Origin: Candidatus Tectimicrobiota bacterium
GTDB taxonomy: Bacteria > Tectomicrobia > Entotheonellia > Entotheonellales > Entotheonellaceae
Reading direction: 5' to 3'
Length of the DNA: 64,000 nucleotides
NCBI GenBank assembly: GCA_026005175.1
Contig: BPKO01000006.1
Coordinates: 1 to 64,000 of the forward strand
Shown here: piece after piece, positions 1 to 64,000 of the stretch
How the letters are laid out: every line of letters starts with the position of its first letter
Position numbering within the stretch: the stretch's first letter is position 1
Translations under genes and position numbers: made by a program
Notes under the pieces: model-generated
Databases searched by the model: none
What the model saw: only the letters and a program-made list of their open reading frames with translations
What the model was told of the DNA's origin: nothing

Positions 1-547
1 CCCCGGTGGGCGGCGACATCCTCTACGTCGAGGCCACGCGCATGGCGGGCAAGGGCAACCTCACCCTCACCGGCCACCTCGGCGACGTCATGCGCGAAAG
101 CGCCCAGATTGCCTACAGCTACGTGCGCTCCAAGGCGGTGGAGCTGGGCATCGACCCCGAGGTCTTTGCCCATGTCGACTTGCACGTGCACGTGCCGGCC
201 GGGGCCATTCCCAAAGACGGCCCCTCGGCGGGCATTGCCATGGTGACGGCGATCACTAGCCTCTTCACCGGCCGGCCGGTGCGCTCCGTAGGTGGGCATG
301 ACCGGCGAGATCACCCTGCGCGGGCCCGCGTGCTGCCGGTGGGAGGCATCAAGATGAAAGTGCTGGCTGCCCACCGTGCCGGCCTCACCACGGTGATTTT
401 GCCGCGGCGCAACGAGCGCGACCCTCGACGAGCTGCCCGAGGACGTGCGCCAGGCGCTGCGCTTCGTGCTGGTGGAGACCATCGACGAGGCCCTCGACAC
501 CGCCCCTGCCGCCGGTGGCGGTGCCGCTGGCCTCCGAGATGAACTAG
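1..547 (+). CDS. lon: Lon protease, C-terminal proteolytic domain (5' partial, frameshifted)
   Basis: This is the 3' end of an ATP-dependent Lon protease, which degrades misfolded and regulatory proteins in the cytoplasm. The proteolytic domain is recognisable from the first codons (GGDILYVEA). The catalytic-serine motif PKDGPSAG lies near 211-230 and the catalytic-lysine motif GGIKMK near 345-360. Continuity with the family needs frame changes near 290, 323, 420 and 505: the expected [17 protein letters not shown] and [13 protein letters not shown] stretches each lie in a different frame. The last frame ends ASEMN-stop at 547. The AAA+ and N-terminal domains lie outside the window. The frame changes look like base-calling indels rather than decay, since protein-level conservation is intact. 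It converges on the next gene with a 4 bp gap. Confidence 0.85.
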
Positions 548-551
548 GCTG

Positions 552-1295
552 CTACCACACCGCCTGCGGCAGCGGCAGGCCTGCAAAGGCGTCGGCGGGC
601 AGCGGCAGCGACGACGTGATGCCCGCCGCGTCGAGCAGGGCGTAGAGCTGCCGCAGGTGCTGCGCCGCGTGCCACACGGTGCGCTCGAGCAAGTCCGCGG
701 GCCACCTGGCGGCCGTAGTAAGTGTCGACCTCGCCGGCAGTGGCGTGAGGCTGCCCCAGCCATGCCGCCAGCTGCCGGCGCACCCTTTCGCCGTAAGCGG
801 CCAGCGCCTCCCCGCTGTCGAGGGCGCTGGCGGCCGCTCCTCAAACCACGCCTCGGGCAGGTAGCCCTGTTCTTTGGCGTCGCGGTAGCTCAGGGCAACA
901 CGAAAAATATGGTAGCCCAAGTCGCGCAGGGTGCGGTCGCGCCCCGGGGTTTTCACCGCCAGGTGCTGTGGGGGCACCTGGCGCAGGGCCTGGGGGGCCG
1001 CGGCTTCCAGGATGCGGTCGAGGCGGCGGCCCAGTTCCTCCGGCGGCAGCCGCTCCCCCTCGGCGTAAGCCACCCCCAGCAGTTCTGCCAGCGCCTTGGG
1101 ATTCCATCCGTGCACGGCGCGCTCGCCCGCCACCACCGCCGGCACGCGGGGAATACCCAGGCGGGCCAGCTCCTGCATGGCGGCAGGCTGTGCCTCGGTA
1201 TCGATGGCCACAAAGGCAATGCCCCACGACGAAAGCAACTCTTTCGTTTTGGCGCACGAGCTTCAGCCCGGCCGGTAGTAAAGACGCACCGTCAT
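552..1295 (-). CDS. Selenocysteine glutaredoxin fused to a DinB-like domain
   Basis: The reading frame starts at ATG 1295 after a GAGGGGAG ribosome site and runs MTVRLYYRPG, then an in-frame TGA (1265-1263), then SSCAKTKELL. A glutaredoxin/thioredoxin-fold protein would have Cys there, so the motif is U11-S-S-C14. The fold continues with a conserved cis-proline region (IPRVPAVVAGE) to about residue 75. After a linker comes a DinB/YfiT-like helical domain (LGYHIFRVALSYRDA, later WHAAQHLRQLYALLD). Between about 840 and 690 the conserved sequence moves to another frame (QLAAWLGQPHATAGEVDTYYGRQ) and back, so two compensating indels are present. The Sec assignment rests on the position of TGA at the redox site and the hairpin at 1229-1247. 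The function is probably thiol/selenol redox with an unknown partner. The alternative, an internal stop from a TGC-to-TGA error, is less likely given three similar cases in the window. Confidence 0.78.
1229..1247 (-). promoter_or_regulatory. Candidate bacterial SECIS hairpin of the glutaredoxin-DinB gene
   Basis: On the coding strand, 15 nt after the in-frame TGA, ACGAAAG (1247-1241) pairs perfectly with CTTTCGT (1235-1229) around loop AGTTG. The loop begins 23 nt after the TGA and its second base is G. A short stem with G in the first two loop bases at about 16-37 nt from UGA is what bacterial SelB-binding SECIS elements look like. The same spacing recurs at the other three candidate selenoprotein genes here. 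Confidence 0.6.
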
Positions 1296-1310
1296 CGCTC
1301 CCCTCCTCAC

Positions 1311-1371
1311 AAAAAGGGGACAGGCGACTTTTTTGCCCGCACTCTGAAAAAGTAGCCTGTCCCCTTTTTCA
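1311..1371. repeat. GGGGACAGG palindromic repeat, full copy
   Basis: An inverted repeat: AAAAAGGGGACAGGCGACTTTT, 16 nt, then AAAAGTAGCCTGTCCCCTTTTT. The arms can form a stem of about 20 bp flanked by A- and T-runs, so it could also act as a bidirectional intrinsic terminator. Its right edge overlaps the TGA stop of the minus-strand DUF1931 gene (stop at 1371-1369 followed by AAAAGGGGACAGG). Related copies are listed at eleven other places in the window. Confidence 0.9.
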
Positions 1372-1816
1372 AAGCAGCATGTCGAAAATGGCGGTGGCCC
1401 GCTCCCAGTGGCTCGTCTGGGGGTTTTTCAGCTCCGGGTCGAGCACTTTGAACGTCCTGGCGAGGCTGATGGTAAGCGCGCCCACCAGGTCCGGCAGCTG
1501 CTGTTCCACCTCGTCGCTGTAAGCCAAGTCAAGGGCGGGGAGCTCGGCCAGCTTTTCCAGGATGGGGGACAGCGCCAGGGTCACGTCCAGGATGCGGAAG
1601 CGCCGCATCGACTCTTGCAGGCCCCTTGGTGATGGGCAAGTCGTAGACCTGGATGACGTCGCGCCCGTTGGCGCGGGCGGCCACTTCGCCCATGAGCAGC
1701 AAGTCGTGGAGCTTGTGCTTGACAAAGTCGGTCAGGCGTTTGAGATCGTCCTCGTCGACGTCGAGCGAGGCGGTAAGGCGAAACAGGCGTTCGAGTTGCG
1801 CAACCCCCATGACCAT
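1369..1816 (-). CDS. DUF1931 histone-fold protein (one frameshift)
   Basis: A bacterial histone-fold protein of the DUF1931 family, about 149 residues, which is the usual length. The start at ATG 1816 follows an AGAGGAG site. Recognisable segments in order are VAQLERLFRLTASLDVD, DLKRLTDFVKHKLHDLL, ARANGRDVIQVYDLPITKG, then in the neighbouring frame LQESMRRFRILD and the typical C-terminus LARTFKVLDPELKNPQT followed by HWERA. The frame change lies near 1620-1640 at a short C-run. Family members form a histone-fold pseudodimer; DNA or polyamine-linked roles have been suggested, but function is unsettled. The stop codon abuts the GGGGACAGG repeat. It sits downstream of the oxidoreductase operon on the same strand, 112 bp from its last gene. 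Confidence 0.85.
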
Positions 1817-1928
1817 GCGCAGATACTCCTCTGTGGGTGAACCGTCACTCCACGATACGGGCGCGGCACAGGCAAGCCCCAAAGCGAACAAGGGGCCTGA
1901 GACACCTCTGGCCCCAGGCCCCTAAATT

Positions 1929-2966
1929 CTAGCGCTTGCGGCGCTGCGGGCTAGCCAGCTTCAGGGCGCCTTTGAGGGGGCCACGCCCGGCACCTCCCAC
2001 TCCTCCCACATCTCGTCCACCATCAGCTGCACGAACTGGATGTCGTCCTCCCTCAGGTGGGCAAACCGCCCCTGACGGGTGAGGTACGCCCGCACCGGGA
2101 TCCGGCCCTTCCCCGTCTTCCGCGCGTCGTAGGTGTAGACCACCTCGCCCGTCGATGATCTCGTACAGCGGGCAGCAGGCCGCAGCGCACCCCCAGCTCG
2201 CCCAGCTCGTGCGAGTAGCGCGGGTGGTAGTCCCACCCCTTGGGGCACGGGTCGTAGCTGTGGATGAACGTCGGCCCGCCGATGGCTCAGGGCCTTCCGC
2301 ACCTTGTTGAGGAAGTCCACCGGCGGGTAGGTGGCGCAGGCGGTGGCCACGTACCGGCAGGTGGGGTGGCCCACCGCCAGCATGGCCGGCCACGTTCTTC
2401 TTCCACCGCTCGCTGCATGATGCGCTCCGCCTTGCTGCCACGGCGGCGTGAACGTCGTCTGGGCGCCCCGTACGTGGTCAGCCCCGTGGCCTGGATGTCC
2501 GTGTTGGCCGCCGACTCGTTGTCGTACAGGATGATCAGCAGGTCGTAGTCCGTCTGCAGCGCCCCGGAGATCCCCGACAGCCCCATGTCCCCGCCTCCCA
2601 GGTCCCCGCAGAAGGAGATGACGTTGATCTTCTCCTGCGGGATCCGGTGCTTGCGCATCAGGGCCCGCAGCCCCGGCGGCCATCCCCACCGCCGAGGAGC
2701 CCCCGGCCCCCAGCTGCGTGTGCATCCACGGGCACGATCCACGGGGTGGTCATGTAGCTGGTGTTGGCCACGTACATGCACCCCGTGGAGCCCGTGCCAC
2801 CACGGTCCGCGGGCCCCGCGGCCTTGACGAACTGCACGCATCACCGTGGCCGACTCGCAGCCCCTGGCACGTCCGGTGGCCCGGACGTGTAGAACTCCTC
2901 CAGCGGGATCTGCTTGACGCCCTTGATGCGGTCGTAGGCGATGGACGTTCGTCACGCCGTCGCCAT
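1929..2966 (-). CDS. 2-oxoacid:ferredoxin oxidoreductase beta subunit (frameshifted)
   Basis: This is the TPP-binding beta subunit of a pyruvate-synthase-like oxidoreductase, which decarboxylates a 2-oxoacid to acyl-CoA with ferredoxin reduction. The start at 2966 (MATA) follows an AGGGGAG site. Conserved pieces occur across several frames: IAYDRIKGVKQIPLEEFYTSG, a TCQGC cluster-like segment, STGCMYVANTSYM, the TPP motif ISFCGDLGGGDMGLSG, LYDNESAANTDIQATG and ARKTGKGRIPVRAYLT near the end. At least five indels are needed to join them, the densest in the window. An in-frame TGA at codon 5 is best explained by indels, not recoding, because the neighbouring frame restores the family sequence. 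It is the last gene of the operon GntR regulator, gamma-delta, alpha, beta. Confidence 0.8.
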
Positions 2967-2984
2967 GGCGCATCTCCCCTTTCC

Positions 2985-4210
2985 TTACTCCCGCACGCCG
3001 ATCCAGTGCACCGGCGGCTCAGCGACCCCGGCCGCTTGGGCCTGCAGGGTCAAGTCGAACATCTTGATGGCGTCGGCAATCGAGACGTCGCGGCCGCCCA
3101 GGCCGGTGATGAAGTTCACCGTCACCGGGTGGCGCGGCAGGGGGTAGAGGCAGGAGCGGATCTCGTGCAGCAGCACGCCCCCGTCGTCGATGGCGCCGTG
3201 GGCAAAGTCGCGGTCGATCACCCCCACGGCCTGGAAGCGGCTCAGGCAGGCACGCAGCTCCGCGGTGGGGAAGGGGCGGAACCAGCGCAGGTTGACGTAG
3301 CCCACGCGGTGGCCCTGCTGGCGCAGGCGGCGCACGGCGGTGCGTGCGGGCTGCGCCACGGTGCCCATGCCGATGAGCACCGCCTCGGCGTCCTCGGTCA
3401 TGAACTCGTCAAAAAAGGGCGTCGGGTAGCGGTTGCCGAAGACCTCGTTAAAGGCCTGGTAGGCCTCCACGATCACCTGCCGCGCCCGCCGCGCCGCCTC
3501 CCAGTTCTGCCGCCGCAGCTCCATCACCCAGTCCTCGTTGACCTGCGGGGCAATGGAGATGGGGTTGTCGGGGTGCAGGCGGCGCTCCCCCAAGGTCGTA
3601 AGGCGGCAGGAAGCGCTGCACCGCCTCGGGGGAGGGGATGCGCACGATGTGCTGGGAGTGGGTAAGGAAGGCGCCGTCCATGGCCAAGGCCATGGGCATG
3701 TGCACGCGCCGGTCCCTCGGCCACGCGGTAGCCAATGAGCACGTGCTCGAGCGCCTCCTGCGGCGTGGTCACCCAGCACAGCAGCCAGCCCATGTCGCGC
3801 AGCGCCAGGGCGTCGTTGTGCTCGACGCCAAACGCGCCGGGGTCGTCAAGGGCGCGGTTGCCCACCAGGAAGAGCACCGGCAGGCGGTCGGTAGCGGTCA
3901 CCACCAGGGCCTCAAAGCCGTACATCCAGCCGGTGCCGCTGCTGCCGGCAAAGGCGCGAGCGCCCACCGAGCTGGCGTGCTTGACGATTTCGAACTGCGA
4001 GTGCTCGCTGTCGGCGATGATGTACTCGGCATCCAGCTTGCCGTCGGCGATGAGCTTGGAGATGGCGTCCATCACCTCGGTGTAGGGCCGGATGGGGTAA
4101 GCCGAGATGACGTCCACGTCGGCCAGGCGCACCGCCTCGGCCACCGCCTGGCAGCCGGTGAGGAGGTCTTCGCGTTCGTAAACCTGTTCGGCAACTTGGG
4201 TTGCGTTCAT
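2985..4210 (-). CDS. 2-oxoacid:ferredoxin oxidoreductase alpha subunit (one frameshift)
   Basis: The alpha subunit (pyrimidine-binding domain and domain II) of the same oxidoreductase. The first part (4210 to about 3715) reads MNATQVAEQVYEREDLL, then QAVAEAVRLADVDVISAYPIRP. SSGTGWMYGFEALVVTATDR is the conserved substrate/TPP-pyrimidine region. The second part resumes in another frame with HMPMALAMDGAFLTHS and ends with RWFRPFP and GLGGRDVS segments. The break is near 3600-3720. Total length of about 408 codons matches PorA-type subunits. Its ATG overlaps the TGA of the gamma-delta gene (4210-4207), so translation is probably coupled. Substrate specificity cannot be read from sequence; pyruvate or an aryl/branched oxoacid are both possible. 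Confidence 0.85.
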
Positions 4211-5406
4211 ACCGTCTCCCTCTTGCTCTTGCTGCGGGTTTGCCCTTTGGCAGGCAGCTTCTTGCCCTGCGGCACGGCTTCCGCGGTCACCACCTCGAGG
4301 CCGGTACCGGTGACAAAGGGATAGATGACGCGCTCGCGGCCTTTTTTCTCTTCCGCCCAGGCGATGTAGCCCTCAGGGTCGCGGCGATAAAACTCCCAGG
4401 GGCTGCTGTTGTCGGTAAAGCGCAGCTCGTCGACCATGACGATGCACTCTTTCACCGGGCAGACCTCGGCGCACTTGCCGCAGCCCACGCAGTACTCGTA
4501 GTCGATGTCGTAGAGGCCGTCGGGGGTGGGATCGAAGCACTCGTCCGGGCACTCGAGCCAGCACAGCGTGCACTTGGTGCACAAGTCGAAGCGCACCACC
4601 GGGCGCTGGGTTTTGGTGGTGCCGCGCTTGAACTGCGGGTTGCGCGACTGCCCGCGCGGCCCCAGCTGGAAGCCGCGGGGCACCGCGGGCACCACGATGC
4701 CTTCGCGAAATTCGTGCCACTTGGGCAGGGTAGGCACCTCGTAAGGCCACTCGATGCCGTCGGCGGGGGTTACCGTGTAGAGGCGCTCCCGGACTTCTTC
4801 GTAAGCGGCGTTGGCGGCCTGCACGCGGCGTTCGTCGCGCGTCTTTTGCCACAGGTACTCCTGCACCGCCTCCAGAGAAATAATCTGGGGATCGAGGGCA
4901 GCGATGGCACCCAGGACGCGCTCGTGCGTGAGGTCGTCTTTGAACACCCAGAGGCCCGAAAAGCTGGCGTCGCCTTCGAGAATCGCCAAGTGGTAATTAA
5001 AAGGCTTCTTGCCGATAAAAGGCAGCAGCTCCTGGGGCTGGCGGCGCGACACCACCAGCAGGTGGCCGCCTTCCACGAGCTTTTCGTTGATAGGACGAAT
5101 GCCGTGCCAGGCCCAGGGCTCTACCCCTTTGACCATGGTGTCATCAAGGACGATAGACACATTGGCTTCGTCGATGTCGAGCTTGGCGCCGCACTCGGCT
5201 TCGAGCTCTTCCTCGGAGAGGTCGGGGGAGACGAAGGCAAAGTACTTGCAGGGAATGCCATTGCGCTCGGGCGAGTCGCTGTAGCGGCCGTTGGAGAAGC
5301 CCACCTGGCCCATGCGCGCCGCGATGAGGACGATGTCGCTGCCGATTTTCTTGGCCAGGGTCTTCTGGAAAATGCCGCGGTAGTTGATTTCAATGCGCTT
5401 GATCAT
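4207..5406 (-). CDS. 2-oxoacid:ferredoxin oxidoreductase, fused gamma-delta subunit
   Basis: A 399-residue protein joining a gamma domain (residues about 1-200, starting MIKRIEINYRGIFQKTLAKK) and a delta ferredoxin-like domain with two 4Fe-4S motifs. The first is CTKCTLCWLECPDECFDP and the second YCVGCGKCAEVCPVKECI, at about residues 285-330. It should carry electrons from the TPP site of the beta subunit to ferredoxin. The start at ATG 5406 has an AAGAGGAG ribosome site. The 17 nt overlap with the end of the upstream regulator gene and the ATGA overlap with the alpha gene indicate one operon. Gamma and delta are separate genes in many homologues, so the fusion is a notable but known variant. 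The reading frame is intact. Confidence 0.88.
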   Translation of the reverse strand: MIKRIEINYRGIFQKTLAKKIGSDIVLIAARMGQVGFSNGRYSDSPERNGIPCKYFAFVSPDLSEEELEAECGAKLDIDEANVSIVLDDTMVKGVEPWAWHGIRPINEKLVEGGHLLVVSRRQPQELLPFIGKKPFNYHLAILEGDASFSGLWVFKDDLTHERVLGAIAALDPQIISLEAVQEYLWQKTRDERRVQAANAAYEEVRERLYTVTPADGIEWPYEVPTLPKWHEFREGIVVPAVPRGFQLGPRGQSRNPQFKRGTTKTQRPVVRFDLCTKCTLCWLECPDECFDPTPDGLYDIDYEYCVGCGKCAEVCPVKECIVMVDELRFTDNSSPWEFYRRDPEGYIAWAEEKKGRERVIYPFVTGTGLEVVTAEAVPQGKKLPAKGQTRSKSKRETV

Positions 5407-6140
5407 ACACGGCTCCTCTTTCCTCAGCGGGCAGCAAGCCGGCAAGGGCGTCTTCGGCCAGCCCAAAGAGCAGGCGGTCGACGCGGGTGATGTGGTCCGC
5501 CATGGCCTGGTAGGCCGCCTTGGCATCGCCGGCGCGCACGGCGTCCAGGATACGGGTGTGCGACTCGAGGGAGAGCTGCACCCGCGCCGGCGTCTGCAGA
5601 TGGGGGTTGCGGCAGGGGGCCAGCACGTCCATCAGCGCGGCCCCCAGGCGCCGCAGCGCCCGGTTGTGGGTGGCTTCGGCCAGCGCGGCGTGGAAGGCCT
5701 CGTCGGCGGCCACGCCGCTTTCGCCAGCACGGAGGTGGCGCGCCTGGGCTGCCAGGGCGGCTTCGAGGCGGGCGAGGTCCTCGGGGGTGGCGCGGCGCGC
5801 CGCCAGGGCGGCAAGGGGCGGCTCGAGAAGGAAGCGCAGCTCGAAGATGTCCCGCAAGGTCTGGCGCTCCTCACTCAGGTGGGCAAAGGCGCGCAGCAAG
5901 TCGTCCTGGGGCATGGCGGCAATAAACGTCCCGGCGCCCTGGCGGCTGCGCACCAGCCCTTGCAGCTCCAGGCTGCGCAGGGGCCTCGCGCAGCGAGGCG
6001 CGGCTGACCCGCAGCTGCGCCGCCAGCTCCCTCTCCGCCGGCAGGCGGTCGCCCGGCCGCAGCTGCCCCTGCTGGATGAGTTGCGCCAGCTGCGCCAGCA
6101 CCGCCTCGTAAACGCGCCGCCTGTGCCTGCCAGAACGCAT
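5390..6140 (-). CDS. GntR/FadR-family transcriptional regulator (one frameshift)
   Basis: The N-terminal winged helix (MRSGRHRRRVYEAVLAQL, GDRLPAERELAAQLRVSR) is in one frame. From LRSLELQGLVRSRQGAGTF onward the protein continues in the next frame, with the break near 5975-5985. The C-terminal all-helical FCD domain (LRDIFELRFLLEPPLAALAA, DEAFHAALAEATHN, SHTRILDAVRAGDA) would bind a small carboxylate. The start at ATG 6140 follows AGGAGG. It is the first gene of the 2-oxoacid oxidoreductase operon, and an operator-like palindrome lies 15 bp upstream of its start, so it probably controls its own operon and perhaps the divergent transporter. Confidence 0.85.
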
Positions 6141-6154
6141 CCCCACCTCCTGCC

Positions 6155-6172
6155 AAATGGTCTGACCAATTT
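6155..6172. promoter_or_regulatory. FadR/PdhR-type operator
   Basis: TGGTCTGACCA (6158-6168) is a perfect dyad around a central T, flanked by A/T-rich arms (AAA left, AATTT right). GntR/FadR-family members such as PdhR and LldR bind TNGTNNNACNA-type palindromes, so this is the likely autoregulatory site of the adjacent regulator. It lies between the divergent regulator gene and the tct operon. Confidence 0.7.
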
Positions 6173-6203
6173 ATCTACCGCATCCTGCGCCTGCCGTCAA
6201 GCC

Positions 6204-6264
6204 CAAAAAAAGGGGACAGGCTACTTTTTTGCCTGCGCTGTGAAAAAAGTCGCCTGTCCCCTTA
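6204..6264. repeat. GGGGACAGG palindromic repeat, full copy
   Basis: AAAAAAAGGGGACAGGCTACTTTTTT, a 13 nt spacer, then AAAAAAGTCGCCTGTCCCC. The left arm carries CTACTTTT and the right arm GTCGCC, so both arm variants are present in one copy. The right edge touches the -35 box of the tct promoter, so the hairpin separates the regulator operon from the transporter operon. Confidence 0.9.
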
Positions 6265-6292
6265 TTGACACGCGGCGGGAGAGGTATACAAT
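6265..6292 (+). promoter_or_regulatory. Sigma-70-type promoter for tctCBA
   Basis: TTGACA (6265-6270) and TACAAT (6287-6292) are separated by 16 bp, within an A/T-rich TATACAAT stretch unusual for this GC-rich DNA. It lies about 100 bp upstream of tctC and immediately after a repeat copy. Confidence 0.7.
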
Positions 6293-6393
6293 AAGCGCTG
6301 CCGCGGGAAGGGGCAGGCAGTCCCGGTGCCCCTTGCGGGAGCGGGAGATCCTTAACACGGCAAGCGGCTCTATGGGCAGAAGGAGGCCGGGCG

Positions 6394-7359
6394 ATGAAAC
6401 GCATGGCTTTGTGGAGCGCCGTTTTCCTGCTGGCTTTCGTGGCGGTGTCCTGGGCGCAGCAGGCCTTTCCGCAGCGCCCCATTGAGTTTGTCATCATGGC
6501 TGGTACCGGCGGCGGGGCCGACCGCTACGCCCGCTTTATCAGCGCCCTGGTCGACAAGCACCGGCTGTCGCCACAGCCCCTGCTGCCAGTCAACCGCCCG
6601 GGCGGGGCGGGGGCGGTAGCCATGAACTACGTGTACAGCAAGAAAGGGGACCCCTACGTCATCGTCATCACCCTCAACAGCTTTATCACCACCCCGCTCA
6701 TCCAGCGCTTGCCCTTTAGCTACCGCGACTTTACCCCCATCGCCATGATGGGCCTTGACACCTTCATGCTGTGGGTGCCGGCCGACAGCCCCTTCCAGAC
6801 GGCCAAGGATCTTCTTGACGCCGCCAAAGCGCGCAGCCTGACGGTGGCCGGCACCGGTTCCAAGCAGGAAGATGAGATTCTCTTTCGTACCATGGAGCGC
6901 CGCTTTGGCCTCAAGCCCTTCCGCTACGTGCCTTACAAAGGCGGAGGGGCGGTGGCCGCCGCCCTGGTGGGCAAGCAAGTGGAAGCCACGGTGAACAACC
7001 CCAGCGAGCAGCTGTCGTTTTACAAAGATGGCCGCAGCCGTCCCTTGGCCGTCTTCCTGAAGCAGCGGGTGGATCAGCCCTTGTGGAAAGACGTGCCTAC
7101 CATCAAAGAAGCCACGGGGGAGGAAATCGAGTACGTGATGATGCGCGGCATTTTTGCCCCGGGCGGCATTCCAGAAGAGGCCCGCCGCTGGCTCACCGGC
7201 CTCATGAAGAAAGTGTTTGCCACCGAGGAGTTCCAGAAGTTCCTCCTCGACAACGCCCTCTTTCCCAAGTTCATGCCGGGCGAGGAGCTGGGCCGCTTCG
7301 TGGCCGAGTTCAGCGCCTTTCACGAAGGCCTAATGCGCGACTTGGGCTGGATCCAGTGA
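6394..7359 (+). CDS. tctC: Tripartite tricarboxylate transporter, periplasmic binding protein
   Basis: A 321-residue extracytoplasmic solute receptor of the TctC (Bug) family. It has a signal peptide (residues 1-21, ending VSWAQQ), then FPQRPIEFVIMAGTGGGADRYAR, the typical first strand and anion-binding loop, and VNRPGGAGAVAMNYVYSKKGDPY. YVPYKGGGAVAAALVGKQVEATVNN is the second ligand loop. It delivers a carboxylate to the TctAB membrane pair encoded next. AAGGAGG precedes the ATG. The ligand cannot be fixed from sequence; the family binds citrate, other dicarboxylates, and aromatic or cyclic acids. Confidence 0.9.
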   Translation: MKRMALWSAVFLLAFVAVSWAQQAFPQRPIEFVIMAGTGGGADRYARFISALVDKHRLSPQPLLPVNRPGGAGAVAMNYVYSKKGDPYVIVITLNSFITTPLIQRLPFSYRDFTPIAMMGLDTFMLWVPADSPFQTAKDLLDAAKARSLTVAGTGSKQEDEILFRTMERRFGLKPFRYVPYKGGGAVAAALVGKQVEATVNNPSEQLSFYKDGRSRPLAVFLKQRVDQPLWKDVPTIKEATGEEIEYVMMRGIFAPGGIPEEARRWLTGLMKKVFATEEFQKFLLDNALFPKFMPGEELGRFVAEFSAFHEGLMRDLGWIQ

Positions 7360-7369
7360 GGCAAGTGGC

Positions 7370-7843
7370 ATGCGCACGGCAGAGCGCCTCGCGGCCGCGG
7401 TTTTTCTTGTCCTGGCAGCAATTTTGGTGCGCGAAGCGCTGCGCCTGGGAGTAGAATGGACGACCACCGGGCCGGGCGCGGGCTTTGTCCCCTTGTGGCT
7501 GGCCCTGGCCATGGGCCTGGCGGCCTTGGGGGTGCTGCTGGGCACGTTTAAGGACACGGCGCGGCAGGCGGCGCCGTTTTTCTCCTCACGCCAGGCCGGG
7601 GTTTTCTGGCTCAAGGTGCTGCTGCCCATGGTGCTGGCGGTGGCGCTCCTGCCCTACCTGGGCATTTACCTGGTGGCTGCTCTCTATCTGGCGGTGTTTG
7701 CAGCCTGGATTGGGCGCCACCGCTGGTACCTGGTGGCGGCGGTGAGCCTCGGGGTGCCGCTGGCCATGTACTTGAGTTTTGAGCGTTTCTTCCGGCTTCC
7801 CTTGCCCAAGAGCCTCTTTTACGGCAGGGGGCTGCCCTTTTAA
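7370..7843 (+). CDS. tctB: Tripartite tricarboxylate transporter small membrane subunit
   Basis: 157 residues with four predicted membrane spans (near residues 8-25, 38-56, 78-100 and 112-140), typical of TctB. It partners the large TctA permease. It starts 10 bp after tctC and ends 9 bp before tctA, so the three genes form one transcript. Sequence conservation in TctB is low; the assignment rests on size, topology and position. Confidence 0.85.
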   Translation: MRTAERLAAAVFLVLAAILVREALRLGVEWTTTGPGAGFVPLWLALAMGLAALGVLLGTFKDTARQAAPFFSSRQAGVFWLKVLLPMVLAVALLPYLGIYLVAALYLAVFAAWIGRHRWYLVAAVSLGVPLAMYLSFERFFRLPLPKSLFYGRGLPF

Positions 7844-7852
7844 GGAGGCGCA

Positions 7853-9364
7853 ATGGAAACGTTCAGCGGGCTGCTGCAGGGCTTCCAGGTGGCCTTGGAG
7901 CCCGTCAACCTGGCAGTGGCCTTTCTAGGGGTGGTGCTGGGGCTGGTGATCGGCATCCTGCCCGGGCTGGGGGGCACCAGCGGCGTGGCGATTCTCTTGC
8001 CGCTGACGGTCTTCATTGCCCCCACCTCGGGCATCATTTTCCTGGCCAGCATTTACTGGGGAGCGCTCTTTGGCGGGGTAATCACCTCGATTCTTTTTAA
8101 CATCCCCGGCGAGCCCTGGTCGGTGGCCCTGCTTTTTGACGGCTACCCCTTGGCGCGCAAGGGCCGGGCCGGCCTGGCCCTCACCGCCGCCTTTCTAGCC
8201 TCGATTTTCGGGGCCCTGGTGGCGGTGGCCATCTTCAGCTTCCTCATGAAGCCGCTGGCCGAGTTCTCGCTCAAGTTCGGGCCGCCGGAGATGTTTGCCA
8301 TCATGCTCATGGCCTTTGCCACGTTTGTCGGCCTGGGCGGCGCCGCGCCGCTCAAAACGGTGATCATGCTTGTCACCGGCTTGCTGCTGGCCATGGTGGG
8401 GCTGGACGTGGTCACCGGCATGCCGCGCTTTACGTTTGGCACCATCACCCTGCTCAACGGCTTTCACTTCGTGCCGATTACCATTGGGCTTTACGGTCTG
8501 GGAGAGATCCTGGCGAGCGCCGAGGAGGGGGTGGCCAAGCTGGTGGGGCTGCAAGGGCGGGTGGGATGGCGTGACTTGCGGGAGACGCTGCGGGAGCTCA
8601 AGGCGCGCTTTCTGACGCTGCTGGGCAGCACCGTGTTGGGCTTCTGGGTGGGCATTCTCCCCGGCACGGGCGCCACCCCGGCTTCGTTTCTGGGCTACGG
8701 CATTGCCCGCCAGTACTCCAAAGAGCGCGAGGCCTTTGGCAGCGGCAAGCTCGAAGGGGTAATCGCGCCGCAGGCGGCGGCGCAGGCGGCCGGCATCGGG
8801 GCGCTTTTGCCGATGATCACCCTGGGCATTCCCGGCTCGCCCACCGCGGCGGTGCTGCTGGCCGGGCTCTTCACCTGGGGCTTGCTGCCCGGGCCGCAGC
8901 TCTTCGTGGAAAAGCCCGACTTTGTCTGGGGGCTGGTGGCCAGCATGTACCTGGGCAACTTCATGGCCCTGCTTATCTGCCTGCTGGCGGTGCCGCTGCT
9001 GGCGGCCATCATGCGCACCCCTTACGCCATCCTTACCCCGTTCATCGTCCTTATCAGCCTGGTGGGCTCGTACGTCATCCAGAACAGCCTTTTTGACGTC
9101 TGGCTGACGCTGCTGTTTGGCCTGGTGGGCTACGTGCTCAAGAAGCTGCGGTACCCGCTGGCGCCGCTGGTGGTGGCGCTGGTGCTGGGCGACTTGGCGG
9201 AGCGCTCGCTGCGCCAGAGCCTAATCATGGCCGACGGCTCGCCGGCGATTTTCTTCACCCGGCCTCTGTCGGCGCTGTTCATGGCCCTGGCGTTTCTCCT
9301 CTTTCTCTGGCCCTTGCTGCGCCCCGCCCTGGCGCGCTTGGCGCCGCGGCCGCTTGAGCTCTAG
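7853..9364 (+). CDS. tctA: Tripartite tricarboxylate transporter large permease subunit
   Basis: A 503-residue polytopic membrane protein with about 11-12 spans. It shows the duplicated TctA signature: GILPGLGGTSGVAILLPL near residue 32 and GILPGTGATPASFLGYG near residue 267. It imports the substrate bound by TctC using an ion gradient. GGAGG lies 6 bp before the ATG. The frame is intact. It ends just before the convergent gene at 9377. Confidence 0.93.
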   Translation: METFSGLLQGFQVALEPVNLAVAFLGVVLGLVIGILPGLGGTSGVAILLPLTVFIAPTSGIIFLASIYWGALFGGVITSILFNIPGEPWSVALLFDGYPLARKGRAGLALTAAFLASIFGALVAVAIFSFLMKPLAEFSLKFGPPEMFAIMLMAFATFVGLGGAAPLKTVIMLVTGLLLAMVGLDVVTGMPRFTFGTITLLNGFHFVPITIGLYGLGEILASAEEGVAKLVGLQGRVGWRDLRETLRELKARFLTLLGSTVLGFWVGILPGTGATPASFLGYGIARQYSKEREAFGSGKLEGVIAPQAAAQAAGIGALLPMITLGIPGSPTAAVLLAGLFTWGLLPGPQLFVEKPDFVWGLVASMYLGNFMALLICLLAVPLLAAIMRTPYAILTPFIVLISLVGSYVIQNSLFDVWLTLLFGLVGYVLKKLRYPLAPLVVALVLGDLAERSLRQSLIMADGSPAIFFTRPLSALFMALAFLLFLWPLLRPALARLAPRPLEL

Positions 9365-9376
9365 TCTCTCGTAAGC

Positions 9377-10308
9377 CTAGGGGACACAGGCGGGCTGGCT
9401 TGCCCAGTCGGGGGCAAAGGCGAAGTGAAGAATGGCGCCGGTGGGCCGCAGCGCCTCAATGTAGCGCTGCAAGCGCTCGGGGGTGATGGCGCCCGCTTCC
9501 TGCAAGCCCGTGGCTGGCGCGACTCGCGTGCGGCCAGGCGGGTGTACACCTCGGCGAACTTGGCGGCAAAGGGCGCTTCGGCAGGGCCGCGGTAGTGCTC
9601 GGCCACAAAGCGCGCTGCCTGCGCCGCATCCAGGGTGTAGGTCCAGATGCCGGCAGCCACGGCGATTTTGGCCTGTGACTGCGGCGCCAGGGCCTGCAGC
9701 TGGGAGGTGGCCAGCAAGTCTTCGTGGCTGGGCAGGGACAGCAGGGCGTTGAGCCAGGGCGGCGGGTGCACGCTCGGGCCCTGCTGCCGCGGCTGCAAGT
9801 GCACGTGGTAGAGCACCACGTGCAGCGGCGTCGCAGCCGGCTCGCGGGCGGTGGCCATCAAAGTGCGCAGCAGCTGCCGCTTCAGGGACTCTTCGGCCGC
9901 CGAGTAAGTGGGATTGGTCTCCAGCGGCGCCAGGAAAGCCTCCAGGGCGGCGGCGTCGCCGCCTTTGATGGCGTGCAGCCACTCGAGCAGCGAAGCCAGG
10001 GCATCCCAGGCGGGCAGGGCGGCGTCGCCGCTTTCCATCAGGCCGAGGTTGATCCACACCCGGTCGCCAAAAATGCCCCGGAAGTTGGCCCAGATGTCTT
10101 CGGGCACCTCGGGGTCCACCAGGGAGCGCTTGGCGTAGGCGATAAGATGGCGCTCGCCTTCTTCCGGCGTGCACAGGTAAAGGGCCCCGATGCCTGGGTC
10201 AAACGCCGGGGGAACGGGGCAGGTGGCCGAAGGCGGGGGTGAAGCCCGCAGGCTGGTGCTCCAGAAGATCCCGACGAGGATCGCGAGGGCGAGGCGCTTT
10301 CCGCACAC
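9377..10308 (-). CDS. Secreted protein of unknown function (one frameshift)
   Basis: I do not recognise this family. The start is GTG 10308 with AAAGGAGA upstream. The N-terminus is a clear signal peptide (VCGKRLALAILVGIFWSTSLRAS). The mature part is mostly helical and includes CPVPPAFDPGIGALYLCTPEEG, a possible disulfide pair, and a tetratricopeptide-like helical region. Near 9505 the family-like sequence moves to another frame and ends QPACVP-stop at 9377. It has no operon partners: tctA converges from the left and vapBC diverges on the right. Confidence 0.6.
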
Positions 10309-10451
10309 AACGGCTCTCCTTTGGCCGGCATTTCCCTCGCAGGGAAAAAAGCCTGCACGTATTATACCTCTCTTGAAAGCCCCGATCACCGTCCCGAGGC
10401 GCCCGGCTCCGAAAAACGGCGGTCCAGAACCCCGGCGCCCCGGGCGGCCAC

Positions 10452-10511
10452 TTGACACCCGCAAGACCGCTTCGTACTTTTTGCCAGGTAAGAATTTTTG
10501 AGAACCTTACC
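10452..10511 (+). promoter_or_regulatory. vapBC promoter and operator-like palindrome
   Basis: TTGACA (10452-10457), a 17 bp spacer and TACTTT (10475-10480) form a good promoter. Just downstream, GGTAAG (10487-10492) and CTTACC (10506-10511) form an inverted repeat spanning the expected transcript start. Type II antitoxins usually repress their own operon through such a site. Confidence 0.6.
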
Positions 10512-10527
10512 AAAGGGGAAGACCGCG

Positions 10528-10806
10528 ATGAAGGCCACCCTGACCAGCAAGGGCCAGGTGACGATCCCCAAAAAGGTTCGGGACAGACTCGGCCTGCGGC
10601 CGGGCGACGAGCTGGAGTTTGTCTTCGAAGGCGACCGGGTCCAGATCCGGCCGCTCCGCCGGTACCGGGCGGCGGACCTCCCTGGCCTCTTGCGCGGAAG
10701 CCGCCTCCCCTTTGCCGGGCATGAAGCCGAGGCGGAAGCCCTGGCCCGCGCCCTGGCCGAAAAGGACCGGCGGATCATCGAAACGATACCGGAGCCCTCT
10801 GGATGA
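10528..10806 (+). CDS. vapB: AbrB/MazE-fold antitoxin (VapB type)
   Basis: 92 residues beginning MKATLTSKGQVTIPKKVRDRLGL, the SpoVT-AbrB swapped-hairpin DNA-binding domain (residues 1-45). An acidic, helical C-terminal tail should wrap the toxin. The start at ATG 10528 follows AAAGGGGAAGA. It overlaps vapC by 4 nt (ATGA). Likely role: neutralises the adjacent PIN ribonuclease and represses the operon. Confidence 0.88.
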   Translation: MKATLTSKGQVTIPKKVRDRLGLRPGDELEFVFEGDRVQIRPLRRYRAADLPGLLRGSRLPFAGHEAEAEALARALAEKDRRIIETIPEPSG

Positions 10807-11201
10807 AGTTCTGGGTCGATACCAACGTGCTCGTGCGCCTTGTCACAAAGGAACCGGCGGCGTCTTTCCGCCGCGCCCTGGCCCTGGTGGAGGAGGCGGA
10901 AGCGGGACGCCTGTCCCTGGCCGTGCATCCCCTCCACGTGGCGGAGGCCACGTACGTCTTGCGAGCCCTCTATGGCTATTGCCGGGAAGCCATCCGGGAC
11001 GACTTGGGCGTCGTCCTCCGGCTTCGCGCCTTGAAAGTTTACGATGAGGGCCGGGTGAGACGGGCTCTGGAGTGGATGGCTGCCCGGAACGTCGACTTCG
11101 ACGACGCCTACCTGGCCCTCTGGGCTTCAGACCGTGGCGAGGGCGTGGCGTCTTTTGACCGGGATTTTGCCCGATTACCGGTGCAGTGGCGAGAGCCTTA
11201 A
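10803..11201 (+). CDS. vapC: PIN-domain ribonuclease toxin (VapC type)
   Basis: 132 residues with PIN acidic residues in order: D6 in WVDTNVLVRL, E in HVAEATYVL, and the D-x-D-D cluster in NVDFDDAYLALWA, then SFDRDFARL near the C-terminus. Such toxins cleave RNA, often initiator tRNA or rRNA. It is translationally coupled to vapB. The frame is intact. Confidence 0.9.
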   Translation: MKFWVDTNVLVRLVTKEPAASFRRALALVEEAEAGRLSLAVHPLHVAEATYVLRALYGYCREAIRDDLGVVLRLRALKVYDEGRVRRALEWMAARNVDFDDAYLALWASDRGEGVASFDRDFARLPVQWREP

Positions 11202-11272
11202 CGTGCCAGACCTTGCACCGCCAGCGGCGCGCGGGCGCCAAGGGCCTTTTTCCCTCGCAGAGGAGCCAAGCC

Positions 11273-11914
11273 ATGACGCCAGCTTGTCCCGGGGCGGCAG
11301 ACCGCCTGTCCCAGCTGCTGGCCACTTTGCCCCGCTACTGCCCGGCGGAGCAGCGCTTCGCCTTGCAGCTCTACCGCCGGCTGGCCACCGGAGAGCCGGT
11401 GCCCCGCGCCGCCCTAGCAGCCGAAGAGGCCCTCTGGCAGCGCTTTGCCGGCCGCCTGCGCGATGACGCCGCGGGACGGGTGGTGGCCTTTGGCGGCCTG
11501 TCGCTGCTGCCCACGGCGCACCGCATGGAGGTCGCCGGCCGCCTGCTGTACGCCTGGTGCGCCTGGGATACCCTGTTCCTGCCGGCGCTGCTGCAGCAGC
11601 CGGCCCGGGTCACTTCGTCTTGCGCCGTGACCGCCACCCCCGTGTGCCTGGAAGTGACGCCGCAGCGCCTTGCCCGCTGCCAGCCCGCCAGCGCCGTGGT
11701 GTCGTTTGTGGTGCCTGCCGCCTGGGAGGGCGACGTGGTGGCCGCTTTTTGCTGCCACGTGCGCTTCTTCCGCGACCTGGCCACCGGCCGGCAGGGGCTG
11801 GCGTCACACCCTGAAGCCTGGCTGCTGCCGGTGGCCGAGGCCTTTGCCCTTGGCCAGCGCAAAGTCGCCTTGCAGTTTGACGCCGTGGCGCTTGGGCAAT
11901 GCGAGGCATGCTGA
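11273..11914 (+). CDS. merB: Alkylmercury (organomercurial) lyase
   Basis: MerB splits the carbon-mercury bond of organomercurials and hands Hg(II) to MerA or a thiol carrier. This 213-residue protein has the catalytic residues at classical positions: C96 and D99 in YAWCAWDT, structural C117 in TSSCAVT, and the second catalytic Cys within FCCH at residues 160-161. The start at ATG 11273 follows AGAGGAGCC; codons upstream are open but the length from this start matches the family. Its end overlaps merR by 7 nt. Broad-spectrum (organomercurial) resistance is implied. Confidence 0.95.
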   Translation: MTPACPGAADRLSQLLATLPRYCPAEQRFALQLYRRLATGEPVPRAALAAEEALWQRFAGRLRDDAAGRVVAFGGLSLLPTAHRMEVAGRLLYAWCAWDTLFLPALLQQPARVTSSCAVTATPVCLEVTPQRLARCQPASAVVSFVVPAAWEGDVVAAFCCHVRFFRDLATGRQGLASHPEAWLLPVAEAFALGQRKVALQFDAVALGQCEAC

Positions 11915-12315
11915 AAATCGGCCAGCTCGCCGCCCGCTCGGGGCTGAGCCGCGACGCCATTCGCTTTTACGAACGCGAGGGGCTGCTGCCCCGGGCGCCC
12001 CGCACCCCGAGCGGCTACCGCCTCTACGCCCCGGAAACCCTGACGCGCCTGCAGTTCATTAAGCGCGCCCAGGCCCTGGGCTTTTCGCTTGCCGAGATCC
12101 GGGAGCTGCTTGCCGGCTACCAGGACCCCGAGGAGTGCCGGCGCGTCAAGGCGCTGCTGGAGCAGAAAATCGCCGAGCTCGACCGCAAGCTGCACGACAT
12201 GCAAGCCCTGCGTGCCGTGCTCGCCCGCTACCACGAGGCCTGCTGCCAGGCCCTGGCCACCCCCCAGCCGCCCCAGCCCTGCCCAGTGCTGCAGCTCATC
12301 CACGATGCCCCTTGA
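11908..12315 (+). CDS. merR: Mercury-responsive MerR regulator
   Basis: 135 residues. The N-terminal winged helix (LKIGQLAARSGLSRDAIRFYERE) is followed by the long dimerisation helix. The three Hg-binding cysteines of MerR are in place: C in DPEECRRVK, the EACC pair and QPCPVLQ. It should repress the mer promoter without Hg(II) and untwist the 20 bp spacer when Hg(II) binds. The start is ATG 11908 inside the end of merB, so merB and merR are co-translated. Its TGA stop lies within the -35 box of the downstream promoter. Confidence 0.93.
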   Translation: MLKIGQLAARSGLSRDAIRFYEREGLLPRAPRTPSGYRLYAPETLTRLQFIKRAQALGFSLAEIRELLAGYQDPEECRRVKALLEQKIAELDRKLHDMQALRAVLARYHEACCQALATPQPPQPCPVLQLIHDAP

Positions 12316-12343
12316 CCCTAGAGTCGACTCCAGGGTGTAGCAT
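12312..12343 (+). promoter_or_regulatory. MerR-type mer promoter/operator with 20 bp spacer
   Basis: The -35 TTGACC (12312-12317) and -10 TAGCAT (12338-12343) are 20 bp apart, the over-long spacing typical of MerR-activated promoters. Between them lies the dyad ACCCTAGAGT / ACTCCAGGGT (12316-12336), nearly perfect. The merR stop codon (12313-12315) overlaps the -35, so merR reads straight into its own target promoter. Confidence 0.85.
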
Positions 12344-12376
12344 AAAAGCGAACCCTTACGACTTGGGAGGAAGCCC

Positions 12377-12709
12377 ATGGCACGACGGCACTGGTACGGC
12401 AAGGAGGGGCTGCTCGGCCTGGGGGCGGCGCTGGCCGCCTCCACGTGCTGCCTGCTGCCCCTGGCGGTGGTGTTCCTGGGGCTGGGCAGCGGCGCCTTCA
12501 TGATGACCACCATGCGCTGGCGCCCGGTACTCCTGCCCCTGGGGCTGTTGGGGCTGGCGGCGGCTTATTACCTGCACTTCCGCGAGCGGCGCCGCTGCCG
12601 CACCCAGGGCTGCGCCATGGCCGGCAAGACCTTCAACACGGTGATGCTGGCGCTGGCCACGCTGATCATGCTTGGCGTGATCTGGGCTGACTTTTTTGCC
12701 GCCCGCTAA
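12377..12709 (+). CDS. merT: Mercuric transport protein MerT
   Basis: 110 residues with three membrane spans. The first span carries the Hg-relay pair in AASTCCLLPLAV. The cytoplasmic loop has RRRCRTQGCAMAGKTF with the second cysteine pair, and the third span is MLALATLIMLGVIWADF. It takes Hg(II) from a periplasmic carrier and passes it inward toward MerA. GGGAGGAAG precedes the ATG and it is the first gene after the mer promoter. The frame is intact. Confidence 0.92.
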   Translation: MARRHWYGKEGLLGLGAALAASTCCLLPLAVVFLGLGSGAFMMTTMRWRPVLLPLGLLGLAAAYYLHFRERRRCRTQGCAMAGKTFNTVMLALATLIMLGVIWADFFAAR

Positions 12710-12720
12710 AGGAGAAGCGT

Positions 12721-12972
12721 ATGCACCCGGAAGTGGTGGTCTACACGGCAGCCTCGTGAGGGGCCTGCCAGCACGTGAAAGAGTTTCTTTCCGCACACGG
12801 TATTGCCTTTACCCCGCGCGACGTGACCCGGGATCCTGCCGCCCGGCAGGCGCTGCTGGCCCTCACCGGACAGTCGGCCACGCCGGTGGTGGTGGTGGGA
12901 AACGAAGTGGTGGTGGGCTTCGACCGCGGCCGGCTGCAGCGCCTGCTGCGCCTGCACCAGGAGGCTCGCTGA
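12721..12972 (+). CDS. Selenocysteine-containing glutaredoxin-like protein in the mer operon
   Basis: An 83-residue glutaredoxin/NrdH-like fold. The frame reads MHPEVVVYTAAS, TGA (12757-12759), GACQHVKEFLSAHGI, so the active site is U13-G-A-C16 where homologues have CxxC. The remainder is standard: FTPRDVTRDPAARQALLAL, then SATPVVVVGNEVVVGFD with the cis-Pro and the GFD end motif. GGAGAAG precedes the ATG 11 bp after merT, and its stop overlaps the next start (TGATG). A hairpin at 12777-12791 is a candidate SECIS. It probably reduces or carries mercury or mercury-modified thiols in the cytoplasm. Read without recoding it would be a 12-residue peptide, which is implausible in an intact operon. 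Confidence 0.85.
12777..12791 (+). promoter_or_regulatory. Candidate SECIS hairpin of the mer glutaredoxin
   Basis: GAAAGA (12777-12782), loop GTT, TCTTTC (12786-12791). The loop starts 24 nt after the TGA and begins with G, matching the position and loop rule at the other three genes. Confidence 0.55.
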
Positions 12973-13262
12973 TGCGGCTCCTTTGTCCCGGCTGCGGCCA
13001 GGCGCGCGAGCTTGGCCCCGAGGTGCGCCTCGGCGACGAGCTTACCTGCGAGGCCTGCGCCGGCGTGCTGCTGCAGGTAGTCGAAGAAAACGGCGTCTTG
13101 AGCCTGCGCGAGGTGCCGCAGGCTTCCTGCCCGCAGTGCGAAACGCGCCTGCGCCTGCCCGCGGGCGTGCAACCCGGCGACACCCTGGTGCACTGCGGCC
13201 GGCGCCTGGTGGTGACGTACGCCTTTGGCGCTTACGCCCTCGAGCCGCCAGGGCGCTTCTAA
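12972..13262 (+). CDS. Small zinc-ribbon protein of the mer operon
   Basis: 96 residues with three cysteine pairs: CPGCGQ at the N-terminus, TCEAC near residue 28 and SCPQCET near residue 56, plus a lone HCGRR near residue 76. The layout suggests two zinc-ribbon or rubredoxin-like knuckles. It is coupled to the Sec-glutaredoxin gene (start overlaps its stop). I do not recognise a named family. A role in metal (mercury or zinc) binding is inferred from cysteine content and context only. Confidence 0.75.
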   Translation: MRLLCPGCGQARELGPEVRLGDELTCEACAGVLLQVVEENGVLSLREVPQASCPQCETRLRLPAGVQPGDTLVHCGRRLVVTYAFGAYALEPPGRF

Positions 13263-13298
13263 AGGGGTCTAGCGCCCTCCTCGTCAAGGAGACACGCC

Positions 13299-13655
13299 AT
13301 GCAACGCCAAGCACGAATAGCCGCAGTCCTGCTCTTGCTGCTGGTGCTGCTGGCGGGCTGCGGCACCTCGGAGGCGCCGGGCAACGGCGCTTCGCCGTCG
13401 GCTGGAGCGGCCCCGACGTCCTCCCCCGCGTCCCTGCAGCGCCTCACCCTGCGCATTACCGGCATGTCGTGAGGCTCCTGAGCGCTCATCGTGCAACTGG
13501 CCTTGGCAAGGCTGGAAGGCGTTTACGAGGCAAAAGTGAGCTTTGGCGAGCAGCGCGCCTGGGTGCAGTACGACCCGCAGAAGGTAACGGCAGCGCAGAT
13601 GATAGAGGCGGTGCAGCGCGCTGGCTTTGGCGCCGAAGTCCTGGCAAGCGATTAG
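13299..13655 (+). CDS. MerP-like HMA lipoprotein with double selenocysteine (UxxU)
   Basis: 118 codons. A lipoprotein signal peptide (residues 1-20, lipobox LAG-C21) leads to a low-complexity linker and an HMA ferredoxin-like domain (residues 48-118). The metal motif reads GMS-TGA-GS-TGA-AL (TGA at 13470-13472 and 13479-13481) where MerP and CopZ-type domains have GMTCxxC. After both TGAs the domain continues perfectly: LALARLEGVYEAKVSFGE, VQYDPQKVTAAQMIEAVQRA, GFGAEVL. The start at ATG 13299 follows AAGGAGA. It should sit on the outer face of the inner membrane, or in the periplasm, as the Hg(II) collector feeding MerT, using two selenols. A hairpin follows at 13497-13515. No other MerP is present in the operon, which supports the role. 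Confidence 0.83.
13497..13515 (+). promoter_or_regulatory. Candidate SECIS hairpin of the HMA selenoprotein
   Basis: CTGGCCTT (13497-13504) pairs with AAGGCTGG (13508-13515) with two G-U pairs, loop GGC. The loop begins 24 nt after the second TGA and 33 nt after the first, so one hairpin could serve both codons. Confidence 0.6.
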
Positions 13656-13670
13656 CAGGGGAGAGCAGCC

Positions 13671-14282
13671 ATGGCCCCGCTCTGGCGGCGCCAGGCGGCA
13701 GCGCCGGCCGATGCCGCCCTCATGCAACGGGTGGTGGCCGGCGACGCCGAAGCCTTTGCGCAGCTGGTGCGCCGCTACGAGCATCCCCTTTACAACTACC
13801 TGCGGCGCATGGTCCAAGACGAGGCGCTGGCCGCCGACTTGCTGCAGGAGACCTGGCTGCGCCTTTTCCAGCACGCCCACCGCTACGATCCTGCCCGCCC
13901 GCTGAGCACCTGGCTGTTTGCCATTGCCTACCACAGCTGCCTCGACGCCCTGCGCCAGCGGCAGCGCCGCCAGGTCGTAACGTCCGCCGCTGCCGCCCCT
14001 GGCCCCGCCGATCCCCAGCGGGCGCTGCTCGCCCAGGAAGCGCAGGCGGCGGTGCGGGCCGCGGTGGCCAGCCTGCCGCCAGCGCAGCGGGCGGTGCTGC
14101 TCCTGCGCCACTACCACGGCCTGTCGTACCAGGAAATCGCTGCCGTGGTGCAGTGCCCGGTGGGCACGGTGAAGTCGCGCCTGCACCACGCCCTGCGCCA
14201 CTTGCAGCAGACGCTGGCGGCCTGGGGCGTGGTGGAAAACGCCGCCACCGACAGGCTCGTGGAGAAAACCCGCGGCGAGTGA
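13671..14282 (+). CDS. ECF-family RNA polymerase sigma factor
   Basis: 203 residues. Region 2 is at about residues 20-95 (ALMQRVVAGDAEAFAQLVRRY, LQETWLRLFQHAHRYDP, LSTWLFAIAYHSCLDALRQR). Region 4 is at about 125-180 (LPPAQRAVLLLRHYHGLSYQEIA, VGTVKSRLHHALRHL). The start is ATG 13671 after GGGGAGAGCAGCC. It lies inside the mercury operon, 16 bp after the Sec-HMA gene, and its likely anti-sigma partner is at 14959-15771. It probably directs a stress regulon linked to metal exposure; the target promoters were not identified. Confidence 0.88.
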   Translation: MAPLWRRQAAAPADAALMQRVVAGDAEAFAQLVRRYEHPLYNYLRRMVQDEALAADLLQETWLRLFQHAHRYDPARPLSTWLFAIAYHSCLDALRQRQRRQVVTSAAAAPGPADPQRALLAQEAQAAVRAAVASLPPAQRAVLLLRHYHGLSYQEIAAVVQCPVGTVKSRLHHALRHLQQTLAAWGVVENAATDRLVEKTRGE

Positions 14283-14339
14283 ACCTAACCGCCTCCGGCG
14301 GCGTATTACCCGTGTGAGAACTTAAGAAGGAGACCCCTG

Positions 14340-14642
14340 ATGGCCACCCCCCCGATAGCCCGACGGCGCTGGCGCGCCACTCTGAGCGTGGTCGTTGCTT
14401 TGCTGACTTGTCCCTGCCACTTGCCGCTGTGGCTCGCGCTCCTGGCGGGCACGGCGGCAGGCGGCTGGCTTAGCCACCACCTGTGGCTGGTGCTGCCGGC
14501 CATGGGAGGTCTTTTCGCGGGGGCGCTGTGGGTTGCCGCCCGTGCCCTGGCCGGCGGTGAGGCGGCGTGCTGTACGGCGGCGCCAGAGCAGGCGGAGAAA
14601 GGTGCGCCCTCCGCCGACGCCGTCGCGGAGAAGCGGCCATGA
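14340..14642 (+). CDS. merE: MerE-like mercury transporter
   Basis: 100 residues with the MerE hallmark TCPCHLPLWLALLAGTAAGG in the first span and a second span LWLVLPAMGGLFAGALWV. MerE carries inorganic and methylmercury across the inner membrane. The C-terminal tail adds CC near residue 77. AGAAGGAGA precedes the ATG. It overlaps the next gene by 4 nt (ATGA). Confidence 0.85.
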   Translation: MATPPIARRRWRATLSVVVALLTCPCHLPLWLALLAGTAAGGWLSHHLWLVLPAMGGLFAGALWVAARALAGGEAACCTAAPEQAEKGAPSADAVAEKRP

Positions 14643-14944
14643 GCGGGCGCTGGTGGAGCGCAGGGTCGGTGCTGGCAGCGCTGGGCGTGGCGGTGTGCTG
14701 CCTGGGGCCGCTGCTGTTTGCGGCGCTGGGGCTGAGCACGCTGACCAGCCTGTGGCTCCTGCGCCACCTGGTGCCGTACCGCAACGTCTTTCTGGCCCTC
14801 ACGTTTTTCTTCCTCGGCCTGGCGTTTTATGCCACTTACCGCCGTGGCCGGCGGGCCCGCTGGCCCGAACAGGCGGTGCTGTGGGGGGCGACGGCCTTGG
14901 CCTTGGGGCTGGTGGGCTACAGCCTGGCCGTGGAAGGGTTTTGA
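14639..14944 (+). CDS. MerT/MerC-like membrane protein
   Basis: 101 residues with three predicted spans. The first holds a vicinal pair (LGVAVCCLGPLLFAALG) like MerT, followed by FLALTFFFLGLAFYATYRR. Unlike MerT it lacks the cytoplasmic cysteine pair. It is the second MerT-like protein in the operon and is translationally coupled to merE. An Hg(II) import role is inferred. Confidence 0.75.
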   Translation: MSGRWWSAGSVLAALGVAVCCLGPLLFAALGLSTLTSLWLLRHLVPYRNVFLALTFFFLGLAFYATYRRGRRARWPEQAVLWGATALALGLVGYSLAVEGF

Positions 14945-14958
14945 GAAGGAGAGGGGCG

Positions 14959-15771
14959 GTGGACTGCCGGGCCGTCCAGGACGCACTGGTGGAAGCGCTT
15001 TACGGAGCGCTGCCGGCGGCACGCCAGGTGGCGGCGCACTGCCAGGCCTGCCCGTCTTGCGCCGCGGCCTGGGAGGCGCTGCAGCGCACCGCGGCCCTGC
15101 TCGCGCAGTGGCCAGACGAGCCACCGCCGGCTGCGGTGCGGCAGCGGGTTCTGGCGCAGGTGAGGGCCCTGGCGGCGGCGGGGCGCCGGCCCTGGTGGCA
15201 GGGCGGACTGGCGCGCACGGCGCTGGCCGTGGGTGCTGGACTGGCGCTGCTGGTGCTCACCGTGCTCGTGCTGGCGCCCTGGCTTCCCCTTGACGCCGTA
15301 ACCCCTCGTCTTTTGCTCCTCTGCGGCGCCCTGTGGGGCGGGGCGTACATCGGCCTCTGCCGCCTCGCCTTTGCCGGCCAGGAAGAAGGCCTTGCCGTGG
15401 CGGCCGCGCAGCTGGCCCTGCTGGCGCTGGCGGTGGCGACCTTGCTGCTTGCTGCGGCGCGGGCGCTCGGGCTGGCGGCCTGGCTTCCGGCGGCCGGGCC
15501 TGCGCTTTTTGGCGGCGGCCTGGCCCTGGTGGCCTTGGGGGTAAGCAGCGGGTGCAGTGGCCGCTGGCTGGCGGTGCGCTCCGCCGTGCAGGCGCTGCTG
15601 GCGGCGTGCTTCTTCTTGCTGGCCGTCGCCCCGGGATTGCTTATGTTCTGCGTTCCCTTCACCCTGGGGGCCTACGCCGGGCTGCTGCTGGCCGTGGGGT
15701 GTGGCGCCGGGGCAGGGGTGCTGGGCGGCGCGCTGGCGCAGGGAGGAATCTGGCGCCATGGGCGGGAATGA
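14959..15771 (+). CDS. Membrane anti-sigma factor with zinc-finger N-terminus
   Basis: 270 residues from GTG 14959 (GGAGAGGGGC upstream). The N-terminal 45 residues hold the anti-sigma H-x3-C-x2-C signature (AHCQACPSCAAAW). A first span follows at about residues 85-105 and then a polytopic C-terminal half (about six spans) with GVSSGCSGRWLAVRSAVQ. It probably sequesters the ECF sigma encoded three genes upstream and senses a membrane or metal signal. A multi-span sensor domain is unusual. The 3' end overlaps the IS5 remnant by 14 nt. Confidence 0.7.
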   Translation: MDCRAVQDALVEALYGALPAARQVAAHCQACPSCAAAWEALQRTAALLAQWPDEPPPAAVRQRVLAQVRALAAAGRRPWWQGGLARTALAVGAGLALLVLTVLVLAPWLPLDAVTPRLLLLCGALWGGAYIGLCRLAFAGQEEGLAVAAAQLALLALAVATLLLAAARALGLAAWLPAAGPALFGGGLALVALGVSSGCSGRWLAVRSAVQALLAACFFLLAVAPGLLMFCVPFTLGAYAGLLLAVGCGAGAGVLGGALAQGGIWRHGRE

Positions 15772-16177
15772 AGCGAGGGCAAGAACGCGAGCCCCCTATC
15801 CCAGCGACTTAAGCGAGCGGCAGTGGCGGCGCATTGCCCCGCTGCTGCCGCCGGCGCGGCCCGGAGGGCGGCCTGCGGAAGTGGACCGCCGGGAAATCGT
15901 TAACGCCATCCTCTACCGGCTGCGCAGCGGCTGCTCCTGGCGCATGCTGCCGCACGACTTGCCGCCCTGGGGCACGGTGCACTTTTACTTTCGCCAGTGG
16001 CGGCGCGACGGCACCTGGGAGCGCGTCTGCCGCGCGCTGCGGCTGCGGGAGGACTCCCAGGCGGAGGGAGACAGGCGGGAACAGGTCTTTACAATGCAAC
16101 AACAGAGAAACAACGGAGAACGGAATGATGATCTGTTTTGTTCGAAATCGACTCGCAATTTTGACACTTGTGATTAG
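15758..16177 (+). pseudogene. Truncated IS5-family transposase (N-terminal domain only)
   Basis: The protein from ATG 15758 contains the IS5/DUF4096 N-terminal domain: YPSDLSERQWRRIAPLLPPAR, GGRPAEVDRREIVNAILYRLRSG, WRMLPHDLPPWGTVHFYFRQW, DGTWERV. Similarity stops near 16070; the remainder to the stop at 16177 is unrelated and the DDE catalytic domain is absent. I see no terminal inverted repeats. It marks the left edge of a lower-GC stretch that carries the DUF302 gene. Confidence 0.8.
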
Positions 16178-16610
16178 CAGTTTGAGCGCCATCCCCCTGG
16201 GGGCAACGGCCCAGCAAGGGAGCCCACCGCCATTTCAAATGGTAGTTCTATCCAAATATGACTTTTCAGACACACTGGCTTTGCTGAAGGCGGCTATCGA
16301 AAGCGAGAATTTAATGCTCATCAAAGAGATTGACCCGCAGCAGATGCTTCGTTTGGTCGGTGTGAACCCCAATGGCATGCGCCAGCTTCTCTTCTTTCAT
16401 CCGCGTTTTATGAAGCGCATCATGGAGGCCAATCCGCACGCTACCCTTGAGCCGCCGCTGAAAGTTGTCGTTATGGAGGCCCCTCAGGGAAAGGCAATAG
16501 TTAAGTACGTAAAGCCGTCGGCGATTTTTAGTCGCTACGAGGGTCTTGCGGCCCTTGCGCAAGAGCTGGACACCTTACTGGCCAGAATCGTAGCCAATGT
16601 GCAGCAATAG
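16125..16610 (+). CDS. Secreted DUF302-domain protein
   Basis: 161 residues. Signal peptide about 1-30 (ending ATAQQ), then the DUF302 fold: ALLKAAIESENLMLIKEIDP, VNPNGMRQLLFFHPRFMKRIM, PLKVVVMEAPQGKAIVKYVKPS. DUF302 proteins occur near copper, thiol and redox genes and their function is not established. Base composition is visibly less GC-rich than the neighbours, and the gene directly follows a transposase remnant, so it was probably acquired separately. The start is ATG 16125 after GGAGAA (ATG 16128 also possible). Confidence 0.85.
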   Translation: MMICFVRNRLAILTLVISSLSAIPLGATAQQGSPPPFQMVVLSKYDFSDTLALLKAAIESENLMLIKEIDPQQMLRLVGVNPNGMRQLLFFHPRFMKRIMEANPHATLEPPLKVVVMEAPQGKAIVKYVKPSAIFSRYEGLAALAQELDTLLARIVANVQQ

Positions 16611-16625
16611 CGTCGGAGAAAGCCT

Positions 16626-17406
16626 ATGCCTTCCGTGGGAGCCCGCGTGCAGCGTGCCGTCCTCGTTCTGCTGGCCCTGCTTGCCGGTGGCGCGATCCCC
16701 ATTCAGCTGGTCACCCTGTCGTTTGGCTATGCCCAGTACATAAAGAAAGTAATGCTTGGCCCTAAGGTGATCATGACCGCCCACCAGTTTGCCAGCTGGT
16801 ACCTTCCCTGGGTCTATCTGCCTGCCATGGGAGTGCTTGCGGCCATTGTCTTATACGCACGCCGGCGTCATCCGGACCTCTGCCGTCGTATCCTCGTTGG
16901 CTTTGGCATGGGCGCGGTGGCCACCGTAGCACTCGATGCGGCCAGAGAAGCCGGGGTGATTCACGGCTGGCTGCCTGGTGACACGCCTGTGATGTTTGGC
17001 AAAATGGCAACCGGAAGCCAGCATTTTGCCGTTGTTTACGCCACTGGCTTGCTGATTCACTACCTGAACGGCGCTGACTTTGGCTTGGTGTATGCCTTTG
17101 TTTGGGGCAAGAGAAGGAGCTATCGAGAAGCGGTACTCTGGGCGACAGGATGGGCGTTGCTCGTCGAGTTGGGGATGATGCTGGGGCCTCCGATGGGGCC
17201 CATGGTAGGCCCCCTTTGGGGTCCGTTATGCCTGGCCCCAGCTATTCCTGCTTACCCTGGTGGCGCACGTGGCCTTCGGGGTTGCCCTGGGGCTCTTGGT
17301 GCAGACGTTTTTACAGGATGCAGATCGCGGGTGGTTCTGGCACTTCCTCAGGGGGCCCACCCCGCTCCACAGCAGGGCAGTGTCTTCACACCAAGCGCCG
17401 GTGTAA
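16626..17406 (+). CDS. Membrane protein of the mercury locus (one frameshift)
   Basis: About 260 codons. Several membrane spans: VLVLLALLAGGAIPIQLVTL, WVYLPAMGVLAAIVLYARR, RILVGFGMGAVATVALDAAREAG, AVVYATGLLIHYLNGADFGL, AVLWATGWALLVELGMMLGPPMG. Near 17215 (a G/C-rich run) the frame changes; the tail in the new frame (QLFLLTLVAHVAFGVALGLLVQ and onward) ends at 17406. I do not recognise the family. It follows the DUF302 gene by 15 bp. A transport role is possible but not shown. Confidence 0.65.
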
Positions 17407-17445
17407 TTTGTCCGCTGAGGACTCGATCGCTTTACGAGGCAGCGT

Positions 17446-17520
17446 ATGTCCACTCCGCTTGAGTTGGCTCTCTGCTGCGGCGTGTTCCTGGCTCTTATGC
17501 TTGCATTCTTCAAGACATGA
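17446..17520 (+). CDS. Predicted 24-residue membrane peptide
   Basis: The frame MSTPLELALCCGVFLALMLAFF-KT encodes a single hydrophobic span containing a vicinal CC pair. A weak GAGG site lies upstream and merA begins 11 bp after the stop with its own GAGGAG. Position and the CC pair in a membrane helix recall the MerT relay. It may equally be chance; only conservation would decide. Confidence 0.35.
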   Translation: MSTPLELALCCGVFLALMLAFFKT

Positions 17521-17531
17521 GGAGATAGCCA

Positions 17532-18945
17532 ATGTACGACTACGACCTGCTGGTCATTGGCACCGGCGGTGGGGGAATGGCGGCCGCCATCCGCGGCGCC
17601 GAGCTGGGAGCGCGGGTGGCCATTGTCGAAGCCGGCACCATCGGCGGCACCTGCGTCAACCGCGGCTGCGTGCCCTCCAAGACTCTCATGCGCGCCGCCT
17701 TGGTCTACCACCAGGCCGGCCACCACGGCTTTGCCGGCGTGCACACGCGCCAGGAAGGCGTCGACTGGCCCAAGCTCATCGCCCAGAAGGAGGCCCTCAT
17801 CGAGGGCCTGCGCCAGGAGAAGTACCTCGACGTGCTGGCCGCTTACGACCGCATTACTTTGCTGCGCGGCTGGGCACGGCTGCAAGGAGAAGGCCGCGTC
17901 GCCGTAAGCGAGCGCCTCTACCGCGCCCAATACGTCGTGCTGGCCACCGGAGCGCGCCCGCACATCCTGCCTCTGGAAGGCATCGAGACGGTGGAAGTGC
18001 TCACCAGCACCACCGCCATGACCCTGCCGCAGCAGCCGCGCTCCTTGCTGGTCATCGGCGGCCGTGCCGTGGCGCTGGAGCTGGGACAGATCTTTGCCCG
18101 CCTGGGCACGCGCGTCACCCTCTTGCAGCGCAGCCCCCGCCTTTTGCCCGAGCACGAGCCGGTGATTGCCGAGGCCCCTGGCCGACTACCTGCGGCAAGA
18201 AGGACTGGAGGTGCTCACCGGGGTGCGCCCCCTGGCCATTCGCCAGGAAGGCAGCGAAAAAGTGGTGCTGGCCGACGTCAACGGCCAACCGCGGCCTTTT
18301 CGTGCCGAGCAGGTGCTCATGGCCACCGGGCGGGTGCCCAACACCCAGGACCTGGGGCTGGAGACGCTGGGCATTGCCAGGCGTGAGGGCGGCGCCATCG
18401 AAGTGGACGCCACCCTGCGCACCAGCCACCCCCGCGTCTACGCCGTGGGCGACTGCACCACCTTGCCGCAGCTCGTCTACGTGGCGGCAGCGGCCGGCAG
18501 CATGGCAGCAGAAAACGCCCTCACCGGCGCCGGCAAGCCGCTCGACCTCACCGTGCTGCCCGACGTGATCTTCACCGATCCCCAGGTGGCCACTGTGGGC
18601 CTCACCGAGGCGCAGGCGCAAGCAGCCGGCTATGTGGTGCAGACGGCGGTGCTGCCTTTGGCTTACGTGCCGCGGGCCATTGCGGCGCGCGACACGCGCG
18701 GGCTCATCAAGCTGGTGGTCGACGCCGCCAGCGGTCGCTTGCTGGGGGCGCACGTGCTGGCCGCCGAAGGCGGGGAGGTGATCCAGACGGCGGCGCTGGC
18801 CATCGAGTGCGGGCGGCGCTACGGCTTTCGCGTCGAGGACCTGCGCCAGCTGCTCTTCCCTTACCTGGTGCAAGTCGAAGGGCTGAAGCTGGCGGCGCAG
18901 ACCTTGGCCAAAGACGTCACCAAGCTCTCCTGCTGCGCCGGCTAA
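17532..18945 (+). CDS. merA: Mercuric reductase (one frameshift)
   Basis: MerA reduces Hg(II) to volatile Hg(0) with NADPH and FAD in the cytoplasm. The N-terminal FAD motif is VIGTGGGGMAAAIRGAELG, the redox pair C41/C46 is in GGTCVNRGCVPSK, the NADPH domain starts SLLVIGGRAVALELGQ, and the C-terminus ends KLSCCAG, the Cys pair that delivers Hg(II). There is no N-terminal HMA domain. Near 18170-18180 the frame changes (family sequence resumes LADYLRQEGLEVLTGV), a single-base indel. The stop TAA (18943-18945) runs into a GGGACAGG repeat, which probably terminates the mer transcript. Confidence 0.93.
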
Positions 18946-19002
18946 AAAAGGGACAGGCGACTTTTTCAGGGCGAGGCGCAAAAAGTCGCCTGTCCCCTTT
19001 TC
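18943..19002. repeat. GGGGACAGG palindromic repeat after merA
   Basis: The merA stop TAA runs directly into AAAAAGGGACAGGCGACTTTTT; the second arm AAAAAGTCGCCTGTCCCCTTTT ends at 19000. The first arm has GGG instead of GGGG. It lies between the convergent merA and Uma2 genes and also touches the Uma2 stop (19004-19002). Confidence 0.9.
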
Positions 19003-19614
19003 TACAGCAACCTCAGCTCTCTTAACACCCTGGAGCACCGGCGGCAGAGGCTCCTGCCAAAGCCAATCCACCTTGAGCCAGAAGCCGGGCAGCACCTGAG
19101 AGCGGTAGTTCCCCTCCGCATCCGGCTCCAGCAAGCGGTATCGGCCATCCCCCACCCAGGCGGTAAAAAATCGGCCCGCCGCGCCTCAACGTCGAGCAGC
19201 CAGTACTCCCGCACGCCGCCCAGCTCGTACTCGGCAAACTTCTCGCCCCGATCCCGCAGGCGGCTCTCTGGAGAAAACGACCTCAATAACCAAATCGGCA
19301 GGGCCTTCCAGATGGGTCTCTTTTAGCCGCTCCAGATTTTCCCTAGCGATAAAGAGAAGGTCAGGTTCACGCCCCGGAAGCTCAGGTCCTGTCTTCATCT
19401 GAAATGGCGCGCTTAACACCACGCCGAGCCCTTGCTGCTCAACAAAGGCGCCCAGAACCCTAACGAGAAAGACCACCAGTTGCTGGTGTCTCCGCGACGC
19501 CGGTGAAAGCAAAATGACCTCCCCATTCACCCACTCCGCCCAGGTGTCTTCGTCGCACCACTTGAGGAACTCCTCATAGCTTAGCTTTCCCCTCGGCCCC
19601 TCAAGCTTCGCCAT
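19002..19614 (-). CDS. Uma2-family (DUF820) restriction-like endonuclease, frameshifted
   Basis: Starts at ATG 19614 (MAKLEGPRGKLSYEEFLKW) with a DUF820 core: EWVNGEVILLSPAS, LFIARENLERLK and PADLVIEVVF, the PD-(D/E)xK-like sheet. It continues in other frames with DRGEKFAEYELGGVREYWLLD and the typical end VLRELRLL-stop at 19002. Breaks are near 19270, 19165 and 19030. Uma2 proteins are common accessory genes of uncertain role. Without the last frame change the gene would read through the repeat, so the true end is somewhat uncertain. Confidence 0.75.
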
Positions 19615-19963
19615 TCCACTTCCTCCGGAGGCCGCCAGCGCCCTTCTCTTCCCGCCGCCACGTCGGCCGCGCCCGGGCAGGACACGCTTTTCTTTCAGGC
19701 TAGCACAGGCAGGCGCGCAAGGACAAGCGCGGCCGCCCCAAGCCGCACCCCTGCCCCGGCTCCTTTGCTGCCCATTGCACAGAGCCCTGCAAAAGAACCG
19801 CGCACCGGTCACCGTCCCAAAAAAGTAGCCTGTCCCCTTTTCGCTGAGCCTGTGTAGCAACTGGACGGCTTCCTGCAAGCGGCCCGCGCGGGGCGGCTTG
19901 CACCGCGGCAGCGGCCGGAGGTATGCTCAGACACCCCGCAGTCCCCAGCCAAGGAGACCCCCG
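19615..19963. other. Intergenic stretch with a half repeat
   Basis: There is no gene I can support in these 349 bases between the divergent Uma2 and HAD genes. It contains one half of the GGGGACAGG repeat at 19819-19842 (AAAAAAGTAGCCTGTCCCCTTTT), without the partner arm, and the AAGGAGA ribosome site of the HAD gene at its end. Confidence 0.6.
19819..19842. repeat. GGGGACAGG repeat, single arm
   Basis: AAAAAAGTAGCC followed by TGTCCCCTTTT, one arm only. The GGTCACCGTCCC on its left does not pair with it. Confidence 0.85.
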
Positions 19964-20677
19964 ATGCTCGACTGGCGCCGCTTTGGCCTCCTGACGTTTG
20001 ACTGCTACGGCACCCTCATCGACTGGGAGCGCGGCGTGGTGGAGGCGGTGCGGCCGCTGCTGGCGGCGCGGGGCCTCGCGGCCGACGAGGCGGCCATTCT
20101 GGCCGCCTTCGGGCGCCACGAAGCGCACGTGGAGCGCGAGCTGGCGCCGCGCTGCTCGCCGCCGCTGCTGTACAAGGAGGTGCTTATCCTCACCCTGGCC
20201 GCCCTCGCCGCCGACTTTGGCTTTACCCCCACCGCCGCCGAGCTGCTCGCCCTGCGGCAGTCGCTGCCGCGCTGGGCGCCCTTCCCCGAAGTGCCTGCGG
20301 CGCTGCAGGCCTTGCAGCGGCGCTACCGGCTGGCGGTGCTTTCCAACGTCGACGACGACCTCTTTGCCTTTTCCCAGGCCCAGCTCGGCGTCGACTTTGC
20401 CTGGGTGGTCACGGCGCAGCAAGTGGGCCGCTACAAGCCCGACCCGGCCCACTTCCACGCCATTTTGGCGCGCTCGGGGCTGCCGGCAGGGCGCATCCTG
20501 CACGTGGCCCAGAGCCCCTACCACGACTTGGGCGTCGCCAAGGCGCTGGGCTTTGCCACCGTGTGGGTCAACCGCCGCCAAAGCCGCCTGGGCCTCACCG
20601 CCGACGCCCAGCCCGACCTAGAAGTGCCCGACCTTGCCGCCCTCGTGGCTTGCCTTGAGGGCGAAGCGGCGCCTTAG
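19964..20677 (+). CDS. HAD-superfamily hydrolase (haloacid dehalogenase type II-like)
   Basis: 237 residues. Motif I with nucleophile D13 in LLTFDCYGTLID; motif II in LAVLSNVDDDL; motif III Lys in VGRYKPDPAHF; motif IV in VAQSPYHDLGVAKALG. A helical cap lies between motifs I and II. Length and motifs fit L-2-haloacid dehalogenase-like or phosphatase members; the substrate is not predictable. It converges with the SsuD-like gene and their stops overlap by 4 nt. Confidence 0.88.
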   Translation: MLDWRRFGLLTFDCYGTLIDWERGVVEAVRPLLAARGLAADEAAILAAFGRHEAHVERELAPRCSPPLLYKEVLILTLAALAADFGFTPTAAELLALRQSLPRWAPFPEVPAALQALQRRYRLAVLSNVDDDLFAFSQAQLGVDFAWVVTAQQVGRYKPDPAHFHAILARSGLPAGRILHVAQSPYHDLGVAKALGFATVWVNRRQSRLGLTADAQPDLEVPDLAALVACLEGEAAP

Positions 20678-21783
20678 CCCACCGTGGCTTGATGGCGCGC
20701 CGCGATGCGCTCGCGCAGCAGCGGTAGGACCGTGGCGCTGACGCGCTCGCACTCTTCGAGGTGCGGGAAGCCCGAGAGAATAAACTCGTCGATGCCCAGC
20801 TCCCAGTACCCCAGCAGCTCCTCGGCCACTTCCTGCGGCGTGCCGACGATGGCGGTGCCGCAGTTGACGCGCACCGTGGACAGCCCGTTCCACAGGCGCG
20901 GCCCCAGGCGGTATCCGGCAACGCGCCGGGCCTGCACCTGTTGCCCGCTCATCGGCGTGCCGGCGATCACCGCCTGCCGCTGCGCCAGGACGCGGGGATG
21001 GGCGTGGGCGATGAGCTCTTCGGCAGCGGCCCATGCCGCTTCCGGGGTGTCGCGCACCACCAGGTGGGTACGCAGGCCAAAGACCGGCTGCCGCCCCTGC
21101 GCCCGGTACTGGGCGCTGACCCGTGCGATGCGCGCCGCCAGGCTGTCGCGGGGCTCGATCCAGAAGAGGTAGACGTCGGCCAGGCGCGCCGCCATGGCCT
21201 CGGCGCGCGGGGAGGCCCCGCCCTGGTAAATGGCGGGCGTGCCCAGGGGCGCCGGGGAGCAGCGGGCGCCGCGCAACGTGATGTACTTGCCGGCAAAGTC
21301 CACCACCCCGCCCTGCCACAGGGTGCGGCAGGCCTGGACGAACTCCTCGGCCAAGGCGTAGCGGTCGTCGTGGCCAAGTGTCACCCCCAGGCGCTCGAAG
21401 TCGTGCTGGATGCCGCCGGGAACGAGGTTGAGGTCGATGCGCCCGCCGCTGATCTGGTCCAGGGCGGCCACCATCTGGGCAAAAAGCCCGGCGGCGATGA
21501 AGCCCGGGCGCACGGCGATGAGGAAGCGGATGCGCTGCGTCACCGCGGCCAGCGCCGTGGCCGTCGTCCACGTCTCCATCAGCGGTGCCCCTTCCTCAAA
21601 GAGGCCGTTGACAAAGCGCGTTGGGATGAGCAGCGAGTAAAACCCGAGGCGCTCGGCGGTCTGCACCACCTGGCGCAAGTAAGCAAAGGTGGGCGGTCGC
21701 TGGGCGGTGAGCGTGCCCAGGTGCACGCCGTCGCCGTCGATGGGAATGAACCAGTCAAAGCGTGGCTCTGGACGTGCGGTCAT
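20674..21783 (-). CDS. LLM-class flavin monooxygenase, alkanesulfonate monooxygenase-like
   Basis: 369 residues similar to SsuD along the length: FIPIDGDGVHLGT at the N-terminus, FYSLLIPTRFVNG, RIRFLIAVRPGFIAAG, GGRIDLNLVPGG, then YFWIEPRDSL, VSGTAIVG-type segments and the end motif LSGFPHLEECERVSATVLPLL. SsuD releases sulfite from alkanesulfonates using FMNH2. There is no ssuE or ssuABC nearby, so another C-S or C-N substrate is possible. The stop overlaps the HAD gene, and a repeat arm precedes its start. Confidence 0.85.
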   Translation of the reverse strand: MTARPEPRFDWFIPIDGDGVHLGTLTAQRPPTFAYLRQVVQTAERLGFYSLLIPTRFVNGLFEEGAPLMETWTTATALAAVTQRIRFLIAVRPGFIAAGLFAQMVAALDQISGGRIDLNLVPGGIQHDFERLGVTLGHDDRYALAEEFVQACRTLWQGGVVDFAGKYITLRGARCSPAPLGTPAIYQGGASPRAEAMAARLADVYLFWIEPRDSLAARIARVSAQYRAQGRQPVFGLRTHLVVRDTPEAAWAAAEELIAHAHPRVLAQRQAVIAGTPMSGQQVQARRVAGYRLGPRLWNGLSTVRVNCGTAIVGTPQEVAEELLGYWELGIDEFILSGFPHLEECERVSATVLPLLRERIAARHQATVG

Positions 21784-21801
21784 GGGAAACCCTCCTTATG
21801 G

Positions 21802-21827
21802 AAAAAGGGGACAGGCTACTTTTTTTC
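21802..21827. repeat. GGGGACAGG repeat, single arm overlapping a stop codon
   Basis: GAAAAAGGGGACAGGCTACTTTTTTTCT. On the minus strand it reads AAAAAGTAGCCTGTCCCC, and its TAG is the stop codon of the acyl-CoA ligase gene, whose last residues EKK are repeat-encoded. Confidence 0.88.
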
Positions 21828-23495
21828 TGGTAGCGGCCCTGCCGTTTCGGCTTCGCGCAGCTTGAAGCGCTGGAGCTTGCCGGTCTCCGTGCGCGGCAGG
21901 CGGTCGACAAAGACCACGGCCCGCGGGTACTTGTAGGGGGCAAGCTGGGCCTTGACGAAGTCCTGCAGCTCTTTCACCGTGGCCTCGCCGGCCTCGGCAG
22001 GGTTGCGCAGCACCACGTAGGCTTTGACGATCTGCCCGCGCTCGGGGTCCGGCGCTCCGATCACCGCGCACTCCTGCACTTTAGGGTGCTCGAGGAGCAC
22101 GTTCTCCACTTCCGGCCCGGCAATGTTGTAGCCGGCCGAGATGATCATGTCATCGGCACGCGCCTGGTACCAGAAATAGCCGTCGGCGTCCATGAGGTAA
22201 ACGTCGCCGGGCAAGTTCCAACCCTGCTGCACGTAAGCGCGCTGCCGCTCGAGGTTGTCGAGGTAGCGACAGCCGGTGGGACCGCGCACCGCCAGCAGGC
22301 CCGGGGTGCCCGGCGGCACGGGATTGCCGGCCGCGTCGACCACCCGCGCCGTGTAGCCGGGGATGGCCTTGCCGGTGGCGCCGGGGCGAATGGCGTCGCC
22401 GGCGGCAGAGACGAAAATGTGCAGCATTTCCGTCGAGCCCAGGCCGTCGATGATCTTCAGGCCGGTGGCCTGCCGCCAGGCCTCAAACGTCGCCAAAGGC
22501 AGCGTCTCCCCTGCCGAGACGCACTGCCGCAGGCTAGAGAGGTCGTAGCGCGAGACGTGGGGGAGCATGGCACGGTAAGCGGTAGGGGCGGTGTAGAGGG
22601 CGGTGGCACGGTAGTCCTGCACCGCCTGCAGCAGTCCTTCGGGGCTGAACTGCTCCAGCAGCACCGCCGAGGCGCCGAAGCGCATGGGAAAGAGAAGCAG
22701 CGCCCCTAGGCCAAACGTAAAGGCCAGCGGCGGCGAGCCGCAGAACACGTCGTCGGGACGCGTGCCGGCCACATAGCGCGGGAAGCAGTCGCACACCGCC
22801 AGCACGTCGCGGTGAAAGTGCACGGTGCCTTTGGCTTGCCCCGTGGTGCCGGAAGTGAAGGCAATCAGGGCCACGTCGTCGGCCGCGGTATCGACGTTGG
22901 CAAAGGTGGCCGCCTTGCGCGCCGCGCGCGCCTCCAGGTCGGCGTCCTCGCTGCCGCCCTCGCCCAGCGGGGTAAAGTAGGCGATGCGTTCGAGCACTGC
23001 GGTGCGCGCCCTGGCGGCTTCTAGCTCGGCCGCCAGACGGGTGTCGCAGAGGGCCAGGCGTACCTGGGCCTTTTCCAGGATAAAGGCCAGCTCGCGGGCA
23101 CGCAGCAAGGGCATGGTGGTCACGCAAATGCCGCCGGCTTTGAGCACCGCAAACCAGCAGGCCACCAGCATGGGCGTGTTGGGGGCGCGCAGCAGCACGC
23201 GATTGCCGGGCACCAGGGCGAAGTCTTCCACCAGCACGCGGGCGAGGCGGTTGGCCTGCTCGAGGAGCTGGCCGTACGTCCATACCCGGTGCGCGTAGTG
23301 CAGCACCGGCCGCTGGCCGTAGCCGGCGGCCACCGCCTGGTCGAGGAGCACGGTGGCGGCATTGAGGCGCGGCGGGTAGGCCGCCAGCTCCGGCAAGACG
23401 GCGTAGTCCATCACCGGCCACAGGGCGCGTGGCGGCAGGCGATCGTGGACGAAGCGGTCGACCTGAGCAGAGGGAACACCACCGGGGAGGTACAT
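21816..23495 (-). CDS. AMP-forming acyl/aryl-CoA ligase (benzoate/2-aminobenzoate-CoA ligase-like)
   Basis: 559 residues from ATG 23495. The ANL signature FTSGTTGQAKGTVHFH is near residue 195, then GSTEMLHIF, WYQARADDMIISAGYNI and the C-terminal lysine motif RTETGKLQRFKL. The N-terminal LNAATVLLDQAVAAG resembles benzoate- and 2-aminobenzoate-CoA ligases. It should activate an aromatic or related acid to its CoA thioester. The last residues PLPEKK and the TAG stop come from a repeat arm, so the native C-terminus may have been replaced. Aromatic catabolism would fit the neighbouring oxidoreductases. Confidence 0.85.
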   Translation of the reverse strand: MYLPGGVPSAQVDRFVHDRLPPRALWPVMDYAVLPELAAYPPRLNAATVLLDQAVAAGYGQRPVLHYAHRVWTYGQLLEQANRLARVLVEDFALVPGNRVLLRAPNTPMLVACWFAVLKAGGICVTTMPLLRARELAFILEKAQVRLALCDTRLAAELEAARARTAVLERIAYFTPLGEGGSEDADLEARAARKAATFANVDTAADDVALIAFTSGTTGQAKGTVHFHRDVLAVCDCFPRYVAGTRPDDVFCGSPPLAFTFGLGALLLFPMRFGASAVLLEQFSPEGLLQAVQDYRATALYTAPTAYRAMLPHVSRYDLSSLRQCVSAGETLPLATFEAWRQATGLKIIDGLGSTEMLHIFVSAAGDAIRPGATGKAIPGYTARVVDAAGNPVPPGTPGLLAVRGPTGCRYLDNLERQRAYVQQGWNLPGDVYLMDADGYFWYQARADDMIISAGYNIAGPEVENVLLEHPKVQECAVIGAPDPERGQIVKAYVVLRNPAEAGEATVKELQDFVKAQLAPYKYPRAVVFVDRLPRTETGKLQRFKLREAETAGPLPEKK

Positions 23496-23617
23496 GGAGG
23501 GCTCTCCTCTCCTGGGACATGCCGCCGGGCGGCGGCACGCTTGCAGGACCACACCGGAGTATGATAGAGACCGGGACGTTGCTTGCCAATCCCTTTGTGG
23601 CCGCGGGAGACAGGGCC

Positions 23618-24610
23618 GTGTTCTCCTACGACGTCATCACCCTGGGCGAGACGATGCTGCGGCTGACACCACCTGGGACGCTGCGCCTCGAGCAGACGGC
23701 CGTGCTGGAAGTGGCGGTGGGGGGCAGCGAGGCCAACGTCGCCGTCGGCCTGGCCCGCCTGGGGCTGCGGGTGGCCTGGCTGTCGCGCCTCACCGACAAC
23801 CCGCTGGGGCGGCGCATTGCCCGCACCCTGGCGGCCCAGGGAGTGGACGTGGCGCATCTGGTGTGGACTCCTGAAGATCGCGTTGGCCTGTACTTCTTCG
23901 AGCCGGCGCCGCCGCCACGCGGCCACCGGGTGCTTTACGACCGCCGCCACTCGGCCCTCAGCCGCATGCGCCCCGAAGAGCTGCCCGCGGCGCTCTTTCA
24001 GCCCCAGGCGGCACGGCTGCTCCACCTCTCCGGCATCACTCCCGCACTGGGACCGGCGGCCGCGGCCACGGCGCGGCGCGCCGTCGAGCTGGCCAAAGCG
24101 GCCGGGTGGCAGGTGAGCTTCGACGTCAACTACCGCCGCCAGCTCTGGACGCCGGAGGCAGCGCGGCAGGGCTGCGAACCCTTCTTGCACGCCGCCGATC
24201 TCGTCTTTGCTCCGGCCAGCGACGTACGCCTGCTCTTTGGCCTGGCGGCCACCGCCTCGCCGCAGGCGGTTCTCGAGCAGCTGGCCGCCCGCTACCGGCA
24301 GGCGACGTTGGTGCTCACCCTGGGCCGCGAGGGGGCACTGGCGCAGGCCCCCTCGGGCGAGCGCCGGCAGCAGCCGGCCCTGGCTGCCGAAGCGGTAGAG
24401 CGCCTGGGCGGCGGCGACGCCTTTGCCGCCGGCTTTCTCTATGCTTACCTGACTGCCCCGGCGGCCGAGCGGCTGGCGCTGGCCCTGCGCTGGGGGGTGG
24501 CGATGGCAGCGCTCAAGTACACCATTCCCGGCGACCTCCCCCTGGTAGAGCGCCACGAGGTGGAAGCCTTGCTGGCTCAGGAGGGAGAAGGGCCGGCGCT
24601 GCACCGCTAG
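23618..24610 (+). CDS. PfkB-family carbohydrate kinase (2-keto-3-deoxygluconate kinase-like)
   Basis: 330 residues from GTG 23618 (site GGGAGACAGG); an ATG at 23564 in frame is also possible. Signature 1 in VGGSEANVAVGLARLGLRV, substrate segment SFDVNYRRQLW, and signature 2 in VERLGGGDAFAAGFLYAYL with the catalytic Asp. The pattern (RLTPPG start, FDVNYR) fits KDG kinases, which phosphorylate KDG to KDPG. Its end overlaps the convergent cytochrome gene by 4 nt. Confidence 0.88.
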   Translation: MFSYDVITLGETMLRLTPPGTLRLEQTAVLEVAVGGSEANVAVGLARLGLRVAWLSRLTDNPLGRRIARTLAAQGVDVAHLVWTPEDRVGLYFFEPAPPPRGHRVLYDRRHSALSRMRPEELPAALFQPQAARLLHLSGITPALGPAAAATARRAVELAKAAGWQVSFDVNYRRQLWTPEAARQGCEPFLHAADLVFAPASDVRLLFGLAATASPQAVLEQLAARYRQATLVLTLGREGALAQAPSGERRQQPALAAEAVERLGGGDAFAAGFLYAYLTAPAAERLALALRWGVAMAALKYTIPGDLPLVERHEVEALLAQEGEGPALHR

Positions 24611-25122
24611 GGCGGCGCCGCGACCTGCGCTGGCGGTGGCAGCGCTCGGGGCAAGTGGCGGAGATACGCCACCACGTCCCATATCTGGGCCGGCGTCAGC
24701 ACCGACTCCCAGGGCGGCATGACCAGCCAGCCGCGCTCGTCTTTGACGCCGTCGCGGATGGCCACAAAGATCTCCCAGTCGCTCCGCTTTTGCATGTCGG
24801 CCAGATCGGTGTGGTCGGCCGGCCGGTGGCCGATGCTCTCCAGGTACGGGTTGCGGTCCCCTTTGCCCTGACGACCGTGGCAGTTGTAGCACAGGCGCTG
24901 GTAGATGCGCTCGCCATTGCGGATGGCGCGGCGTAGCGCTTCGCTCTGCGGGTCGCTGCCTGCGGGCAGCGGCACTTGCGGCAGCAGGGCCTGCGGCACC
25001 GGCTCTGCCACTGGCCGGGGTGGGGGTGGCGGCGCCGCAGGGGTGGCCAGCCACACCCCTAGCAGCGCGGCCAGCAGCAAGCCACACCCTAGCAAGAGCA
25101 AGCGCGCCAGCGTCGGGGACAT
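24607..25122 (-). CDS. Membrane-anchored mono-heme cytochrome c
   Basis: 171 residues: an N-terminal anchor (LLLLGCGLLLAALLGVWL), a proline-rich linker (30-52) and a class I cytochrome domain with CYNCH at residues 78-82. GWLVMPPWESVLT supplies the distal Met. Located upstream of nothing on its strand and 7 bp after korB, so it is the third gene of korA-korB-cytochrome. It may accept electrons in the periplasm; a link to the ferredoxin oxidoreductase is positional only. Confidence 0.88.
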   Translation of the reverse strand: MSPTLARLLLLGCGLLLAALLGVWLATPAAPPPPPRPVAEPVPQALLPQVPLPAGSDPQSEALRRAIRNGERIYQRLCYNCHGRQGKGDRNPYLESIGHRPADHTDLADMQKRSDWEIFVAIRDGVKDERGWLVMPPWESVLTPAQIWDVVAYLRHLPRALPPPAQVAAPP

Positions 25123-25129
25123 GGCGGCG

Positions 25130-26008
25130 TTACATGAACTCCTGCAGCAGGGCCTCTCCTTCCTCTGGCGTCAGCCCCAGCCGCTGCCGCACCAGCGGGC
25201 CGTGCTTGAGCGCCGGCTCGCCGTCTTCGTACGTGGGGCGGCTGGTGCGGTAAAACAGCCCGATGGGAATGCGCTCGCCCCACTCCTGCGCCTTGCGCAG
25301 CGCCTGCACCAAGTCGGTGGGCTCATAGTCGGTCTCTTCCAGGGCGTAGACGCGCTGCTTGAACCAGGGGTAGGTGTTGTGCTTGTTGTACGTGACGCAG
25401 GGGCTGAAGACGTCGATGAGGGCAAAGCCGCGGTGCTGGATGCCCTGGGCGATAAGGCTGGTGAGGTGCTCCTGCTCGCCGGAAAAGCCGCGCGCCACGT
25501 AAGTGGCGCCGCACACCAGGGCCAGGGCCAGGGGGTTGAGGGGATCCTCGGGGCAGCCTCGCGGCGTCGACTTCGTCCAGTCGCCGCGCTCCGTGGTAGG
25601 CGAGGCCTGGCCGGTGGTGAGGCCGTAGATCTGGTTGTCCATGACGAGGTAAGTGAGGTCCAGGTTGCGGCGCATGGCGTGGATGAAGTGCTGGATGCCA
25701 ATGCCGTAGCCGTCGCCGTCGCCGCCGGTAATCACCACGTGCAGCTCGTGGTTGCCCAGCTTCATGCCCGTGGCCTGGGCCAGGGCGCGGCCGTGCAGGC
25801 CGTGGAAGCCGTAAGCGTGGAGGTAGCCGGGCAGGTTCGAGGAGCAGCCGATGCCCGACACCACCAGCAGGTCCTTGGGGCGGATGCCCAGCTTGGCCAC
25901 TGCTCGCTGCAGGGCGCGCAGCACGCCAAAGTCGCCACAGCCCGGACACCAGTCGGGGTCTACCGGGCCTTTGTAGAGCTCGAGGGGAAGTTCAACGACC
26001 GTGGCCAT
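25130..26008 (-). CDS. korB: 2-oxoglutarate-type ferredoxin oxidoreductase, beta subunit
   Basis: 292 residues. The cluster/TPP region begins DWCPGCGDFGVLRALQRA; GIGCSSNLPGYLH and the TPP motif GGDGDGYGIGIQHFIHAMRRN are followed by MDNQIYGLTTGQASPT. With KorA it would convert 2-oxoglutarate (or a similar oxoacid) and CoA to acyl-CoA with reduction of ferredoxin. Its ATG lies 17 nt inside the end of korA. The frame is intact. Confidence 0.9.
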   Translation of the reverse strand: MATVVELPLELYKGPVDPDWCPGCGDFGVLRALQRAVAKLGIRPKDLLVVSGIGCSSNLPGYLHAYGFHGLHGRALAQATGMKLGNHELHVVITGGDGDGYGIGIQHFIHAMRRNLDLTYLVMDNQIYGLTTGQASPTTERGDWTKSTPRGCPEDPLNPLALALVCGATYVARGFSGEQEHLTSLIAQGIQHRGFALIDVFSPCVTYNKHNTYPWFKQRVYALEETDYEPTDLVQALRKAQEWGERIPIGLFYRTSRPTYEDGEPALKHGPLVRQRLGLTPEEGEALLQEFM

Positions 26009-27741
26009 GGAGGAACTCCTTTACGCGTTCGACGATGTAGTGGGGTTCAAAAGGCTCGCCGTCGTACTTGCGGATGCCGCCGTCGACGGTAAAGCCGGTT
26101 TCGGCACGCAGGTGGCGCGCCAGCTGGCCGCTGTAGTTGTTTTCCACCACCAGGGTGCGCCGGCAGCCCTGCAAGATGGCCCGCACCTCTTCCTCGTGGA
26201 AGGGCACCAGGTAGCGAAGGTGCAGGTGGTTGGTGCGGATGCCCTCGCTAGCCAGCTGCGCCATCGCCTCGCGGATGACGCCCTTGGTAGAGCCCCAGCC
26301 AATCAGGGTCACCTCGGCGTCGGGGGGGCCAAAGAGCTGGGGCGGCGGGCAGTCGCGTCGCAGGCCTTCCATTTTGCGCATGCGCTTTTCCATCATGCGG
26401 GCGCGCATCTGCGGGTTGGTGAACTCGTCGCTGATGAGGATGCCGACCTCGTCATGCTCGTCGCTGGCCGCCACGTACTCGGTGCCCTCAGTGCCGGGCA
26501 GGGCGCGCGGCGACACCCCCGAGGGGGGTAATGGCAAAGCGCTTGTAGGTGCCGGCGGCCGCCGCCTCGGTGACCAGCTCGCCGCGCTCGATGGGCACAT
26601 CGAAGCGAAAGGCATCGGGGTCGGCGGTCTCGCGGTGCTCGGAGAGCAGCAAGTCCGAAGCGATGAGCACCGGGCACTGGTACTTCTCGGCCAGGTTAAA
26701 GGCCTCTATCACCGTATAGAAGCAGTCCACCACGTCCGCCGGGGCGATGATGGCGCGCGGGTAGTCGCCCTGCGAGGCGCCAAAGAGCTGGTTGAGGTCG
26801 GCCTGCTCGGTCTTGGTGGGCAGGCCGGTAGAAGGCCCGCCGCGCTGCACGTTGATCACCACGATGGGGGTTTCGGTCATGCCGGCCAGTCCCACCGCTT
26901 CCGTCATCAGGGCAAAGCCGCCGCCGGAGGTGGCACACATGGCCCGCACCCCCACGTGCGCCGCGCCCACCACCATGTTGATGACGGCGATTTCGTCCTC
27001 GCACTGCTTCACCACCATGCCGTAGCGCTCGGCGTGGCGGGCCAGCCAGTGCAGGATGGCGGTGGAAGGCGCCATGGGATAGGCGGCGTAGAACTTGCAG
27101 CCGGCAGCCACGGCGCCCATGGCGAACATCTCGTTGCCGGAGACCACCATGCGCCGCTTGCCGCTGAAGCGCCAGGGGTAGTCGAGCGGCGCGAAGTGCT
27201 GGCGCGCGTACTGGTAGCCGGCGCGGGCCACGCCCACGTTGGTCTCCACCACGGTGTCGCCTTTGCGGCCGAAGGTGGTCTGCAGCACGCCTTCGAGCAC
27301 CGCAAAGTCAAGCCGCAGCAGCCACACCAGGGCACCCAGGGCCACGGTGTTCTGCACCACCTGCTGGCGTCCCAGGGCCTGGGTGAGCTCGCGCACCGGC
27401 AGCGGGTAGAGGTGCACGTCGGGCTGCAGGTCGTCACGGATGACTTTGAGGCGATCGCCGTTATAGAGGATGCCACCGCCGGGTGCCACTTCGGCGGCGT
27501 GGCGGTCGAGGGTGTCCTGGTTGAGGGCGATGAGCAAGTGCAGGTGGTCGCCATGCGTCAGCACTTTTTCCTCGGCGAGGCGCAGCCGCAGCCACACGTG
27601 GCCGCCGCGGATGAGGGACTGGTAGCTGTTATAAGCAAAGACATGCAACCCCAGACGGGCGCAGACTTTGGCCAGGGTATCGCCGGTAGCGCCGATGCCG
27701 TCGCCGGCAGCACCGCCGATGCCCACGGTGACTTCGCGCAT
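25992..27741 (-). CDS. korA: 2-oxoglutarate-type ferredoxin oxidoreductase, fused gamma-alpha subunit (one frameshift)
   Basis: About 583 codons from ATG 27741 (AGGAGGAACC). The gamma domain is at residues 1-190 (VGIGGAAGDGIGATGDTLAK, SYQSLIRGGHVWLRLR). The alpha TPP-pyrimidine domain follows (VVSGNEMFAMGAVAAGCKFYAAYPM, ATSGGGFALMTEAVGLAG, RGGPSTGLPTKTEQADL). At about 26515, in a G-run, the frame changes and the remainder continues GTEYVAASDEHDEVG to a stop at 25992. This gamma-alpha fusion is common in KorA. The break is a homopolymer indel. Confidence 0.9.
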
Positions 27742-28025
27742 CGCGGTTCCTCCTCTTGTGGCACCCGGGGCAGGAGGCAGTGGCGGGAAAGGCGATGCAG
27801 GCAAAGCGCACGGCGGTGCGGCCTGGGCACAGGCGCGGTATGTCCCGAGTGCCTGGGATTGGCCCATAACGCGGGAACCCACACCATCCCGCGTGCCTTT
27901 CATTATACTCCGTTGTCGGCCGCGGTGCAGCGGCCCGAGCGAGTGGACGCCAGGGGCGGAGTGTGGCATTAATTTATAGGTACGTCTGCATCGGTCACGG
28001 CAAGGGCGCAAGGAGCAAGGGGACG
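27742..28025. promoter_or_regulatory. Divergent promoter region between korA and aceE
   Basis: 284 bases without a gene. CATTATACTCCG at 27901-27912 gives TATACT on the plus strand and TATAAT on the minus strand, the only A/T-rich core here, so both operons may start from it. The -35 elements are weak on both strands. Confidence 0.35.
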
Positions 28026-30718
28026 ATGACCGACAGGGCAGAATACGACAAAGGGGCTGCTGAGCTCGAAGCCATCGAAACCCGCGAGTGGCTTGAGTCG
28101 CTCGACTACGTGCTGCAAACCGAAGGACCAGAGCGCGTGCGGCGGCTGCTGCAAGAGCTGCAGCGGCACGCCCAGCAGCAAGGTGTGGAGCTGCCGTTTT
28201 CGGCCAACACGCCTTATATCAACACCATTCCTGCCGAGCGCCAACCGCCCTTTCCCGGCAGCCGCGAAATCGAGCGCCGTATCAAGAGCCTGGTGCGCTG
28301 GAACGCCATGGCCATGGTGGTGCGCGCCAACCGCGAGGACCGTGATATCGGCGGCCATATCTCCACTTATGCCTCGGCAGCCACCCTCTTCGAGGTGGCT
28401 TTCAACCACTTCTTGCGGGCCAAGGGGCTGGGACGCCGCGGCGACCAGGTGTACTTCCAGGGGCACGCCTCGCCGGGCATTTACGCCCGCGCCTTCCTCG
28501 AAGGGCGCCTCACGGTGCAGCAGCTGGAGAACTTCCGCAATGAGCTGCGCCCCGAGGGGGGGCTGTCGTCTTATCCGCACCCCTGGCTGATGCCCGACTT
28601 CTGGGAGTTCCCCACCGTTTCCATGGGCCTGGCACCGCTCATGGCCATTTACCAGGCGCGCTTCAACCGTTACCTGGAAGACCGCGGCCTGCTGCCTCCT
28701 GACCCCGAAGCCAAGGTGTGGGCTTTTCTGGGCGACGGCGAAATGGACGAGCCCGAAGCCCTGGGGGCCATCAGCCTGGCGGCGCGCGAGCAGCTCGACA
28801 ACCTCATCTTCGTCATCAATTGCAACCTGCAGCGCCTCGACGGCCCGGTACGCGGCAACGGCAAGATCATCCAAGAGCTGGAAGCGGTGTTTCGCGGCGC
28901 CGGCTGGAATGTCATCAAAGTCATCTGGGGCAGCGACTGGGATCCCCTGCTGGCCAAAGACCACGACGGCCTGCTGGTCAAGCGCATGACCGAGGTGGTA
29001 GACGGTTGGTACCAAAAGTACACGGTAGAGAGCGGCGCCTTCATCCGCGAGCACTTCTTTGGCGTCGACCCGCGCCTGCGCGAGATGGTCAGCCACCTCT
29101 CCGACGAGCAGCTGCAGAAGATGCGCCGTGGCGGCCACGACCCGGAGAAAGTCTACGCCGCCTACAAGGCGGCGGTAGAGCATCGCGGTTCGCCCACCGT
29201 GATCCTGGCCAAGACCATCAAAGGCTATGGTCTGGGAGAGCACGGCGAGGGGCGCAACGTCACCCACAAGCAGAAGCTGCTCAACGAGCAGGAGCTGCGG
29301 GAGTTTCGGGCCCGCTTTGGCATTCCCATTTCGGACGAAGAGCTGCCCGAAGCGCCGTTTTACCGGCCGCCGGAGGAGAGCCCGGAGATCCAGTACCTGC
29401 ACGCCCGCCGCCAGAGCCTGGGCGGCTACTTGCCACGCCGCGAAGTCAACTGCCCGCCGCTGCCCACTCCGCCTGAGAGCTTTTTTGAGGAGTTTTACCG
29501 CGGCACCGGCGAGCGCCCGGTGTCCACCACCATGGTCTACGTGCGCCTGCTCTCCAAGCTGCTGCGCGACAAAGATCTCGGCCGCCTCATCGTGCCCATC
29601 GTGCCCGACGAGGCGCGCACGTTTGGCATGGAGGCGCTGTTTCGCCAGTGTGGCATTTACTCTCACGTGGGACAGCTTTACGAGCCAGTCGACGCCGATA
29701 GCCTGCTTTACTACCGCGAGGCCAAGGACGGGCAGATCCTCGAAGAAGGGATCACCGAGGCCGGCGCCATGGCCTCTTTCATCGCCGCCGGCACCGCCTA
29801 CGCCACCCACGGCATTCCCACCATTCCTTTCTTCACGTTTTACTCGATGTTTGGCTTCCAGCGCGTCGGCGACCTCATCTGGGCGGCCGCCGACATGCGC
29901 ACCAAGGGCTTTCTTATCGGCGCCACCTCGGGGCGGACCACGCTGGCCGGCGAGGGCCTGCAGCACCAGGACGGCCATAGCCACCTGTTTGCCTATGCCG
30001 TGCCCAACCTGCTGGCTTACGACCCCGCGTTTGGCTACGAGCTGGCGGTGATCATCCGCGAGGGCATCCGCCGCATGTACGAGGCCCAGGAGGACATTTT
30101 TTACTACATCACGGTGACCAACCAGAACTACCCATGCCGCCCATGCCCGACGACCCGGCGGTGCGCGAGGGCATCCTGCGCGGCCTCTACCGCTTCAAGA
30201 CAGCCGACCTTTCCGGGGCCAGGGCGCACGCGCAGCTTTTGGGCAGCGGTGCCATTCTCAACGAGGTCCTCGAAGCCCAGCAGATCCTTGCCGAGCGCTA
30301 CGACGTGGCCGCCGATGTGTGGAGCGTGACCAGCTACAAGGAACTGCGCCGCGACGGCCTAGAAGTGGAGCGCTGGAACATGCTGCACCCCACCGAGCCG
30401 CCGCGGGTGCCTTACCTGACGCGTTGCCTGGCCGGCGCGCCCGGCGTCTTTGTCGCCGCCTCGGACTACGTCAAGGCGCTTCCCGACTCGGTGGCTCGCT
30501 GGTTCCCCAAGCCGCCGGTGTCGCTGGGCACCGACGGCTTTGGCCGCAGCGACGGGCGCAAGGCGCTGCGCGATTTCTTTGAAGTCGACGCGCGCCACAT
30601 CGCCTTTGCCGCCCTGGGCGCCCTGGTGCGCGAGGGCCAGTTGCCCCCGGAGGTGGTGCGGCAGGCGCTCAAGGACTTGCAGATCAATCCCGAAAAAGTC
30701 AACCCGATGACGGCCTGA
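28026..30718 (+). CDS. aceE: Pyruvate dehydrogenase E1, homodimeric type (one frameshift)
   Basis: AceE decarboxylates pyruvate and acetylates the lipoyl arm of AceF. About 896 codons in total, the usual length. N-terminal NTPYINTIPAERQPPFPG, the HISTYASAATLFEVAFNHF region, the TPP motif FLGDGEMDEPEALGA with VINCNLQRLDGP, and RTFGMEALFRQCGIYS later. At about 30135 (after ITVTNQNYPMP) the frame changes; the C-terminal part (PAVREGILRGLYRF to NPEKVNPMTA) follows in the next frame. The start is ATG 28026. It is first of aceE-aceF-lpd-selW-like on one strand. Confidence 0.93.
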
Positions 30719-30734
30719 GGAAGGGACGCGGCCC

Positions 30735-32048
30735 ATGGCCACCTATGCCTTTACTCTGCCCGAGCTGGGCGAGGGCATCGCCGAAGGGGACGTGGTCAAC
30801 GTCCTGGTGGCAGTTGGCGAGCAGGTGAGTAAGGACCAGCCGGTGCTGGAGCTGGAAACCGACAAGGCGGTGATCGAGGTGCCGGCACCGGTGAGCGGCA
30901 TCGTGCGGGCCATCCACGTCAAGCAGGGGGAAAAGGCGGCGGTGGGGCAGCTGCTGCTTACCCTAGAGACGGCCGAAGCCGAAGCGCCGGCAGCCACGGC
31001 GGCGCCGGCAGCACCAGCAGAACCCCCTCCGCCGGCGGCGGTCCCGCCACCCACCCCGCCGCCGGCGCCGGAGCCGGCCGTGGCGGCGCCGCCCGCGGCT
31101 GCTGCGGAAGCCGAAGCAGAAAGGCCGGCGGTGGCAGCGGACGGGCAGCGGGTGCTGGCCCCGGCCGCCCCTTCGGTGCGGCGCTTTGCTCGCGAAATCG
31201 GTATCGACATTACGGAAGTGCCGGGCAGCGGCCCCGGCGGCCGCATCACCATCGAGGATGTCAAGCGCTATGCCCGCCAGCTGCATGCCGCGGGCAGGCA
31301 GGGGGCAGCCGTCCCGGCAGTGGCCCTGCCCGACTTTGCCCGCTGGGGTCCAATCGAGCGCCAGCCGCTGCGCGGCGTGCGCCAGCGCACCGCCGAGCGC
31401 ATGGCGCAGGCCTGGGCGCAGGTGCCGCACGTCACGCAATTCGACAAGGCCGACATCACCGACCTGGAGGCGCTGCGGCAGCGCTACGCGCCGCGGGTGC
31501 AGGCGGCCGGCGGCCGCCTTACCCTGACGGCCATCGTCCTTAAGGTGGTGGCCGCAGCGCTCAAAGTCTTCCCCCAGTTCAACGCCAGCCTCGACCTGGC
31601 GCGCCAAGAGGTGGTGTACAAGCGCTACTACCATCTCGGCGTGGCCGTCGACACCGAGCACGGGCTGCTGGTGCCGGTGATCCGCGACGTCGACCGGAAA
31701 AACGTGCTCACCCTGGCGGTGGAACTCACGCAGCTGGCGGAGCGGGCGCGGGCGCGCAAGCTCACTCCCGAGGAGCTGCAGGGGGGCACCTTTACGGTGA
31801 CCAACCTGGGCGGTCTGGGCGGCACGAACTTTACGCCGATTGTCAACTTCCCCGAGGTGGCCATTTTGGGGCTGGCGCGCAGCCAAGTCGAGCCCGTCTA
31901 CCGCGACGGCACCTTTGTGCCGCGGCGCCTGTTGCCCCTGGCGCTGTCGTACGACCATCGCCTCATCGATGGCGCCGACGGCGTGCGCTTTCTGCGCTGG
32001 GTGGTCGAGGCGCTCGAGCAACCTTTTCTCCTTGCTTTGGAGGGCTGA
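30735..32048 (+). CDS. aceF: Pyruvate dehydrogenase E2, dihydrolipoamide acetyltransferase
   Basis: 437 residues. A single lipoyl domain with lipoyl-lysine K44 in ELETDKAVIEVP, a long Pro/Ala linker (about 78-130), and an E3/E1-binding domain (APSVRRFAREIGIDITEVPGSG). The catalytic acetyltransferase domain ends with the HxxxDG motif in SYDHRLIDGADGVRF. It transfers acetyl to CoA. It starts 16 bp after aceE and ends 3 bp before lpd. The frame is intact. Confidence 0.95.
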   Translation: MATYAFTLPELGEGIAEGDVVNVLVAVGEQVSKDQPVLELETDKAVIEVPAPVSGIVRAIHVKQGEKAAVGQLLLTLETAEAEAPAATAAPAAPAEPPPPAAVPPPTPPPAPEPAVAAPPAAAAEAEAERPAVAADGQRVLAPAAPSVRRFAREIGIDITEVPGSGPGGRITIEDVKRYARQLHAAGRQGAAVPAVALPDFARWGPIERQPLRGVRQRTAERMAQAWAQVPHVTQFDKADITDLEALRQRYAPRVQAAGGRLTLTAIVLKVVAAALKVFPQFNASLDLARQEVVYKRYYHLGVAVDTEHGLLVPVIRDVDRKNVLTLAVELTQLAERARARKLTPEELQGGTFTVTNLGGLGGTNFTPIVNFPEVAILGLARSQVEPVYRDGTFVPRRLLPLALSYDHRLIDGADGVRFLRWVVEALEQPFLLALEG

Positions 32049-32051
32049 GCG

Positions 32052-33485
32052 GTGGCGGTGCAGACCACGGAGCTGGCCGTCGTGGGGGCCGGCCCGGGCG
32101 GCTACGCGGCGGCGTTTCTCGCCGCCGATCTGGGCATGCAAGTCACCCTTATCGACCCCAAGCCGCACCCGGGCGGGGTGTGCCTTTACCACGGCTGCAT
32201 TCCCTCCAAGGCCCTGCTGCACGTGGCCAAGGTGATCGACGAGGCGCGGCAGGCGGCACGCTGGGGCGTGCGGTTTGGCGAGCCCGCCATCGACTTGGCG
32301 CGGCTGCGGGCCTGGAAAGAGGAAGTGGTCGGCCGGCTGACCGCCGGCCTGGGGGAACTGTGCCGCCGGCGGCAAGTGACGTACTTGCAGGGGCGGGCGC
32401 GGCTGCGCGACGCCACCACCTTGGCGGTGCAGACAGAAGAGGGAGAAGAACAACACGTGCGCTTTGCCCATGCCATTTTGGCCACCGGCTCGCAGCCGGC
32501 GACGCTGCCCGAAGTGCCCATGGCCTCACCGCGGGTGCTCACTTCCACCTCGGCGCTGGCCCTTTCCGAGCTTCCCCGCAGCCTGCTGGTGATCGGCGGT
32601 GGCTACATCGGCCTCGAGCTGGGCAGCGTCTACGCCGCCCTGGGCACGCGGGTGACGGTGGTCGAGGTGACAGAAGGACTGCTGCCCGGGGTAGACCGCG
32701 ACTTGGTGAGCGTGCTGGCGCGGCGCCTGGAGCGGCAGTTCGAAGCCATTCTCCTCAACACCCGCGTGGTGGCGGCGCAGGAGACCCCTGAGGGCCTGCG
32801 CGTCACCCTGGTAGGGCCCGACGGCCGCGAGGGGCAGCAAGTCTTTGAGCGCGTGCTGGTGGCGGTGGGGCGGCGGGCCAATTCTGCGGGACTGGGGCTG
32901 GAGGCCACGCGCGTCGAGGTCGACGCGCGCGGCGTGGTGCGTGTCGATGCCCAGCGGCGCACCGCCGAGCCCACCCTTTACGCCATCGGCGATCTTACCG
33001 GCGAGCCGATGCTGGCCCATAAGGCGGCGCACGAGGGGCGGGTGGCGGTAGAGGCCATTGCCGGGCGGCGGGTGGCTTTCGAGCCGCGGGCCATTCCGGC
33101 GGTGGTGTTCACCGAGCCCGAAATCGCCTGGTGTGGGCTTACCGAGACCCAGGCGCGACAGCAGCAGCGGCGCGTCGAAGTGGCCCGCTTTCCCTGGGCC
33201 GCCAGCGGAAGGGCGGTCACCCTCGACCGTCCCGAAGGGCTCACCAAGCTGCTCATCGATCCCGACAGCGAGCGCGTCCTGGGGGTGGGCATCGTGGGCA
33301 GCGGCGCCGGTGAGCTCATCGCCGAGGGGGTGCTGGCAGTGGAGATGGCGGCGTTGGCCACCGACTTGCGGCTGTGCATTCACCCCCATCCCACCCTGTC
33401 GGAAACGGTGATGGAAGCGGCGGAAGTTTTCTTCGGGCAAAGCACCCACCTTTACCGGCCGCCGGCGCGGGCGCGTGCCACTTGA
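32052..33485 (+). CDS. lpd: Dihydrolipoamide dehydrogenase (E3)
   Basis: 477 residues from GTG 32052. FAD motif VVGAGPGGYAAAFLAADLG, redox disulfide C44/C49 in GGVCLYHGCIPSK, NAD domain LLVIGGGYIGLELGSVYAAL, and the C-terminal catalytic His in CIHPHPTLSE. It reoxidises dihydrolipoamide with NAD+. Immediately followed, 56 bp downstream, by the SelW-like selenoprotein gene on the same strand. The frame is intact. Confidence 0.95.
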   Translation: MAVQTTELAVVGAGPGGYAAAFLAADLGMQVTLIDPKPHPGGVCLYHGCIPSKALLHVAKVIDEARQAARWGVRFGEPAIDLARLRAWKEEVVGRLTAGLGELCRRRQVTYLQGRARLRDATTLAVQTEEGEEQHVRFAHAILATGSQPATLPEVPMASPRVLTSTSALALSELPRSLLVIGGGYIGLELGSVYAALGTRVTVVEVTEGLLPGVDRDLVSVLARRLERQFEAILLNTRVVAAQETPEGLRVTLVGPDGREGQQVFERVLVAVGRRANSAGLGLEATRVEVDARGVVRVDAQRRTAEPTLYAIGDLTGEPMLAHKAAHEGRVAVEAIAGRRVAFEPRAIPAVVFTEPEIAWCGLTETQARQQQRRVEVARFPWAASGRAVTLDRPEGLTKLLIDPDSERVLGVGIVGSGAGELIAEGVLAVEMAALATDLRLCIHPHPTLSETVMEAAEVFFGQSTHLYRPPARARAT

Positions 33486-33541
33486 CGCCAGGGAAAGCGG
33501 CCGCTAGAATGCGGAGGAACCTGCCGAAGAAGGAGAGCGAG

Positions 33542-33916
33542 GTGGAGATTTTCATCGAATACTGCACGGAGTGAAACTACCTGCCCCAGGCTGCAAGTTT
33601 GCAGTCGGCCATCAAGGAAAAGTACGGCATCGTGGCCAAGCTGGTAGAAGGCCACGGCGGTGCCTTTGAGGTCACCATCAACGGCAAGAAGGTCTTTTCC
33701 AAGCTCAAGAGCATGCGCTTCCCCGAGCACGAGGAGATTCTGGCCAAGATCGCCGAGCTGCAGGGGGCCCCTGAGGGAGCGGGCTTGCCGGTGTGGACCG
33801 GAAGCCCGCTCGCGGGGCGAGACGAGAGGGCTCTTGACATCTGGCAGCGCTCTGCTAGCCTTCCCACCCGCAGAGAGCGCCGTAGGGTAGCTCAGTCGGT
33901 AGATGCAGCGGACTGA
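33542..33916 (+). CDS. SelW/Rdx-family selenoprotein
   Basis: From GTG 33542 (AAGGAG 6 bp upstream; ATG 33509 is an in-frame alternative) the frame reads VEIFIEYCTE, TGA (33572-33574), NYLPQAASLQSAIKEKYG, giving the CxxU motif (C8-T-E-U11) of SelW/Rdx proteins. It continues KLVEGHGGAFEVTINGKKVFSKLKSMRFPEHEEILAKIAELQG, a complete thioredoxin-like Rdx fold with the usual GxFEV turn. The open frame runs to 33916 into the tRNA, but the natural end is probably near 33770, where a G-run indel would create a TGA. Function is thiol/selenol redox. A hairpin at 33589-33606 is a candidate SECIS. Confidence 0.88.
33589..33606 (+). promoter_or_regulatory. Candidate SECIS hairpin of the SelW-like gene
   Basis: GGCTGCAA (33589-33596) pairs with TTGCAGTC (33599-33606), one G-U pair, with G at the loop start. 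The loop G is 23 nt after the TGA, close to the 24 nt seen at the other three genes. Confidence 0.6.
33834..33861 (+). promoter_or_regulatory. Promoter of the tRNA-like gene
   Basis: TTGACA (33834-33839), a 16 bp spacer and TAGCCT (33856-33861), placed 18 bp before the tRNA 5' end. It supports the view that the SelW-like protein ends before this point. Confidence 0.5.
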
Positions 33917-33954
33917 CAATCCTCGTGTCGGCGGTTCGATTCCGTCCCTCGGCA
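33879..33954 (+). tRNA. tRNA-Phe-like gene, aberrant copy (anticodon read as GAC)
   Basis: A tRNA shape is clear: TAGCTCAGTCGGTAGA (D arm), a loop CTGACAA, GTGTC variable region, the T arm GGCGGTTCGATTCCGTC and acceptor 3' CCTCGGC-A without encoded CCA. The body matches tRNA-Phe of many bacteria, where the loop is CTGAAAA (GAA), but here it reads GAC (Val). The 5' acceptor GCCGTAGGG does not pair cleanly with CCTCGGC, an extra T sits in the D arm and one anticodon-stem pair is broken. It is either an error-laden tRNA-Phe or a decaying copy. Confidence 0.6.
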
Positions 33955-34442
33955 GAACAGGCGCCAGCCTACTCGTGTCTGGGCCACACGCGGAGAAGGA
34001 GCCTGTCCCCTTTTGTCTCAGCGGGCGCTGTGCTGGTCCTCGACGCCAGCGGCCCTCTTTTCTCATCCTCACTGCGAACTGCTCCCTGGGCTTGCCGCAA
34101 GGCGTGGCCCTGCCCGTCGCATCTGGACATAGAGCGCTAGCGTAGGCCGTGCCAATGCATCTGCCGGGCTGTCGCAGTGCAATTCGGTCCCGGCTTGCCA
34201 GCTGCTGCACGAGCCGGTCTACGATCTGAGAGCCTCGAGTCCTTGGCGGGCCTCCTGTTGGTGCCGACAACGTGCGCTATTTCCAACAGGATACGTCATG
34301 GACCGCCTGCCCTACACTTCGGTGGCACGCCCGATCTTCGGCCGAAACACGTTGGCTGCCACGTCATTCTCAAGCGTGAGCCCGGACCAGCTGCGGCGGG
34401 ACGAGGGAGCACGTGGGTCGCCCTTGAGGAGCGGAGGATGAG
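33955..34442. other. Stretch without a supported gene
   Basis: In 488 bases after the tRNA I can support no coding region; frames are short and lack family features. It holds a single repeat arm at 33996-34014 (AAGGAGCCTGTCCCCTTTT). Confidence 0.5.
33996..34014. repeat. GGGGACAGG repeat, single arm (TCC variant)
   Basis: AAGGAGCCTGTCCCCTTTT, matching the right arm of the copies at 61419 and 56559. No partner arm is nearby. Confidence 0.75.
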
Positions 34443-34727
34443 ATGGCGCAGGCGAAGACGGTGCATCCGTACATCACGCAAGATGAGCGCATTAGTCGAG
34501 GCAGCCCCGTGCTGATCCGGGGGACGCGGGTGCGGGTACTGGCCATCGTGCTGCAGTACGAGTATCTGCGGCGCTCGTCCTGCCGAGAATCGTGACGGCC
34601 GCACCCCCGGACTCACCCTGGCCCAGGGCCACGACGCGCTCTCCTACTACTACGATGCTCCGGGAGGAGCTGGACAGTCGGACGATCCGGCGGCGCAAGG
34701 CCGAGGTAGGAGTGCGCTCCGCATAGC
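34443..34727 (+). pseudogene. DUF433-family antitoxin, broken
   Basis: From ATG 34443 the frame reads MAQAKTVHPYITQDERISRG then SPVLIRGTRVRVLAIVLQYEYL, the DUF433 winged-helix antitoxin. After this the family sequence is scattered over frames (TLAQ, DALSYYYD, REELD, RRRKAEV) with indels near 34570, 34610 and 34665. It pairs with the DUF5615 gene that follows, as usual for this toxin-antitoxin type. Real decay and poor sequence are both possible. Confidence 0.7.
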
Positions 34728-34761
34728 GCCTCGAGTATCGGGCTCCTAAGCGAAAGCGGAG

Positions 34762-35110
34762 ATGGCCGAGCCCGTCCGGCTCTTGCACCGACGCGAGCGT
34801 CCCGGTGGCGGTGGCCGCAGGCCTCAAGCGCCGGGGCGTGGATGCCCGGTCCGCCCATGAGGTGGGGAACCGCGGGTCGACGGACGAGGAGCAGCTTGGC
34901 CTACGCCTGTAAGCGAGCAGGCGGCGATCTGCACCCACGACGATGACTTCCGTCCGGCTGGCGGCCGAGGGGGAGCACGTGCACTACGGGTGTCATCTAC
35001 GCGCACCAGCAGTGCTACTCGCTGGCGCAGTGCATTCGGCGGCTCACAGGCGCTGGCCGAGTCCCACACCCGCGAGGAGCTGAAGAACCGGGTCGGTCTT
35101 CCTTCGACGC
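34762..35110 (+). pseudogene. DUF5615 PIN-like toxin, broken
   Basis: Fragments in order: MAEPVRLL, then DASVPVAVAAGLKRRGVDAR, SAHEVGNRGSTDEEQL, AAICTHDDDFR, LAAEGEH, HQQCYSLAQCIRRLT and ESHTREELKNRV, spread over three frames with at least five indels. This is the DUF5615 PIN-like domain with its acidic residues (D in DASVP, HDDDF). It is the usual partner of DUF433 antitoxins. Confidence 0.7.
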
Positions 35111-35149
35111 TCGACTCTTCGAAGCGGCTCTCGGGGATCAGCGACGGCG

Positions 35150-35850
35150 GTGATCACGGAATGTGCCGGTGCCCCGAAGTCATCAGTGCGACCTTCGGTG
35201 CGCCAGCATCCGGACGCACGGCCCTGCGTATGGATCCTCGTGGTCCTGGCCGTCCTGGGGATCGTGGCCGTGGGCATCCGGTTCCTGGTCGAGAACCCGG
35301 ACTCCCCGTACGCGAATCCGCGTGATTTCTTCAAGCTCTTTAGGGGGGGAACTCAAGTCCAACCCGAAGCCGAGCCCGAAGCGGAGCCGGACCTGACTGC
35401 TGCGGGACCTGGAGGGCTGGAAGCTGGTGACCGAGGGGCCGTCGGAGGCGCGGGGAGGAGAAGGGGGAGCCGCCAGTCCCCTCTTGAAGCGGGTATTATT
35501 GCCGGGAACCCGAGGGTGCGCGGCCAGGGAGTTCGGCCTCTCGATCGCCCTGTTCCGCTTTAGCTCCGTGGAGATGGCCTGCAAGTGGCTGGGGCAGGCC
35601 TGCTTCCGGGCGCAGCGGAACGCGCCCTACAAAGAAGCCTTCGAGGTGGGGGACCTCCAGAGCGATTATGACTTGGTGCCCGACTTTGAGGGCGAGGAGG
35701 GCTTCTACCCGGCCGACGTGGAGAAGGCCAGGGGGAAAGAGCTGTGGCTCAGGCTGGATGTGATCGTGGTCGTGATGCACGCGGGGATGGGGACGGACCT
35801 ATTGGAGTTGGCTAGTCGGCAGGGGGAGAGGGTTGCTGGGGCTCTAATTG
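35150..35850 (+). pseudogene. Unrecognised membrane-anchored protein, frameshifted
   Basis: One frame gives a single span (CVWILVVLAVLGIVAVGIRF) followed by LVENPDSPYANPRDFFKLF. The next frame continues with LEGWKLVTEGPSEAR, LLKRVLLPGTRGCAAREFG, LSIALFRFSSVEMACKWLG and LRLDVIVVVMHAGMGTDLLEL, ending about 35850. The composition looks coding, but I recognise no family. The start and joins are uncertain. Confidence 0.4.
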
Positions 35851-35949
35851 CGTGTGGGATTTATGCGCGGGACTCCTACGCCCGGCCCCGGGGCGGGACT
35901 CCGGCAGCAGCCTCTGCTTTGCCCCTTCTTTCCTGCACGCTCCGTCTCG

Positions 35950-36084
35950 CTTCATCAGCACCAACAACGACCACTTCATCCGCATGGGCTGGAGCGTTCC
36001 CGGGCTCATCGGTGCCCAGCTGGCCAACCCCGCCCATCCGGCCATCGCCTTTGTCGGCGACGGCTCTTTCATGATGACCGGCAT
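35950..36084 (+). pseudogene. TPP-dependent enzyme fragment truncated at a repeat
   Basis: One frame reads ISTNNDHFIRMGWSVPGLIG then AQLANPAHPAIAFVGDGSFM followed by MTGI. This is the TPP-binding GDG motif region of acetolactate-synthase-like enzymes. Neither the N-terminal domains nor the end of the C-domain is present: on the right the sequence stops exactly where a repeat begins (36084). Confidence 0.75.
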
Positions 36085-36138
36085 AAAAGGGGACAGGCTA
36101 CTTTTTCCAGCACCAAAAAGTAGCCTGTCCCCTTTTTA
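36084..36138. repeat. GGGGACAGG palindromic repeat, full copy
   Basis: TAAAAGGGGACAGGCTACTTTTT, short spacer, CAAAAAGTAGCCTGTCCCCTTTTTA. On the minus strand it begins at the TAA stop of the anti-sigma gene (36138-36136); on the plus strand it truncates a TPP-enzyme remnant. Confidence 0.92.
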
Positions 36139-36948
36139 CTTGAAGACGCGCTGGTCATAGGTGCTGGCGTGGCAGACGATGCAGGAGGCTTGACCGCGCT
36201 CTTCAAAGTCGGAGACCAGGACGTAGGTCAGGCCGTTGTCCATCCAGGTCAGCACTTTCCAGCCGTGGATGGCTGCGAAGTGAAACTCCAGCCCCTGCCA
36301 CGGAATCACCTCGCCGCCGCTAGGCTGGGCAACGGTGGCAGCGGTGATCAGCAGCGAGATGGGTCGATTGCGCAGACGATAGACCACATACGCGGCGTAG
36401 TTCTGTTGAAAGCCCAGCAGGCGCCCTCCTACCACTTCGTAGGGCTTGCTCTGCCCCGGTGCTTCGGGATAGTTGGGCAGCTTGAGGTTAAAAGGAAGTC
36501 GGCCGGCAAACCAGGCCGAGATCTCGGCCGGCGAGTCGCTGACAATGTCAAGAGGCAGCTGGCCGCGGGTGTAGCGCTGGTGGGCCTCGACGGCAGCCAG
36601 GGCAAAGGCAGAAGGATGGGTAGGGGCAGCCGGCCTGGCGCGCAGCGCCAGCCACAGCGCTCCGCCGCCCATGACCACCATTGCTGCCAGCAACACTGCT
36701 ATCTGCGGCAGGCGGCGTGAGGCGCGCCGCTCCCGCCGCAGCAGCGACGTCACCTGGTCTCTGAGCTCCTGCGGGGCCCGGTAGCACGGACGCGCCTGGC
36801 GAAGCTGCTCAACCAGCCAGCGCTCGCGGTCCAGCGCTGCCCGGCAGGAAACACAGCAACGGATATGGGCCTCGAAGGCCTGGCGTTCGTCTTCCTGCAG
36901 TTCGTCGTCGAGATAAAGCGGAATGTGATGGCGCACGTGCTCGTCCAC
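36136..36948 (-). CDS. Membrane anti-sigma factor with a C-terminal CxxCH (heme c-like) motif
   Basis: 270 residues from GTG 36948 (AAGGA 5 bp upstream). The N-terminal zinc-binding anti-sigma domain has H-x3-C-x2-C in AHIRCCVSCRAAL. One membrane span follows (IAVLLAAMVVMGGGALWLAL, about residues 82-101) and then an extracytoplasmic domain (YPEAPGQSKPYEVVGGRLLGF, AAYVVYRLRNRPISLLI). The last residues are SCIVCHASTYDQRVFK, with CxxCH at 256-260. That motif in the periplasm would be a heme c attachment site. It should restrain the adjacent ECF sigma and could sense redox state, NO or heme. The stop codon touches a repeat. Confidence 0.82.
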   Translation of the reverse strand: MDEHVRHHIPLYLDDELQEDERQAFEAHIRCCVSCRAALDRERWLVEQLRQARPCYRAPQELRDQVTSLLRRERRASRRLPQIAVLLAAMVVMGGGALWLALRARPAAPTHPSAFALAAVEAHQRYTRGQLPLDIVSDSPAEISAWFAGRLPFNLKLPNYPEAPGQSKPYEVVGGRLLGFQQNYAAYVVYRLRNRPISLLITAATVAQPSGGEVIPWQGLEFHFAAIHGWKVLTWMDNGLTYVLVSDFEERGQASCIVCHASTYDQRVFK

Positions 36949-37058
36949 GGTCGTCCTTACTCTCAGGCACAGCACCAAGCCAGAGGTGCTTTTCCATTAT
37001 GCCCTACGACCATCGCTCCTGCCAGGCAAGCGCCGCCGCCGCAAGGGCACTCGCCTGC

Positions 37059-37663
37059 TTAGCCCTCGTGCTGTTCAGGACGGCGTACCGGTGCTTCTTC
37101 TTGCTCTGTCAGGTGGCGCAGCTGCCGGCGCAGAGCAGCTTTGGCCCGACTGAGGCGTGACATCACCGTGCCCGCGGGGCAACCAAGCACTTGGGCAATT
37201 TCGGCGTAGCTTAACCCTTCAAAGTAGCGAAGGACGATGACCTCCCGGAAGGCCTCCGGCAGGCACTCAATAGCCCCCTGCAGGTGTCGGTGCAGGCGAG
37301 CCTGCTCCAGGAGCTGTTCTGGGCACAGCCGGTCATCAACGAGCCAGCGGTCCGGGAGCGCCCCGTCTGCACCTTCGGCCATGAGGGGGACAAATTCCGG
37401 GGCCCGCGCGTCTGGCGCCGACGCTGGTTGATCCAGATGTGGCGCAGAATCGTAAACAGCCAGGGCTTGAGGTCGCCGCCAGGCACCTCCCGCCGCGCCC
37501 CCCGGACGGCACGGTAACAGGTCTCTTGCACGAGTTCTGCCGCCGCCTCCGGGCTTCGCGTCAGCGCCATGGCATAGCCGTACAGGGCATCAAGGTGTGC
37601 AAGAACTGCGGCTTCAAAATCGGCCCGCTTTTCCCGCCCCTTTCCAAATCGCCCCCACACCAC
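37059..37663 (-). CDS. ECF-family sigma factor (one frameshift)
   Basis: From GTG 37663 region 2 reads AAVLAHLDALYGYAMALTRS, LVQETCYRAVRGARRE, LKPWLFTILRHIWINQRRRQ. Near 37390 the frame changes and region 4 follows: IECLPEAFREVIVLRYFEGL, SYAEIAQVLGCPAGTVMSRLSRAKAALRRQL, ending at 37059. It is 110 bp upstream of the anti-sigma gene on the same strand and divergent from the respiratory genes at 37.8-48.7 kb, which it may control. Confidence 0.87.
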
Positions 37664-37714
37664 TGCTCTCCCTGACCACGACCACCGCTCTATTCCCTCT
37701 GCGGCCCCATCCCC

Positions 37715-37756
37715 AGGGAATAAAACGCCGCGAGGGGTGTGTCAGCAAGAGAGACC
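37715..37756 (+). promoter_or_regulatory. Promoter-like element, copy 1 (candidate ECF promoter)
   Basis: AGGGAATAAA (37715-37724), GTGTGT (37737-37742) and AGAGAGACC (37748-37756) precede the YVTN gene by 40-80 bp. The same three words in the same order recur at 38831-38875 before the next gene. The sequence lies between the divergent ECF sigma gene and its presumed target. Confidence 0.4.
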
Positions 37757-37795
37757 ATCGCAGCGGCAGATTAACAAAAAGCGCGGGAGCTGGCA

Positions 37796-38839
37796 ATGGC
37801 AAGGAGCGGTCTCGCAAGGGTGCAAGCAGTCCTCCTGGCAAGGGGATGGCCGAAAATAGCCTGGAGCCTCAGCCTGGTGGCATTATGGGTGGCAAGTGTC
37901 GCAGGTGCCGAGGTCTGGGTGACCAACCAGGCCGACCATACCCTCAGCATCCTCGAGGTGGCGCGCGGTACCGTGGTGACTACCATTCCTTCTGGCGGGC
38001 GTGGCCCCCACAACGTCACCTTCACCCCGGACGGCCGCGAGGCATGGGTCGCCCACGTCGATTCAGACACCGTCAGCGTCATCGACACCGCCAGCCATCG
38101 CGTCGTGGCCATGATCCCCGGTGGCCGGCGCAGCCATGCTGTGACGTTTACTCCCGACGGCACCTTGGCTTACCTGGCCAACCCCGGTTCGCATGACCTG
38201 TGGCTCATCGACGTGGCCACGCGCACCGTGCAAGGCCGATTGCCCGTGGGAAAAGGGCCTCAGCTGGTGGTTTTTTCCCCCGACGGCCGCTACGGGTTTG
38301 TCTCGCTCAGCGGCGAGGAAGAGGTCTGGATGTTCGACACCAGGGCGGCTTGGCACAGTGCCACCAGCGAAACGGCAAGTACCCCGGTTGTGGCCCGGTT
38401 CTTGGCAGGTAAGGACGTGATGGGCCTCGCCCTCAGCAGCGACGGGCGTTACCTCTACGTTACGGCAGGCGGAGAAAACCGGGTGGTGGTCATCGACACC
38501 GTGGCCCGTGCCGAGGTGGCCTCTATTCTGACCGACCTTGACGCCCATGGCTTGGCCATCACCCCCGATGGTGCCTACGTGTACGTGGCCAACCGGGGCG
38601 CCAACACCCTGTCGGTGATCGCCACCGCACAGCATGCCGTGGTCGCTACCCTGCCTACCGGCGCCAGTCCTGACCTTGTCGCCGTCTCTCCAGACGGGCA
38701 CTGGCTGGCTGTCACCAACAGGCAAGACAACACTGTTTCTCTTTTTGATCTCAAGACGACTCGTATGGCGGCAGTGGTTCCCGTAGGCCGGGAGCCACAC
38801 GGCGTCGCCTTTCACCCCCGACCCCGAGACAGGGAATAA
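37796..38839 (+). CDS. Secreted YVTN-type beta-propeller protein
   Basis: 347 residues with an N-terminal signal/anchor (residues about 20-38, LSLVALWVASVAGAEVW). Seven YVTN/NHL-like blades follow, each with an ITPDG or FTPDG turn and a VIDT strand: VTNQADHTLSILE, FTPDGREAWVAHVDSDTVSVID, ITPDGAYVYVANRGANTLSVI and so on. The protein acts outside the cytoplasm; such propellers often accompany quinoprotein or cytochrome systems. It is the first gene of the respiratory cluster opposite the ECF sigma gene. Confidence 0.88.
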   Translation: MARSGLARVQAVLLARGWPKIAWSLSLVALWVASVAGAEVWVTNQADHTLSILEVARGTVVTTIPSGGRGPHNVTFTPDGREAWVAHVDSDTVSVIDTASHRVVAMIPGGRRSHAVTFTPDGTLAYLANPGSHDLWLIDVATRTVQGRLPVGKGPQLVVFSPDGRYGFVSLSGEEEVWMFDTRAAWHSATSETASTPVVARFLAGKDVMGLALSSDGRYLYVTAGGENRVVVIDTVARAEVASILTDLDAHGLAITPDGAYVYVANRGANTLSVIATAQHAVVATLPTGASPDLVAVSPDGHWLAVTNRQDNTVSLFDLKTTRMAAVVPVGREPHGVAFHPRPRDRE

Positions 38840-38875
38840 ACCGTCCCCTCGTGTGTAATAACTTGCAGAGAGACC
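38831..38875 (+). promoter_or_regulatory. Promoter-like element, copy 2 (candidate ECF promoter)
   Basis: AGGGAATAAA (38831-38840, containing the YVTN stop codon), GTGTGT (38851-38856), AGAGAGACC (38867-38875). CCCCTCG (38845-38851) and CGAGGGG further right also form an inverted pair. It lies upstream of the cupredoxin-like gene at 38916. Confidence 0.4.
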
Positions 38876-38915
38876 GCTGCGAGGGGCATCCACTAAAAAT
38901 ACCAAGGGAGGGGAT

Positions 38916-39653
38916 ATGGGTCGGTTGAACCGTGTGAGCATGGGTTTGGCAGCGCTGATGCTAGTGGCGGTCGCCGTGCCGCCTGCGGGGTCCTATCAGG
39001 CGGTGGCCGTCACCGAGGGCGGCACGATTAGCGGCAAGGTCGTCTTTGTAGGAACCCCGCCGCCGCTGCGCACCGTGATTCCTACCAAGGACAAGGAGGT
39101 CTGTGGCGGCCCGCGCCAGGAACCCCGCATCGTTCTTGGGGCAGACAGAGGAGTACAGGAAGCCATCGTTTACCTCAAAGCGGTGACGCGTGGCAAGCCG
39201 TGGGCGCAGCAGGCAGGAGTGCTGGTCATCGACAACGTCAAGTGCCGCTTCGAGCCCACCGTGCAGGTGGTGCCCGTAGGGGCCAAGCTGACGATTCGCA
39301 ACTCCGATCCCGTGCTGCACAACACCCACGGCTACTTGCGCTTCAACAGTCAGCGGCGGACGGTGTTCAACGTGGCCCTGCCGACGCAGGGACTGGAGAT
39401 CGAGCGGGTGTTGCGGCGGCCAGGCATCATCGACGTGGAATGCGACGCGCACGGCTGGATGCAAGCCTGGATTCTGGTGGCAGAAAACCCCTATTACGCC
39501 ATCACCACTGCTGACGGCTCATTTACCCTCACCGACGTGCCACCGGGGACGTACACCCTGGTGGCGTTTCACCACTACACGGGGGCGGTGGAAGTGCCGG
39601 TGACGGTAACGCCCAACGCCACCACCCGTGTTACCGTGGAGCTGAAAAAGTAG
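38916..39653 (+). CDS. Secreted cupredoxin-like protein with carboxypeptidase-regulatory-like domain
   Basis: 245 residues. Signal peptide 1-31 (GLAALMLVAVAVPPAGSYQA). The central plastocyanin/azurin-like fold (KCRFEPTVQVVPVGAKLTIRNSDPVLHNTHGY) has a possible copper site made of H in LHNTHGY, C in VECDAHGWM, and the following H and M. The C-terminal CarboxypepD_reg-like beta sandwich is SFTLTDVPPGTYTLVAFHHYTG. It probably carries electrons or copper in the periplasm for the cbb3 oxidase cluster. GGGAGGGGAT precedes the ATG. Confidence 0.85.
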   Translation: MGRLNRVSMGLAALMLVAVAVPPAGSYQAVAVTEGGTISGKVVFVGTPPPLRTVIPTKDKEVCGGPRQEPRIVLGADRGVQEAIVYLKAVTRGKPWAQQAGVLVIDNVKCRFEPTVQVVPVGAKLTIRNSDPVLHNTHGYLRFNSQRRTVFNVALPTQGLEIERVLRRPGIIDVECDAHGWMQAWILVAENPYYAITTADGSFTLTDVPPGTYTLVAFHHYTGAVEVPVTVTPNATTRVTVELKK

Positions 39654-39669
39654 CAGGGAGGGATACGTG

Positions 39670-40869
39670 ATGGACCGGACGGATGCGCTTCGGCTTGAGC
39701 ACGTGCGGCGCCAGCAAAGGCGACACCAGAACTCGGGGGAGCTGGCACGGCTGCGGCGCGAGATGGACAAGACCTTGCGCCCACCGGGCGTCCATCCCGA
39801 TCGCTCGCTGGGCATCACCCGCCGCACCTTCCTGCACCGCTCGCTTTTAACCGGTGCCGTGGCCGGGGCGGCGGCCTATGGCTGGTTTCCGCTCCTCAAC
39901 ACCATCGAGCTGGCCTACGGGGCGGAGACGTTTTCCTTTGCCTGGATTTCTGACACCCACCTCTATCCCAAAGAAGTAAACACCCGCTTTGTCGAAAAGG
40001 CGGTGCGGGCCGTCAAAGAAGTGCAGGCCATGCAGCCGCCTGCCGATTTCCTCATCTTCGGTGGTGACCTGGCGCAGCTTGGCGATCCGGTGGAGCTGCA
40101 GCTCGGCAACGAGATCCTCAAGGAGCTGACCATTACCAAGTATTTCATCCCTGGGGAGCACGACTGGTACCTCGACATGGGCGCCACTTGGGAGAAGCTC
40201 TTTGGTACTTCGCCGTGGAGCTTCGACCATAAAGGGGTGCGCTTTATCGGCCTTGACACCATCAGCCATGCCCCGGACTACTGGTCGGCCAAGAAGATGA
40301 CGCCCAAAGAACGCATGGCCCACATGGCCACCCTCGACAGCTCGGTGGCCGGCGCTTGGGCGGCGGTGGGACGCGAGCAGCTGACGTGGCTCGACCGCAC
40401 CCTGTCTGACTGGCCCAAGGACCGCCCGGTGGTCATCTTCAGCCACAACCCGCTTTACGAGTACTACCCGCCGTGGAACTTCTGGGTGCGCGACTGGCGC
40501 GAGGTGCACGAGGTCTTGCGGCCGTTTACCAACGTCACCAACATTCACGGGCATGTGCACCAGGTGCTCTATAACGAAATCGGCACCCTGCGCTCCATCG
40601 GCATGCTGGCCACCTCCTGGCCGTGGCCCTATGCGCCCGAAGGCGTGCCTCCGCTCACCATCCCCATGGTGCGCGTCGACCCCGGTGACCCCTTTGACGG
40701 CGTGGGCTGGGGCAAGATGACGGTGCGCCAGGGCGAACGGGTGGACTACGAGTACATGATGTGGCGGCAAGACGTGCTGGCCACGGCTCCGTGGGACGCC
40801 GGGACCGGGGACAACATCAACCAGATCCTTAGCCCGCGTCTGGCCGACCGCATGTGGCCGTACCAGTAA
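39670..40869 (+). CDS. Tat-exported metallophosphoesterase
   Basis: 399 residues (GTG 39667 also possible). A twin-arginine signal ITRRTFLHRSLLTGAVAGAAA occurs after a 45-residue N-terminal extension. Calcineurin-like metal motifs: FAWISDTHLYP (D-x-H), FGGDLAQLGD (GD), PGEHDWYLDMG (in place of GNHD, here GEHD), FSHNPLY (H) and HGHVH. The GNHD Asn is replaced by Glu, which is unusual for the family and may alter metal coordination. Gene order beside SoxYZ and cytochromes recalls SoxB in sulfur-oxidation clusters, though the sequence is not SoxB itself. Confidence 0.85.
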   Translation: MDRTDALRLEHVRRQQRRHQNSGELARLRREMDKTLRPPGVHPDRSLGITRRTFLHRSLLTGAVAGAAAYGWFPLLNTIELAYGAETFSFAWISDTHLYPKEVNTRFVEKAVRAVKEVQAMQPPADFLIFGGDLAQLGDPVELQLGNEILKELTITKYFIPGEHDWYLDMGATWEKLFGTSPWSFDHKGVRFIGLDTISHAPDYWSAKKMTPKERMAHMATLDSSVAGAWAAVGREQLTWLDRTLSDWPKDRPVVIFSHNPLYEYYPPWNFWVRDWREVHEVLRPFTNVTNIHGHVHQVLYNEIGTLRSIGMLATSWPWPYAPEGVPPLTIPMVRVDPGDPFDGVGWGKMTVRQGERVDYEYMMWRQDVLATAPWDAGTGDNINQILSPRLADRMWPYQ

Positions 40870-40883
40870 GGGAGGGAACGACC

Positions 40884-41336
40884 ATGAGACGACAGCGACG
40901 GTACTGGCTGGGCGTGCTGGGTGGCTGTCTGGGACTGCTGCTGCTGGCAGTTCCGTACGGTCAGGCGCACAAAGTCAAGCACACCCCGGCAGAGCTGAAG
41001 GCTTTCCAAGAGGTGTTCCTAGAGCAAGTACGCCTTGGGGACTTGCTCTTTCACGGCGATGCCGAAACCGAACGGCAACTGGGGGTACGGCTCTCGCGCA
41101 CCGGCATGGCCTGCGCCATGTGCCACCCCTTTGCCTCTGACACCCACCCTCACGAGTTCCCCAAGTTTCAGGAGCAGATGCAGGAGTTTGCCACCTTGCG
41201 GGAGATGATCAACTGGTGTATCGAGAACCCCAACGAAGGGGAACGTATTGACCCCAACTCGCCGGCCATGAAGGCCCTGGAAGCCTATATCTACTGGTCC
41301 AACCGGGGCTCGAAGCTCGATCCCGGCCGGCATTGA
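40884..41336 (+). CDS. Periplasmic mono-heme cytochrome c, SoxA-like end
   Basis: 150 residues. Signal peptide 1-28 (LLLLAVPYGQA). CAMCH heme site at 77-81 in RTGMACAMCHPFASDTHPHEF. The C-terminal MINWCIENPNEGERIDPNSP and MKALEAYIYWSNRG resemble the end of SoxA/TsdA cytochromes (CIENP, ALEAYI). Its single extra Cys (NWC) could be an axial ligand, as in SoxA. It lies between the metallophosphoesterase and the SoxYZ fusion, so a role in oxidising a carrier-bound sulfur species is plausible. Confidence 0.8.
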   Translation: MRRQRRYWLGVLGGCLGLLLLAVPYGQAHKVKHTPAELKAFQEVFLEQVRLGDLLFHGDAETERQLGVRLSRTGMACAMCHPFASDTHPHEFPKFQEQMQEFATLREMINWCIENPNEGERIDPNSPAMKALEAYIYWSNRGSKLDPGRH

Positions 41337-41346
41337 GGGAAAGCGC

Positions 41347-42246
41347 ATGGGACGGGGGCGCGACGGCGGCGTGACGCCGCAGGGAAAGGGGACGGTCGGC
41401 CCGCTGCAGGGGCGAGGCTTGACGCGACGCCACTTCTGCCGCGCGGTCACTGGCTTGGCGGCTCTGGGCTGCTGGCACAGCACGGTGGTACGCCGGATAC
41501 ATGCGGCGGCGCGGTCCCCAGCGGACCGCACGCCTTCGGCCACGCCGCTTGCCGCGCTCCACCGGCCGGTGCTGCGGGTGCCGGCCACCACCCGCAACGG
41601 GGCGCATGTGCCTATCGTTGTCGAGATGGACCACCCCATGCACCCCGACCACTACGTGGCCAGCGTGCACCTGCGTAATGACAGCGACCCCATCCCCTCC
41701 AAAGGGATTTTCCATTTCACCCCTGCCAATGGCCGAGTCTACCTGGCCGTGCAGGCACGCATGCACAGCGGCACCTCTACGGTCCAGGCGGTGGCCGTGT
41801 GTACGCAGCACGGCCGCTGGGTGGAGCAGCGCGCCATCACCATTCCCGAAGGGGCGGGTGGCTGTGCCACGGCCGCCCCAGCTGCCGCGGCGGCGCCGTC
41901 TGCCCTCCACCCCCCGGTCCTCCGCATCCCAGCCCTGGTGGCGCGGCGGCCTATCCACCAGGGCGACATCATCCACGTGCAGGTCAAAATCAAGCACCCC
42001 TCGCACACAGGTCTTGCCTTCCGCGACGGCACCTTCGTGCAGGTCTCGCCGCCGTTTTACCTTGAGGAAATGCGGGTGTTTTACGGAGAACGCCTGGTGA
42101 GTCGCTACGAAATGACCCCGGCCATTAGCGACAATCCCTTTATCACGTTTGCCTTGCGAGTAACCGAGGCGGCGCCGGTGCGCGTGGTCTTCACCAACAA
42201 CCACGGCCAGCAGTTCGAGGCCGTAACCTCCCTGGGGCTTTCCTGA
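41347..42246 (+). CDS. SoxYZ fusion sulfur-carrier protein
   Basis: 299 residues with a Tat signal (LTRRHFCRAVTGLAALG). SoxY-like domain about 70-175 (PVPIVVEMDHPMHPDHYVASVHL-type, FTPANGRVYLAVQARMHSG), then GAGGC, the thiol-carrying Cys of the swinging arm, normally at the C-terminus of SoxY as GGCGG. An Ala-rich linker leads to a SoxZ-like domain (PVLRIPALVARRPIHQGDII, VKIKHPSHTGLAFRDG). The arm therefore sits between the two domains. It should carry sulfur intermediates in the periplasm. Confidence 0.83.
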   Translation: MGRGRDGGVTPQGKGTVGPLQGRGLTRRHFCRAVTGLAALGCWHSTVVRRIHAAARSPADRTPSATPLAALHRPVLRVPATTRNGAHVPIVVEMDHPMHPDHYVASVHLRNDSDPIPSKGIFHFTPANGRVYLAVQARMHSGTSTVQAVAVCTQHGRWVEQRAITIPEGAGGCATAAPAAAAAPSALHPPVLRIPALVARRPIHQGDIIHVQVKIKHPSHTGLAFRDGTFVQVSPPFYLEEMRVFYGERLVSRYEMTPAISDNPFITFALRVTEAAPVRVVFTNNHGQQFEAVTSLGLS

Positions 42247-42262
42247 CCGCAGGAGGGTGCCT

Positions 42263-43624
42263 ATGGCAGCAGCAACGGTGGCCGGGCGCAACGACGAGCT
42301 GATCAATCGCGACCTCATCCGCCAGTGGCTCTTGTGGGGCTTTTTCTGGGTGCTCTTTGCCCCCACCGTAGGGGTTGTTGTGTCCACCAAGTTCAACTAC
42401 CCCGAGTTTCTGGGCCATTATCCCTGGCTGACCTTTGGACGGCTGCGTCCGATCCACGTCAACGGAGTGATCTTCGGGACGTTTTCCACCCTCTTTATCG
42501 GCCTGTGCTACTACATCGTGCCTCGCCTCACCGGCGTGCGCGTCTACAAAGAAAAGCTCGGGTATGTCTTGCTCTGGTTCTGGAACTTGACGCTGGTGGC
42601 TGGGGTCGTCTCCCTGGCCCTGGGCTACAACCAGGGGCTCGAAGCCGCCGAGTTCCCCCTGCTGATCGACATCCTGCTGTGGCTTGGCCTGCTAGGGCTG
42701 ACGGGGCAGTTCCTGATGACCATCGCCCGGCGCCGCGAGCCCCGGCTGTACGTCAGTCTCTGGTATCTCATCGCGGCGTTTATCTGGACGGACATCAACT
42801 GGGCCCTGGGCAACTTCATCGTGCCCTATAACTTCCCCGGCATCAACAACGCCGCCCTGCACGGCCTCTACATTCACTACATTGTCGGGCTGTGGATTAC
42901 CCCTGCTGGCTATGTGCTCATGTATTATTTCCTGCCGGCCAGTGTGCAGAACCCGATCTACAGTCACAAGCTGTCCCTCATTGGCTTCTGGTCGCTGGCC
43001 TTTTTCTATCCCTTTGTTGGCATCCACCACTACCTCTACAGCCCAATCGCCGACTGGGCAGAGACGATTTCCATCATCACCAGCATGATGCTGATCATCC
43101 CGGTGTGGACGGTCCTGCAAAACTTCTTTGGCACCATGATTGGGCGCTGGCAGAACTTTGGTGGCAACCTGCCTGCCAAGTTGCTCATCACCGGGAGCCT
43201 CATGTACCTTGTGGGATGCTTCCAGGGCTCGACAGAAGCGCTGCGTGCCCTGCAAACGCCCACCCACTTCACCGACTTTGTCATTGCCCACTCTCACCTT
43301 ACGGTCTTTGGCACCTTCGTGCTCTGGGCCTTGGGTGGGGTGCTGTACGTTTGGCCGCGCCTCACTGGGCGGGAACCGCGCAGCTTCCGCCTGGGCAACT
43401 GGGGCTTCTGGCTTATCACCGTCGGCATCAGTGCCATGGGGCTGGTGCTGACGGCGCAAGGCTTGCAACAGGGCTACATGCTCATGCAGCGGGTCGAGTG
43501 GGTGGACTCTCTGGTGAGCATCAAGCCGTACTGGTGGTTCCGGACGTTTACCGGCATCTCGATGGACGTGGGGATGGACTTGCTGCTGCTGAATCTGCTT
43601 TGGTCGTCGCGGCGACGCAGCTAG
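42263..43624 (+). CDS. ccoN: cbb3-type cytochrome c oxidase subunit I (CcoN)
   Basis: 453 residues with 12 membrane spans. Heme b ligand His in RLRPIHVNGVIFG, CuB histidines in VGIHHYLYSPI, and high-spin heme ligands in VIAHSHLTVFGTFV. AEFPLLIDILLWLG and INWALGNFIVPYNFPG are typical. It reduces oxygen with high affinity. AGGAGG precedes ATG 42263. It is slightly shorter than most CcoN. The frame is intact. Confidence 0.93.
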   Translation: MAAATVAGRNDELINRDLIRQWLLWGFFWVLFAPTVGVVVSTKFNYPEFLGHYPWLTFGRLRPIHVNGVIFGTFSTLFIGLCYYIVPRLTGVRVYKEKLGYVLLWFWNLTLVAGVVSLALGYNQGLEAAEFPLLIDILLWLGLLGLTGQFLMTIARRREPRLYVSLWYLIAAFIWTDINWALGNFIVPYNFPGINNAALHGLYIHYIVGLWITPAGYVLMYYFLPASVQNPIYSHKLSLIGFWSLAFFYPFVGIHHYLYSPIADWAETISIITSMMLIIPVWTVLQNFFGTMIGRWQNFGGNLPAKLLITGSLMYLVGCFQGSTEALRALQTPTHFTDFVIAHSHLTVFGTFVLWALGGVLYVWPRLTGREPRSFRLGNWGFWLITVGISAMGLVLTAQGLQQGYMLMQRVEWVDSLVSIKPYWWFRTFTGISMDVGMDLLLLNLLWSSRRRS

Positions 43625-43636
43625 CGGAGGAAGACC

Positions 43637-45295
43637 GTGCGCTACGCCAGAACCGTGTCGGTGATCGCCGGCTTTGGTTTCATTACCCTGGCACTCTTCA
43701 TCCAGGGCTTCTTGTCCGCCCTCATTCCGGAAACGCGGCAGGCAGCGACGACAGTGGCGGTGCGGACCAACTTAGGCGAGCTCAAGTGGGTCTGGCACGA
43801 AGCCAGCGACTATACCGAGCTCGAACAGCTGGGGCGCCGCGTATACATCCGCGAGGGCTGCTGGTACTGCCACTCCCAGTACGTGCGGCCAGTAGCCGGG
43901 GAAGAGCAGCGCTGGGGCCCGCTGTCGCAGGCCGGCGAATATGCCTTTGATTTGCCGCATCTCTTTGGCACCCGCCGCATCGGGCCCGACCTTACCCGCG
44001 TTGGGCTTAAGTACGGCGACGACTGGCACTACGCCCACTACTGGAACCCCCGCCTGGTGGTGCCCGACTCCACCATGCCGGCCTTTCCCTGGCTTTTTCA
44101 CCAGATCCGGGCCCAAGTGCGCCGGGAAAACGGAGACACCCCGGTGCTGGTAGAAAACGCCGCCTTGCGGCAGGTCTTCAACTACGACAGCGACAAAGAG
44201 ATCCTCCTCTTTCCCAATCCTGAGGGCCTGACCTTCGCTAGGGAGACCGACGGCAAGCCCGTCCTGGCGACGCACCTGCTGCCTGAGCCCTTTACCAAAG
44301 ACGAGGTCACGATCCTCGTCCCTACCCAGGAGCTGCGCGGCTTGGTGGCCTATGTACAGAAGCTGGGGATGAACCGCGGCCAGTGGCGCGACTTGTTCGA
44401 GCCCCAGCGCCTCTTTGTCAGCGAGCTGTCGATTCCCGCCTCACCGGAGTGGATCGAGGCCGGCAAGGAGGTGTACCTGCGCCGCTGCGTAGGGTGCCAT
44501 GGAGAGAAAGGCGATGGCAACGGTCCTGCCGCGACCTTCATGGACCCGCGACCGCGTAATTTCAAGGACGCCGTCTTCAAGTTCCGCGTTACCCCTTCTG
44601 GGGCCTTGCCGACCGATGGCGACCTCTTCCGCACCCTCACCCGCGGCATCCGCGGCACCGCGATGCCCAGCTGGCATGAGCTGCCGGAGAAGGACCGCTG
44701 GGCCGTGATCCAGTATATTAAGACGTTTTCGCCTTTCTGGGAGGAACCGTTCGGCAAGGAACCGCCCATCCTCATTCCCGAGCCGCCGCCGCCCAGCCCG
44801 GAACTGGTGGCGCGCGGCCAGGAGATTTACGTCACCAAGGGACGCTGCTGGCAGTGCCATGGCGGGCCGGGGCTGAAGGACGACCAGCCGTATACGTACC
44901 CCTGGGGGGCCGGGCCCTCGGCCGACGAGCTACAGGATGACTGGGGCTTTCCCATTCGCCCGACCGATTTTACCCGCGGTATTTTCAAGTCGGGGCCCAC
45001 GGTGGCCGACATCTTCCGTACCATGACCACCGGTCTCAATGGCACCCCAATGCCCGCATTTAGCGACTCGCTTAGCGAGGAGGAGCGGTGGGCTATCTCG
45101 TATTACCTTCTCTCGCTCTCAGCGTATACCGATACCTTGCACCACGCCAAGCTCGACCTCCCGCCGGCGGTACAGGCCGCTCTGGATGCGCCGGCGCTAC
45201 AGACGCCAAGCTGGCGGATGGCTTTTGATCCTGAAACCATGCGCGTGCGGGTGGCAACGCCAACCTCACGCTCGTCGTTGGGGATTGCGGAGTAG
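43637..45295 (+). CDS. ccoO: CcoO fused to two extra cytochrome c domains
   Basis: 552 residues, far longer than typical CcoO (about 200-240). An N-terminal anchor, then the CcoO domain with CWYCH at residues 75-79 (GCWYCHSQYVRPV) and MPAFPWLF. A cytochrome c domain with CVGCH at about 284 and another with CWQCH at about 404, each with its own Met ligand loop (GTAMPSWHEL, GTPMPAFSDS). The last two normally belong to CcoP. So the mono-heme and di-heme subunits are joined into one tri-heme protein. It is 12 bp after ccoN. Confidence 0.9.
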   Translation: MRYARTVSVIAGFGFITLALFIQGFLSALIPETRQAATTVAVRTNLGELKWVWHEASDYTELEQLGRRVYIREGCWYCHSQYVRPVAGEEQRWGPLSQAGEYAFDLPHLFGTRRIGPDLTRVGLKYGDDWHYAHYWNPRLVVPDSTMPAFPWLFHQIRAQVRRENGDTPVLVENAALRQVFNYDSDKEILLFPNPEGLTFARETDGKPVLATHLLPEPFTKDEVTILVPTQELRGLVAYVQKLGMNRGQWRDLFEPQRLFVSELSIPASPEWIEAGKEVYLRRCVGCHGEKGDGNGPAATFMDPRPRNFKDAVFKFRVTPSGALPTDGDLFRTLTRGIRGTAMPSWHELPEKDRWAVIQYIKTFSPFWEEPFGKEPPILIPEPPPPSPELVARGQEIYVTKGRCWQCHGGPGLKDDQPYTYPWGAGPSADELQDDWGFPIRPTDFTRGIFKSGPTVADIFRTMTTGLNGTPMPAFSDSLSEEERWAISYYLLSLSAYTDTLHHAKLDLPPAVQAALDAPALQTPSWRMAFDPETMRVRVATPTSRSSLGIAE

Positions 45296-45298
45296 CCG

Positions 45299-45454
45299 AT
45301 GCTGATACACCTGACGCTGTTTGAGTTTTTGGTTGCCCTGTGTATGGGCCTGGCTGCCCTCTGCTTCTTTTTCTGGGGAATCATGGAGGGGGCCTTCACC
45401 AACGTTGAGGAAGTCAAATACCTCCTGGTAGAAAGGGAGCGGCATGAGCAATAA
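45299..45454 (+). CDS. CcoS/CcoQ-like small membrane protein
   Basis: 51 residues: LIHLTLFEFLVALCMGLAAL then FFFWGIMEGAFTNVEEVKYLL. One span followed by the short charged stretch (GAFTNVEE) seen in CcoS-type assembly proteins. It overlaps the next gene by 11 nt and follows ccoO by 3 bp. The role is cbb3 assembly or stability, by position. Confidence 0.65.
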   Translation: MLIHLTLFEFLVALCMGLAALCFFFWGIMEGAFTNVEEVKYLLVERERHEQ

Positions 45455-45767
45455 GCACGCGCCGGCCGAAGGGCAGCCTGAACCGGTGGAAACCTACGCC
45501 GGTGGGGAAATCACAGCCCGCCACGGCGCCATCAACAAGTGGCTGCTGCTGGTGTACGCCGCACTCTTTCTCTGGGCCCTGTACTACGCGCTGGGACCAT
45601 TTGACGGCCTGCGGCCGACGTTTGCTTACTGGGGCGGCCTGGGGCCAGGGCTGGTGCGTGAGGCCACCGGCGCCTTGGGCGGCCCCGGAGCCGTGGCATT
45701 TGTCCTCTTTACCCTGGGCGTGGTGGCGTTCTTTGTCTGGGTTGCCGTGCTGGCGTGCAAGAAGTAG
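45444..45767 (+). CDS. CcoP N-terminal-like membrane protein without heme domains
   Basis: 107 residues: ETYAGGEITARHGAINKWLL then VYAALFLWALYYALGPF, then a second span near the C-terminus ending VAVLACKK. The first part resembles the membrane end of CcoP, but no CxxCH is present; the heme domains are on the CcoO fusion instead. Confidence 0.6.
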   Translation: MSNKHAPAEGQPEPVETYAGGEITARHGAINKWLLLVYAALFLWALYYALGPFDGLRPTFAYWGGLGPGLVREATGALGGPGAVAFVLFTLGVVAFFVWVAVLACKK

Positions 45768-45778
45768 GGGAGAAGCCT

Positions 45779-45892
45779 ATGGGGATCGGCGAGCGCCTCG
45801 TCTTGGGGTTGGTCTGGCTCGCTCTGCTGGTGCTGGCGGCCGACGCGGTGTTTAACGTCGTGCAGGCTCTGCGCCACGGCGCCCTCGACTAG
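45779..45892 (+). CDS. Predicted 37-residue membrane peptide
   Basis: MGIGERLVLGLVWLALLVLA then ADAVFNVVQALRHGALD. A single span in the cbb3 operon, 11 bp after the CcoP-like gene, with GGGGAGAAG upstream. Small accessory subunits are common in cbb3 clusters; I do not recognise this one. Confidence 0.55.
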   Translation: MGIGERLVLGLVWLALLVLAADAVFNVVQALRHGALD

Positions 45893-45905
45893 GAGCAGGC
45901 AAGCA

Positions 45906-46574
45906 GTGCTGCTGCACGCGGCCCTGCTTGGGCTGGCAGCCCTGGGCGGGTCTTTACACTGTCTGGGTATGTGCGGCGGCATGGTGGCCTGTGTGCATGC
46001 CCTGTGCGGCGGGGGGCGAGGCCGCTTGCAAGGGCAGCTGCTTTACCACGGTGGGCGGCTAACGAGCTATGCGTTTCTGGGTGCCCTGGCCGGGGCCGGA
46101 GGAGCGTTCCTCACCCGGCCGGCTCCCTTTCTTCACTCCCTTCTTGACGCCCTGGCCGGTGTGGGGATGGTGATCGCCGGGTTGCGGCTTGCCGGGATGC
46201 TGCCACCTCTGCGTGGTCTGCGGCTTGCCGAAAGCCCTGGCCCTGCCCGCCTCGCTGCCACGTTGCGCCGTGGCGGCGGCCCCCAGGCTGCCATATCCCT
46301 GGGATTGTTCAACGGCTTCATTCCCTGTCCCCTCATCGCCGCTTTTCTGGCCCAGGCGGCAGCGACCGGCTCGGCGCTGGGCGGCGCCTTGACTCTGGCC
46401 ATCCTCGTTCTCGGGACAGCGCCGGGCATGCTCCTGGCAGGCCGCCTGGTTCTCTCCTGCACCACCCGCGGGAAGGCCTTGCGGGTCGTCGGCGTGGCCC
46501 TGAGCGGGCTTGGCATTTTAAGTCTGCTGCACGCTGTAGGGATGCTGCCTTCCCCCTTGGGAGGTCATGGGTGA
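45906..46574 (+). CDS. TauE/SafE (UreH-like) membrane protein
   Basis: 222 residues from GTG 45906, about six spans. The N-terminal motif SLHCLGMCGGMVACV is a cysteine-rich copper-type site found in the sulfite-exporter/UreH-like proteins that accompany cbb3 oxidases. A second signature GLFNGFIPCPLIAAFLAQA follows. It probably supplies copper or assists oxidase assembly. Its stop overlaps the GTG of the ATPase gene (GTGA). Confidence 0.82.
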   Translation: MLLHAALLGLAALGGSLHCLGMCGGMVACVHALCGGGRGRLQGQLLYHGGRLTSYAFLGALAGAGGAFLTRPAPFLHSLLDALAGVGMVIAGLRLAGMLPPLRGLRLAESPGPARLAATLRRGGGPQAAISLGLFNGFIPCPLIAAFLAQAAATGSALGGALTLAILVLGTAPGMLLAGRLVLSCTTRGKALRVVGVALSGLGILSLLHAVGMLPSPLGGHG

Positions 46575-48682
46575 CGACATCCCTTGCCTTGCCGTCGCGG
46601 CGGTGTGCCCACTGCCGCCTTCCCCTGCCGTCGCGTCCTTACATGGTGCGTAGCGACACCCAATGCCTTGCTTTTTGCTGTGCTGGGTGCGCCTTTGTCT
46701 ACCGGTTTACCGGCCAGCTTGGCGAAGCGGGGGAAGCGGCCTTCTGGCTGGCCAAGCTCGGCCTGGGCGGCTTCTTTGCCATGAACCTCATGACGCTTAG
46801 TCTCCTGCTTTACACCGACTACCTTGCCCCCCTGGAGGCGGAAATCCTTCCATACCTCACTTATGCCAGCTTTGCCTTGGCCACGCCGGTGATGGTCATC
46901 CTAGGCGGACCGTTTGTGCGCCATGCCTGGCGCGAGGTGCGCCACGGCACGTGTAGCCTGGAGAGCCTCATCGCCCTCGGCTCGGTATCGGCTTACCTGG
47001 CCTCGGCGTATGCCACGTTTCGTGGTAGCACCCGCATCTACTTCGATACCGCCACCATGATCCTCGTCCTGGTGACCCTGGGGCGCTTCCTCGAAGCGAC
47101 GGCCAGGGCCAAGGCAGCCGCCGGCATCGCCAATCTTCTGGAACTGGCCCCGCAGGAAGCCACCGTCCTCGCCGAAGGGGAAGAGCGCAGGGTGCCGGCA
47201 GTGACGCTGGTCGTGGGAACGCGCGTCGTGGTGCGTCCCGGAGAGCGTATTGCGGCCGATGGCGTGGTCGTTGAAGGAGAAGGCTTGGTGGACGAGGCAG
47301 CACTAACCGGGGAGGCCAGGCCGGTGAGCAAGCGCCCCGGCGATCCGGTGCTGGGGGCCACCATCAACTTGGCCGGTCGTTTCATCCTGACCGTCACCCG
47401 TTGCGGCGAGGAGACCGTGTTTGCCCAGATGGTGCGCCTTATGGAAGCGGCACAGGCCGCGCGGGGTCCTTCCCGTCTCTTGGCCGATCGCCTCGCCGCC
47501 CACTTCGTTCCTGGCGTCGTCGCCCTGGCAGGGCTTACATTCCTCTACTGGTTGCCGACAGGACTGGAAACGGCCGGCCTCACGGCTCTGGCAGTCCTGC
47601 TCGTGGCCTGCCCCTGTCCCCTGGGACTGGCCACTCCCCTGGCCACGTGGGTCGGTCTGAACCGGGCTGCCGCAGCTGGGGTGCTGGTACGCAGCGGGGC
47701 TGCCCTGGAACGATTGGCCCAGGTGCGCGCGTTCTGCTTTGACAAAACGGGAACGCTAACGCACGGAGGGCTCACGCTCCAGGCCGTCAGGGTCGATCCG
47801 CCGCTCGATACAGCAACTTTTCTCAGCCTCTGTGCTTCTGTAGAAACCTGCTCCGAGCATGCCCTGGGAGCCAGCCTGGTCAAAGCCGCCAGAGCCAAAG
47901 GCCTCCCCCTCTATCCGGTTAGCGAGTGCCAAACACATTCCGGCCTGGGACTCGAAGGGGTGGTGACCCTGCCGTCCGGGGCGCCCCTGCGCGTATGGGT
48001 CGGCAATACCCGCTTCCTGCAGCAGCAAGGAATGGCCCTCAGCAGGCAGCTGGCGCAGGAAAAAGTAGCGCTCGAAGCAGCCGGTCTCACAGTGGTCCTT
48101 GGCGCTTGGGAGGGGAAAGTCCGGGGCCTGATGGCCTTTGGCGACCGCGTGCGCCCCGAAGCCAAAGCGGCCGTTGCCGCTTTGCGTCAGCTGGGCCTCG
48201 AGGTTTGGTTGGTGAGCGGGGATCAGACAACAGCCGCGTCCGCCGTGGCCGCCGAAGCCGGCATCCCTCGGGTGCACGCCGCCCTCTTGCCAGCCGACAA
48301 GGCGGCGCTGATCCGTGAGGCTCAGAGGCTGGGGCCGGTGGCCATGGTGGGCGACGGCATCAACGATGCCCCGGCGCTGGCCTCGGCGGCGGTGGGCATC
48401 GCCATGGGGTCGGGCACCGACTTGGCCAAGGAGACGGCCGACGTCAGCATCCTTGGCAACGACTTGCGCAAGCTGCCCTGGCTCTTCACCCTGGCCCGGG
48501 CGACCCGGCGCACCATCCGGGGCAATCTCTTCTGGGCCTTTTTCTACAACACCCTGGGGCTGGCACTGGCTGCCGGCGGCGTGCTGACTCCCCTCCTTGC
48601 CGCCTTGGCCATGGTGGCCAGCAGCCTCTTCGTGCTCAGCAACTCGCTACGCTTGCGCCGCTTCACCTACGCCCCAGCGTGA
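46571..48682 (+). CDS. ccoI: CcoI-type copper P1B-ATPase
   Basis: 703 residues from GTG 46571. N-terminal cysteine-rich metal domain (CAHCRLPLP, CCAGCAFVY) as in CcoI rather than a classical HMA. ALTGEARPV actuator, VACPCPLGLATP (CPC), phosphorylation motif FDKTGTLT, nucleotide domain with SEHALG, and GDGINDAPALASAA. In most homologues the HP dipeptide reads SEHPL; here Pro is Ala, an unusual change. It exports or delivers copper for the cbb3 oxidase. The frame is intact. Confidence 0.9.
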   Translation: MTTSLALPSRRCAHCRLPLPSRPYMVRSDTQCLAFCCAGCAFVYRFTGQLGEAGEAAFWLAKLGLGGFFAMNLMTLSLLLYTDYLAPLEAEILPYLTYASFALATPVMVILGGPFVRHAWREVRHGTCSLESLIALGSVSAYLASAYATFRGSTRIYFDTATMILVLVTLGRFLEATARAKAAAGIANLLELAPQEATVLAEGEERRVPAVTLVVGTRVVVRPGERIAADGVVVEGEGLVDEAALTGEARPVSKRPGDPVLGATINLAGRFILTVTRCGEETVFAQMVRLMEAAQAARGPSRLLADRLAAHFVPGVVALAGLTFLYWLPTGLETAGLTALAVLLVACPCPLGLATPLATWVGLNRAAAAGVLVRSGAALERLAQVRAFCFDKTGTLTHGGLTLQAVRVDPPLDTATFLSLCASVETCSEHALGASLVKAARAKGLPLYPVSECQTHSGLGLEGVVTLPSGAPLRVWVGNTRFLQQQGMALSRQLAQEKVALEAAGLTVVLGAWEGKVRGLMAFGDRVRPEAKAAVAALRQLGLEVWLVSGDQTTAASAVAAEAGIPRVHAALLPADKAALIREAQRLGPVAMVGDGINDAPALASAAVGIAMGSGTDLAKETADVSILGNDLRKLPWLFTLARATRRTIRGNLFWAFFYNTLGLALAAGGVLTPLLAALAMVASSLFVLSNSLRLRRFTYAPA

Positions 48683-48881
48683 GCAGCCCCCTGCGGCCGG
48701 CCTTCGCCCCCGCGAGTGCCCCAGGCGCTGGCCTCTGCTCATGCCGAAGACCGCTCTTGCCACAAGGGTCTCCCCGCTCCAGTAGCAGGTGTCTCTGTTT
48801 CGATTAAAGCAACGGCGCTATTGCGCCCGGCGTCCCTGGCGCGCTACCGTGAGGGGCATCCTGTGAGAGGGGAGCCGGCGC

Positions 48882-48977
48882 ATGCAGCAGCGGGTGGAAG
48901 CGTACTGCCGGGCACGGGGGGCCAGCTGGGTGACCCTTGGGGCGTACCAGCAAGCGTGCTGGAAACGCGACGACTGA
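48882..48977 (+). CDS. Small protein upstream of the aldehyde oxidoreductase
   Basis: 31 residues (MQQRVEAYCRARGASWVTLG then AYQQACWKRDD) after GAGGGGAG. It ends 13 bp before the AOR gene. Coding potential is moderate; I recognise no family. The 199 bases before it (48683-48881) hold no gene. Confidence 0.4.
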   Translation: MQQRVEAYCRARGASWVTLGAYQQACWKRDD

Positions 48978-48990
48978 GGCGAGAGAAGCG

Positions 48991-50910
48991 ATGATGATTC
49001 AGGGAGGCTATGCTCCGGTGATTCTGCGCGTGGCGCTCGATACGGGCGCCATCAGCAGGGAAGATCTGCCCGAAGAAGCGGTGCTGCGCGCCCACGTGGG
49101 CGGCACCGGGCTGGGGCTGTACTACCTGCTGCGAGAGGCGCCGCCCGACGCCACCGCCACCGATCCCCGCACGCCGCTTATCTTCATGACCGGCCCCCTG
49201 GCTGGCACCCCGGCGCCGAGCTCGAGCAACTACGTGGTGGTGACGCTTCACTACGAGACGCCTTACGCAGCTGCCACCGGCCATGCACACGGCTTCTGGG
49301 CCGCCTACCTCAAGCACGCCGGCTACGAGGGCCTCCTCATCACCGGCGCTTCCCCACAGCCCGTGTACTTGTGGATCGACGACCAGCGGGTGGAGCTGCG
49401 CGACGCCCGCCACCTGTGGGGCCAGGACACGCGAGAAACGGAGCGGCGAATCAAAGCCGAGCTGGGCGGTGATCCCGATCGCATCAGCGTGGCCTGCATC
49501 GGCCCGGCAGGAGAAGCGCTGCTGCACGGGGCATCGATCAAGAACGACCGCAACCACGGGGCGGGCAAGGGCAGCCCGGGGGCGGTAATGGGCGCAAAGA
49601 AGCTCAAGGCCATCGCCGTGCGCGGCAGCGGCCGCGTGCCTCTGGCCCGCCCGCAGGCTTTCCTGGAGGCGGTACGGCAGTGGGAAGCCAACCTCTTCCT
49701 CACCCCAGAAGGCGGCGTGCCGCCGGCCAGCGTCGGCGTGCGTCGCGCCGGCATCACCCGCATTTACCACGTGCTGGGCAAAGCCTCGCTGCTGGCCGGC
49801 AAGAACCTGAGCGACCCGCAGTGGGGCCGCCGCTACGGGCAGAATTTTGTCGAAGGCTGCGCCCGCTGGCGGGTCACTCCCAGGCCGTCGTACAACTGCC
49901 AGATCGAGTGCGCTTACGACGTGCACATCACCAGCGGCCCTTTTGCCGGCATGACGGTGAGCCCCTGCGGCGGCGGCGAAAACACCGAGGGCGCCGCGGC
50001 CATGATCGGCGTCGAGGATCCCGGCGCCGCTCTGTGCCTGACCGAGTTCTACGACGCCATGGGGCTTGAGTCTTCCACCGCCGGCTGCGTGGTGGCCATG
50101 GCCTTTGAGGCTTACAACCGCGGCCTTCTGACCCCGCAGGACACCGGCGGCCTGCACTTGCAGTGGGGGGACTACGAAGCGGCCATGACCCTCATCGAGC
50201 AGATGATCCGGCGCGAAGGGTTTGGCGCTGTGCTGGCCCAAGGCCTCAAAGGCGCGGCGGCAGCCCTTGGCCGCGGCGTGGAGCGCTTCACCGTGCACAT
50301 CAAGGGCGGCGGCATCAACCTGCACGACTGGCGCGCCGCCTGGAGCGTGCTCTTTGGCCAGATCATCGCCGGCGCCGGCGTCTGCTGGCAAGCCCCAGGG
50401 GTAGACGCCCTGGCGGCCGAGCCCGACCTTGGCTACCTGCGCTACGCCCCGGGCACCGTGGCCACCCTGGAGGAGGCGCTGGAAAAAGTCACCCAGGTGC
50501 GCCGCACCCAGCTCAAAAAGCTGTGGGAAGACTGCCTGGGGGTGTGCTGGTTCGCCACCTGGGGCGTCAAAGACGTCCTGCGTCTGGCGCCGCAGGCGCT
50601 GGCAGCGGCGGTGGGATGGGAAGACTTTACCCCGGAAGAAGCGCTGGCCGTGGGGGAGCGGGTGGCCAACCTCATGCGCCTCGTCTACGTGCAGCGTGGC
50701 TTTACCAAAGCCGACGAGTTTGACGTGTCGCCACGCCTTCTTGAGCCGCCGCCCAGCGGCCGCGCCCAGGGCAAGTCCCTGGCGCCTTTCTTGCCCCAGA
50801 TGGTCGACGAGTACTACCGGCAGATGGGCTGGCACGTAGAAACCGGCATTCCCACCCGCGCCACCCTCGCTCGCCTGGGCCTGGAGGCCTACGCCGACCG
50901 CCTCCGCTGA
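48991..50910 (+). CDS. Aldehyde:ferredoxin oxidoreductase family protein
   Basis: 639 residues. The N-terminal domain binds the tungstopterin pair (LRAHVGGTGLGLYYLL, FMTGPLAGTPAPSSSNYVVV, GKGSPGAVMGAKKLKAIAV), then the all-helical domains. Cluster ligands: the usual C-x2-C-x3-C is S-x2-C-x3-C here (SYNCQIECAYD), so the first Cys is Ser; the distant fourth Cys is present (DCLGVCWF). Loss of one ligand could mean a different cluster. Substrate unknown (aldehyde or, by family, aryl/BCR-type acids). The start is ATG 48991 (or the preceding residue of the MM pair). The stop runs into a repeat. Confidence 0.88.
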   Translation: MMIQGGYAPVILRVALDTGAISREDLPEEAVLRAHVGGTGLGLYYLLREAPPDATATDPRTPLIFMTGPLAGTPAPSSSNYVVVTLHYETPYAAATGHAHGFWAAYLKHAGYEGLLITGASPQPVYLWIDDQRVELRDARHLWGQDTRETERRIKAELGGDPDRISVACIGPAGEALLHGASIKNDRNHGAGKGSPGAVMGAKKLKAIAVRGSGRVPLARPQAFLEAVRQWEANLFLTPEGGVPPASVGVRRAGITRIYHVLGKASLLAGKNLSDPQWGRRYGQNFVEGCARWRVTPRPSYNCQIECAYDVHITSGPFAGMTVSPCGGGENTEGAAAMIGVEDPGAALCLTEFYDAMGLESSTAGCVVAMAFEAYNRGLLTPQDTGGLHLQWGDYEAAMTLIEQMIRREGFGAVLAQGLKGAAAALGRGVERFTVHIKGGGINLHDWRAAWSVLFGQIIAGAGVCWQAPGVDALAAEPDLGYLRYAPGTVATLEEALEKVTQVRRTQLKKLWEDCLGVCWFATWGVKDVLRLAPQALAAAVGWEDFTPEEALAVGERVANLMRLVYVQRGFTKADEFDVSPRLLEPPPSGRAQGKSLAPFLPQMVDEYYRQMGWHVETGIPTRATLARLGLEAYADRLR

Positions 50911-50930
50911 AAAGGGGACAGGCGACTTTT
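50908..50930. repeat. GGGGACAGG repeat, single arm after the AOR gene
   Basis: TGAAAAGGGGACAGGCGACTTTT, beginning at the TGA stop codon of the AOR gene. No complementary arm follows. Confidence 0.88.
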
Positions 50931-51025
50931 CGGCATGCCGCTTCCCTTTTCTTCCGGCCGCCAAATGCGCTAACATAGCTCCCGCCAGAAGGAAAGACCC
51001 GAGGCCAAGACGGGGGAGGGCAGCC

Positions 51026-52078
51026 ATGCAAGCGGCTCGCTGGTACGCGGCGCGCGACGTGCGCGTGGAAGAAGTGGCAGAACGCCCGCTACAGCCCGGA
51101 GAGGTGCGCCTGCAAGTGAAGTGGTGCGGCCTCTGCGGCTCTGACCTGCACGAGTACACGCACGGCCCGGTGCTCATCCCCACCCGCCCTCACCCGCTTA
51201 CCGGCAAAGTGCCCCCCGTGACTCTGGGACACGAGTTTGCCGCCGAGGTGGTAGAAGTAGGGCCGCAGGTGACAGCCTGGCAGGTGGGGGACCGCGTTAC
51301 TGCCAGTGCCTGCCTGGTGTGCCACCGCTGCCCTTGGTGCCGCGCGGGGCGCTTCAACCTCTGCGAGCGCCTGGGCAGCATCGGCCTCTGCGCCGACGGC
51401 GCCTTTGCCGAGCAGGTGGTGGTGCCCGACTACACCCTGTTTCGCTTGCCAGAGGGGCTCTCCTGGGAGGCCGGGGCGCTGGCCGAGCCGGCTGCCGTGG
51501 CCCTGCACGCCTGCAAGCAAGGCCGCCTCCAGCCCGGCGACACGGTGGCGGTGGTGGGTGCCGGCCCCATCGGCCTGCTGGTGCTGCAAGCGGCCCGCAG
51601 CTGCGGCGCCGCCCGCGTCTTTGTCGTCGAACCCGTGGCCGGCCGCCGGCGCCTGGCCGAGGCGCTGGGCGCCGAAGCCGCCCTGGATCCCACGGCGGTG
51701 GCGGTAGACCGGGAAATCCACCAGCGCACCGGCGGGCTGCGCGCCGAAGTGGTTTTTGAGTGCGTGGGCACGCCCCCGGCGGTGGAAACGGCGGTGAAGC
51801 TGGCCGGCAAGGGCGGCCGGGTGGTGCTGGTAGGCATTTACACCCAGGCTTCGCCCCTGGCCTGGGGCAGGATTCAGGCGCACGAAAAGACCCTGGTGGG
51901 GGCCAGCGCCTACACCGACGAGTTTCCGCTCGCCCTGGCCATGCTCGCCGACGGCCGCCTGCAGGCCGCGCCGCTGGTCACCGACCGCATTCCCCTGCGC
52001 GACCTTGCCACCCGGGGGCTGCAGCAGGTGCTCGCCGAGCCCGACCGCCACGTCAAGATCCTCGTGTCGCCTCAGTGA
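51026..52078 (+). CDS. Zinc-dependent alcohol dehydrogenase (2,3-butanediol dehydrogenase-like)
   Basis: 350 residues, medium-chain dehydrogenase. Catalytic zinc ligands in WCGLCGSDLHEY and TLGHEF, structural-zinc cysteines in CLVCHRCPWCRAGRFNLCE, and NAD motif VAVVGAGPIGLLVLQAARS. The N-terminal HGPVLIPTRPHPLTG insert is typical of (R,R)-butanediol dehydrogenases. It oxidises a secondary alcohol. It is 12 bp before the acyl-CoA dehydrogenase gene. GGGGAGGGCAGCC precedes the ATG. Confidence 0.9.
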   Translation: MQAARWYAARDVRVEEVAERPLQPGEVRLQVKWCGLCGSDLHEYTHGPVLIPTRPHPLTGKVPPVTLGHEFAAEVVEVGPQVTAWQVGDRVTASACLVCHRCPWCRAGRFNLCERLGSIGLCADGAFAEQVVVPDYTLFRLPEGLSWEAGALAEPAAVALHACKQGRLQPGDTVAVVGAGPIGLLVLQAARSCGAARVFVVEPVAGRRRLAEALGAEAALDPTAVAVDREIHQRTGGLRAEVVFECVGTPPAVETAVKLAGKGGRVVLVGIYTQASPLAWGRIQAHEKTLVGASAYTDEFPLALAMLADGRLQAAPLVTDRIPLRDLATRGLQQVLAEPDRHVKILVSPQ

Positions 52079-52089
52079 GGAAAAGGGCC

Positions 52090-53238
52090 ATGGATTTTAC
52101 GCTGCGCGAAGAACACCGGCTGCTGCAGGCCTTGTGCCGCGACTTTGCCCGCCAGGAAATCGCCCCCTACGCCGAGGAATGGTACAACACCGGCCGCTTT
52201 CCCGTAGAAGTCTTCCGCAAGATGGCCGACTTGCAGCTCATGGGCCTGCTCATTCCCAAAGAGTACGGCGGCAGCGACGCTGGCACCGTGGCCCTGGTGG
52301 CGGCCATGGAAGAAATCGCCAAAGTCGACCAGTCGATCGCCGCCTCCTGGCAAGCCCACCTCACCATTGGCTCGCTGCCACTGCTGCTCTTTGGCAGCGA
52401 GGCGCAGAAGCAGCGCTGGCTGGTGCCCCTGGCGCGGGGCGAGAAACTGGGCGCCTTTGGGCTCACCGAGCCGCAGGCCGGCTCAGACGCCGCCAACATC
52501 CAGACCACTGCCGTCTTGGATGGCGACAGCTGGGTGATCAACGGCCGCAAGTGCTTCATTTCCAACGCCGGCACCGAGCTGAGCTACGGCGTGGTGCTGC
52601 TGGCGGTAAGCGGCACCAACTCCGACGGCAAAAAGCGCTACAGCGCCTTTGTCGTGCCGCGCGACACCCCTGGCTACACCATCGGCCCGCCTTACCCCAA
52701 GATCGGCTGGCACACCGTGGACACCCGCGAGCTGATTTTCGACCACTGTCGCGTGCCGCGCGACCACTTGCTGGGCGAAGAGGGCATGGGCTTTCGCCAG
52801 TTCATGCGCACCCTGGAAGTGGGGCGCATCAGCATCGCCGCCCTAGCCCTGGGGCTGTGCCAGGCCTGCCTGGAGCTGTCGCTGGCTTACGCCCGCCAGC
52901 GCTACGCCTTCGGCAAGCCCCTCTCCCAGCACCAAGCCATCCAGTTCAAGCTGGCCGACATGGCCACCGCCACGGAAATGGTGCGGCTGCTGACTTACAA
53001 AGCCGCCTGGCTGCGCGACCAGGGGCTGCCTTACGGCCGCGAAGCGGCGATGGCCAAGCTGGCCGCTTCTGAAGCGGCGGTGCGCGCCGCCGACGAGGCG
53101 GTGCAGATCCACGGCGGCTACGGCTACATCCGCGAGCTGCCCGTGTCGCGCTTTTACCTCGACGCCAAGATCCTCACCATTGGCGAGGGCACCAGCGAGA
53201 TCCAGCGCCTGGTGATCGCCCGCCAGCTGGGGTGCTAG
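52090..53238 (+). CDS. Acyl-CoA dehydrogenase
   Basis: 382 residues. MDFTLREEHRLLQALCRDFA start, FAD/acyl-binding GAFGLTEPQAGSDAANIQT, ISNAGTELSYGVV, catalytic-region YGREAAMAKLAASEAAVRAADEA and QIHGGYGYIRELPVSRFYLDA near the end. It dehydrogenates an acyl-CoA to the enoyl-CoA and passes electrons to ETF. Chain length cannot be read. The start is ATG 52090. Confidence 0.93.
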   Translation: MDFTLREEHRLLQALCRDFARQEIAPYAEEWYNTGRFPVEVFRKMADLQLMGLLIPKEYGGSDAGTVALVAAMEEIAKVDQSIAASWQAHLTIGSLPLLLFGSEAQKQRWLVPLARGEKLGAFGLTEPQAGSDAANIQTTAVLDGDSWVINGRKCFISNAGTELSYGVVLLAVSGTNSDGKKRYSAFVVPRDTPGYTIGPPYPKIGWHTVDTRELIFDHCRVPRDHLLGEEGMGFRQFMRTLEVGRISIAALALGLCQACLELSLAYARQRYAFGKPLSQHQAIQFKLADMATATEMVRLLTYKAAWLRDQGLPYGREAAMAKLAASEAAVRAADEAVQIHGGYGYIRELPVSRFYLDAKILTIGEGTSEIQRLVIARQLGC

Positions 53239-53250
53239 AGGAGCGGGGCC

Positions 53251-53343
53251 ATGGAGGAACGGGAGCGGCGCATTCCCGAGGCCTCCTACCGGCGTATTGG
53301 CAAGCAAAAACCCGCGGCAGAGGAGCAGGAAAGCGAGGCATGA
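53251..53343 (+). CDS. 30-residue charged peptide coupled to the SDR gene
   Basis: MEERERRIPEASYRRIGKQK then PAAEEQESEA. It has GAGGAGCGGGGCC upstream and a 4 nt ATGA overlap with the next start, so it may be a real small protein or a translational leader. No family recognised. Confidence 0.5.
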   Translation: MEERERRIPEASYRRIGKQKPAAEEQESEA

Positions 53344-54101
53344 CGCTGTCCGTCTTTGACTTGAGCGGCAAAGTGGCCATCGTTACCGGCGGCAGCAAGG
53401 GTCTGGGGCGCGAGATGGCCTTGGCCTTGGCCGAAGCCGGCGCGGCAGTGGTGGTGGTGAGCCGCACCCTGGAGGCGCTGGAGAAAGTGGCCGACACCAT
53501 CCGCCAGCAAGGGGGCACGGCGCTGGCCGTGGCCGCCGACGTGACGCGGGCCGAGCAAATCGAGGCGATGGTGGCGCGCGTCATGGCCACTTTTGGGCAA
53601 ATCGACATCCTGGTCAACAACGCCGGCATTGGCGGCACCACCCCGGTGCTGGAGCTCGACGAAGCCGAGTGGGACCGCTTCCTCACCGTCAACCTCAAGG
53701 GGCCGGTGCTGTGCGCCAAGTACGTCGGCCGCGAGATGGTCAAGCGGCGCCAGGGCAAGATCATCAACGTGGCCTCGGTTTTTGCCCAGGTCACCGCCCG
53801 CTACATGGGCGCTTACGCGGCGAGCAAAGCGGCGCTGGTGCAGTTTACCCGCATCCTGGCCCTGGAGTGGTCACGCTACAACATCCAAGTTAACGCCCTC
53901 TGTCCAGGCTACTTTGCCACGCCGATGAACGCCGAGTTCTTTGCCAGCGAGGCCGGGCAGCGCCTCATCCAGCGCCTGCCCATGCAGCGCATCGGCCGGC
54001 CCGAGGAGATCCGCGGCGCCATTGTCTTTCTGGCTTCAGCGGCCAGCAGCTACATGACCGGCGCGGCGCTCTACCTCGACGGCGGCCATACCCTGGTGTA
54101 A
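53340..54101 (+). CDS. Short-chain dehydrogenase/reductase (3-oxoacyl-ACP/CoA reductase-like)
   Basis: 253 residues. Cofactor motif VTGGSKGLGREMALALAEAG, NNAG motif in VNNAGIGG, catalytic Ser in INVASVFAQVT and YxxxK in GAYAASKAAL, then CPGYFATPMN and SSYMTGAALYLDGG. It reduces or oxidises a 3-hydroxyacyl-type substrate with NAD(P). It sits in an acyl-CoA dehydrogenase to hydratase gene string. Confidence 0.92.
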   Translation: MTLSVFDLSGKVAIVTGGSKGLGREMALALAEAGAAVVVVSRTLEALEKVADTIRQQGGTALAVAADVTRAEQIEAMVARVMATFGQIDILVNNAGIGGTTPVLELDEAEWDRFLTVNLKGPVLCAKYVGREMVKRRQGKIINVASVFAQVTARYMGAYAASKAALVQFTRILALEWSRYNIQVNALCPGYFATPMNAEFFASEAGQRLIQRLPMQRIGRPEEIRGAIVFLASAASSYMTGAALYLDGGHTLV

Positions 54102-54116
54102 TCGGGGAGGACACCC

Positions 54117-55511
54117 GTGCAAACGGTGATTCACAGCACTACCATCGTCACCGCCGATGCCACGGGCACGGTGTGGGACGACGCCGCTATTGCCATCGAC
54201 GGCGCCCGCATTGCTGCCCTCGGTCCCGACGCCGAGGTGCTGGCGCGCTTTCCCAATGCCGTACGTGTCGACGGCCGGGGCAAAGCGGTGCTGCCGGGCT
54301 TTGCCAACACCCACACCCATCTGGAGCTCACCTTGGCGCGCGGCCTTTACGAAGACCTCTCGCCGGGGCACGCCCCGCCTTTTGAAGGCCGGCCGCCGCG
54401 GCCGCCGCTGCCCGCGCTCTCTGAGGCCGAGCGGCAAGTGCTGTGTCAGCTCGGCCTGCTCGAGGCCCTGCGCAGCGGCACCACCTTGCTCCTGGAAGAC
54501 GCGGTGGGCATTGCTGGCTACGTCGAGGTGCTGCGTGACAGCGGCCTGCGCTTCTTGCTGTGCGAGCGCGCCTGGGATCGCGCCGGCGCCACCTACGGCC
54601 AGCCCGGGCCGTTTGTGGCCGACCCGGCGCTGGCTGCCGACGGGCTGCGGCGTATCGAAACCCTATACCGCGACTGGCACGGCGAAGGCGACGGCCGCCT
54701 GCAAGTGGGGCTGGCGGCCTGGGCCCCGGACATGTGCTCTCCCGAGCTGCTGCGCCAGCTGCGCGCCCTGCAAGAGAAGCTGGGCGTGGTGGCCAGCGTG
54801 CACCTCAACCAGCTCTGGGGCGAAGTGGCAGCGGTGCAGGAGCAACGGGGCTGCCTGCCAACGCAGTACTTGGCACGCTGTGGCTTTCTTTCAGAGCGCC
54901 TGGTGGCCGCGCACTGCCGCTGCATGACCCCCGAAGAGGAAGCCATCCTGGGCGCCAGCAGAGCCACGGTGGCCTTCAACGCCGCCATTGCCGCCCGGCG
55001 CGGCCTGCAGCCGCGCATTGCCGAGCTGGAGCGCTACGGCTGCACCATTGCCTTGGGCACCGACAACATGGCTGAGGACATGGTCGAAGTGATGCGCACG
55101 GCGCTGTTTATGGAGCGCGTGCGCCGGCGCGACGGGCGCCACCCCACGCCCGAGGAGGTGCTCGTGTGGGCCACCCGCCACGGCTACCGCGCGCTGGGGA
55201 TTGACGACGCCGGCTGGCTGGCGCCGGGCAACCGCGCCGACCTCATTCTCGTCGATTTGCGCCGGGCCCACCTCGTGCCGCTGTTGCGCGTGGTTTCCTG
55301 CTTCGTGCACCAAGGGCAAGCGCGCGACGTCGAGGCGGTGATGGTCGATGGCCGCTGGCTGATGCGCGACGGCGTGGTGCTGACCCTCGACGAGGCGGCC
55401 CTCGTCGAGGAAGCCAACCGCATCGGGCAGGCCGCCTGGCGCCGCCTCTTTGCCGCGCGGCCCGAGTTGCCACGGCCCCCGGGGCTGCACGCCGCCCTTT
55501 GGCAGCGATGA
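54117..55511 (+). CDS. Amidohydrolase (ATZ/TRZ, adenosylhomocysteine deaminase-like)
   Basis: 464 residues from GTG 54117. Metal ligands HxH in FANTHTHLELT, His in VASVHLNQL (where deaminases bind metal or substrate), AHCRCMT, and Asp in LGTDNMAEDM. C-terminal beta part GNRADLILVDLRRAHLVPL. Members hydrolyse deaminated rings or amides (cytosine, SAH, atrazine products). The substrate is unknown. Confidence 0.88.
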   Translation: MQTVIHSTTIVTADATGTVWDDAAIAIDGARIAALGPDAEVLARFPNAVRVDGRGKAVLPGFANTHTHLELTLARGLYEDLSPGHAPPFEGRPPRPPLPALSEAERQVLCQLGLLEALRSGTTLLLEDAVGIAGYVEVLRDSGLRFLLCERAWDRAGATYGQPGPFVADPALAADGLRRIETLYRDWHGEGDGRLQVGLAAWAPDMCSPELLRQLRALQEKLGVVASVHLNQLWGEVAAVQEQRGCLPTQYLARCGFLSERLVAAHCRCMTPEEEAILGASRATVAFNAAIAARRGLQPRIAELERYGCTIALGTDNMAEDMVEVMRTALFMERVRRRDGRHPTPEEVLVWATRHGYRALGIDDAGWLAPGNRADLILVDLRRAHLVPLLRVVSCFVHQGQARDVEAVMVDGRWLMRDGVVLTLDEAALVEEANRIGQAAWRRLFAARPELPRPPGLHAALWQR

Positions 55512-55614
55512 GCAAGGCCAGCTGCAAGTGGCCAAGCGCGCCGCGGCCGGCTACATTTTCAACGCGCCTGCTTGTCGCAGGACGCCTCTTACGCCCGCGA
55601 TGAGGAGGAGAGCC

Positions 55615-56115
55615 ATGCCGGTATACGAGTTTTACTGCGCCGATTGCCACATGATTTTTAACTTTTTCTCGCGCCGGGTAAACACCGACAAGCGCCCCGA
55701 CTGCCCGCGCTGCGGGCGGCCGCAGCTCGAGCGGCAAGTGTCGCTGTTTGCCATCTCCAAAGGGCGCAAAGAAGAAGACGAAGGCGACCTGCCCGACTTC
55801 GACGAGAGCCGCATGGAGCGGGCCATGATGGAGCTGGCCGCGGAAGCGGAAAACATGAACGAAGACGACCCGCGCCAGGCGGCGCGCATGATGCGCCGCC
55901 TCTACGAAACCATGGGGCTGCAGCCCGGCGCCGGCATGCAGGAAGCCATTCGCCGCATGGAAGCCGGAGAAGATCCCGACCAGATCGAAGCCGAGCTGGG
56001 CGACTTGCTGGAAGAAGAAGACCCCTTCAGCGGCGCCCTGCTGAAAAAAGGCGTCAAGGGCGTGGCCAAGGCCTACACGCGGCCGCGCGTCGACGAGCGG
56101 CTCTACGAGTTGTGA
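55615..56115 (+). CDS. FmdB-type zinc-ribbon protein
   Basis: 166 residues. N-terminal zinc ribbon MPVYEFYCADCHMIFNFFS and DCPRCGRPQLERQVS with C-x2-C pairs, then a long acidic/helical tail (EEDEGDLPDFDESRMERAMM, MRRLYETMGLQPG). FmdB-like domains are putative regulators; the tail is a lineage addition. It is 16 bp upstream of the MaoC gene. GGAGGAGAG precedes the ATG. Confidence 0.85.
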   Translation: MPVYEFYCADCHMIFNFFSRRVNTDKRPDCPRCGRPQLERQVSLFAISKGRKEEDEGDLPDFDESRMERAMMELAAEAENMNEDDPRQAARMMRRLYETMGLQPGAGMQEAIRRMEAGEDPDQIEAELGDLLEEEDPFSGALLKKGVKGVAKAYTRPRVDERLYEL

Positions 56116-56131
56116 GTGGGAGAAAAAGAAA

Positions 56132-56605
56132 ATGGGCGAGTTTTACGTAGCCGTGGGCGATGCGGTGCGCTTTGCCAAAACCGTAGGGGAAAGCGACGTT
56201 TACCTCTTTGCCGGCATCACCGGCGACCTGGGCCCCAACCACGTCAACGAAGAATTCATGAAGCGCTCGGCCTACGGGCGGCGCATTGCCCACGGCGCCC
56301 TGCTCATTGGCTTCATGTCCACCGCCTCCACCCTGATGATCGCCAAAAGCGGCGCCGACCAGGGCGACGCCACCCCGGTGTCGCTGGGATACGACCGCGT
56401 GCGCTTTCTCAAGCCCGTGTACATCAACGACACGGTCACGGTGCACTACGAGATCGTCGAAGTCGACCTTGCCAAGCGCCGCTCCCGCGCCCGCATCGAG
56501 GTGGTCAACCAGCACGGCGACCCCGTTGCCGTGGCCGAGCACCTCCTCCAGTGGGTCCCAAAAATGGGGACAGGCTCCTTTTCTGAGCCAGCCGCAAAAG
56601 AGTAG
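56132..56605 (+). CDS. MaoC-like (R)-specific enoyl-CoA hydratase with repeat-encoded C-terminus
   Basis: 157 residues, hot-dog fold: MGEFYVAVGDAVRFAKTVGE, catalytic GDLGPNHVNEEFMKRS, RRIAHGALLIGFMSTAST. It hydrates an enoyl-CoA. The family sequence ends near VAVAEHLLQWVPK, and the last 14 residues (KMGTGSFSEPAAKE) and the stop lie in the left arm and loop of a GGGGACAGG repeat. The same tail occurs on the CobB protein at 61433, so the repeat has replaced or extended the natural end. Confidence 0.88.
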   Translation: MGEFYVAVGDAVRFAKTVGESDVYLFAGITGDLGPNHVNEEFMKRSAYGRRIAHGALLIGFMSTASTLMIAKSGADQGDATPVSLGYDRVRFLKPVYINDTVTVHYEIVEVDLAKRRSRARIEVVNQHGDPVAVAEHLLQWVPKMGTGSFSEPAAKE

Positions 56606-56615
56606 CCAGTTCCCT
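56559..56615. repeat. GGGGACAGG repeat, TCC variant, encoding a C-terminus
   Basis: AAAAATGGGGACAGGCTCCTTTTC, TGAGCCAGCCGC, AAAAGAGTAGCCAGTTCCC. The right arm has two substitutions (CCAGTTCCC for CCTGTCCCC). The left arm lies inside the MaoC coding sequence. Confidence 0.85.
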
Positions 56616-56743
56616 TGCAAATGGCGCGGGACAAAATGAAGCAATCGTCCTGTGGACGGGCGCGCCCCATGCCGGTATGGTGACGTTGCCACCAAGCGCT
56701 GCAAGGATGGCTTCTCATCGTTCTGGTAAGGGGTCAGGCGCGC

Positions 56744-57932
56744 GTGCAACGTTCCATCTCTACCCACGAGAGGGCAAGCGGGCAGCCGCCAGTTCGCCCC
56801 AGGCTGGCGCTTTACACAGCCGTTTCTCTCTACTGGATGGCCCTCTACCTCTACGTCCCCATCCTTGCGTGTGGTCCACCAGGGCGGCTCGCTACGCGTC
56901 GTCGGTCTGGTGGTCAGCGCCTATGGCCTAGCCCAGCTCTTGCTGCGGCTGCCCCTGGGGCTGGCCTCCGACGCCAGGGGCCGGCGCAAACCCTTCCTCG
57001 TTCTCGGCTTCCTGGCAGCCGTGGCCGCCAGCTTTGGCTTCGTCCTCGCCCCGCATCCCTGGTTCATGGTCGCCGCTCGCTTTATTTCCGGCATTGCCGC
57101 CTGCGCCTGGGTGGCGTTTACCGTCCTCTTTGCCAGTTCCTTTCCGCCTAACGAGACCATCAGAGCCATGGGTTACCTCTCCTTCTGCAACAGTCTAGCC
57201 ATCATGGCAGCGACGTATGCCGGCGGCCGTATCGCCGATGCCTATGGCTGGCAGGCTCCCTTCTGGACGGCCGCCGGTGTTGGCGGCCTTGGCCTTCTTT
57301 CCCTCTGGTGGGTGCAAGAGCAGCCACAGGCACAGCCCGAGCCACAACCGCCCTTGCTGCGATTACGCGAGCTGGTGCGCTACCCCGAGCTCCTGCTCGC
57401 CTCGGCCATCGCGGCCCTGGGACACTGGACCATTTATGCCACCACCTTTGGCTTTGTTCCCCTCTACGCTGCAGGCATCGGTGCCACCAAGACGCAGCTG
57501 GGCCTGCTTGCCACCCTAAGCACCCTTGCCGGCTCCGTAGCCGCCTTGCTCAGCGGCGCTGGTATGGCACGCTGGCTGGGCGCGCGCCTGGCCGTTGCCG
57601 GCAGCCACCTGCTCATCGCTGTTGCGACGCTGGCCATCCCGTACCTGACTACCGTGGGGTTGCTCTACTTCTCCCAGACCCTGGCCGGTTTCGGCCGGGG
57701 TCTGGCGCAGCCGGTGCTCCTGAGCCTCGCCGTTACCCGCCTTCCCGAAGGGTTGAGAGCGACGGCCATGGGCCTGTTTCAGGCCATCTACGCTGTGGGA
57801 ATGTTTGCCGGGCCCGCTACCGCTGGCCTCATCGGCAGCCTGGCCGGATACGCTGGCCTCTTCCTCGCCTGCGGAGCGGTGGCCGCGCTCACCGCCAGCC
57901 TTGCCCTCTACCTGCCACGCTCCTGGCAGTAG
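56744..57932 (+). CDS. Major facilitator superfamily transporter (one frameshift)
   Basis: The first span (LALYTAVSLYWMALYLYVPI) is in the frame starting GTG 56744; at about 56870 the frame shifts and eleven further spans follow to 57932. MFS loop 2-3 motif GLASDARGRRKPFLVLG lies between spans 2 and 3. GLGRGLAQPVLLSLAVTRLP-like and FQAIYAVGMFAGPATAG regions follow. It exports or imports a small molecule; none is specified by the sequence. Confidence 0.85.
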
Positions 57933-58016
57933 TGCCTCTGGCACTGCGCCCGCACCGATGGTATGCTGGCGGCAACTCTGCCCCAGGAAGGCAGGCTCGT
58001 GCCCCTTCATGAACGC

Positions 58017-58071
58017 AAAAAAGGGGACAGGCTCCTTTTCTGAGCCAGCAGCGAAAAAGTCGCCTGTCTCC
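58017..58071. repeat. GGGGACAGG palindromic repeat, full copy (TCC variant)
   Basis: AAAAAAGGGGACAGGCTCCTTTT, CTGAGCCAGCAGC, GAAAAAGTCGCCTGTCTCC. The left arm has CTCC, the right GTCGCC, so the arms pair with a mismatch. Confidence 0.88.
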
Positions 58072-58090
58072 AGAGGGGGAGGTGTTTTCT

Positions 58091-60085
58091 ATGCCAAGCG
58101 GCGCTTTACTCCTGTCCCTGTTGCTTTGCTCGGTCTTGGCCGCTTATGGCCTTCCCAGGTCTGCCCGGGCCCAGGCGGTGACCCTTATCGTGGATACCAC
58201 CAGTGACGTGAGTGACTTTGGTGGTGCCCAGCAAGTAGACGATCTGCCTGGCCCGGACGGGAAGGTTTCGCTGCGCGAGGCCATTACAGCCGCCAACCAT
58301 ACCCCGGGGCCAGAGCGCATCGCCTTTCGCATCCCCACCGGCGACCCGGGTTTTACCGGTAGCGTCTTCTTCATTCAAATCGCGAACACGCCTCCCCTTA
58401 CGCTACGCGACGACGGCATCACCCTCGACGGCACTACCCAGACCGCCTTTACTGGCGATACCAACCCGGCGGGGCCAGAGGTCGTCCTGCACACCACCCC
58501 GCCGCTGGCAAGCCTCAACGGCCTGACGCTCGATTCTAACGACAACCTCATTACCGGCCTGGGCGGCTTCAGCACCTTCCGCTACGGCATTGAAATCAAT
58601 GGCAGTCGCAACCGCATCGTTGGCAACGTCATCGGCGGCTTGAGCGCCGGTGTGCACCTCACCGGCAGCGACAACCGCATCGGCGGCCCGGCGCCCGGCG
58701 AGGGCAATGTCATTTCCAGCGGTGGCAACGGCGTCTGGATCCGCTTTGCCTCCGCCACGGGCAACGTCGTGCAGGGCAATCTCATCACTGGCAATCACAA
58801 CAACGGCGTGGCCATCGAGGCAGGTGCCACGGGCAACCTCATTGGTGGTCCGGCACCGGGAGAAGGCAACGTCATCAACAACAACGGGCACCTGGACGCC
58901 GAGAGACACCCGGTAGGGGCCCAGGTAGCCCTCGCCGCAGACCACAACACGGTGCAAGGCAACTACCTGGGCGTTGACGCCACGGGCCAGCAGGACGAAA
59001 GCGGCTCTGCTCGCTGCGGCATCAGCCTTGTTGGCTCGTTCAACACCCTCGGCGGGCCCTTTGCCGGCAACGTCATCTCCGGCCACGGCTTTACCAACGT
59101 CGGCTTCAGAGCCGGCATTTGCATCAGCGGCGGCGCGCACAACGTCATCCAGGGCAATTTCATCGGCACCGACGCCAGCGGCTTGGCCCCTATTCCCAAC
59201 GAGAAGGGCATCCTCGTCTCCCCGTTCTTGCTCGCCGATCCGCCGCGACAGACGGTGATCGGCGGGCGAGACGCCGGCGCCGGCAACTTTATTGCCTTCA
59301 ACGACGAGTTCGGTGTTGCCGTGGAAGGTTTTGGCGAGAGTCCCCCCATGGGCATTACCCTTACCGGCAACGCCATTTTTGCTAACGGCCAACTCGGCAT
59401 CGATCTCGGGAACGACGGGGTGACACCCAACGATCCCGGCGACGGCGATACCGGACCCAACGGCCTGCTCAACTTCCCGGTGCTGACGGCGGCCATTGAC
59501 GACGGGACGGCCACCGTGGTAAGCGGAGTCGTTGATACACTGGCGCCGGAGACGCTCACCGTCGAGCTCTACAGCAACGACGCTGCCGACGCTACGGGGT
59601 TTGGCGAGGGACAGGTGTTCCAGGCCACGGCCACTCCGGAGGCCAGCGGGCGCTTTCGCGCCTTCTTGCCGGCAGGCCTGGCAGGGCACTTCATCACCGC
59701 CCTGGCCATCGATGCCCAGGGCAACACCTCGGAGTTCTCGCCGGCGATGGCTGCCGTGGCGGCTGAGGCCCTCCTCACCCTGGAGGGCCCGCTTCCCGGG
59801 CAGGCCGGGACGCTCAACACCTTCACCCTGACGCAGGCCACCCCCGGCGCTTCCGTCGCGCTTCTTGCTGGCGTGGCAGCCGGCTCCTCGCCCCTTGCCG
59901 GCTGCGGCGAGACGCGGCTGGGGATCGGACGGCCGCGGCGCCTGCGGCGGGCTATTGCCGACGCCGCGGGCCGCGCCCGCTTCCAGGTAGTGATTCCGGG
60001 CCGGCTGCGCGGGCGCACGCTGCTGTTTCAGGCCGTAGAGCGCGCCAGCTGCCGGGTAAGCAACCTGATTCTTTCGTCTTTCTGA
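58091..60085 (+). CDS. Secreted right-handed beta-helix protein
   Basis: 664 residues. Signal peptide (LLLSLLLCSVLAAYGLPRSARA, about 5-26) then a CSLREA-like start (VSLREAITAANHTPG, after VDTTSDVSDFGGAQQVDDLPGP-type text). Parallel beta-helix repeats follow with GNVISS, GNLITGN, GNVINNN, GNFIGTD turns; the motif GGPAPGEGNVI occurs twice. An Ig-like stretch closes the protein. A PEP-CTERM tail lies just downstream out of frame (60100-60219). A surface carbohydrate or adhesion role is plausible. ATG 58091; GTG 58082 also possible. Confidence 0.8.
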   Translation: MPSGALLLSLLLCSVLAAYGLPRSARAQAVTLIVDTTSDVSDFGGAQQVDDLPGPDGKVSLREAITAANHTPGPERIAFRIPTGDPGFTGSVFFIQIANTPPLTLRDDGITLDGTTQTAFTGDTNPAGPEVVLHTTPPLASLNGLTLDSNDNLITGLGGFSTFRYGIEINGSRNRIVGNVIGGLSAGVHLTGSDNRIGGPAPGEGNVISSGGNGVWIRFASATGNVVQGNLITGNHNNGVAIEAGATGNLIGGPAPGEGNVINNNGHLDAERHPVGAQVALAADHNTVQGNYLGVDATGQQDESGSARCGISLVGSFNTLGGPFAGNVISGHGFTNVGFRAGICISGGAHNVIQGNFIGTDASGLAPIPNEKGILVSPFLLADPPRQTVIGGRDAGAGNFIAFNDEFGVAVEGFGESPPMGITLTGNAIFANGQLGIDLGNDGVTPNDPGDGDTGPNGLLNFPVLTAAIDDGTATVVSGVVDTLAPETLTVELYSNDAADATGFGEGQVFQATATPEASGRFRAFLPAGLAGHFITALAIDAQGNTSEFSPAMAAVAAEALLTLEGPLPGQAGTLNTFTLTQATPGASVALLAGVAAGSSPLAGCGETRLGIGRPRRLRRAIADAAGRARFQVVIPGRLRGRTLLFQAVERASCRVSNLILSSF

Positions 60086-60099
60086 AGCTGCCCTGGCAA

Positions 60100-60219
60100 G
60101 TGACTGTGCTGAAGACCAGTGTGGTGCCCGAACCCGGCTCCATGCTCTTGCTCGGCACCGGCTTGCTGGGCGTTGTGGGCTATGGTTGGCGACGCAAGCA
60201 GCGGGGGCAGGCGCTCTGA
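60100..60219 (+). pseudogene. PEP-CTERM sorting tail, out of frame with the beta-helix protein
   Basis: The frame VTVLKTSVVPEPGSMLLLGT then GLLGVVGYGWRRKQRGQAL ends with TGA at 60219. This is a textbook PEP-CTERM: VPEP motif, hydrophobic span, Arg-rich tail. It is shifted relative to the upstream gene, whose stop is at 60085. A frameshift error in the beta-helix gene would place this tail at its C-terminus; otherwise it is a remnant. Confidence 0.75.
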
Positions 60220-60274
60220 GGGTATCGACAAGCGACTTGATGGGGGTCTGTGGCACCGAAGCCAGCAGGCCCCT

Positions 60275-61405
60275 TCATTGCAGGGTTTGCAGCAAGCGCA
60301 CGAGCAACGCCTGGCGTGGCACCAGCCGGTCCAGGAAGATGTGCTCCTCGTAGGTGTGCGGCCCGGCCCCATCGGCGCCCAGCCCGTCCAGGGTCGGCAG
60401 CCCCATCACCGCCGTAAAGTTGCCGTCCGAGCCACCCCCGGTGGCGGTCTCCGGCAAGGCAAAGCCCAGCTCGGCTGCCAGTGCCCGGGCATGGCGGTAA
60501 AGGGCGTCGATGGCTGGCGTCTTGGTGTAGGGCGGGCGGTTGAGCTGCCCGCGGACTTCTAGGGTCACCTCTGGCGTCACCGGCTGCAGGGCAAGGAGGG
60601 TACGTACCATCGCCTCGGCGTCTTCGGGAGTGCTGACGCGCAAGTCGACTTCGGCCATGGCCTCTGCCGGCACCACGTTGGCGCGCGTGCCGCCTGCCGC
60701 CACGCCAACATTGACGGTGATGCCACGGGCGTAATCGGTCATGCTCTCCAGGCGCAGGATCTGGTGAGCCAGCTCCCGCAAGGCGCTGCGCCCCTGCTCG
60801 TGGTTGACGCCAGAATGAGCTGGACGGCCGGTAATCTTCAGCCGGAAGCGCCCCGTGCCGCGCCGCGCCGTTACCACGCAGCCGCCGTTGCGCCCCGGTT
60901 CGGTAACCAGGACGTACTTGGCTTGGCGCGCGGTCTCCTCGATGAGGCCGCGCGAGGTGGGGCTGCCCACTTCTTCGTCGCTGTTGTAAATCAGGGTCAC
61001 CGGCAGCGGCGTGGTCTCGCCACGCTCCACCAGGTAGCGTAGGGCGTTATAGGCCAGGTAGGCGCCGCCTTTCATGTCGGCAATCCCCGGCCCGTAAACG
61101 CGGTTGCCCTCGAGGCGAAACGGGAGACGGCTGTGCAGGGTGCCCAGGGGATGTACGGTGTCGAGGTGCCCCAGGACGAGAATGCCGGCCTCGGGGCCAC
61201 CCCAAGGGGTGCGGGCGCGCAGGTGGTCGCCCAGGCCGTCGCGGCCTGCAATGCGCTCCACTTGCAGCCCCAGCGCCCGCAGCTGCGCCTCGACCAAGTC
61301 GACCAGCCGGTTCACCGCCGCCGGCTCGGTGGTGGGAGATTCGAGCTCCACCCACTGGCGAATGCCAGCCACCAGCGCCATAGCGTCAAAGGCAGAAAGA
61401 AGCAT
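60275..61405 (-). CDS. M20 metallopeptidase (carboxypeptidase G2/ArgE-like)
   Basis: 376 residues. First metal His in ILVLGHLDTVHPLG, bridging Asp in YGPGIADMKGG, catalytic Glu pair in YNSDEEVGSPTS, late His in GADGAGPHTYEEHI. The dimerisation lid starts RPAHSGVNHEQGRSALRE. It hydrolyses an N-acyl amino acid or peptide. The start is ATG 61405, after AGGAGCTG. A repeat lies between it and cobB. Confidence 0.9.
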   Translation of the reverse strand: MLLSAFDAMALVAGIRQWVELESPTTEPAAVNRLVDLVEAQLRALGLQVERIAGRDGLGDHLRARTPWGGPEAGILVLGHLDTVHPLGTLHSRLPFRLEGNRVYGPGIADMKGGAYLAYNALRYLVERGETTPLPVTLIYNSDEEVGSPTSRGLIEETARQAKYVLVTEPGRNGGCVVTARRGTGRFRLKITGRPAHSGVNHEQGRSALRELAHQILRLESMTDYARGITVNVGVAAGGTRANVVPAEAMAEVDLRVSTPEDAEAMVRTLLALQPVTPEVTLEVRGQLNRPPYTKTPAIDALYRHARALAAELGFALPETATGGGSDGNFTAVMGLPTLDGLGADGAGPHTYEEHIFLDRLVPRQALLVRLLQTLQ

Positions 61406-61418
61406 AGGCAGCTCCTCG

Positions 61419-61478
61419 AAAAAGGGGACAGGCTACTTTTTCGCGGCTGGCTCAGAAAAGGAGCCTGTCCCCATTTTA
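61419..61478. repeat. GGGGACAGG palindromic repeat between the M20 and cobB genes
   Basis: GAAAAAGGGGACAGGCTACTTTTTC, GCGGCTGGCTCA, GAAAAGGAGCCTGTCCCCATTTT. The right arm on the minus strand is part of the coding sequence of cobB, and its TAG stop (61435-61433) is in the left arm. Confidence 0.9.
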
Positions 61479-62854
61479 CCCACAAACCGCCTGGAGAGGG
61501 CCGGGTTGCTCCAGAAGTGGAGATGGACGTAAGAGGCCCACAGGGTCCCCAGGCATGCGCCTTCCGGTTGCGGGTGCCCCTGGCCGTGTGGCGGCAGCAA
61601 GTGGAAGGCCGGTGGCAGGCTGGCAGGACGGCCTTCCCACACAGAGTAGTGAAACTCGTGGCCGCGCACCCTCTCCCCGGCACGGAACAGCCAGGAGTCG
61701 CTCGCTGCCTGGGCCACCCGGTAGCCCAGGGTAAGGCGCCCGGTCATCACCGAGCGCCCTGGCAGCAGGCCGACCATGGCGTACTCCCGCCCCTCCAGAT
61801 CCACAATGGCTTCCGTCAAGAGCATCAGGCCGCCGCATTCGGCATAGATAGGGATGCCCCGCGCATAGGCCTCTCGCAACGCCCGGTGCATGGCGGTATT
61901 GGCGGCCAGCTGCCGGGCGTAGACCTCCGGAAAGCCACCGCTGAGGAGGATTCCAGCCGTTCGGGGAGGCAGGGCGCGGTCGTGCAGCGGGCTGAAGAAG
62001 GCGATCTCTGCCCCTGCCGCGCGCAGCAGATCGAGGTTGTCCGGGTAAGTGAAGTTAAAAGCCTCGTCGCGAGCCACAGCCAGGCGGGGGCGCGGGCCGG
62101 TGGCCGACCGCTGAAGGCCAGGGAGAGGCGCCGGCGAGGCAGCCACCGGAGGGGCTGCCTGCGCACAGCGCAGCAACCCTTCTAGGTTCACGTAGCGGGC
62201 CACGCACTCGGCGGCAGCGGCGATGAACGCCTGCCAGCGGCCGGGCTCGACAGTGGGAATGAGCCCCAGGTGGCGCTCCGGGATCTCCAGCGCCGGGTCA
62301 CGGGGTAGCGAACCGAAAACCGGCAGGCCGGTGACCCTCTCGATGGCCGTCGCCACACCGCGACCGTGACTTTCGCCAGCTATCCGGTTGGCGATGAAGC
62401 CGGCCAGGAGCAAGTCAGGGTCGAAGTGGCAGTAGCCCAGGGCAAGGGCCCCGGCGCTGCGCGCCATCTGGCCGGCGTCCAGCACCAAGACCACGGGGGC
62501 CCCCAGCAACTTTGCCAGCTGCGCCGTGCTCCCCGTCTCGTCTGCATACTCAAGGCCGTCATAGAGCCCCATCATCCCTTCGATAACGGCCACGTCGGCG
62601 TCGCTGGCAGCACGGGCGAAAAGGGCACGCAGGCGCTGCAGGGGCACCATCCAGGTGTCCAGGTTACGGCAGGGGCGGCCGGCGGCCAGGGTGTGGTAAG
62701 TGGGATCGATGTAATCCGGCCCTGCCTTAAAGGGCTGGACGGTAAGGCCACGGCGCCGCAGGGCAGCGATGAGCCCGACCGTCACCGTGGTCTTGCCCAC
62801 GCCGCTGTGGGCACCGGCAACGACCAGGCGCGGCATCGGTCGGCGCCGCGGCAT
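61433..62854 (-). CDS. cobB: Cobyrinate a,c-diamide synthase, repeat-encoded C-terminus
   Basis: 473 residues. P-loop GAHSGVGKTTVTVGLIAALRR, AGPDYIDPTYHTL, VIEGMMGLYDG, then the glutamine amidotransferase-like domain with nucleophile Cys in YAECGGLMLLTEA, and LSGGFPEVYARQLAAN. It amidates cobyrinate with ATP and glutamine in cobalamin synthesis. The last residues GKMGTGSFSEPAAKK come from a GGGGACAGG repeat (61419-61478), the same tail as on the MaoC protein. It starts 2 bp after cobA. Confidence 0.92.
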   Translation of the reverse strand: MPRRRPMPRLVVAGAHSGVGKTTVTVGLIAALRRRGLTVQPFKAGPDYIDPTYHTLAAGRPCRNLDTWMVPLQRLRALFARAASDADVAVIEGMMGLYDGLEYADETGSTAQLAKLLGAPVVLVLDAGQMARSAGALALGYCHFDPDLLLAGFIANRIAGESHGRGVATAIERVTGLPVFGSLPRDPALEIPERHLGLIPTVEPGRWQAFIAAAAECVARYVNLEGLLRCAQAAPPVAASPAPLPGLQRSATGPRPRLAVARDEAFNFTYPDNLDLLRAAGAEIAFFSPLHDRALPPRTAGILLSGGFPEVYARQLAANTAMHRALREAYARGIPIYAECGGLMLLTEAIVDLEGREYAMVGLLPGRSVMTGRLTLGYRVAQAASDSWLFRAGERVRGHEFHYSVWEGRPASLPPAFHLLPPHGQGHPQPEGACLGTLWASYVHLHFWSNPALSRRFVGKMGTGSFSEPAAKK

Positions 62855-62856
62855 TT

Positions 62857-63415
62857 TTAAAACTCGATCCCTGGCTGCGCGCCAATGCCCTGGTCAAAGG
62901 GATGCTTGACCTTACGCATCTCGGTGACCAGATCCGCAAACGCGAGAAGTTCGGGAGGCGCATCGCGCCCGGTGATGATCAGGTGGAGGGCAGGGGGCTT
63001 GTGGGCGCGCAGCCAGGCAATCACTTCGTTTGTGTCCAGCCAGCCGTATTTGAGCGGATAGGTGAACTCGTCGAGGAGGATCAAATCGTACGCCCCGCTA
63101 ACGATCTTTTCCTGGGCCACCTGCCAGGCATGCAGCGCTTTGGCTACCGTCTCGTCCATGTCCTTGGAGAGCCAGGTGAAGCCATCGCCCATCTTGTACC
63201 ACTCGAGGCCAATTCGGCGTGCGGCTTTGACTTCGCCCCAATTTCCAGCCTCGTGTTTGATGAACTGGAGAACGCACACCCGCAGGGCCGCGCCCCCAAG
63301 CCCGCAATAGCGTCCCCAGGGCAGCGGTGGTTTTCCCCTTGCCGTGACCGGTGTTGACCAGGATGAGACCCTTGCGTCCCCGTTGCGGGGTGCGGTCGTG
63401 CTGGATGTCCGTCAT
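62857..63415 (-). CDS. cobA: Corrinoid adenosyltransferase (one frameshift)
   Basis: About 186 codons from ATG 63415. P-loop [19 protein letters not shown], then near 63285 the frame changes and the protein continues [34 protein letters not shown] then [14 protein letters not shown], ending QPGIEF at 62857. CobA/BtuR adenosylates cob(I)alamin intermediates. It is co-transcribed with cobB. Confidence 0.9.
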
Positions 63416-63456
63416 ATGACACCTCATCCTTTCCCGCCGCACAGCACCGGATCAAC

Positions 63457-63482
63457 GAAAAAGTAGCCTGTCCCCATTTTAC
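63457..63482. repeat. GGGGACAGG repeat, single arm after cysK
   Basis: GAAAAAGTAGCCTGTCCCCATTTTAC. On the minus strand it starts with the TAA stop codon of the cysteine synthase gene (TAAAATGGGGACAGG). Confidence 0.88.
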
Positions 63483-64000
63483 TCGATGACTTCCCAGCGG
63501 CCGGCATGGGCCGCAAGCGCCGCGGCGCTGTAAGCATCGAGGGAATGATCGCGGGCCGGCACCTCAATTTCTTTTGCTTCCCCGCACAACGCGGTGGTGA
63601 AGTAGCGCTGCCCGGTGTCGCTAAGCACGGTGACGATGCGGGCCAGTTCGGGGTGCGCCTTGGCCAGCTTGAGGGCAGCAGCGACGTTGCAGCCCGAAGA
63701 AATGCCGCAGAAAAGCCCTTCTTCGCGCGCCAGCCGCTGCGCCATAGCCACCGCCTCGGCGGTGGTGGTGGTCACCACACCGTCGAGCAGGGCCAAGTCG
63801 AGGGTGCGGGGCACGAAGCCGTCGCCGATGCCCTCGATGCCGTGCGGGGCCCCCAGCCGCGGCGGCTGAGCAGCGGGCACTCTGCCGGCTCCACGGCGTA
63901 AATGCGCACCGCCGGGAGCTGCTCGCGCAGGTACCGGCCTACGCCGCTGAGCCAGCCGCCGGTGCCCTGGGAGGCGATGACGGCGTCCACACGGCCGCCC
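63479..64000 (-). CDS. Cysteine synthase-like PLP enzyme (5' partial, one frameshift)
   Basis: The C-terminal two-thirds of a fold-type II PLP enzyme. [20 protein letters not shown] holds the phosphate-binding GTGG loop; near 63870 the frame changes, then [30 protein letters not shown] (the SSG serine of PLP N1) and [12 protein letters not shown] (typical VxSDTGxRYxST). It makes cysteine from O-acetylserine and sulfide, or a related beta-replacement. The N-terminus and PLP-lysine are beyond the window. Confidence 0.85.

Follow-up and report, generated by a model that had tools for sequence, protein, structure and literature searches.

The closest described systems each resemble the protein reported here in part. 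Its N-terminal half has the same thioredoxin fold and UxxC site as cGrx1, a selenocysteine (Sec) glutaredoxin of Clostridium (Alkaliphilus) oremlandii (PDB: 7c10, 7c12), but cGrx1 is a single-domain protein that lacks the DinB half, and our fusion has both. The second half shares the four-helix DinB fold and an H...HxxxH triad with BstA/YfiT (PDB: 1rxq) and mycothiol S-transferase (PDB: 8f5v); unlike the fusion, these two proteins have neither a redoxin domain nor Sec. In BstA of B. subtilis the triad comprises H67, H160 and H164, and bacillithiol transfer is metal-dependent and EDTA-sensitive (PMC5815605). The bacillithiol and mycothiol used by such transferases cannot, as far as we tested, be made by most of the genomes that carry the fusion. 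Glutaredoxin-like Sec domains are also found in UXX-star (NF041212) and in HUGP/GUXX-star (NF045501), the latter likewise fused, but to a partner that differs from DinB. Glutathione S-transferases, too, begin with a thioredoxin fold and continue into a helical domain, and they stand high in the Foldseek ranking that prompted us to consider them; membership of that group is unsupported by the TM-score of their chains against the fusion model (~0.3, with an rmsd of 4.6–6.5 in the longer alignments), and the helical half fits DinB much better.

We conclude from sequence that the gene belongs to a new, uncatalogued fusion selenoprotein family that is built from two known domain types, because all 73 complete copies carry the Sec codon. 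The best score of the fusion against the curated NCBIfam models NF041212, NF041211, NF047338 and NF045501 is 41.4 bits, compared with a cut-off of 66, and it falls below the cut-offs of all four. NCBIfam release 20 (June 2026) has no entry for a Sec glutaredoxin/DinB fusion, nor is there any DinB fusion among the 119 prokaryotic selenoprotein families inventoried in 2026, which do include glutaredoxin, UXX-star and several fusions (PMC13188914); the original prediction, which did not recognize the fusion as a described selenoprotein family, agrees with both catalogues. Our literature searches did not find the fusion, a mention of which in Haft and Tolstoy 2025 or in Deng et al. 2026 (groundwater genomes) is possible.

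The gene lies near one end of the window, i.e., the whole stretch of 64,000 nucleotides that was analysed (contig BPKO01000006.1 of a Candidatus Tectimicrobiota bacterium). It is encoded on the minus strand, from an ATG at 1295–1293 to a TAG at 552–554 (Table 1), and its product begins MTVRLYYRPG-UGA-SSCAKTKELLSSWG; the UGA sits at the first position of the glutaredoxin UxxC site.

Table 1. Coordinates of the fusion gene and its features in the window
Feature	Position	Strand	Details
Selenoprotein gene, Sec glutaredoxin/DinB fusion	552..1295	(-)	247 codons, UGA = codon 11
UGA codon, putative selenocysteine = residue 11, motif RPGUSSC	1263..1265	(-)	Same codon in 73/73 full-length fusions
Predicted bacterial SECIS hairpin ACGAAAG-AGUUG-CUUUCGU	1229..1247	(-)	16-34 nt past UGA; 7/7 pairs form in window copy
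Glutaredoxin-like (thioredoxin-fold) domain, ~residues 1-63	1106..1295	(-)	PF00462 4.6e-11; model residues 1-76 resemble redoxins, Z 12-14
His129, first DinB metal-site histidine (H128 in reference ortholog L016)	909..911	(-)	Invariant in alignments; 55/55 genes
His209 and His213 (HxxxH), second and third DinB metal-site histidines	657..671	(-)	Invariant in alignments; 55/55 genes
DinB_2 four-helix domain, ~residues 84-247	552..1046	(-)	PF12867 above cut-off in intact orthologs; frame broken within ~690-845

The original prediction had placed two indels near 690–840, and positions 155–200 of a profile built from orthologs indeed match the window copy at 694–831 in another frame, which points to two frame breaks near 690–845. 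Since its middle is out of frame, the DinB domain of this copy stays under the Pfam cut-off; intact orthologs exceed the cut-offs for both Glutaredoxin (PF00462) and DinB_2 (PF12867). Base errors in the assembly, which is 77% complete, are a likely cause of these breaks. The C-terminal part of a Lon-like protease (1–542, plus strand), itself with frame breaks, is convergent with the fusion gene, and further genes in the first 5 kb are also frame-broken, as would fit an assembly rich in indels. At 1311–1370, upstream of the fusion gene, is an inverted repeat with the motif AAGGGGACAGGC(T/G)AC, which has 13 more matches elsewhere in the window (15 occurrences in 64 kb, compared with 0.04 expected); the repeat forms a strong hairpin here (z -5.2) and resembles a REP-type repeat family. 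A second probable selenoprotein gene occupies 12733–12975 of the plus strand: it encodes a stand-alone UXX-star-like glutaredoxin (VVVYTAASUGACQHVKEFLS...) and also ends at a TGA.

Complete fusions number 73, and they are distributed among Tectimicrobiota, two further phyla and SAR202 Chloroflexota; each has TGA at the Sec position and none has Cys (0/73). Within the class to which the window belongs, a fusion with one in-frame TGA was present in all five genomes sampled, which include two of Candidatus Entotheonella (Tectimicrobiota) and one titled Nitrospinota. The smaller of the further phyla has the fusion in 17 of 18 genomes, the larger, which may be Methylomirabilota, has 48 full-length and three partial copies among 95 genomes, and two SAR202/Chloroflexota contigs also carry it. 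The original prediction allowed that no homologue might share the two-domain arrangement, or that corrected reads might reveal a true stop, and it expected Cys versions of the fusion: the arrangement recurs in all 73 complete copies with the same UGA, and the expected Cys versions did not materialize. Profile searches of whole genomes (~500 sampled) yielded no full-length Cys fusion; the open-frame candidates for such an ortholog proved to be stand-alone or differently fused glutaredoxins, one of them joined to an apparent thioredoxin reductase. Stand-alone Cys glutaredoxins do occur. Viral contigs that were searched contain no relative of the fusion. Given that every complete copy has UGA and none has Cys, Sec looks obligatory in this protein.

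Three types of redox motif can be distinguished: R-x-G-U-S-S-C in Tectimicrobiota and the larger further phylum, R-H-G-U-Y-T-C in most of the smaller one, and N/H-P-G-U-F-S-C in SAR202 and in one Tectimicrobiota genome, G001. This genome (L036/L032), which is of the window's own family, has the SAR202-type fusion instead of the type found in its relatives, and a quick tree groups its copy with those of SAR202 at full support, a placement suggestive of horizontal transfer or an old duplication. The larger further phylum also has close DinB-only paralogs of the fusion; those at L121 and L122 and in genomes G455–G459 are very near its C-terminal half, and several genomes have both such a paralog and the fusion.

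The pairing of a UxxC Sec redoxin with a DinB-like domain, as originally predicted, is conserved: Pfam matches Glutaredoxin and DinB_2 in 9/9 representative members. In an alignment of these nine, in which identity to the reference falls to 25%, the invariant positions include Sec11, Cys14, Pro52, Gly63, His128, His207, His211 and Gln214 (the histidines are numbered as in ortholog L016). The presence of the DinB metal-binding histidines, which the original prediction had left to be checked, is borne out: each of the 55 genes read codon by codon (from among the 73 complete fusions) has the second redox Cys and all three histidines of the metal site, the triad being retained even between fusion pairs that are <30% identical, and DinB proteins in the PDB carry His at the aligned triad sites. 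An AlphaFold model of ortholog L062 (pLDDT 87.2, pTM 0.81) recovered both folds. Its residues 1–76 match the redoxins 3zit (Z 13.8, rmsd 1.3 over 76 residues) and NrdH (PDB: 1h75; Z 12.8), and its residues 81–231 match the DinB protein 6iz2 (Z 15.4, rmsd 2.5 over 141 residues); the DinB half also aligns with YfiT/BstA 1rxq (Z 13.8) and with mycothiol S-transferase 8f5v, in which Zn and mycothiol are bound (Z 12.2). By sequence, the nearest solved structure is that of cGrx1 (7c10, E 5.7e-20).

We consider the most likely function, with somewhat better than an even chance of being right, to be that of a coupled enzyme in which a metal and a selenolate would together handle thiols and disulfides. 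The N-terminal glutaredoxin-type domain carries the redox pair Sec11-xx-Cys14, and the C-terminal DinB/YfiT four-helix domain would contribute a divalent metal held by His128, His207 and His211 (L016 numbering). A bound thiol, either substrate or cofactor, may have its pKa lowered by the DinB metal; the Sec selenolate could then act on the product by rapid thiol/disulfide exchange, freeing for example a mixed disulfide or an S-adduct, and Cys14 would resolve the Se-S bond. A single polypeptide would thus combine roles that elsewhere are split between a DinB-type thiol S-transferase and a separate redoxin. Candidate thiol partners are CoA, free cysteine, sulfide or an undescribed thiol.

The choice of these candidates can be set beside a survey of 22 genomes for markers of the known small-thiol pathways: BshC for bacillithiol, MshC for mycothiol, GCS2 for gamma-glutamyl-cysteine (glutathione) and EgtD for ergothioneine. 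BshC is present in four genomes (G004, G402, G409 and G412; no fusion was found in the last two), a GCS2 gene in six (this marker covers the GCS2-type glutathione route only) and EgtD in nine. MshC is above its cut-off in none of the 22; sub-cut-off matches were rejected, because 13 of 14 control genomes have them too, the pattern that ordinary cysteinyl-tRNA synthetase would give. The window's own genome lacks the biosynthesis genes for both bacillithiol and mycothiol. None of the four markers tracks the distribution of the fusion among the 22 genomes, and five fusion genomes (G089, G436, G444, G476 and G486) are without all four, so the small thiol of the DinB half, if there is one, is not consistently any of them. 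Neither did we find a shared operon or a neighbour gene common to all fusion lineages. Neighbours, as named by eye, differ between lineages: in the larger phylum, three genomes have an enoyl-CoA hydratase-like gene that lies 2–21 nt upstream; in the smaller phylum, eight have an M20-type amidohydrolase-like gene ~24–46 nt downstream; and in SAR202 a GMC-oxidoreductase-like gene lies downstream. We count it against the coupled enzyme that no thiol pathway tracks the fusion, that no neighbour is common, and that there is no Cys counterpart to show Sec/Cys exchange. A bolder version, which we put forward tentatively and regard as considerably less probable, is that the fusion represents a new class of enzyme. 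Such a transferase of thiols (or selenols) would depend on Sec and be assisted by the metal, and it would unite conjugation and redox release in one chain; Cys would be unable to replace Sec in it, and its thiol, perhaps an undescribed one, would be none of bacillithiol, mycothiol, glutathione and ergothioneine.

Of the other functions, the better placed, although an unlikely one in our estimation, is that of a plain Sec redoxin: the glutaredoxin half would reduce protein disulfides, and the DinB half would position substrates or hold the protein together, doing no chemistry of its own. The redoxin half is well conserved and nearest to stand-alone glutaredoxins, and stand-alone Sec redoxins coexist with the fusion in these genomes; against this, a mere scaffold would have no need of the histidine triad, which persists in every gene read, including pairs that share <30% identity. 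Less likely again is a role in detoxification, the targets being soft metals, metalloids or alkylating agents: the selenolate would bind the toxic atom or group, which would be removed with the help of the DinB metal site. Metal binding has been suggested for the Sec residues of UXX-star in a 2026 review (PMC13188914), and DinB thiol transferases conjugate electrophiles (PMC5815605), but no recurrent metal-resistance genes stand beside the fusion, the neighbours (enoyl-CoA hydratase, M20-type amidohydrolase, GMC-type oxidoreductase) being lineage-specific. We therefore rank the coupled enzyme first, the plain redoxin second and the detoxifier third.

Each of these functions takes the in-frame UGA at codon 11 as selenocysteine and not as an error, and our reading of the codon sequences is that it is: chance is excluded because the codon is shared by the 73 full-length fusions and because a SECIS-like hairpin is kept beyond synonymous expectation. 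By the known rule for bacterial SECIS elements, the UGA is closely followed by a hairpin whose loop opens with a G. The predicted hairpin has a 7-bp stem, in which nucleotides +16 to +22 after the UGA pair with +28 to +34, and a 5-nt loop that is AGUUG in the window copy and AGUUN or AGCUN in most genes, the apical G being conserved; both its position and its loop fit that rule. Across 47 distinct fusion genes, 303 of 329 stem pairs form. We compared these genes with 500 trials in which the codons were redrawn synonymously from each gene's own usage: a perfect 7-pair stem occurs in 29/47 genes, compared with a mean of 0.65 and a maximum of 5 in the shuffles, and double-sided pair changes (covariation, e.g., A-U to C-G or G-C to A-U) occupy 19 cells, a number reached by 1/500 shuffles, compared with 10.4 in the shuffles. 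Taken as a single sequence, the window hairpin has an ordinary folding energy (z -0.19); support for the hairpin comes from its conservation across genes, not from the folding energy of this one copy. We conclude that the predicted RNA hairpin after the UGA is under selection.

The machinery for Sec insertion is encoded in the window's genome: tRNA-Sec (76.5 bits, TCA anticodon), SelB (391 bits) and SelA (638 bits), the gene for which adjoins selB. In this genome, selA-selB is followed by an acyl-CoA dehydrogenase-like gene (locus L009, C3:364798-369687), and tRNA-Sec lies ~7 kb off. More widely, tRNA-Sec was found in 18/18 genomes checked (fusion carriers and neighbours). The idea of a broken gene, its UGA being either a genuine stop or a mistake of assembly, might draw on the indel errors of the assembly and the two frame breaks of the window copy, yet we give it next to no chance, as it is contradicted by the same UGA in all complete relatives, by the selected hairpin and by the presence of the Sec machinery. 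Equally negligible is the idea that these bacteria have reassigned UGA to one of the ordinary amino acids, since TGA serves as the stop of 23/55 of the very genes concerned, the in-frame UGA is always at the redox Cys position, and tRNA-Sec is present.

Most bacterial selenoprotein families have Cys versions. The present fusion is apparently Sec-only across four groups of uncultured bacteria, and its function therefore seems to require selenium chemistry. Because standard gene calling stops at the UGA or starts past it, the gene is likely to be missed or truncated. DinB thiol transferases form a huge superfamily that is mostly uncharacterised, some of its members having no known function; here they are tied to a defined redox partner in one chain, which may offer a direct handle on the role of many orphan DinB proteins.

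Follow-up and report, generated by a model that had tools for sequence, protein, structure and literature searches.

The mercury-resistance (mer) locus of a Candidatus Tectimicrobiota bacterium contains two genes that are interrupted by in-frame UGA codons. It raises the question of whether these codons are read as selenocysteine (Sec) and, if so, what a mercury operon would do with selenols. The locus lies in a stretch of 64,000 nucleotides, herein called the window. It combines merB, a MerR-family regulator, merT, merE, and merA with a predicted Sec-glutaredoxin and a predicted Sec-MerP–like lipoprotein. All features described below are located on the forward (+) strand.

Architecture of the mer locus

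The first gene, merB (11273–11914), encodes an alkylmercury lyase (PF03243, 110 bits, E 9.5e-32; NF009710, 166.8 bits, below the cut-off of 193) with the motifs AWCAWD and FCCHVRFF. In the alignment, the equivalents of Cys96, Asp99, and Cys159 (MerB residue numbering) are present, and the cysteine positions are all Cys. The gene overlaps that of a MerR-family metal regulator of the ZntR/MerR-like type (11899–12315; PF09278 and PF13411), which scores 117.4 bits against ZntR and 108.7 bits against MerR, both below cut-off. A pattern and dyad scan places a MerR-family-type promoter/operator at 12312–12343, consisting of TTGACC, a 20-bp spacer, and TAGCAT, with a near-perfect 22-bp dyad (20/22). 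The same 20-bp architecture is found at loci L081, L083, L107, and L079/L112. Regulator and operator appear as ZntR/PbrR-like as they are MerR-like.

Downstream follows a first merT-like inner-membrane transporter gene (12377–12709; PF02411, E 2e-5, 25.0 bits, below the cut-off of 32.9), and then three genes in close succession: the glutaredoxin gene (12721–12972; 83 aa, UxxC, PF00462 with 61.5 bits), a tandem zinc-ribbon gene (12972–13262), and the MerP-like gene (13299–13655; HMA domain, UxxU, PF00403 with 47.4 bits). The zinc-ribbon protein was recognized as a recurrent neighbor; its AlphaFold2 model has a pLDDT of 91, and its halves are LysW-like. The next genes encode an ECF sigma factor (13671–14282; PF04542 and PF08281), a merE-like transporter (14340–14642; PF05052, 36.8 bits, cut-off 22.8), a second merT-like transporter (14639–14944; PF02411, 33.8 bits, cut-off 32.9; NF033560, E 3.2e-15, below cut-off), and a probable anti-sigma factor with an HCxxC-type zinc motif (14959–15771; NF052375, E 7.6e-9, below cut-off). 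The sigma/anti-sigma pair and the second MerT thus also lie within the locus. MerB, MerE, and the second MerT pass their Pfam cut-offs.

An insertion-sequence fragment and a lower-GC stretch of two genes (16128–17462) precede merA (17532–18945), which is assigned to mercuric reductase by its translations and by two separate TIGR02053 matches, at 17541–18173 (227.9 bits) and 18154–18942 (281.8 bits). A one-base frameshift near 18172 separates the two; either an error of the assembly or a genuine lesion could account for it. The GTCVNRGC active site and the C-terminal CC are present, but the frame between them is broken. The protein has no N-terminal HMA domain, the usual receiver of Hg(II) in MerA. 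The initial annotation described a full set of merB, merR, merT, merE, and merA. All of these genes are indeed present, but merA is frameshifted, which had been missed together with the zinc ribbon as third member of the cassette described below, and the regulator is by score nearer to ZntR.

Decoding of the in-frame UGA codons

In the glutaredoxin, the UGA at 12757–12759 lies in the motif TAASUGACQ. The TGA at the end of its open reading frame is a genuine stop and overlaps the ATG of the next gene. The protein is 53% identical to the UGA homologue of genome G052, and 38 UGA-type homologues were found in all; downstream of the UGA, pairs of them differ mostly at third codon positions. A SECIS-like hairpin (12775–12793) with GUU in its loop is positioned about 16 to 36 nt past the UGA. 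Its stem occurs in 37 of the 38 UGA forms and in none of 17 Cys forms (Fisher p 2.6e-13), and its covariation is 0.286 compared with 0.140 after shuffling.

The MerP-like protein carries the lipobox LLAGC and the motif GMSUGSU, with UGAs at 13470–13472 and 13479–13481, and is 48% identical to the UxxU homologue of G052. Both codons are apparently served by a single SECIS-like hairpin (13499–13513), which has GGC in its loop and lies 26 nt from the first base of the second UGA. A stem of five out of five pairs is formed in 12 of 16 UGA forms as opposed to 0 of 15 Cys forms (p 1.6e-5), with a covariation of 0.722 compared with 0.301 for shuffled sequences. Single-sequence fold z-scores were not significant for either hairpin alone (−0.83 for the glutaredoxin and −0.37 for MerP). 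A free hairpin search was noisy, and single-sequence folding does not tell the hairpins from shuffles in this GC-rich DNA. Hence, the hairpin argument rests on position, on the contrast between UGA and Cys forms, and on covariation.

The genome of the window contains selA, selB, selC (anticodon UCA), and selD, the latter with a UGA of its own; the presence of all four had been proposed as a check of the initial annotation. Among 21 genomes that have the cassette or are related, 19 contain a SelB above cut-off; only matches over cut-off were counted because searches for selB and selD give weak matches in most genomes. UGA at the corresponding codons is shared by homologues from Tectomicrobia, Nitrospinae, Rokubacteria, and further MAGs, and hence from other phyla; homologues with UGA or Cys at these positions had likewise been proposed as a check. 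Since both hairpins show compensatory changes, decoding of the glutaredoxin and MerP UGAs as Sec is, on this comparative evidence, close to certain. The earlier claim of two selenoprotein genes is borne out by UGA on CxxC positions, its occurrence across phyla, the covarying hairpins at fixed distance, and the complete set of selA, selB, selC, and selD.

Two other explanations of the codons were considered. The TGAs could be mutated or misread TGC or TGT codons, that is, pseudogenes or sequencing errors, and the merA frameshift does mean that the locus is not free of errors. This is very improbable, as independent MAGs of other phyla have the same UGA codons, the hairpins are specific to UGA forms, and purifying selection continues past the UGA; sequencing error was rejected on these grounds. 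A reading of UGA as some other amino acid, through an altered genetic code or through general readthrough, has nothing beyond the open frames in its favor and can practically be dismissed, as TGA is the ordinary stop of most neighboring genes (merB, merR, the glutaredoxin, ECF, merE, and others), which excludes genome-wide recoding, and the genome has a complete Sec system.

A recurrent cassette and its known relatives

The unit that recurs in other genomes consists of MerT, the Sec-glutaredoxin, the tandem zinc ribbon, and the Sec-MerP and is thus broader than the pair described initially. Homologues of the first MerT adjoin the cassette in G052, G347, G077, and Rokubacteria. In the window, the zinc ribbon contains only Cys at its metal-binding positions; several relatives have CxxU instead, and, as read from these codons, the zinc ribbon of some lineages is a predicted selenoprotein as well. 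The zinc-ribbon gene was searched for on plasmids and not found there. In three MAGs, a MerB within a cassette locus has Sec at the position of the catalytic Cys159. Apart from the window, where the match is split into two pieces, only G154 has a MerA-grade match; the other cassette genomes remain below the MerA cut-off. The CxxU tandem zinc ribbon and the MerB whose catalytic residue is Sec add two candidate selenoprotein families, whose genes will be truncated or missed by gene callers.

Parts of this system have known counterparts. The Sec-MerP family is already known as NF041115 (UxxU_metal_bind), which likewise has two Sec at CxxC positions. The window MerP is a borderline member (95.2 against a cut-off of 95 for the full protein, 81.9 for the segment matched in the genome search), the G052 protein scores 108.5, and the TIGR02052 MerP model gives the window protein 52.9, below its cut-off of 92.55. 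Two-UGA matches to NF041115 occur in five of 386 genomes (G000, G052, G347, G077, and G141), all in cassette loci. In the family description, no operon and no glutaredoxin or zinc-ribbon partner was found. A 2026 review (PMC13188914) lists the family as "metal-binding protein (putative mercuric reductase)" with UxxU, from work on Olavius algarvensis. The nearest named families to the glutaredoxin are the glutaredoxin-like selenoproteins UXX-star (NF041212; 60.2, cut-off 66) and YruB (TIGR02196; 78.2, cut-off 88.55). The window protein, with its UxxC, is below both cut-offs and hence outside these families. UGA-type YruB-like glutaredoxins are also found without any mer gene.

Sec in Mer transport proteins was predicted earlier from metagenomes: Table 2 of the GOS survey (PMC2398784) contains the selenoproteins "Mercuric transport protein MerP" and "Putative mercuric transport protein," and PMC13188914 a MerT with C/SxxU. 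As given there, these are single families of very few sequences, whereas the window MerT is Cys-only and part of a conserved multi-gene unit. The Sec-assisted organometallic (SAO) operon (Haft and Gwadz 2023, as described in PMC13188914) also encodes several selenoproteins, is thought to handle organometals, and has a MerB-like member, SaoL. It differs in its gene set (SaoB, C, P, T, X, and L). The window MerB scores 31.4 against SaoL, below the cut-off of 140, and among the locus proteins scanned no NCBIfam match to SaoB, SaoC, SaoP, SaoT, or SaoX was found. The operon section of PMC13188914 covers grd, prd, frh/hdr, SAO, and Tso and no mer-type operon; a description of a Sec mer operon was not found in the literature searched, including that section. 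The initial statement that no operon of this form had been described therefore holds for the operon within this literature, but not for its Sec-MerP–like proteins, which were already catalogued (NF041115; "MerP" in PMC2398784). Compared with the classical mer operon (merR, merT, merP, merA, merB, and merE), protein roles and the MerR-type promoter are the same, whereas the window MerP has UxxU and the Sec-glutaredoxin and zinc ribbon are inserted.

Probable mercury handling and its alternatives

The locus is probably a detoxification operon for mercury (soft metals), with Sec in place of Cys where two of its carriers bind the metal. The initially drawn connection to mercury genes stands: merB, merT, merE, and merA are found in the window, and MerT, MerR-family regulators, and MerB or Sec-MerB in related loci. 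Recurrence of the cassette across several phyla suggests selenium-based mercury handling. The lipid-anchored UxxU MerP would bind Hg(II) on the outer side of the inner membrane and deliver it to MerT/MerE. The UxxC glutaredoxin, together with the zinc ribbon, would accept Hg(II) in the cytoplasm from MerT or MerB and either pass it on to MerA or restore the carriers. Where merA is missing in relatives, the metal would be bound or moved by the cassette but not reduced. Such an arrangement would amount to the selenol-to-selenol metal relay proposed initially. The wider proposal, a conserved selenium-based Hg pathway of several phyla with Sec in the periplasmic UxxU carrier, the cytoplasmic UxxC glutaredoxin, some zinc ribbons (CxxU/CxxU), and the catalytic position of MerB, whose selenols would pass or cleave Hg, is held tentatively, at somewhat less than even confidence.

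A serious, if rather doubtful, alternative is that Sec serves for redox repair or for trapping Hg sacrificially as HgSe, without a relay, the glutaredoxin reducing or demetallating damaged thiol proteins and MerP scavenging the metal. UxxC glutaredoxins are classically redox proteins, and the occurrence of UGA-type YruB-like glutaredoxins apart from mer genes fits such a role. The UxxU MerP, however, has no redoxin fold and has both metal-binding Cys replaced, and a MerT within the cassette fits transport.

Less likely still, and unlikely overall, is a cassette of genuine selenoproteins whose main metal is something other than mercury: it would then serve Zn, Cd, Pb, Cu, or another soft element, with the mer neighborhood acquired locally. 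The regulator scoring closest to ZntR, the lack of a MerA-grade gene in most cassette genomes, the fact that HMA proteins also carry Cu, and the patchwork of insertion-sequence fragment and lower-GC stretch would all agree with this. Against it, MerT, MerE, or MerB recur with the cassette, the MerB of the three loci mentioned having Sec as its catalytic residue, and the window MerB has all catalytic residues. The points that weigh against a mercury operon are the merA frameshift, the few MerA-grade genomes, a regulator and operator that appear as ZntR/PbrR-like as MerR-like, and the weak Pfam score of the first MerT.

Much of the toxicity of mercury stems from its binding to selenols. If mercury detoxification is indeed the function of the locus, a bacterial operon in which selenols are deliberately employed to handle mercury would reverse this picture, and it would provide a directly testable case in which Sec is retained for metal binding, not for redox catalysis.

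Gene layout of the mer locus

The locus begins with merB (11273-11914), followed by a MerR-family regulator gene (11899-12315), merT (12377-12709), a glutaredoxin gene with an in-frame UGA (12721-12972), a zinc-ribbon protein gene (12972-13262), and a gene with two in-frame UGAs that encodes a MerP-like lipoprotein (13299-13655). The two selenoprotein genes of the initial annotation are read in frame and lie where it placed them. Downstream lie, in order, the genes of an ECF sigma factor, MerE, a second MerT, and a probable anti-sigma factor with a zinc motif. The sigma and anti-sigma genes (13671-15771) are hence placed inside the mer locus on either side of merE and the second merT, and possibly represent a second metal or redox regulator. 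Up to merA, there follow an insertion-sequence fragment (transposase N terminus), a DUF302 gene, and a membrane-protein gene (approximately 15772-17462). The GC3 of the latter two is much lower than that of the surroundings (0.59-0.62 versus 0.77-0.92), which suggests that this stretch is a later insertion separating the Sec cassette from merA. The merA gene recognized earlier is present at 17532-18945, but its frame is broken by a one-base frameshift near 18172 that had gone unreported.

Between the regulator gene and merT (12312-12343), TTGACC, a 20-bp spacer, and TAGCAT are found with a 22-bp near-palindrome. Such spacing is typical for MerR-family promoters, and the element presumably resembles the zntA and pbrA operators. 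The same layout occurs upstream of the cassette in two other genomes (G141 and G035) and near it at locus L107 and in G347.

Decoding of UGA as selenocysteine

The source genome is a MAG of 3.99 Mb with a completeness of 77% and a contamination of 3.6%. The genes selA, selB, selC, and selD, which the initial annotation named as the machinery to look for in the same genome, are all found (637.8, 391.5, 76.5, and 378.9 bits); selC has the anticodon tca, and selD contains one in-frame TGA of its own. SelB exceeds its cut-off in 19 of 21 genomes checked, the two lacking it being G077 and G390. Code-wide recoding of UGA is ruled out because eight genes of the mer locus, the glutaredoxin gene among them, end at TGA as an ordinary stop. 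When glutaredoxin genes of close relatives are compared in pairs, the changes downstream of the UGA fall mostly on third positions (in one example 4, 4, and 25), as expected of a translated reading frame. For the MerP pair, this pattern is less distinct (2, 6, and 10 by codon position).

Numbered from the UGA, bases 18-24 of the glutaredoxin hairpin pair with 30-36, and the loop contains GUU. Its five-pair core is intact in 37 of 38 UGA-type versus 0 of 17 Cys-type sequences (Fisher p 2.6e-13), and the MerP stem, with a GGA, GGC, or GUC loop at 26-28 from the last UGA, in 12 of 16 UGA forms versus 0 of 15 Cys forms (p 1.6e-5), both p-values overstating certainty since related sequences are nonindependent events. 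Across 30 distinct glutaredoxin sequences, 95% of cells pair and covariation is 0.286 versus 0.140 in shuffles (0 of 500 as high); shifting the partner by one column lowers pairing to at most 60%. Covariation of the MerP stem is strong (0.722 versus 0.301 in shuffles) in the 12 sequences possessing it, which were picked for the stem, so that their pairing percentage is not independent. The evidence for the MerP hairpin consists of these covariation shuffles and the contrast between UGA and Cys forms. For neither the glutaredoxin nor the MerP hairpin does single-sequence folding yield a signal above shuffles. The offset of the MerP hairpin from the last UGA is constant across UxxU, UxxC, and CxxU forms, except at L129 (UxxC), where the hairpin remains at the UxxU position. 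This constancy suggests that a single hairpin serves both UGAs of the UxxU forms.

A second glutaredoxin with UGA (UxxC, PGUSSC) lies at 555-1289 on the minus strand and has the same downstream hairpin. Its fused C-terminal part has no Pfam match, and the standard ORF call, starting past the UGA, leaves the active site out. Another type of UxxU HMA protein (GMIUPVU or GMVUPVU) is encoded on contig 13 of the source genome (L048:7367-7816) and in a Nitrospinae genome (L079:6249-6400), without the fixed hairpin of MerP. Two neighboring lipoproteins of a different lineage (G043, L051:6651-7443) contain HMA-like domains with UxxC (GMTUASC and GMTUSDC), accompanied in each case by the hairpin. At L081:5990-6812, two MerP-like copies with UxxxU instead of UxxU spacing (UPFTU) are located on either side of a merE-like gene.

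The cassette in other genomes

Homologues with UGA, which the initial annotation proposed as a check, occur in related genomes and in other phyla. The closest relative of the cassette is in the Tectomicrobia MAG G052, with MerT, UxxC glutaredoxin, zinc ribbon (two UGAs), and UxxU MerP in the order of the window. Nitrospinae-type G347 and its genus-mate G077 contain zinc ribbon, Sec-glutaredoxin, MerT, and UxxU MerP. Among 386 diverse genomes, the zinc ribbon is found in eight, and two-UGA matches to the UxxU metal-binding family NF041115 (E 1e-15 or better) in five (G000, G052, G347, G077, and G141), all in cassette loci. In a separate genome scan, Sec-glutaredoxin adjoins the zinc ribbon in MAGs of Rokubacteria, Elusimicrobia, Deltaproteobacteria, and Acidobacteria. 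The pair of Sec-glutaredoxin and Sec zinc ribbon is duplicated in tandem in a deltaproteobacterial MAG (L103:52-2278). An ORF that adjoins the Nitrospinae cassette (L079:9052-9780), containing SPTUGVC (UxxC) and without a Pfam match, possibly encodes a further selenoprotein of the unit.

The zinc-ribbon protein is predicted to be a tandem ribbon (AlphaFold2 mean pLDDT 91). Its C-terminal half resembles LysW, with a Foldseek probability of 1.00 but an E of 0.024, and a profile-search E of 6e-5. In G052, G035 (two copies), G278, L092, L096, and L103, one N-terminal CxxC knuckle or both have UGA in place of the second Cys. At two Rokubacteria loci (L094 and L098) and in an Acidobacteria MAG (L129), a MerB homologue with a UGA belongs to the cassette. 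In the alignment with MerB, this UGA falls on the catalytic Cys159; the positions of Cys96 and Asp99 are kept. A UCUUCC-GGUC-GGAAGA hairpin follows this UGA in all three. In NCBIfam scoring, the homologue reaches neither the MerB nor the SaoL cut-off.

Relation to known systems and putative mercury route

Sec-MerP was already contained in the 2008 GOS survey (PMC2398784). A 2026 review includes the UxxU family NF041115, a Sec MerT, and the MerB-like SaoL; its operon section covers grd, prd, frh/hdr, SAO, and Tso, and an operon of the window type is not among them (PMC13188914). The locus is hence a variant on the mer operon and on Sec metal-binding proteins, both already known. Judged from sequence, UGA-decoded genes form part of a conserved metal cassette.

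Herein, the UxxU lipoprotein would collect Hg(II), MerT and MerE would import it, and the UxxC glutaredoxin and zinc ribbon would then take it on. MerB would supply Hg(II) from organomercurials, and MerA would reduce it. The window aside, the MerA cut-off is exceeded only in G154, which counts against the full route in the other cassette genomes. The N-terminal HMA domain of MerA normally hands Hg(II) to the core. This domain is absent from MerA of the window, a gap that the glutaredoxin could fill.

Follow-up and report, generated by a model that had tools for sequence, protein, structure and literature searches.

The window studied here, the whole stretch of 64,000 nucleotides, contains a selenocysteine (Sec) glutaredoxin (Grx) gene that is joined to the gene of a LysW-like double zinc ribbon within a mer-type operon. 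The gene, its recoding, the conservation of its partner and its membership in the operon were established computationally. The pair is probably a relay that passes Hg(II) on toward a MerA that has no NmerA domain. The full reading is that the Sec-Grx and the ribbon keep the Hg(II) ligands of this operon reduced and hand Hg(II) from MerP(UxxU) and MerT to MerA, and we give it a probability of roughly 55%. The features are collected in Table 1.

Table 1. Features of the mer-type operon region, numbered from the first letter of the window
Feature	Position	Strand	Evidence
merB (alkylmercury lyase)	11273..11914	+	Pfam PF03243, E 7.3e-32, above cut-off
MerR-family regulator	11899..12315	+	NCBIfam ZntR 117.4 and 109.7 bits, MerR 108.7 bits; all below cut-off
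Near-perfect palindrome, 2 mismatched positions over 22 bases	12315..12336		between TTGACC and TAGCAT
MerT-like membrane protein	12377..12709	+	Pfam MerT, E 2e-5, 25.0 bits, below cut-off of 32.9
Sec glutaredoxin, active site U13-G-A-C16	12721..12972	+	translation, Pfam, homologues, AF2 model, fold match
TGA codon 13 of Grx, read as Sec	12757..12759	+	translation, homologue alignment, hairpin comparison
SECIS-like hairpin of Grx, GUGAAAGA-GUU-UCUUUCCG	12775..12793	+	loop/apex 23 nt after UGA; cross-sequence comparison
LysW-like double zinc ribbon, all-Cys form	12972..13262	+	profile and structure matches, conservation across loci
Lipoprotein-like MerP/HMA-domain protein, GMSUGSU, two in-frame TGAs	13299..13655	+	Pfam HMA, E 2.6e-12; NF041115
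TGA read as Sec, U58 of MerP-like protein	13470..13472	+	translation, hairpin
TGA read as Sec, U61 of MerP-like protein	13479..13481	+	translation, hairpin
SECIS-like hairpin of MerP-like gene, CUGGCCUU-GGC-AAGGCUGG	13497..13515	+	loop 32 nt after first UGA, 23 nt after second
ECF sigma factor	13671..14282	+	Pfam Sigma70_r2 and r4_2
MerE-like membrane protein	14340..14642	+	Pfam MerE, 36.8 bits, cut-off 22.8
Second MerT-like membrane protein	14639..14944	+	Pfam MerT, 34.5 bits, cut-off 32.9
Anti-sigma-like membrane protein	14959..15771	+	NCBIfam anti-sigma, 35.9 bits, below cut-off of 100; no Pfam match at E 1e-4
merA-like flavoprotein	17532..18945	+	Pfam Pyr_redox_2, E 1.7e-36, on N-terminal part

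The glutaredoxin gene and its homologues

When the TGA is translated as Sec (U), the Grx gene encodes MHPEVVVYTAASUGACQHVKEFLSAHGIAFTPRDVTRDPAARQALLALTGQSATPVVVVGNEVVVGFDRGRLQRLLRLHQEAR. Without recoding the product would end after 12 residues, as the first-pass annotation of this DNA had said. With C in place of U, the protein is a PF00462 glutaredoxin (E 9.1e-17, profile 1-60 of 60, Pfam cut-off passed); together with the TGA found at the active-site Cys codon in homologues, this confirms the proposed Sec glutaredoxin with a U-G-A-C active site. All the NCBIfam Grx models matched left the protein under their cut-offs, with 78.2 of 88.55 bits for TIGR02196 and 60.1 of 66 for NF041212. The AF2 model has a mean pLDDT of 91.4, and among solved folds 7c10 ('Dithiol cGrx1') is the nearest by sequence identity (46%, rmsd 0.9; sequence profile E 1.3e-29). 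The stop codon of the Grx gene (TGA, 12970-12972) overlaps the ATG of the zinc-ribbon gene to form TGATG. This agrees with the coupling suggested before, and the downstream ribbon gene is real and conserved.

Grx matches were found in 34 of the 98 genomes searched, several of them with an internal TGA, and homologues from other genomes align past the TGA of the window gene (for example G077, E 8.9e-23, 51% identity). The first-pass annotation had named homologues in which the frame past the TGA is not conserved as the finding that would speak against it; the reading frame after the TGA is kept in the Grx forms aligned. A scan of public genomes gave 132 related loci, of which 80 were kept. In 106 of 108 scanned loci there are 107 Grx rows, in which the exact codon is TGA in 49 and Cys in 58; L105 and L152 escaped the pattern used for this count, and L105 carries TGA. 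The duplicate loci L060/L072, L069/L086 and L139/L179 were each counted once, and so were identical 63- or 60-base stretches, leaving 47 TGA rows for the energy test and 46 for pairing and covariation.

Among the named hosts are Rokubacteria, Tectomicrobia, Methylomirabilota, a deltaproteobacterial MAG and a Nitrospinae genome. The viral contigs gave only one distant Cys relative. In the Grx tree, which was built on 77 columns and has many open forks, a clade of 33 rows (98/94) is all-Sec. It holds 24 of the 25 ribbon-paired rows and nine unpaired ones, Sec Grx for which no zinc ribbon was recognised within the stretch read. Sec glutaredoxin (PF00462, UxxC) is listed as experimentally verified in Table 1 of PMC13188914. 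The window protein shares with it the fold, the Pfam family, the UxxC active site and a bSECIS-type hairpin, and differs in that its clade is found mostly beside a LysW-like ribbon and often in mer-type operons. Two sister Grx genes in Bacillota carry Cys (L075) and TGA (L080); the Cys gene still holds GAAAGAGTTTCTTTC, possibly a trace of a recent exchange between Sec and Cys.

Recoding of the glutaredoxin TGA

The same genome encodes a complete Sec machinery: tRNA-Sec (76.5 bits, anticodon tca, ARAGORN), selB (391.5 bits), selA (637.6 bits) and selD (378.9 bits), the last itself with an in-frame TGA. Genome-wide reassignment of TGA was ruled out, as the Grx, merB and merR genes themselves end on TGA. 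After the recoded TGA, the Grx message can form a hairpin with the stem GUGAAAGA/UCUUUC.. around a GUU loop. The bSECIS limits stated in PMC13188914 are a loop of 3-9 nt, G in the first two loop positions, a spacing of 16-37 nt and an MFE of at most -7.5, and the window Grx hairpin lies within them (-8.9 kcal/mol, GUU loop, spacing 23). Taken singly, the window hairpins are no more stable than shuffled sequences (z 1.24 for Grx and 0.37 for the MerP-like gene), so the case for a SECIS element rests on comparison across sequences.

In this comparison, the best constrained hairpin averaged -11.1 kcal/mol in 47 TGA rows versus -2.2 in 57 Cys rows (Mann-Whitney p 4e-15; here and in the other hairpin-energy tests the p-values assume independence of sequences that are in fact related, and are a guide only). 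The cross-locus scans of Grx, ribbon and MerP hairpins let loops reach 14 nt, and the published 3-9 limit was applied to the window genes only. At least six of the eight stem pairs form in 43 of 46 TGA forms versus 4 of 57 Cys forms. Within the 46 aligned TGA rows, the stem is paired in 92.1% of cells, compensatory changes, on both sides of a pair, occur in 30 cells (7.7 in shuffles), and sliding the partner lowers the covariation score from 0.295 to at most 0.146.

It is very improbable that translation truly ends at this TGA and that the frame is a gene in decay or an assembly artefact. The broken frame of merA in the same region and the unexceptional hairpin of the window taken alone would fit such an account, but 46 distinct sequences drawn from several phyla share a TGA at this codon and show compensatory changes in their hairpins, and the all-Sec clade and the Sec machinery also speak against it. 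Codon conservation and hairpin covariation rule out a plain stop or pseudogene, and recoding of the Grx TGA as Sec is near certain.

The zinc-ribbon partner

The structure model of the ribbon protein is a tandem ribbon (pLDDT 92.2). Its sole high-probability match in the PDB is LysW (3vpb_E; probability 1.00, E 0.023; sequence profile E 4e-4). The LysW/ArgW amino-group carrier is its nearest match in sequence and fold, over about 48 columns. The window protein differs from this carrier in having two tandem ribbons and relatives with TGA at ligand positions. Membership in LysW was ruled out by score (30.2 of a cut-off of 75 bits), and no lysine-biosynthesis gene was noticed near the window ribbon. 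The FmdB family (TIGR02605), listed in Table 1 of PMC13188914 as a UxxU zinc-ribbon selenoprotein, has in common with it the zinc-ribbon type and a Sec predicted in a CxxC motif, whereas the Sec pattern of the ribbon relatives here is CxxU...CxxU. The window ribbon gave no match to TIGR02605 at E 0.01, a level reached weakly by four of nine aligned ribbons (best 2.9e-4). The ribbon profile has strong matches (E <1e-19) in 8 of 386 genomes, its own included (G000, G035, G052, G077, G099, G143, G156 and G279), and ribbon matches are present in 14 of the 18 genomes of G143's phylum.

Among 26 distinct ribbon sequences, 13 contain in-frame TGAs, 20 in total, and the other 13 contain none. Every one of these TGAs stands in a knuckle of the first ribbon, where it takes the place of the second ligand Cys. 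Site 1 is U in 10 sequences, C in 15 and R in one; site 2 is U in 10 and C in 16; the remaining conserved Cys codons are never TGA in these 26. Judged from this pattern, the ribbon ligand Cys appears to have been swapped for Sec in many related bacteria. Hairpin energy did not separate U from C ribbons at site 1 (10 U/15 C, p 0.62) or at site 2 (10 U/16 C, p 0.07), Cys forms folding hairpins as well as Sec forms, and the Sec claim for the ribbon therefore rests on the exact placement of the TGAs only. Neither a LysW-like zinc-ribbon selenoprotein nor a Grx/ribbon pair is present in the 2026 inventory (PMC13188914, Table 1), and none was found in the accessible part of PMC12013277 or in the literature searched, a search whose reach excluded most subscription papers.

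The mer-type operon and its MerP-like selenoprotein

The mer operon setting proposed earlier stands, as a mer-type operon, on the Pfam matches of the neighbouring genes. MerA, transport of the MerT/MerP/MerE type and a regulator of the MerR type, which together were taken to define a mer operon, are all present, with the regulator and the first MerT-like protein below their cut-offs and merA frame-broken. This break, a single one near 18.17 kb (by eye), could reflect decay of the operon or an error in the assembly. The merA-like protein has no N-terminal HMA (NmerA) domain and ends in SCCAG (start and C-terminus by eye). Between the anti-sigma-like gene and merA lie two further genes and an apparent remnant of a transposase (by eye). 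Between the mer genes and merA are a DUF302 protein (16128-16610, Pfam E 3.6e-9) and a membrane protein gene (16626-17465) with an apparent frame break near 17.24 kb (by eye).

The first MerT-like protein is 52-54% identical to MerT-like proteins beside the Grx and ribbon genes of L058 and L059. The palindrome before its gene sits between -35-like and -10-like hexamers (by eye) and is likely the operator of the MerR-family regulator. We take it to resemble operators of the ZntR/CadR type.

The MerP-like gene starts 327 bases downstream of the Grx gene, and with it the operon has three selenocysteines in two proteins. Its product passes the cut-off of NF041115 (UxxU_metal_bind) with 95.2 of 95 bits, that is, by 0.2 bits. 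This UxxU metal-binding (seleno)protein family is given as 'putative mercuric reductase' in Table 1 of PMC13188914; in the window the domain is preceded by a lipoprotein-type leader, and its gene is the second one downstream of the Sec-Grx gene. Ocean data had already yielded selenoproteins under the names MerP and putative mercuric transport protein (PMC2398784). Across loci, the MerP-like hairpins average -13.4 kcal/mol in 12 UU forms versus -5.4 in 13 CC forms (p 9e-5), with two UC forms excluded from the test. Compared with a classical mer operon, the window has the same MerR/T/P/E/A/B-type set and adds the three Sec residues, the zinc ribbon, the ECF sigma factor and anti-sigma-like genes and a MerA without NmerA. 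Elsewhere the same genome encodes a second UxxU MerP-like protein (GMIUPVU, L071 3738-4313, C13) and another UGAC glutaredoxin (L064 4135-4431, C1).

The glutaredoxin/ribbon pair across loci

In all, 26 distinct loci from several phyla contain the Grx/ribbon pair, and in every one of them the paired Grx is the TGA form. The Grx gene is usually first; the ribbon gene precedes it in L058 and L139, and merB lies between the two in L116. The one-base overlap of the two genes in the window is seen again in L060/L072. MerP, MerT, MerT2, MerA or MerB matches are present at 14 of the 26 loci, one of which (L079) has no more than a distant merA fragment, and MerE is present at three further ones (L197 by Pfam, L199 and L200 by eye), which brings mer-type genes to 17 pair loci with L079 included. 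At the other nine (L072, L086, L177, L193, L194, L195, L196, L204 and L205) no mer gene was seen in the stretch read, which is short for several of them. Thirteen pair loci have a MerP-like match, and in 11 of these it carries two TGAs. In L058 (about 6432-6737) and L139 (4609-4914) a MerT-like membrane protein has UU in place of CC, encoded by two neighbouring in-frame TGAs, and at both loci MerP is followed by a thioredoxin-like UxxC gene.

The doubly recoded MerP-like gene, the apparent Sec ribbons elsewhere and the pairs with no mer gene seen nearby go beyond the first-pass annotation. Since the Sec-Grx and UxxU families are already listed and the ribbon and the pair were not found there, the Grx itself belongs to a known Sec-Grx family, and the new element, within the literature searched, is the Grx/ribbon cassette with a ribbon in which Cys and Sec are interchangeable.

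Proposed function and alternatives

The reading best supported is that the Sec-Grx and the ribbon jointly act on soft-metal ligands. SelB and tRNA-Sec recode the UGA at the conserved hairpin to give the Sec Grx (UxxC), which in the mechanism we propose would keep the CxxC/CxxU knuckles of the ribbon and other cytosolic Hg ligands reduced. Reduction of such knuckles is known chemistry of the glutaredoxin fold. The selenolate-thiolate pair of Grx may also bind or exchange Hg(II), and Hg(II) that enters through MerP(UxxU) and MerT would pass to Grx, then to the zinc ribbon and finally to MerA. Ledwidge et al. reportedly found in 2005 that NmerA takes Hg(II) off proteins and delivers it to the catalytic core of MerA. 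Because the MerA of the window lacks NmerA, this cytosolic carrier is missing, and the Grx/ribbon pair is a candidate for it. We infer a contact between Grx and ribbon, a reductase role of Grx and a transfer of mercury; the earlier suggestion that Grx may reduce or strip mercury from MerT and MerA is likewise drawn from operon context and chemistry. A glutaredoxin partner has precedent in Synechocystis, where a MerA-like enzyme depends on a glutaredoxin and is under glutaredoxin 1 control (Marteyn et al., as related in PMC8261052).

The main rival is a general thiol/selenol redox pair, for example one that repairs the ribbon or other targets of metal stress and is fed by a thioredoxin-reductase-like flavoprotein, with no part as a mercury carrier; its presence in mer operons would then be a recruitment that reflects the oxidative stress caused by Hg(II). 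We regard this as possible though rather doubtful. The pair loci with no mer gene in the stretch read count for it and against a mercury role, and so does the thioredoxin-reductase-like gene that follows the pair at L197 (Pfam) and at L193, L194 and L205 (by eye); the pair may thus serve general redox or other metals. The nine unpaired Sec Grx of the same clade also weigh against the reading as a working pair. A known Sec-Grx, that of Kim et al. in 2011, is also said to act as the reductant of another selenoprotein. Against a purely general role stand the mer-type genes found at 17 of the 26 loci with the pair, even if L079 contributes only its distant fragment, and the two-TGA MerP-like matches that accompany the pair at most loci with a MerP-like match. 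It is unlikely that the metal is not, or not only, mercury and that the mer-type transporters have been reused for Zn, Cd, Pb or another soft metal. The regulator does score highest to ZntR models and the palindrome may resemble a ZntR/CadR-type operator, but the regulator models are all under cut-off, so the ranking of ZntR and MerR says little, and the operon also encodes a MerB that passes its Pfam cut-off, a MerE-like protein and a merA-like protein with SCCAG at its C-terminus.

A mercury relay by the Sec-Grx/ribbon pair could be extended as follows, which we offer tentatively. The ribbon may be an undescribed selenoprotein family with a metal site that draws two of its four ligands from Sec. 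With the Sec-Grx, MerP(UxxU) and the UU MerT-like proteins of L058 and L139 it would form a selenolate relay that takes Hg(II) from the outer side of the membrane to MerA, with Cys and Sec exchanged ligand by ligand between species. If true, mercury resistance would here be built on selenium instead of sulfur ligands. The affinity of selenium for mercury exceeds that of sulfur, and a loss of selenoprotein function is often held responsible for the toxicity of mercury in animals; a bacterial resistance cassette with Sec in several metal-handling proteins would make that weakness a tool. The 26 loci are a natural Cys/Sec series at identical ribbon ligands, so the question why a cell would choose selenium for a metal ligand and not for redox catalysis becomes testable pair by pair. 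Such genes are easily annotated as fragments because the TGA cuts each of them.

Other features of the window

Two more putative selenoprotein genes were observed in the window. The product of the gene at 705-1295 (minus strand, TGA at 1263-1265) is longer and has its glutaredoxin domain at the N-terminus (Pfam E 3.1e-11), with the active site U-S-S-C; the hairpin of this gene is of the GAAAG-AGUU type, as in the Grx gene at 12721-12972. The gene at 33509-33751 (plus strand, TGA at 33572) encodes a SelW-like selenoprotein with CxxU (Pfam Rdx E 6.1e-19; NF041051, 87.8 of 88 bits), with a hairpin of -13.0 kcal/mol. A repeated element, AAAAAGTCGCCTGTCCC, has 14 matches in the window versus 0.01 expected (for example 18950-18996 and 1317-1363), and its copies often form inverted pairs about 30 bases apart.

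Follow-up and report, generated by a model that had tools for sequence, protein, structure and literature searches.

A gene in the 64-kb stretch of DNA analyzed here (the window) encodes a MerP-like HMA lipoprotein in which both metal-binding Cys positions are specified by in-frame TGA codons, and the comparative evidence supports reading both TGAs as selenocysteine (Sec) codons rather than as errors. This reading is based on the Sec machinery of the source genome, on two-TGA homologues in other lineages, on a conserved SECIS-type hairpin, and on a co-conserved Sec-glutaredoxin gene, all of which agree with the initial annotation, which had placed Sec at both metal positions of the HMA domain. 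We infer that Sec would be inserted at both sites of the protein (here referred to as the UxxU protein). It is probable that this lipoprotein serves as a MerP-like envelope carrier with selenolate ligands for a soft metal ion, of which Hg(II) is the likeliest, and that a single SECIS serves both UGAs. The features of the region are listed in Table 1.

Table 1. Features of the UxxU gene and its surroundings (window coordinates)
Feature	Position	Strand	Evidence or remark
MerB-like organomercurial lyase, start codon uncertain	11186..11914	+	PF03243 110 bits; NF009710 166.8 bits
MerR-family metal-sensing regulator	11899..12315	+	NCBIfam and Pfam profiles
MerT-like membrane protein with CC pair	12377..12709	+	NCBIfam MerT 36.4 bits, under cut-off
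Sec-glutaredoxin-like protein, predicted active site U-GA-C	12721..12972	+	PF00462 61.5 bits; Sec kept in L054, L055, L069, and others
Predicted Sec UGA of the glutaredoxin-like gene	12757..12759	+	TGA on first Cys of active site (UGAC)
Putative SECIS hairpin of the glutaredoxin-like gene, GAAAG-AGUUU-CUUUC	12777..12791	+	Conserved in homologues
Small zinc-ribbon protein with three CxxC pairs and weak similarity to LysW	12972..13262	+	Co-conserved with the cassette
AAGGAG, ribosome-binding-like	13286..13291	+	Sequence, 5' of the UxxU gene
MerP-like UxxU HMA lipoprotein with two TGAs in frame	13299..13655	+	Frame translation; NF041115; Pfam HMA; Foldseek vs MerP 1osd
Lipobox Cys (LAGC), residue 21	13359..13361	+	Translated sequence
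First predicted Sec UGA, residue 58	13470..13472	+	TGA at equivalent site in L054, L055, L069, L084
Second predicted Sec UGA, residue 61	13479..13481	+	TGA at equivalent site in L054, L055, L069, L084
Putative SECIS hairpin, CUGGCCUU-GGC-AAGGCUGG	13497..13515	+	Apical loop 13505-13507; common to both UGAs
ECF sigma factor	13671..14282	+	NCBIfam and Pfam profiles
MerE-like mercury transporter	14340..14642	+	PF05052 36.8 bits
Second MerT-like protein	14639..14944	+	PF02411 34.5 bits; merT_RC607 57.3 bits
Mercuric reductase MerA, split over two frames	17532..18945	+	Frame change near 18170-18180

With TGA read as Sec, the UxxU gene yields a product of 118 residues (MQRQARIAAVLLLLLVLLAGC...RLTLRITGMS-U-GS-U-ALIVQLALARLEGVYEAKVSFGEQRAWVQYDPQKVTAAQMIEAVQRAGFGAEVLASD) that consists of a lipoprotein signal, a linker, and an HMA domain. 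The frame ends in TAG, and ahead of it the only in-frame stops are the two TGAs, which fall exactly on the metal-binding Cys positions of the metal loop (GMS-U-GS-U), as had been described from the letters of the sequence. The lipoprotein signal reported at the same time is indeed present, with an LAGC lipobox. When Cys was placed at the two Sec positions, the protein scored 47.4 bits against Pfam HMA (cut-off, 24.8). The predicted model shows the order strand-helix-strand-strand-helix-strand with a pLDDT of >90 across most of the domain, and its best solved Foldseek matches were HMA domains, including MerP (1osd at 1.0 Å and 1afi at 1.3 Å). Thus, the HMA fold around the motif is intact, as originally proposed. 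The chance that two random stops in 118 codons land on exactly both metal positions is ~1.4e-4, a figure that leaves aside the matching TGAs in the homologues and in the neighboring gene; together with these, it bears out the view that the TGA pair is very unlikely to be an error. A tblastn search of the 64-kb window gave no HMA besides the UxxU gene among the matches listed, in line with the proposed lack of a Cys-type MerP in the operon. Elsewhere in the genome, the open frames that contain HMA matches are 858 to 948 codons long, which is the size of P-type ATPases, with the exception of one further small UxxU protein.

When homologues were compared with TGA read as U, UxxU and mixed UxxC relatives of the kind that the initial annotation had suggested looking for were detected. 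A Candidatus Tectomicrobia genome (G052; L021/L054) harbors an HMA gene with TGA at both positions (GLTUGTU), and two Nitrospinota-type genomes (L055, titled Nitrospinae, and L069) harbor HMA genes with both TGAs in the motif GMVUGAU; L084 equals L055 over the compared stretch. Partly recoded relatives contain UxxC (GMSUPFC, GMTUASC, and GMTUSDC) or CxxU (GMVCGLU). Sec and Cys therefore exchange across the HMA homologues, with UxxU, UxxC, CxxU, and CxxC forms all occurring. Furthermore, 3' of the second TGA, the window gene differs from the GxUGxU homologues at 24 to 29 of 48 third codon positions and in 12 to 18 of 48 cases at first or second positions; such a third-position excess is the pattern of a gene under protein-level selection. 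The search set included one genome in the phylum of G052 and three in the phylum of G077, so that few further homologues were available. In plasmid and phage records, the matches to the UxxU gene were all below 60% identity and were mostly P-type ATPases. HMA lipoproteins of Planctomycetota (L056, L057 near 3974) have a UxxxU motif (GMTUGTGU), which is one residue longer than usual.

The putative SECIS hairpin has its loop 32 nt past the first UGA and 23 nt past the second. The bSECIS rules specify a loop of 3 to 9 nt, a stem of 4 to 16 bp, a G in the first two loop bases, a distance of 16 to 37 nt from the UGA, and an MFE of <= -7.5 (PMC13188914). With its GGC loop, 8 bp, and -8.8 kcal/mol, the hairpin lies within these limits for both UGAs. 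All five GxUGxU genes (window, L054, L055, L069, and L084) have it, with 7 to 8 bp and the same 32-nt spacing between the first UGA and the loop. The stem shows compensatory changes: pairs 2 and 3 vary between lineages as U-G/G-C/C-G and G-U/A-U, with pairing kept, and the outermost pair is missing in the Nitrospinota-type hairpins.

The hairpin was compared with recoded controls, in which the downstream codons were swapped synonymously according to local codon usage, with the position fixed at +32. An equally good hairpin at +32 was obtained in 0.2% of the trials with the window gene and in 0/2000 trials with each of the three other tested genes (p=0.0005). Among Cys-type HMA domains, 1 of 47 reached -8 kcal/mol or better at +32, the mean being -1.7. 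The position-matched recoding and the 47 Cys-type controls argue against a chance hairpin, which we rejected. Since the +32 reference place was picked from the window gene, the independent test comes from the homologues, and the Nitrospinota-type genes, being close relatives, weigh approximately as one independent case. For the window gene alone, neither the hairpin with its position left free (p=0.42) nor the plain fold of the region (z=-0.22) was significant, and the case for a SECIS therefore rests on the comparison.

The Sec-glutaredoxin-like gene of the same cluster has homologues with TGA at the active-site position in at least eight other genomes. Their hairpins, with a consensus near that of the window gene, lie 22 to 23 nt after the UGA, and in the recoding test p was ~0.02 or less in 11 of 11 tested homologues, the window copy being weaker (p=0.08). 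Like the known Sec glutaredoxins and Uxx-star proteins (PF00462 and NF041212), the product would be a UxxC glutaredoxin, although its NF041212 score of 60.2 bits is under the cut-off of 66. A further glutaredoxin-like frame of the window (1077-1289, minus strand) has an ordinary CSSC site. In genome G035, TGA replaces Cys in the zinc-ribbon protein of the cassette (CPG-U and CPN-U; L070 1608-1883 and L073 1098-1367, both on the minus strand).

The source genome, which is a 3.99-Mb draft and 77.5% complete, encodes the Sec machinery: selA (637.8 bits), selB (391.5 bits), selD (378.9 bits), and tRNA-Sec (selC; 76.5 bits) were each matched above the curated cut-off. selA adjoins selB, and selD contains an in-frame TGA. 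In the window, TGA is the terminator of 15 of 39 long open frames. Since TGA is an ordinary stop in the window and the machinery is complete, UGA is not reassigned, and Sec insertion is available. That the organism generally reads UGA as an amino acid, which would explain the in-frame TGAs of two nearby genes without Sec, is hardly credible in view of the frequent TGA stops and the full Sec machinery and was rejected. That the UxxU gene is a pseudogene, or that its TGAs are misread TGC codons, is in our view highly improbable: the frame break in the nearby merA and the draft state of the genome are consistent with it, but independent genomes contain the identical two TGAs along with the conserved hairpin, third positions account for the excess of changes past the TGAs, and the active-site Cys of the neighboring glutaredoxin is also replaced by a TGA that is common to other genomes. 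On these grounds, this explanation was rejected as well, and we read both codons as probable Sec codons.

The gene order in the window is MerB-like lyase, MerR-family regulator, MerT-like protein, Sec-glutaredoxin, zinc ribbon, UxxU lipoprotein, ECF sigma factor, MerE-like protein, and second MerT-like protein, with MerA farther on. The first MerT-like protein is 53 to 57% identical to the MerT of other cassettes. A cassette of MerT, Sec-glutaredoxin, zinc ribbon, and UxxU-HMA genes has the identical order in the window and in the Tectomicrobia contig L054. L055 and L069 also have these four genes clustered, with the zinc ribbon first, then the glutaredoxin, MerT, and the HMA gene, after which comes a UxxC thioredoxin-like gene. 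Judged from gene content and order, the strongest indication that the Sec genes may cooperate in mercury handling is the presence of this cassette in several lineages. The regulator, however, scored best against ZntR models and stayed under the MerR cut-off. The inducing metal might therefore be one other than mercury, and this counts against mercury. The merA break lies beside a CCCC run; the assembly may be wrong there, or the gene may be broken. A MerT-like protein in L055 (~1933, plus strand) and in L069 (minus strand) has two adjacent in-frame TGAs at its vicinal Cys pair (LLPNI-UU-ILPLVF).

A double-Sec HMA site is not a first, since UxxU HMA proteins are already catalogued. The family NF041115 (UxxU_metal_bind) likewise comprises HMA proteins with UxxU in place of CxxC. 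With Cys at the Sec places, the window protein scored 95.2 bits against it, only 0.2 above the cut-off of 95, and 81.9 bits with TGA scored as a stop, while the Tectomicrobia protein scored 108.5 bits and is over the cut-off. The window protein differs from the Tectomicrobia and Nitrospinota-type copies in being a lipoprotein with a linker of ~25 residues, whereas those have plain signal peptides. A 2026 review lists a UxxU "Metal-binding protein (putative mercuric reductase)" with two Sec residues, after Zhang and Gladyshev 2007, from an Olavius symbiont (PMC13188914). In a 2008 study of the Global Ocean Sampling data, "Mercuric transport protein MerP" is named as a selenoprotein family without Cys homologues (PMC2398784), a family that was compared with the window protein by name and description alone. 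NF045683 (MerT_CopZ_Se) also combines MerT and an HMA selenoprotein, but as a fusion, whereas these are separate genes in the window; the UxxU protein scored 41.4 bits vs the cut-off of 375.

The initial annotation had called the protein MerP-like, and this holds in part. Export (signal and lipobox), a fold within 1.0 to 1.3 Å of 1osd and 1afi, the metal-pair loop, and the neighboring merT-like genes and merA are shared with MerP systems. On the other hand, MerP has a Cys pair where the window protein has the predicted Sec pair, and the TIGR02052 score of 52.9 bits misses the cut-off of 92.55, which suggests a protein that works like MerP but is not a MerP equivalog. In the papers that we read, the shared cassette, with its Sec-glutaredoxin and its single hairpin for both UGAs, was not found described. 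What this locus adds to the known families is its operon setting, a SECIS shared by both UGAs, and a new lineage, and not the UxxU motif itself.

By analogy with mer systems, we infer that mercury is the ligand, in which direction it is transferred, and what the glutaredoxin does. The UxxU lipoprotein would hold Hg(II) between the two selenocysteines of its HMA domain, outside the inner membrane, and would hand it to the MerT-type transporters, as MerP does. Inside the cell, MerB would cleave organomercurials, and the Hg(II) set free would be reduced by MerA. The Sec-glutaredoxin has no signal peptide and therefore probably acts on the cytoplasmic side, in metal handling or in reduction of selenol/thiol ligands. 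SelB and tRNA-Sec would decode both UGAs through the one hairpin, the loop of which is within the allowed distance of both. Selenolates have the stronger affinity for Hg(II), as a matter of general chemistry, and the extreme affinity put forward in the initial annotation would be an extrapolation from that chemistry. Two Sec residues in the oxidizing periplasm would tend toward a diselenide, and this counts against a carrier. More tentatively, and with clear reservations, the UxxU carrier, the MerT proteins, including the forms with two adjacent TGAs in L055 and L069, and the Sec-glutaredoxin might form a conserved, Sec-based mercury relay. In it, the metal would be handed from one selenolate to the next, and a single SECIS would serve two Sec codons that lie six bases apart.

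The metal might also be another soft one, for example, Cu(I), Ag(I), or Cd(II). HMA domains are not limited to one metal, the CopZ models gave 55.4 bits, which is close to the MerP models, and the best score of the regulator was that against ZntR. Nevertheless, we consider this unlikely, because the mercury-specific MerB, MerE, and MerA are encoded in the same stretch and MerT-like proteins on both sides of the UxxU gene. It is also rather improbable that the Sec pair is a redox site, which would make the protein a diselenide/diselenol oxidoreductase on an HMA scaffold that reduces, e.g., envelope disulfides or selenenylsulfides. The predicted fold is that of HMA and not of thioredoxin, the pair occupies the HMA metal-binding positions, and the surroundings are transporters and mercury enzymes, although many UxxC bacterial selenoproteins are oxidoreductases (table in PMC13188914) and the adjacent Sec gene encodes a glutaredoxin. 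A carrier of Hg(II) remains the preferred function.

The selenoproteins studied so far are mostly redox enzymes. A pair of Sec residues acting as metal ligands would allow the Se-Hg affinity that underlies selenium-mercury antagonism to be tested directly in a biological setting, for which the four-gene cassette is a defined system. Moreover, with two UGAs under one hairpin, the gene would lend itself well to work on the decoding of closely spaced Sec codons by SelB.

The second small UxxU HMA gene of the source genome is located on another contig (L050 7313-7813), has the motif GMIUPVU, and encodes a C-terminal extension. Its orthologue in the Nitrospinae contig L055 (1377-1829) has the motif GMVUPVU and also a C-terminal extension. 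Just upstream of this second type of UxxU gene, a larger, similar-looking protein with an SPRT motif is encoded in both L050 and L055.
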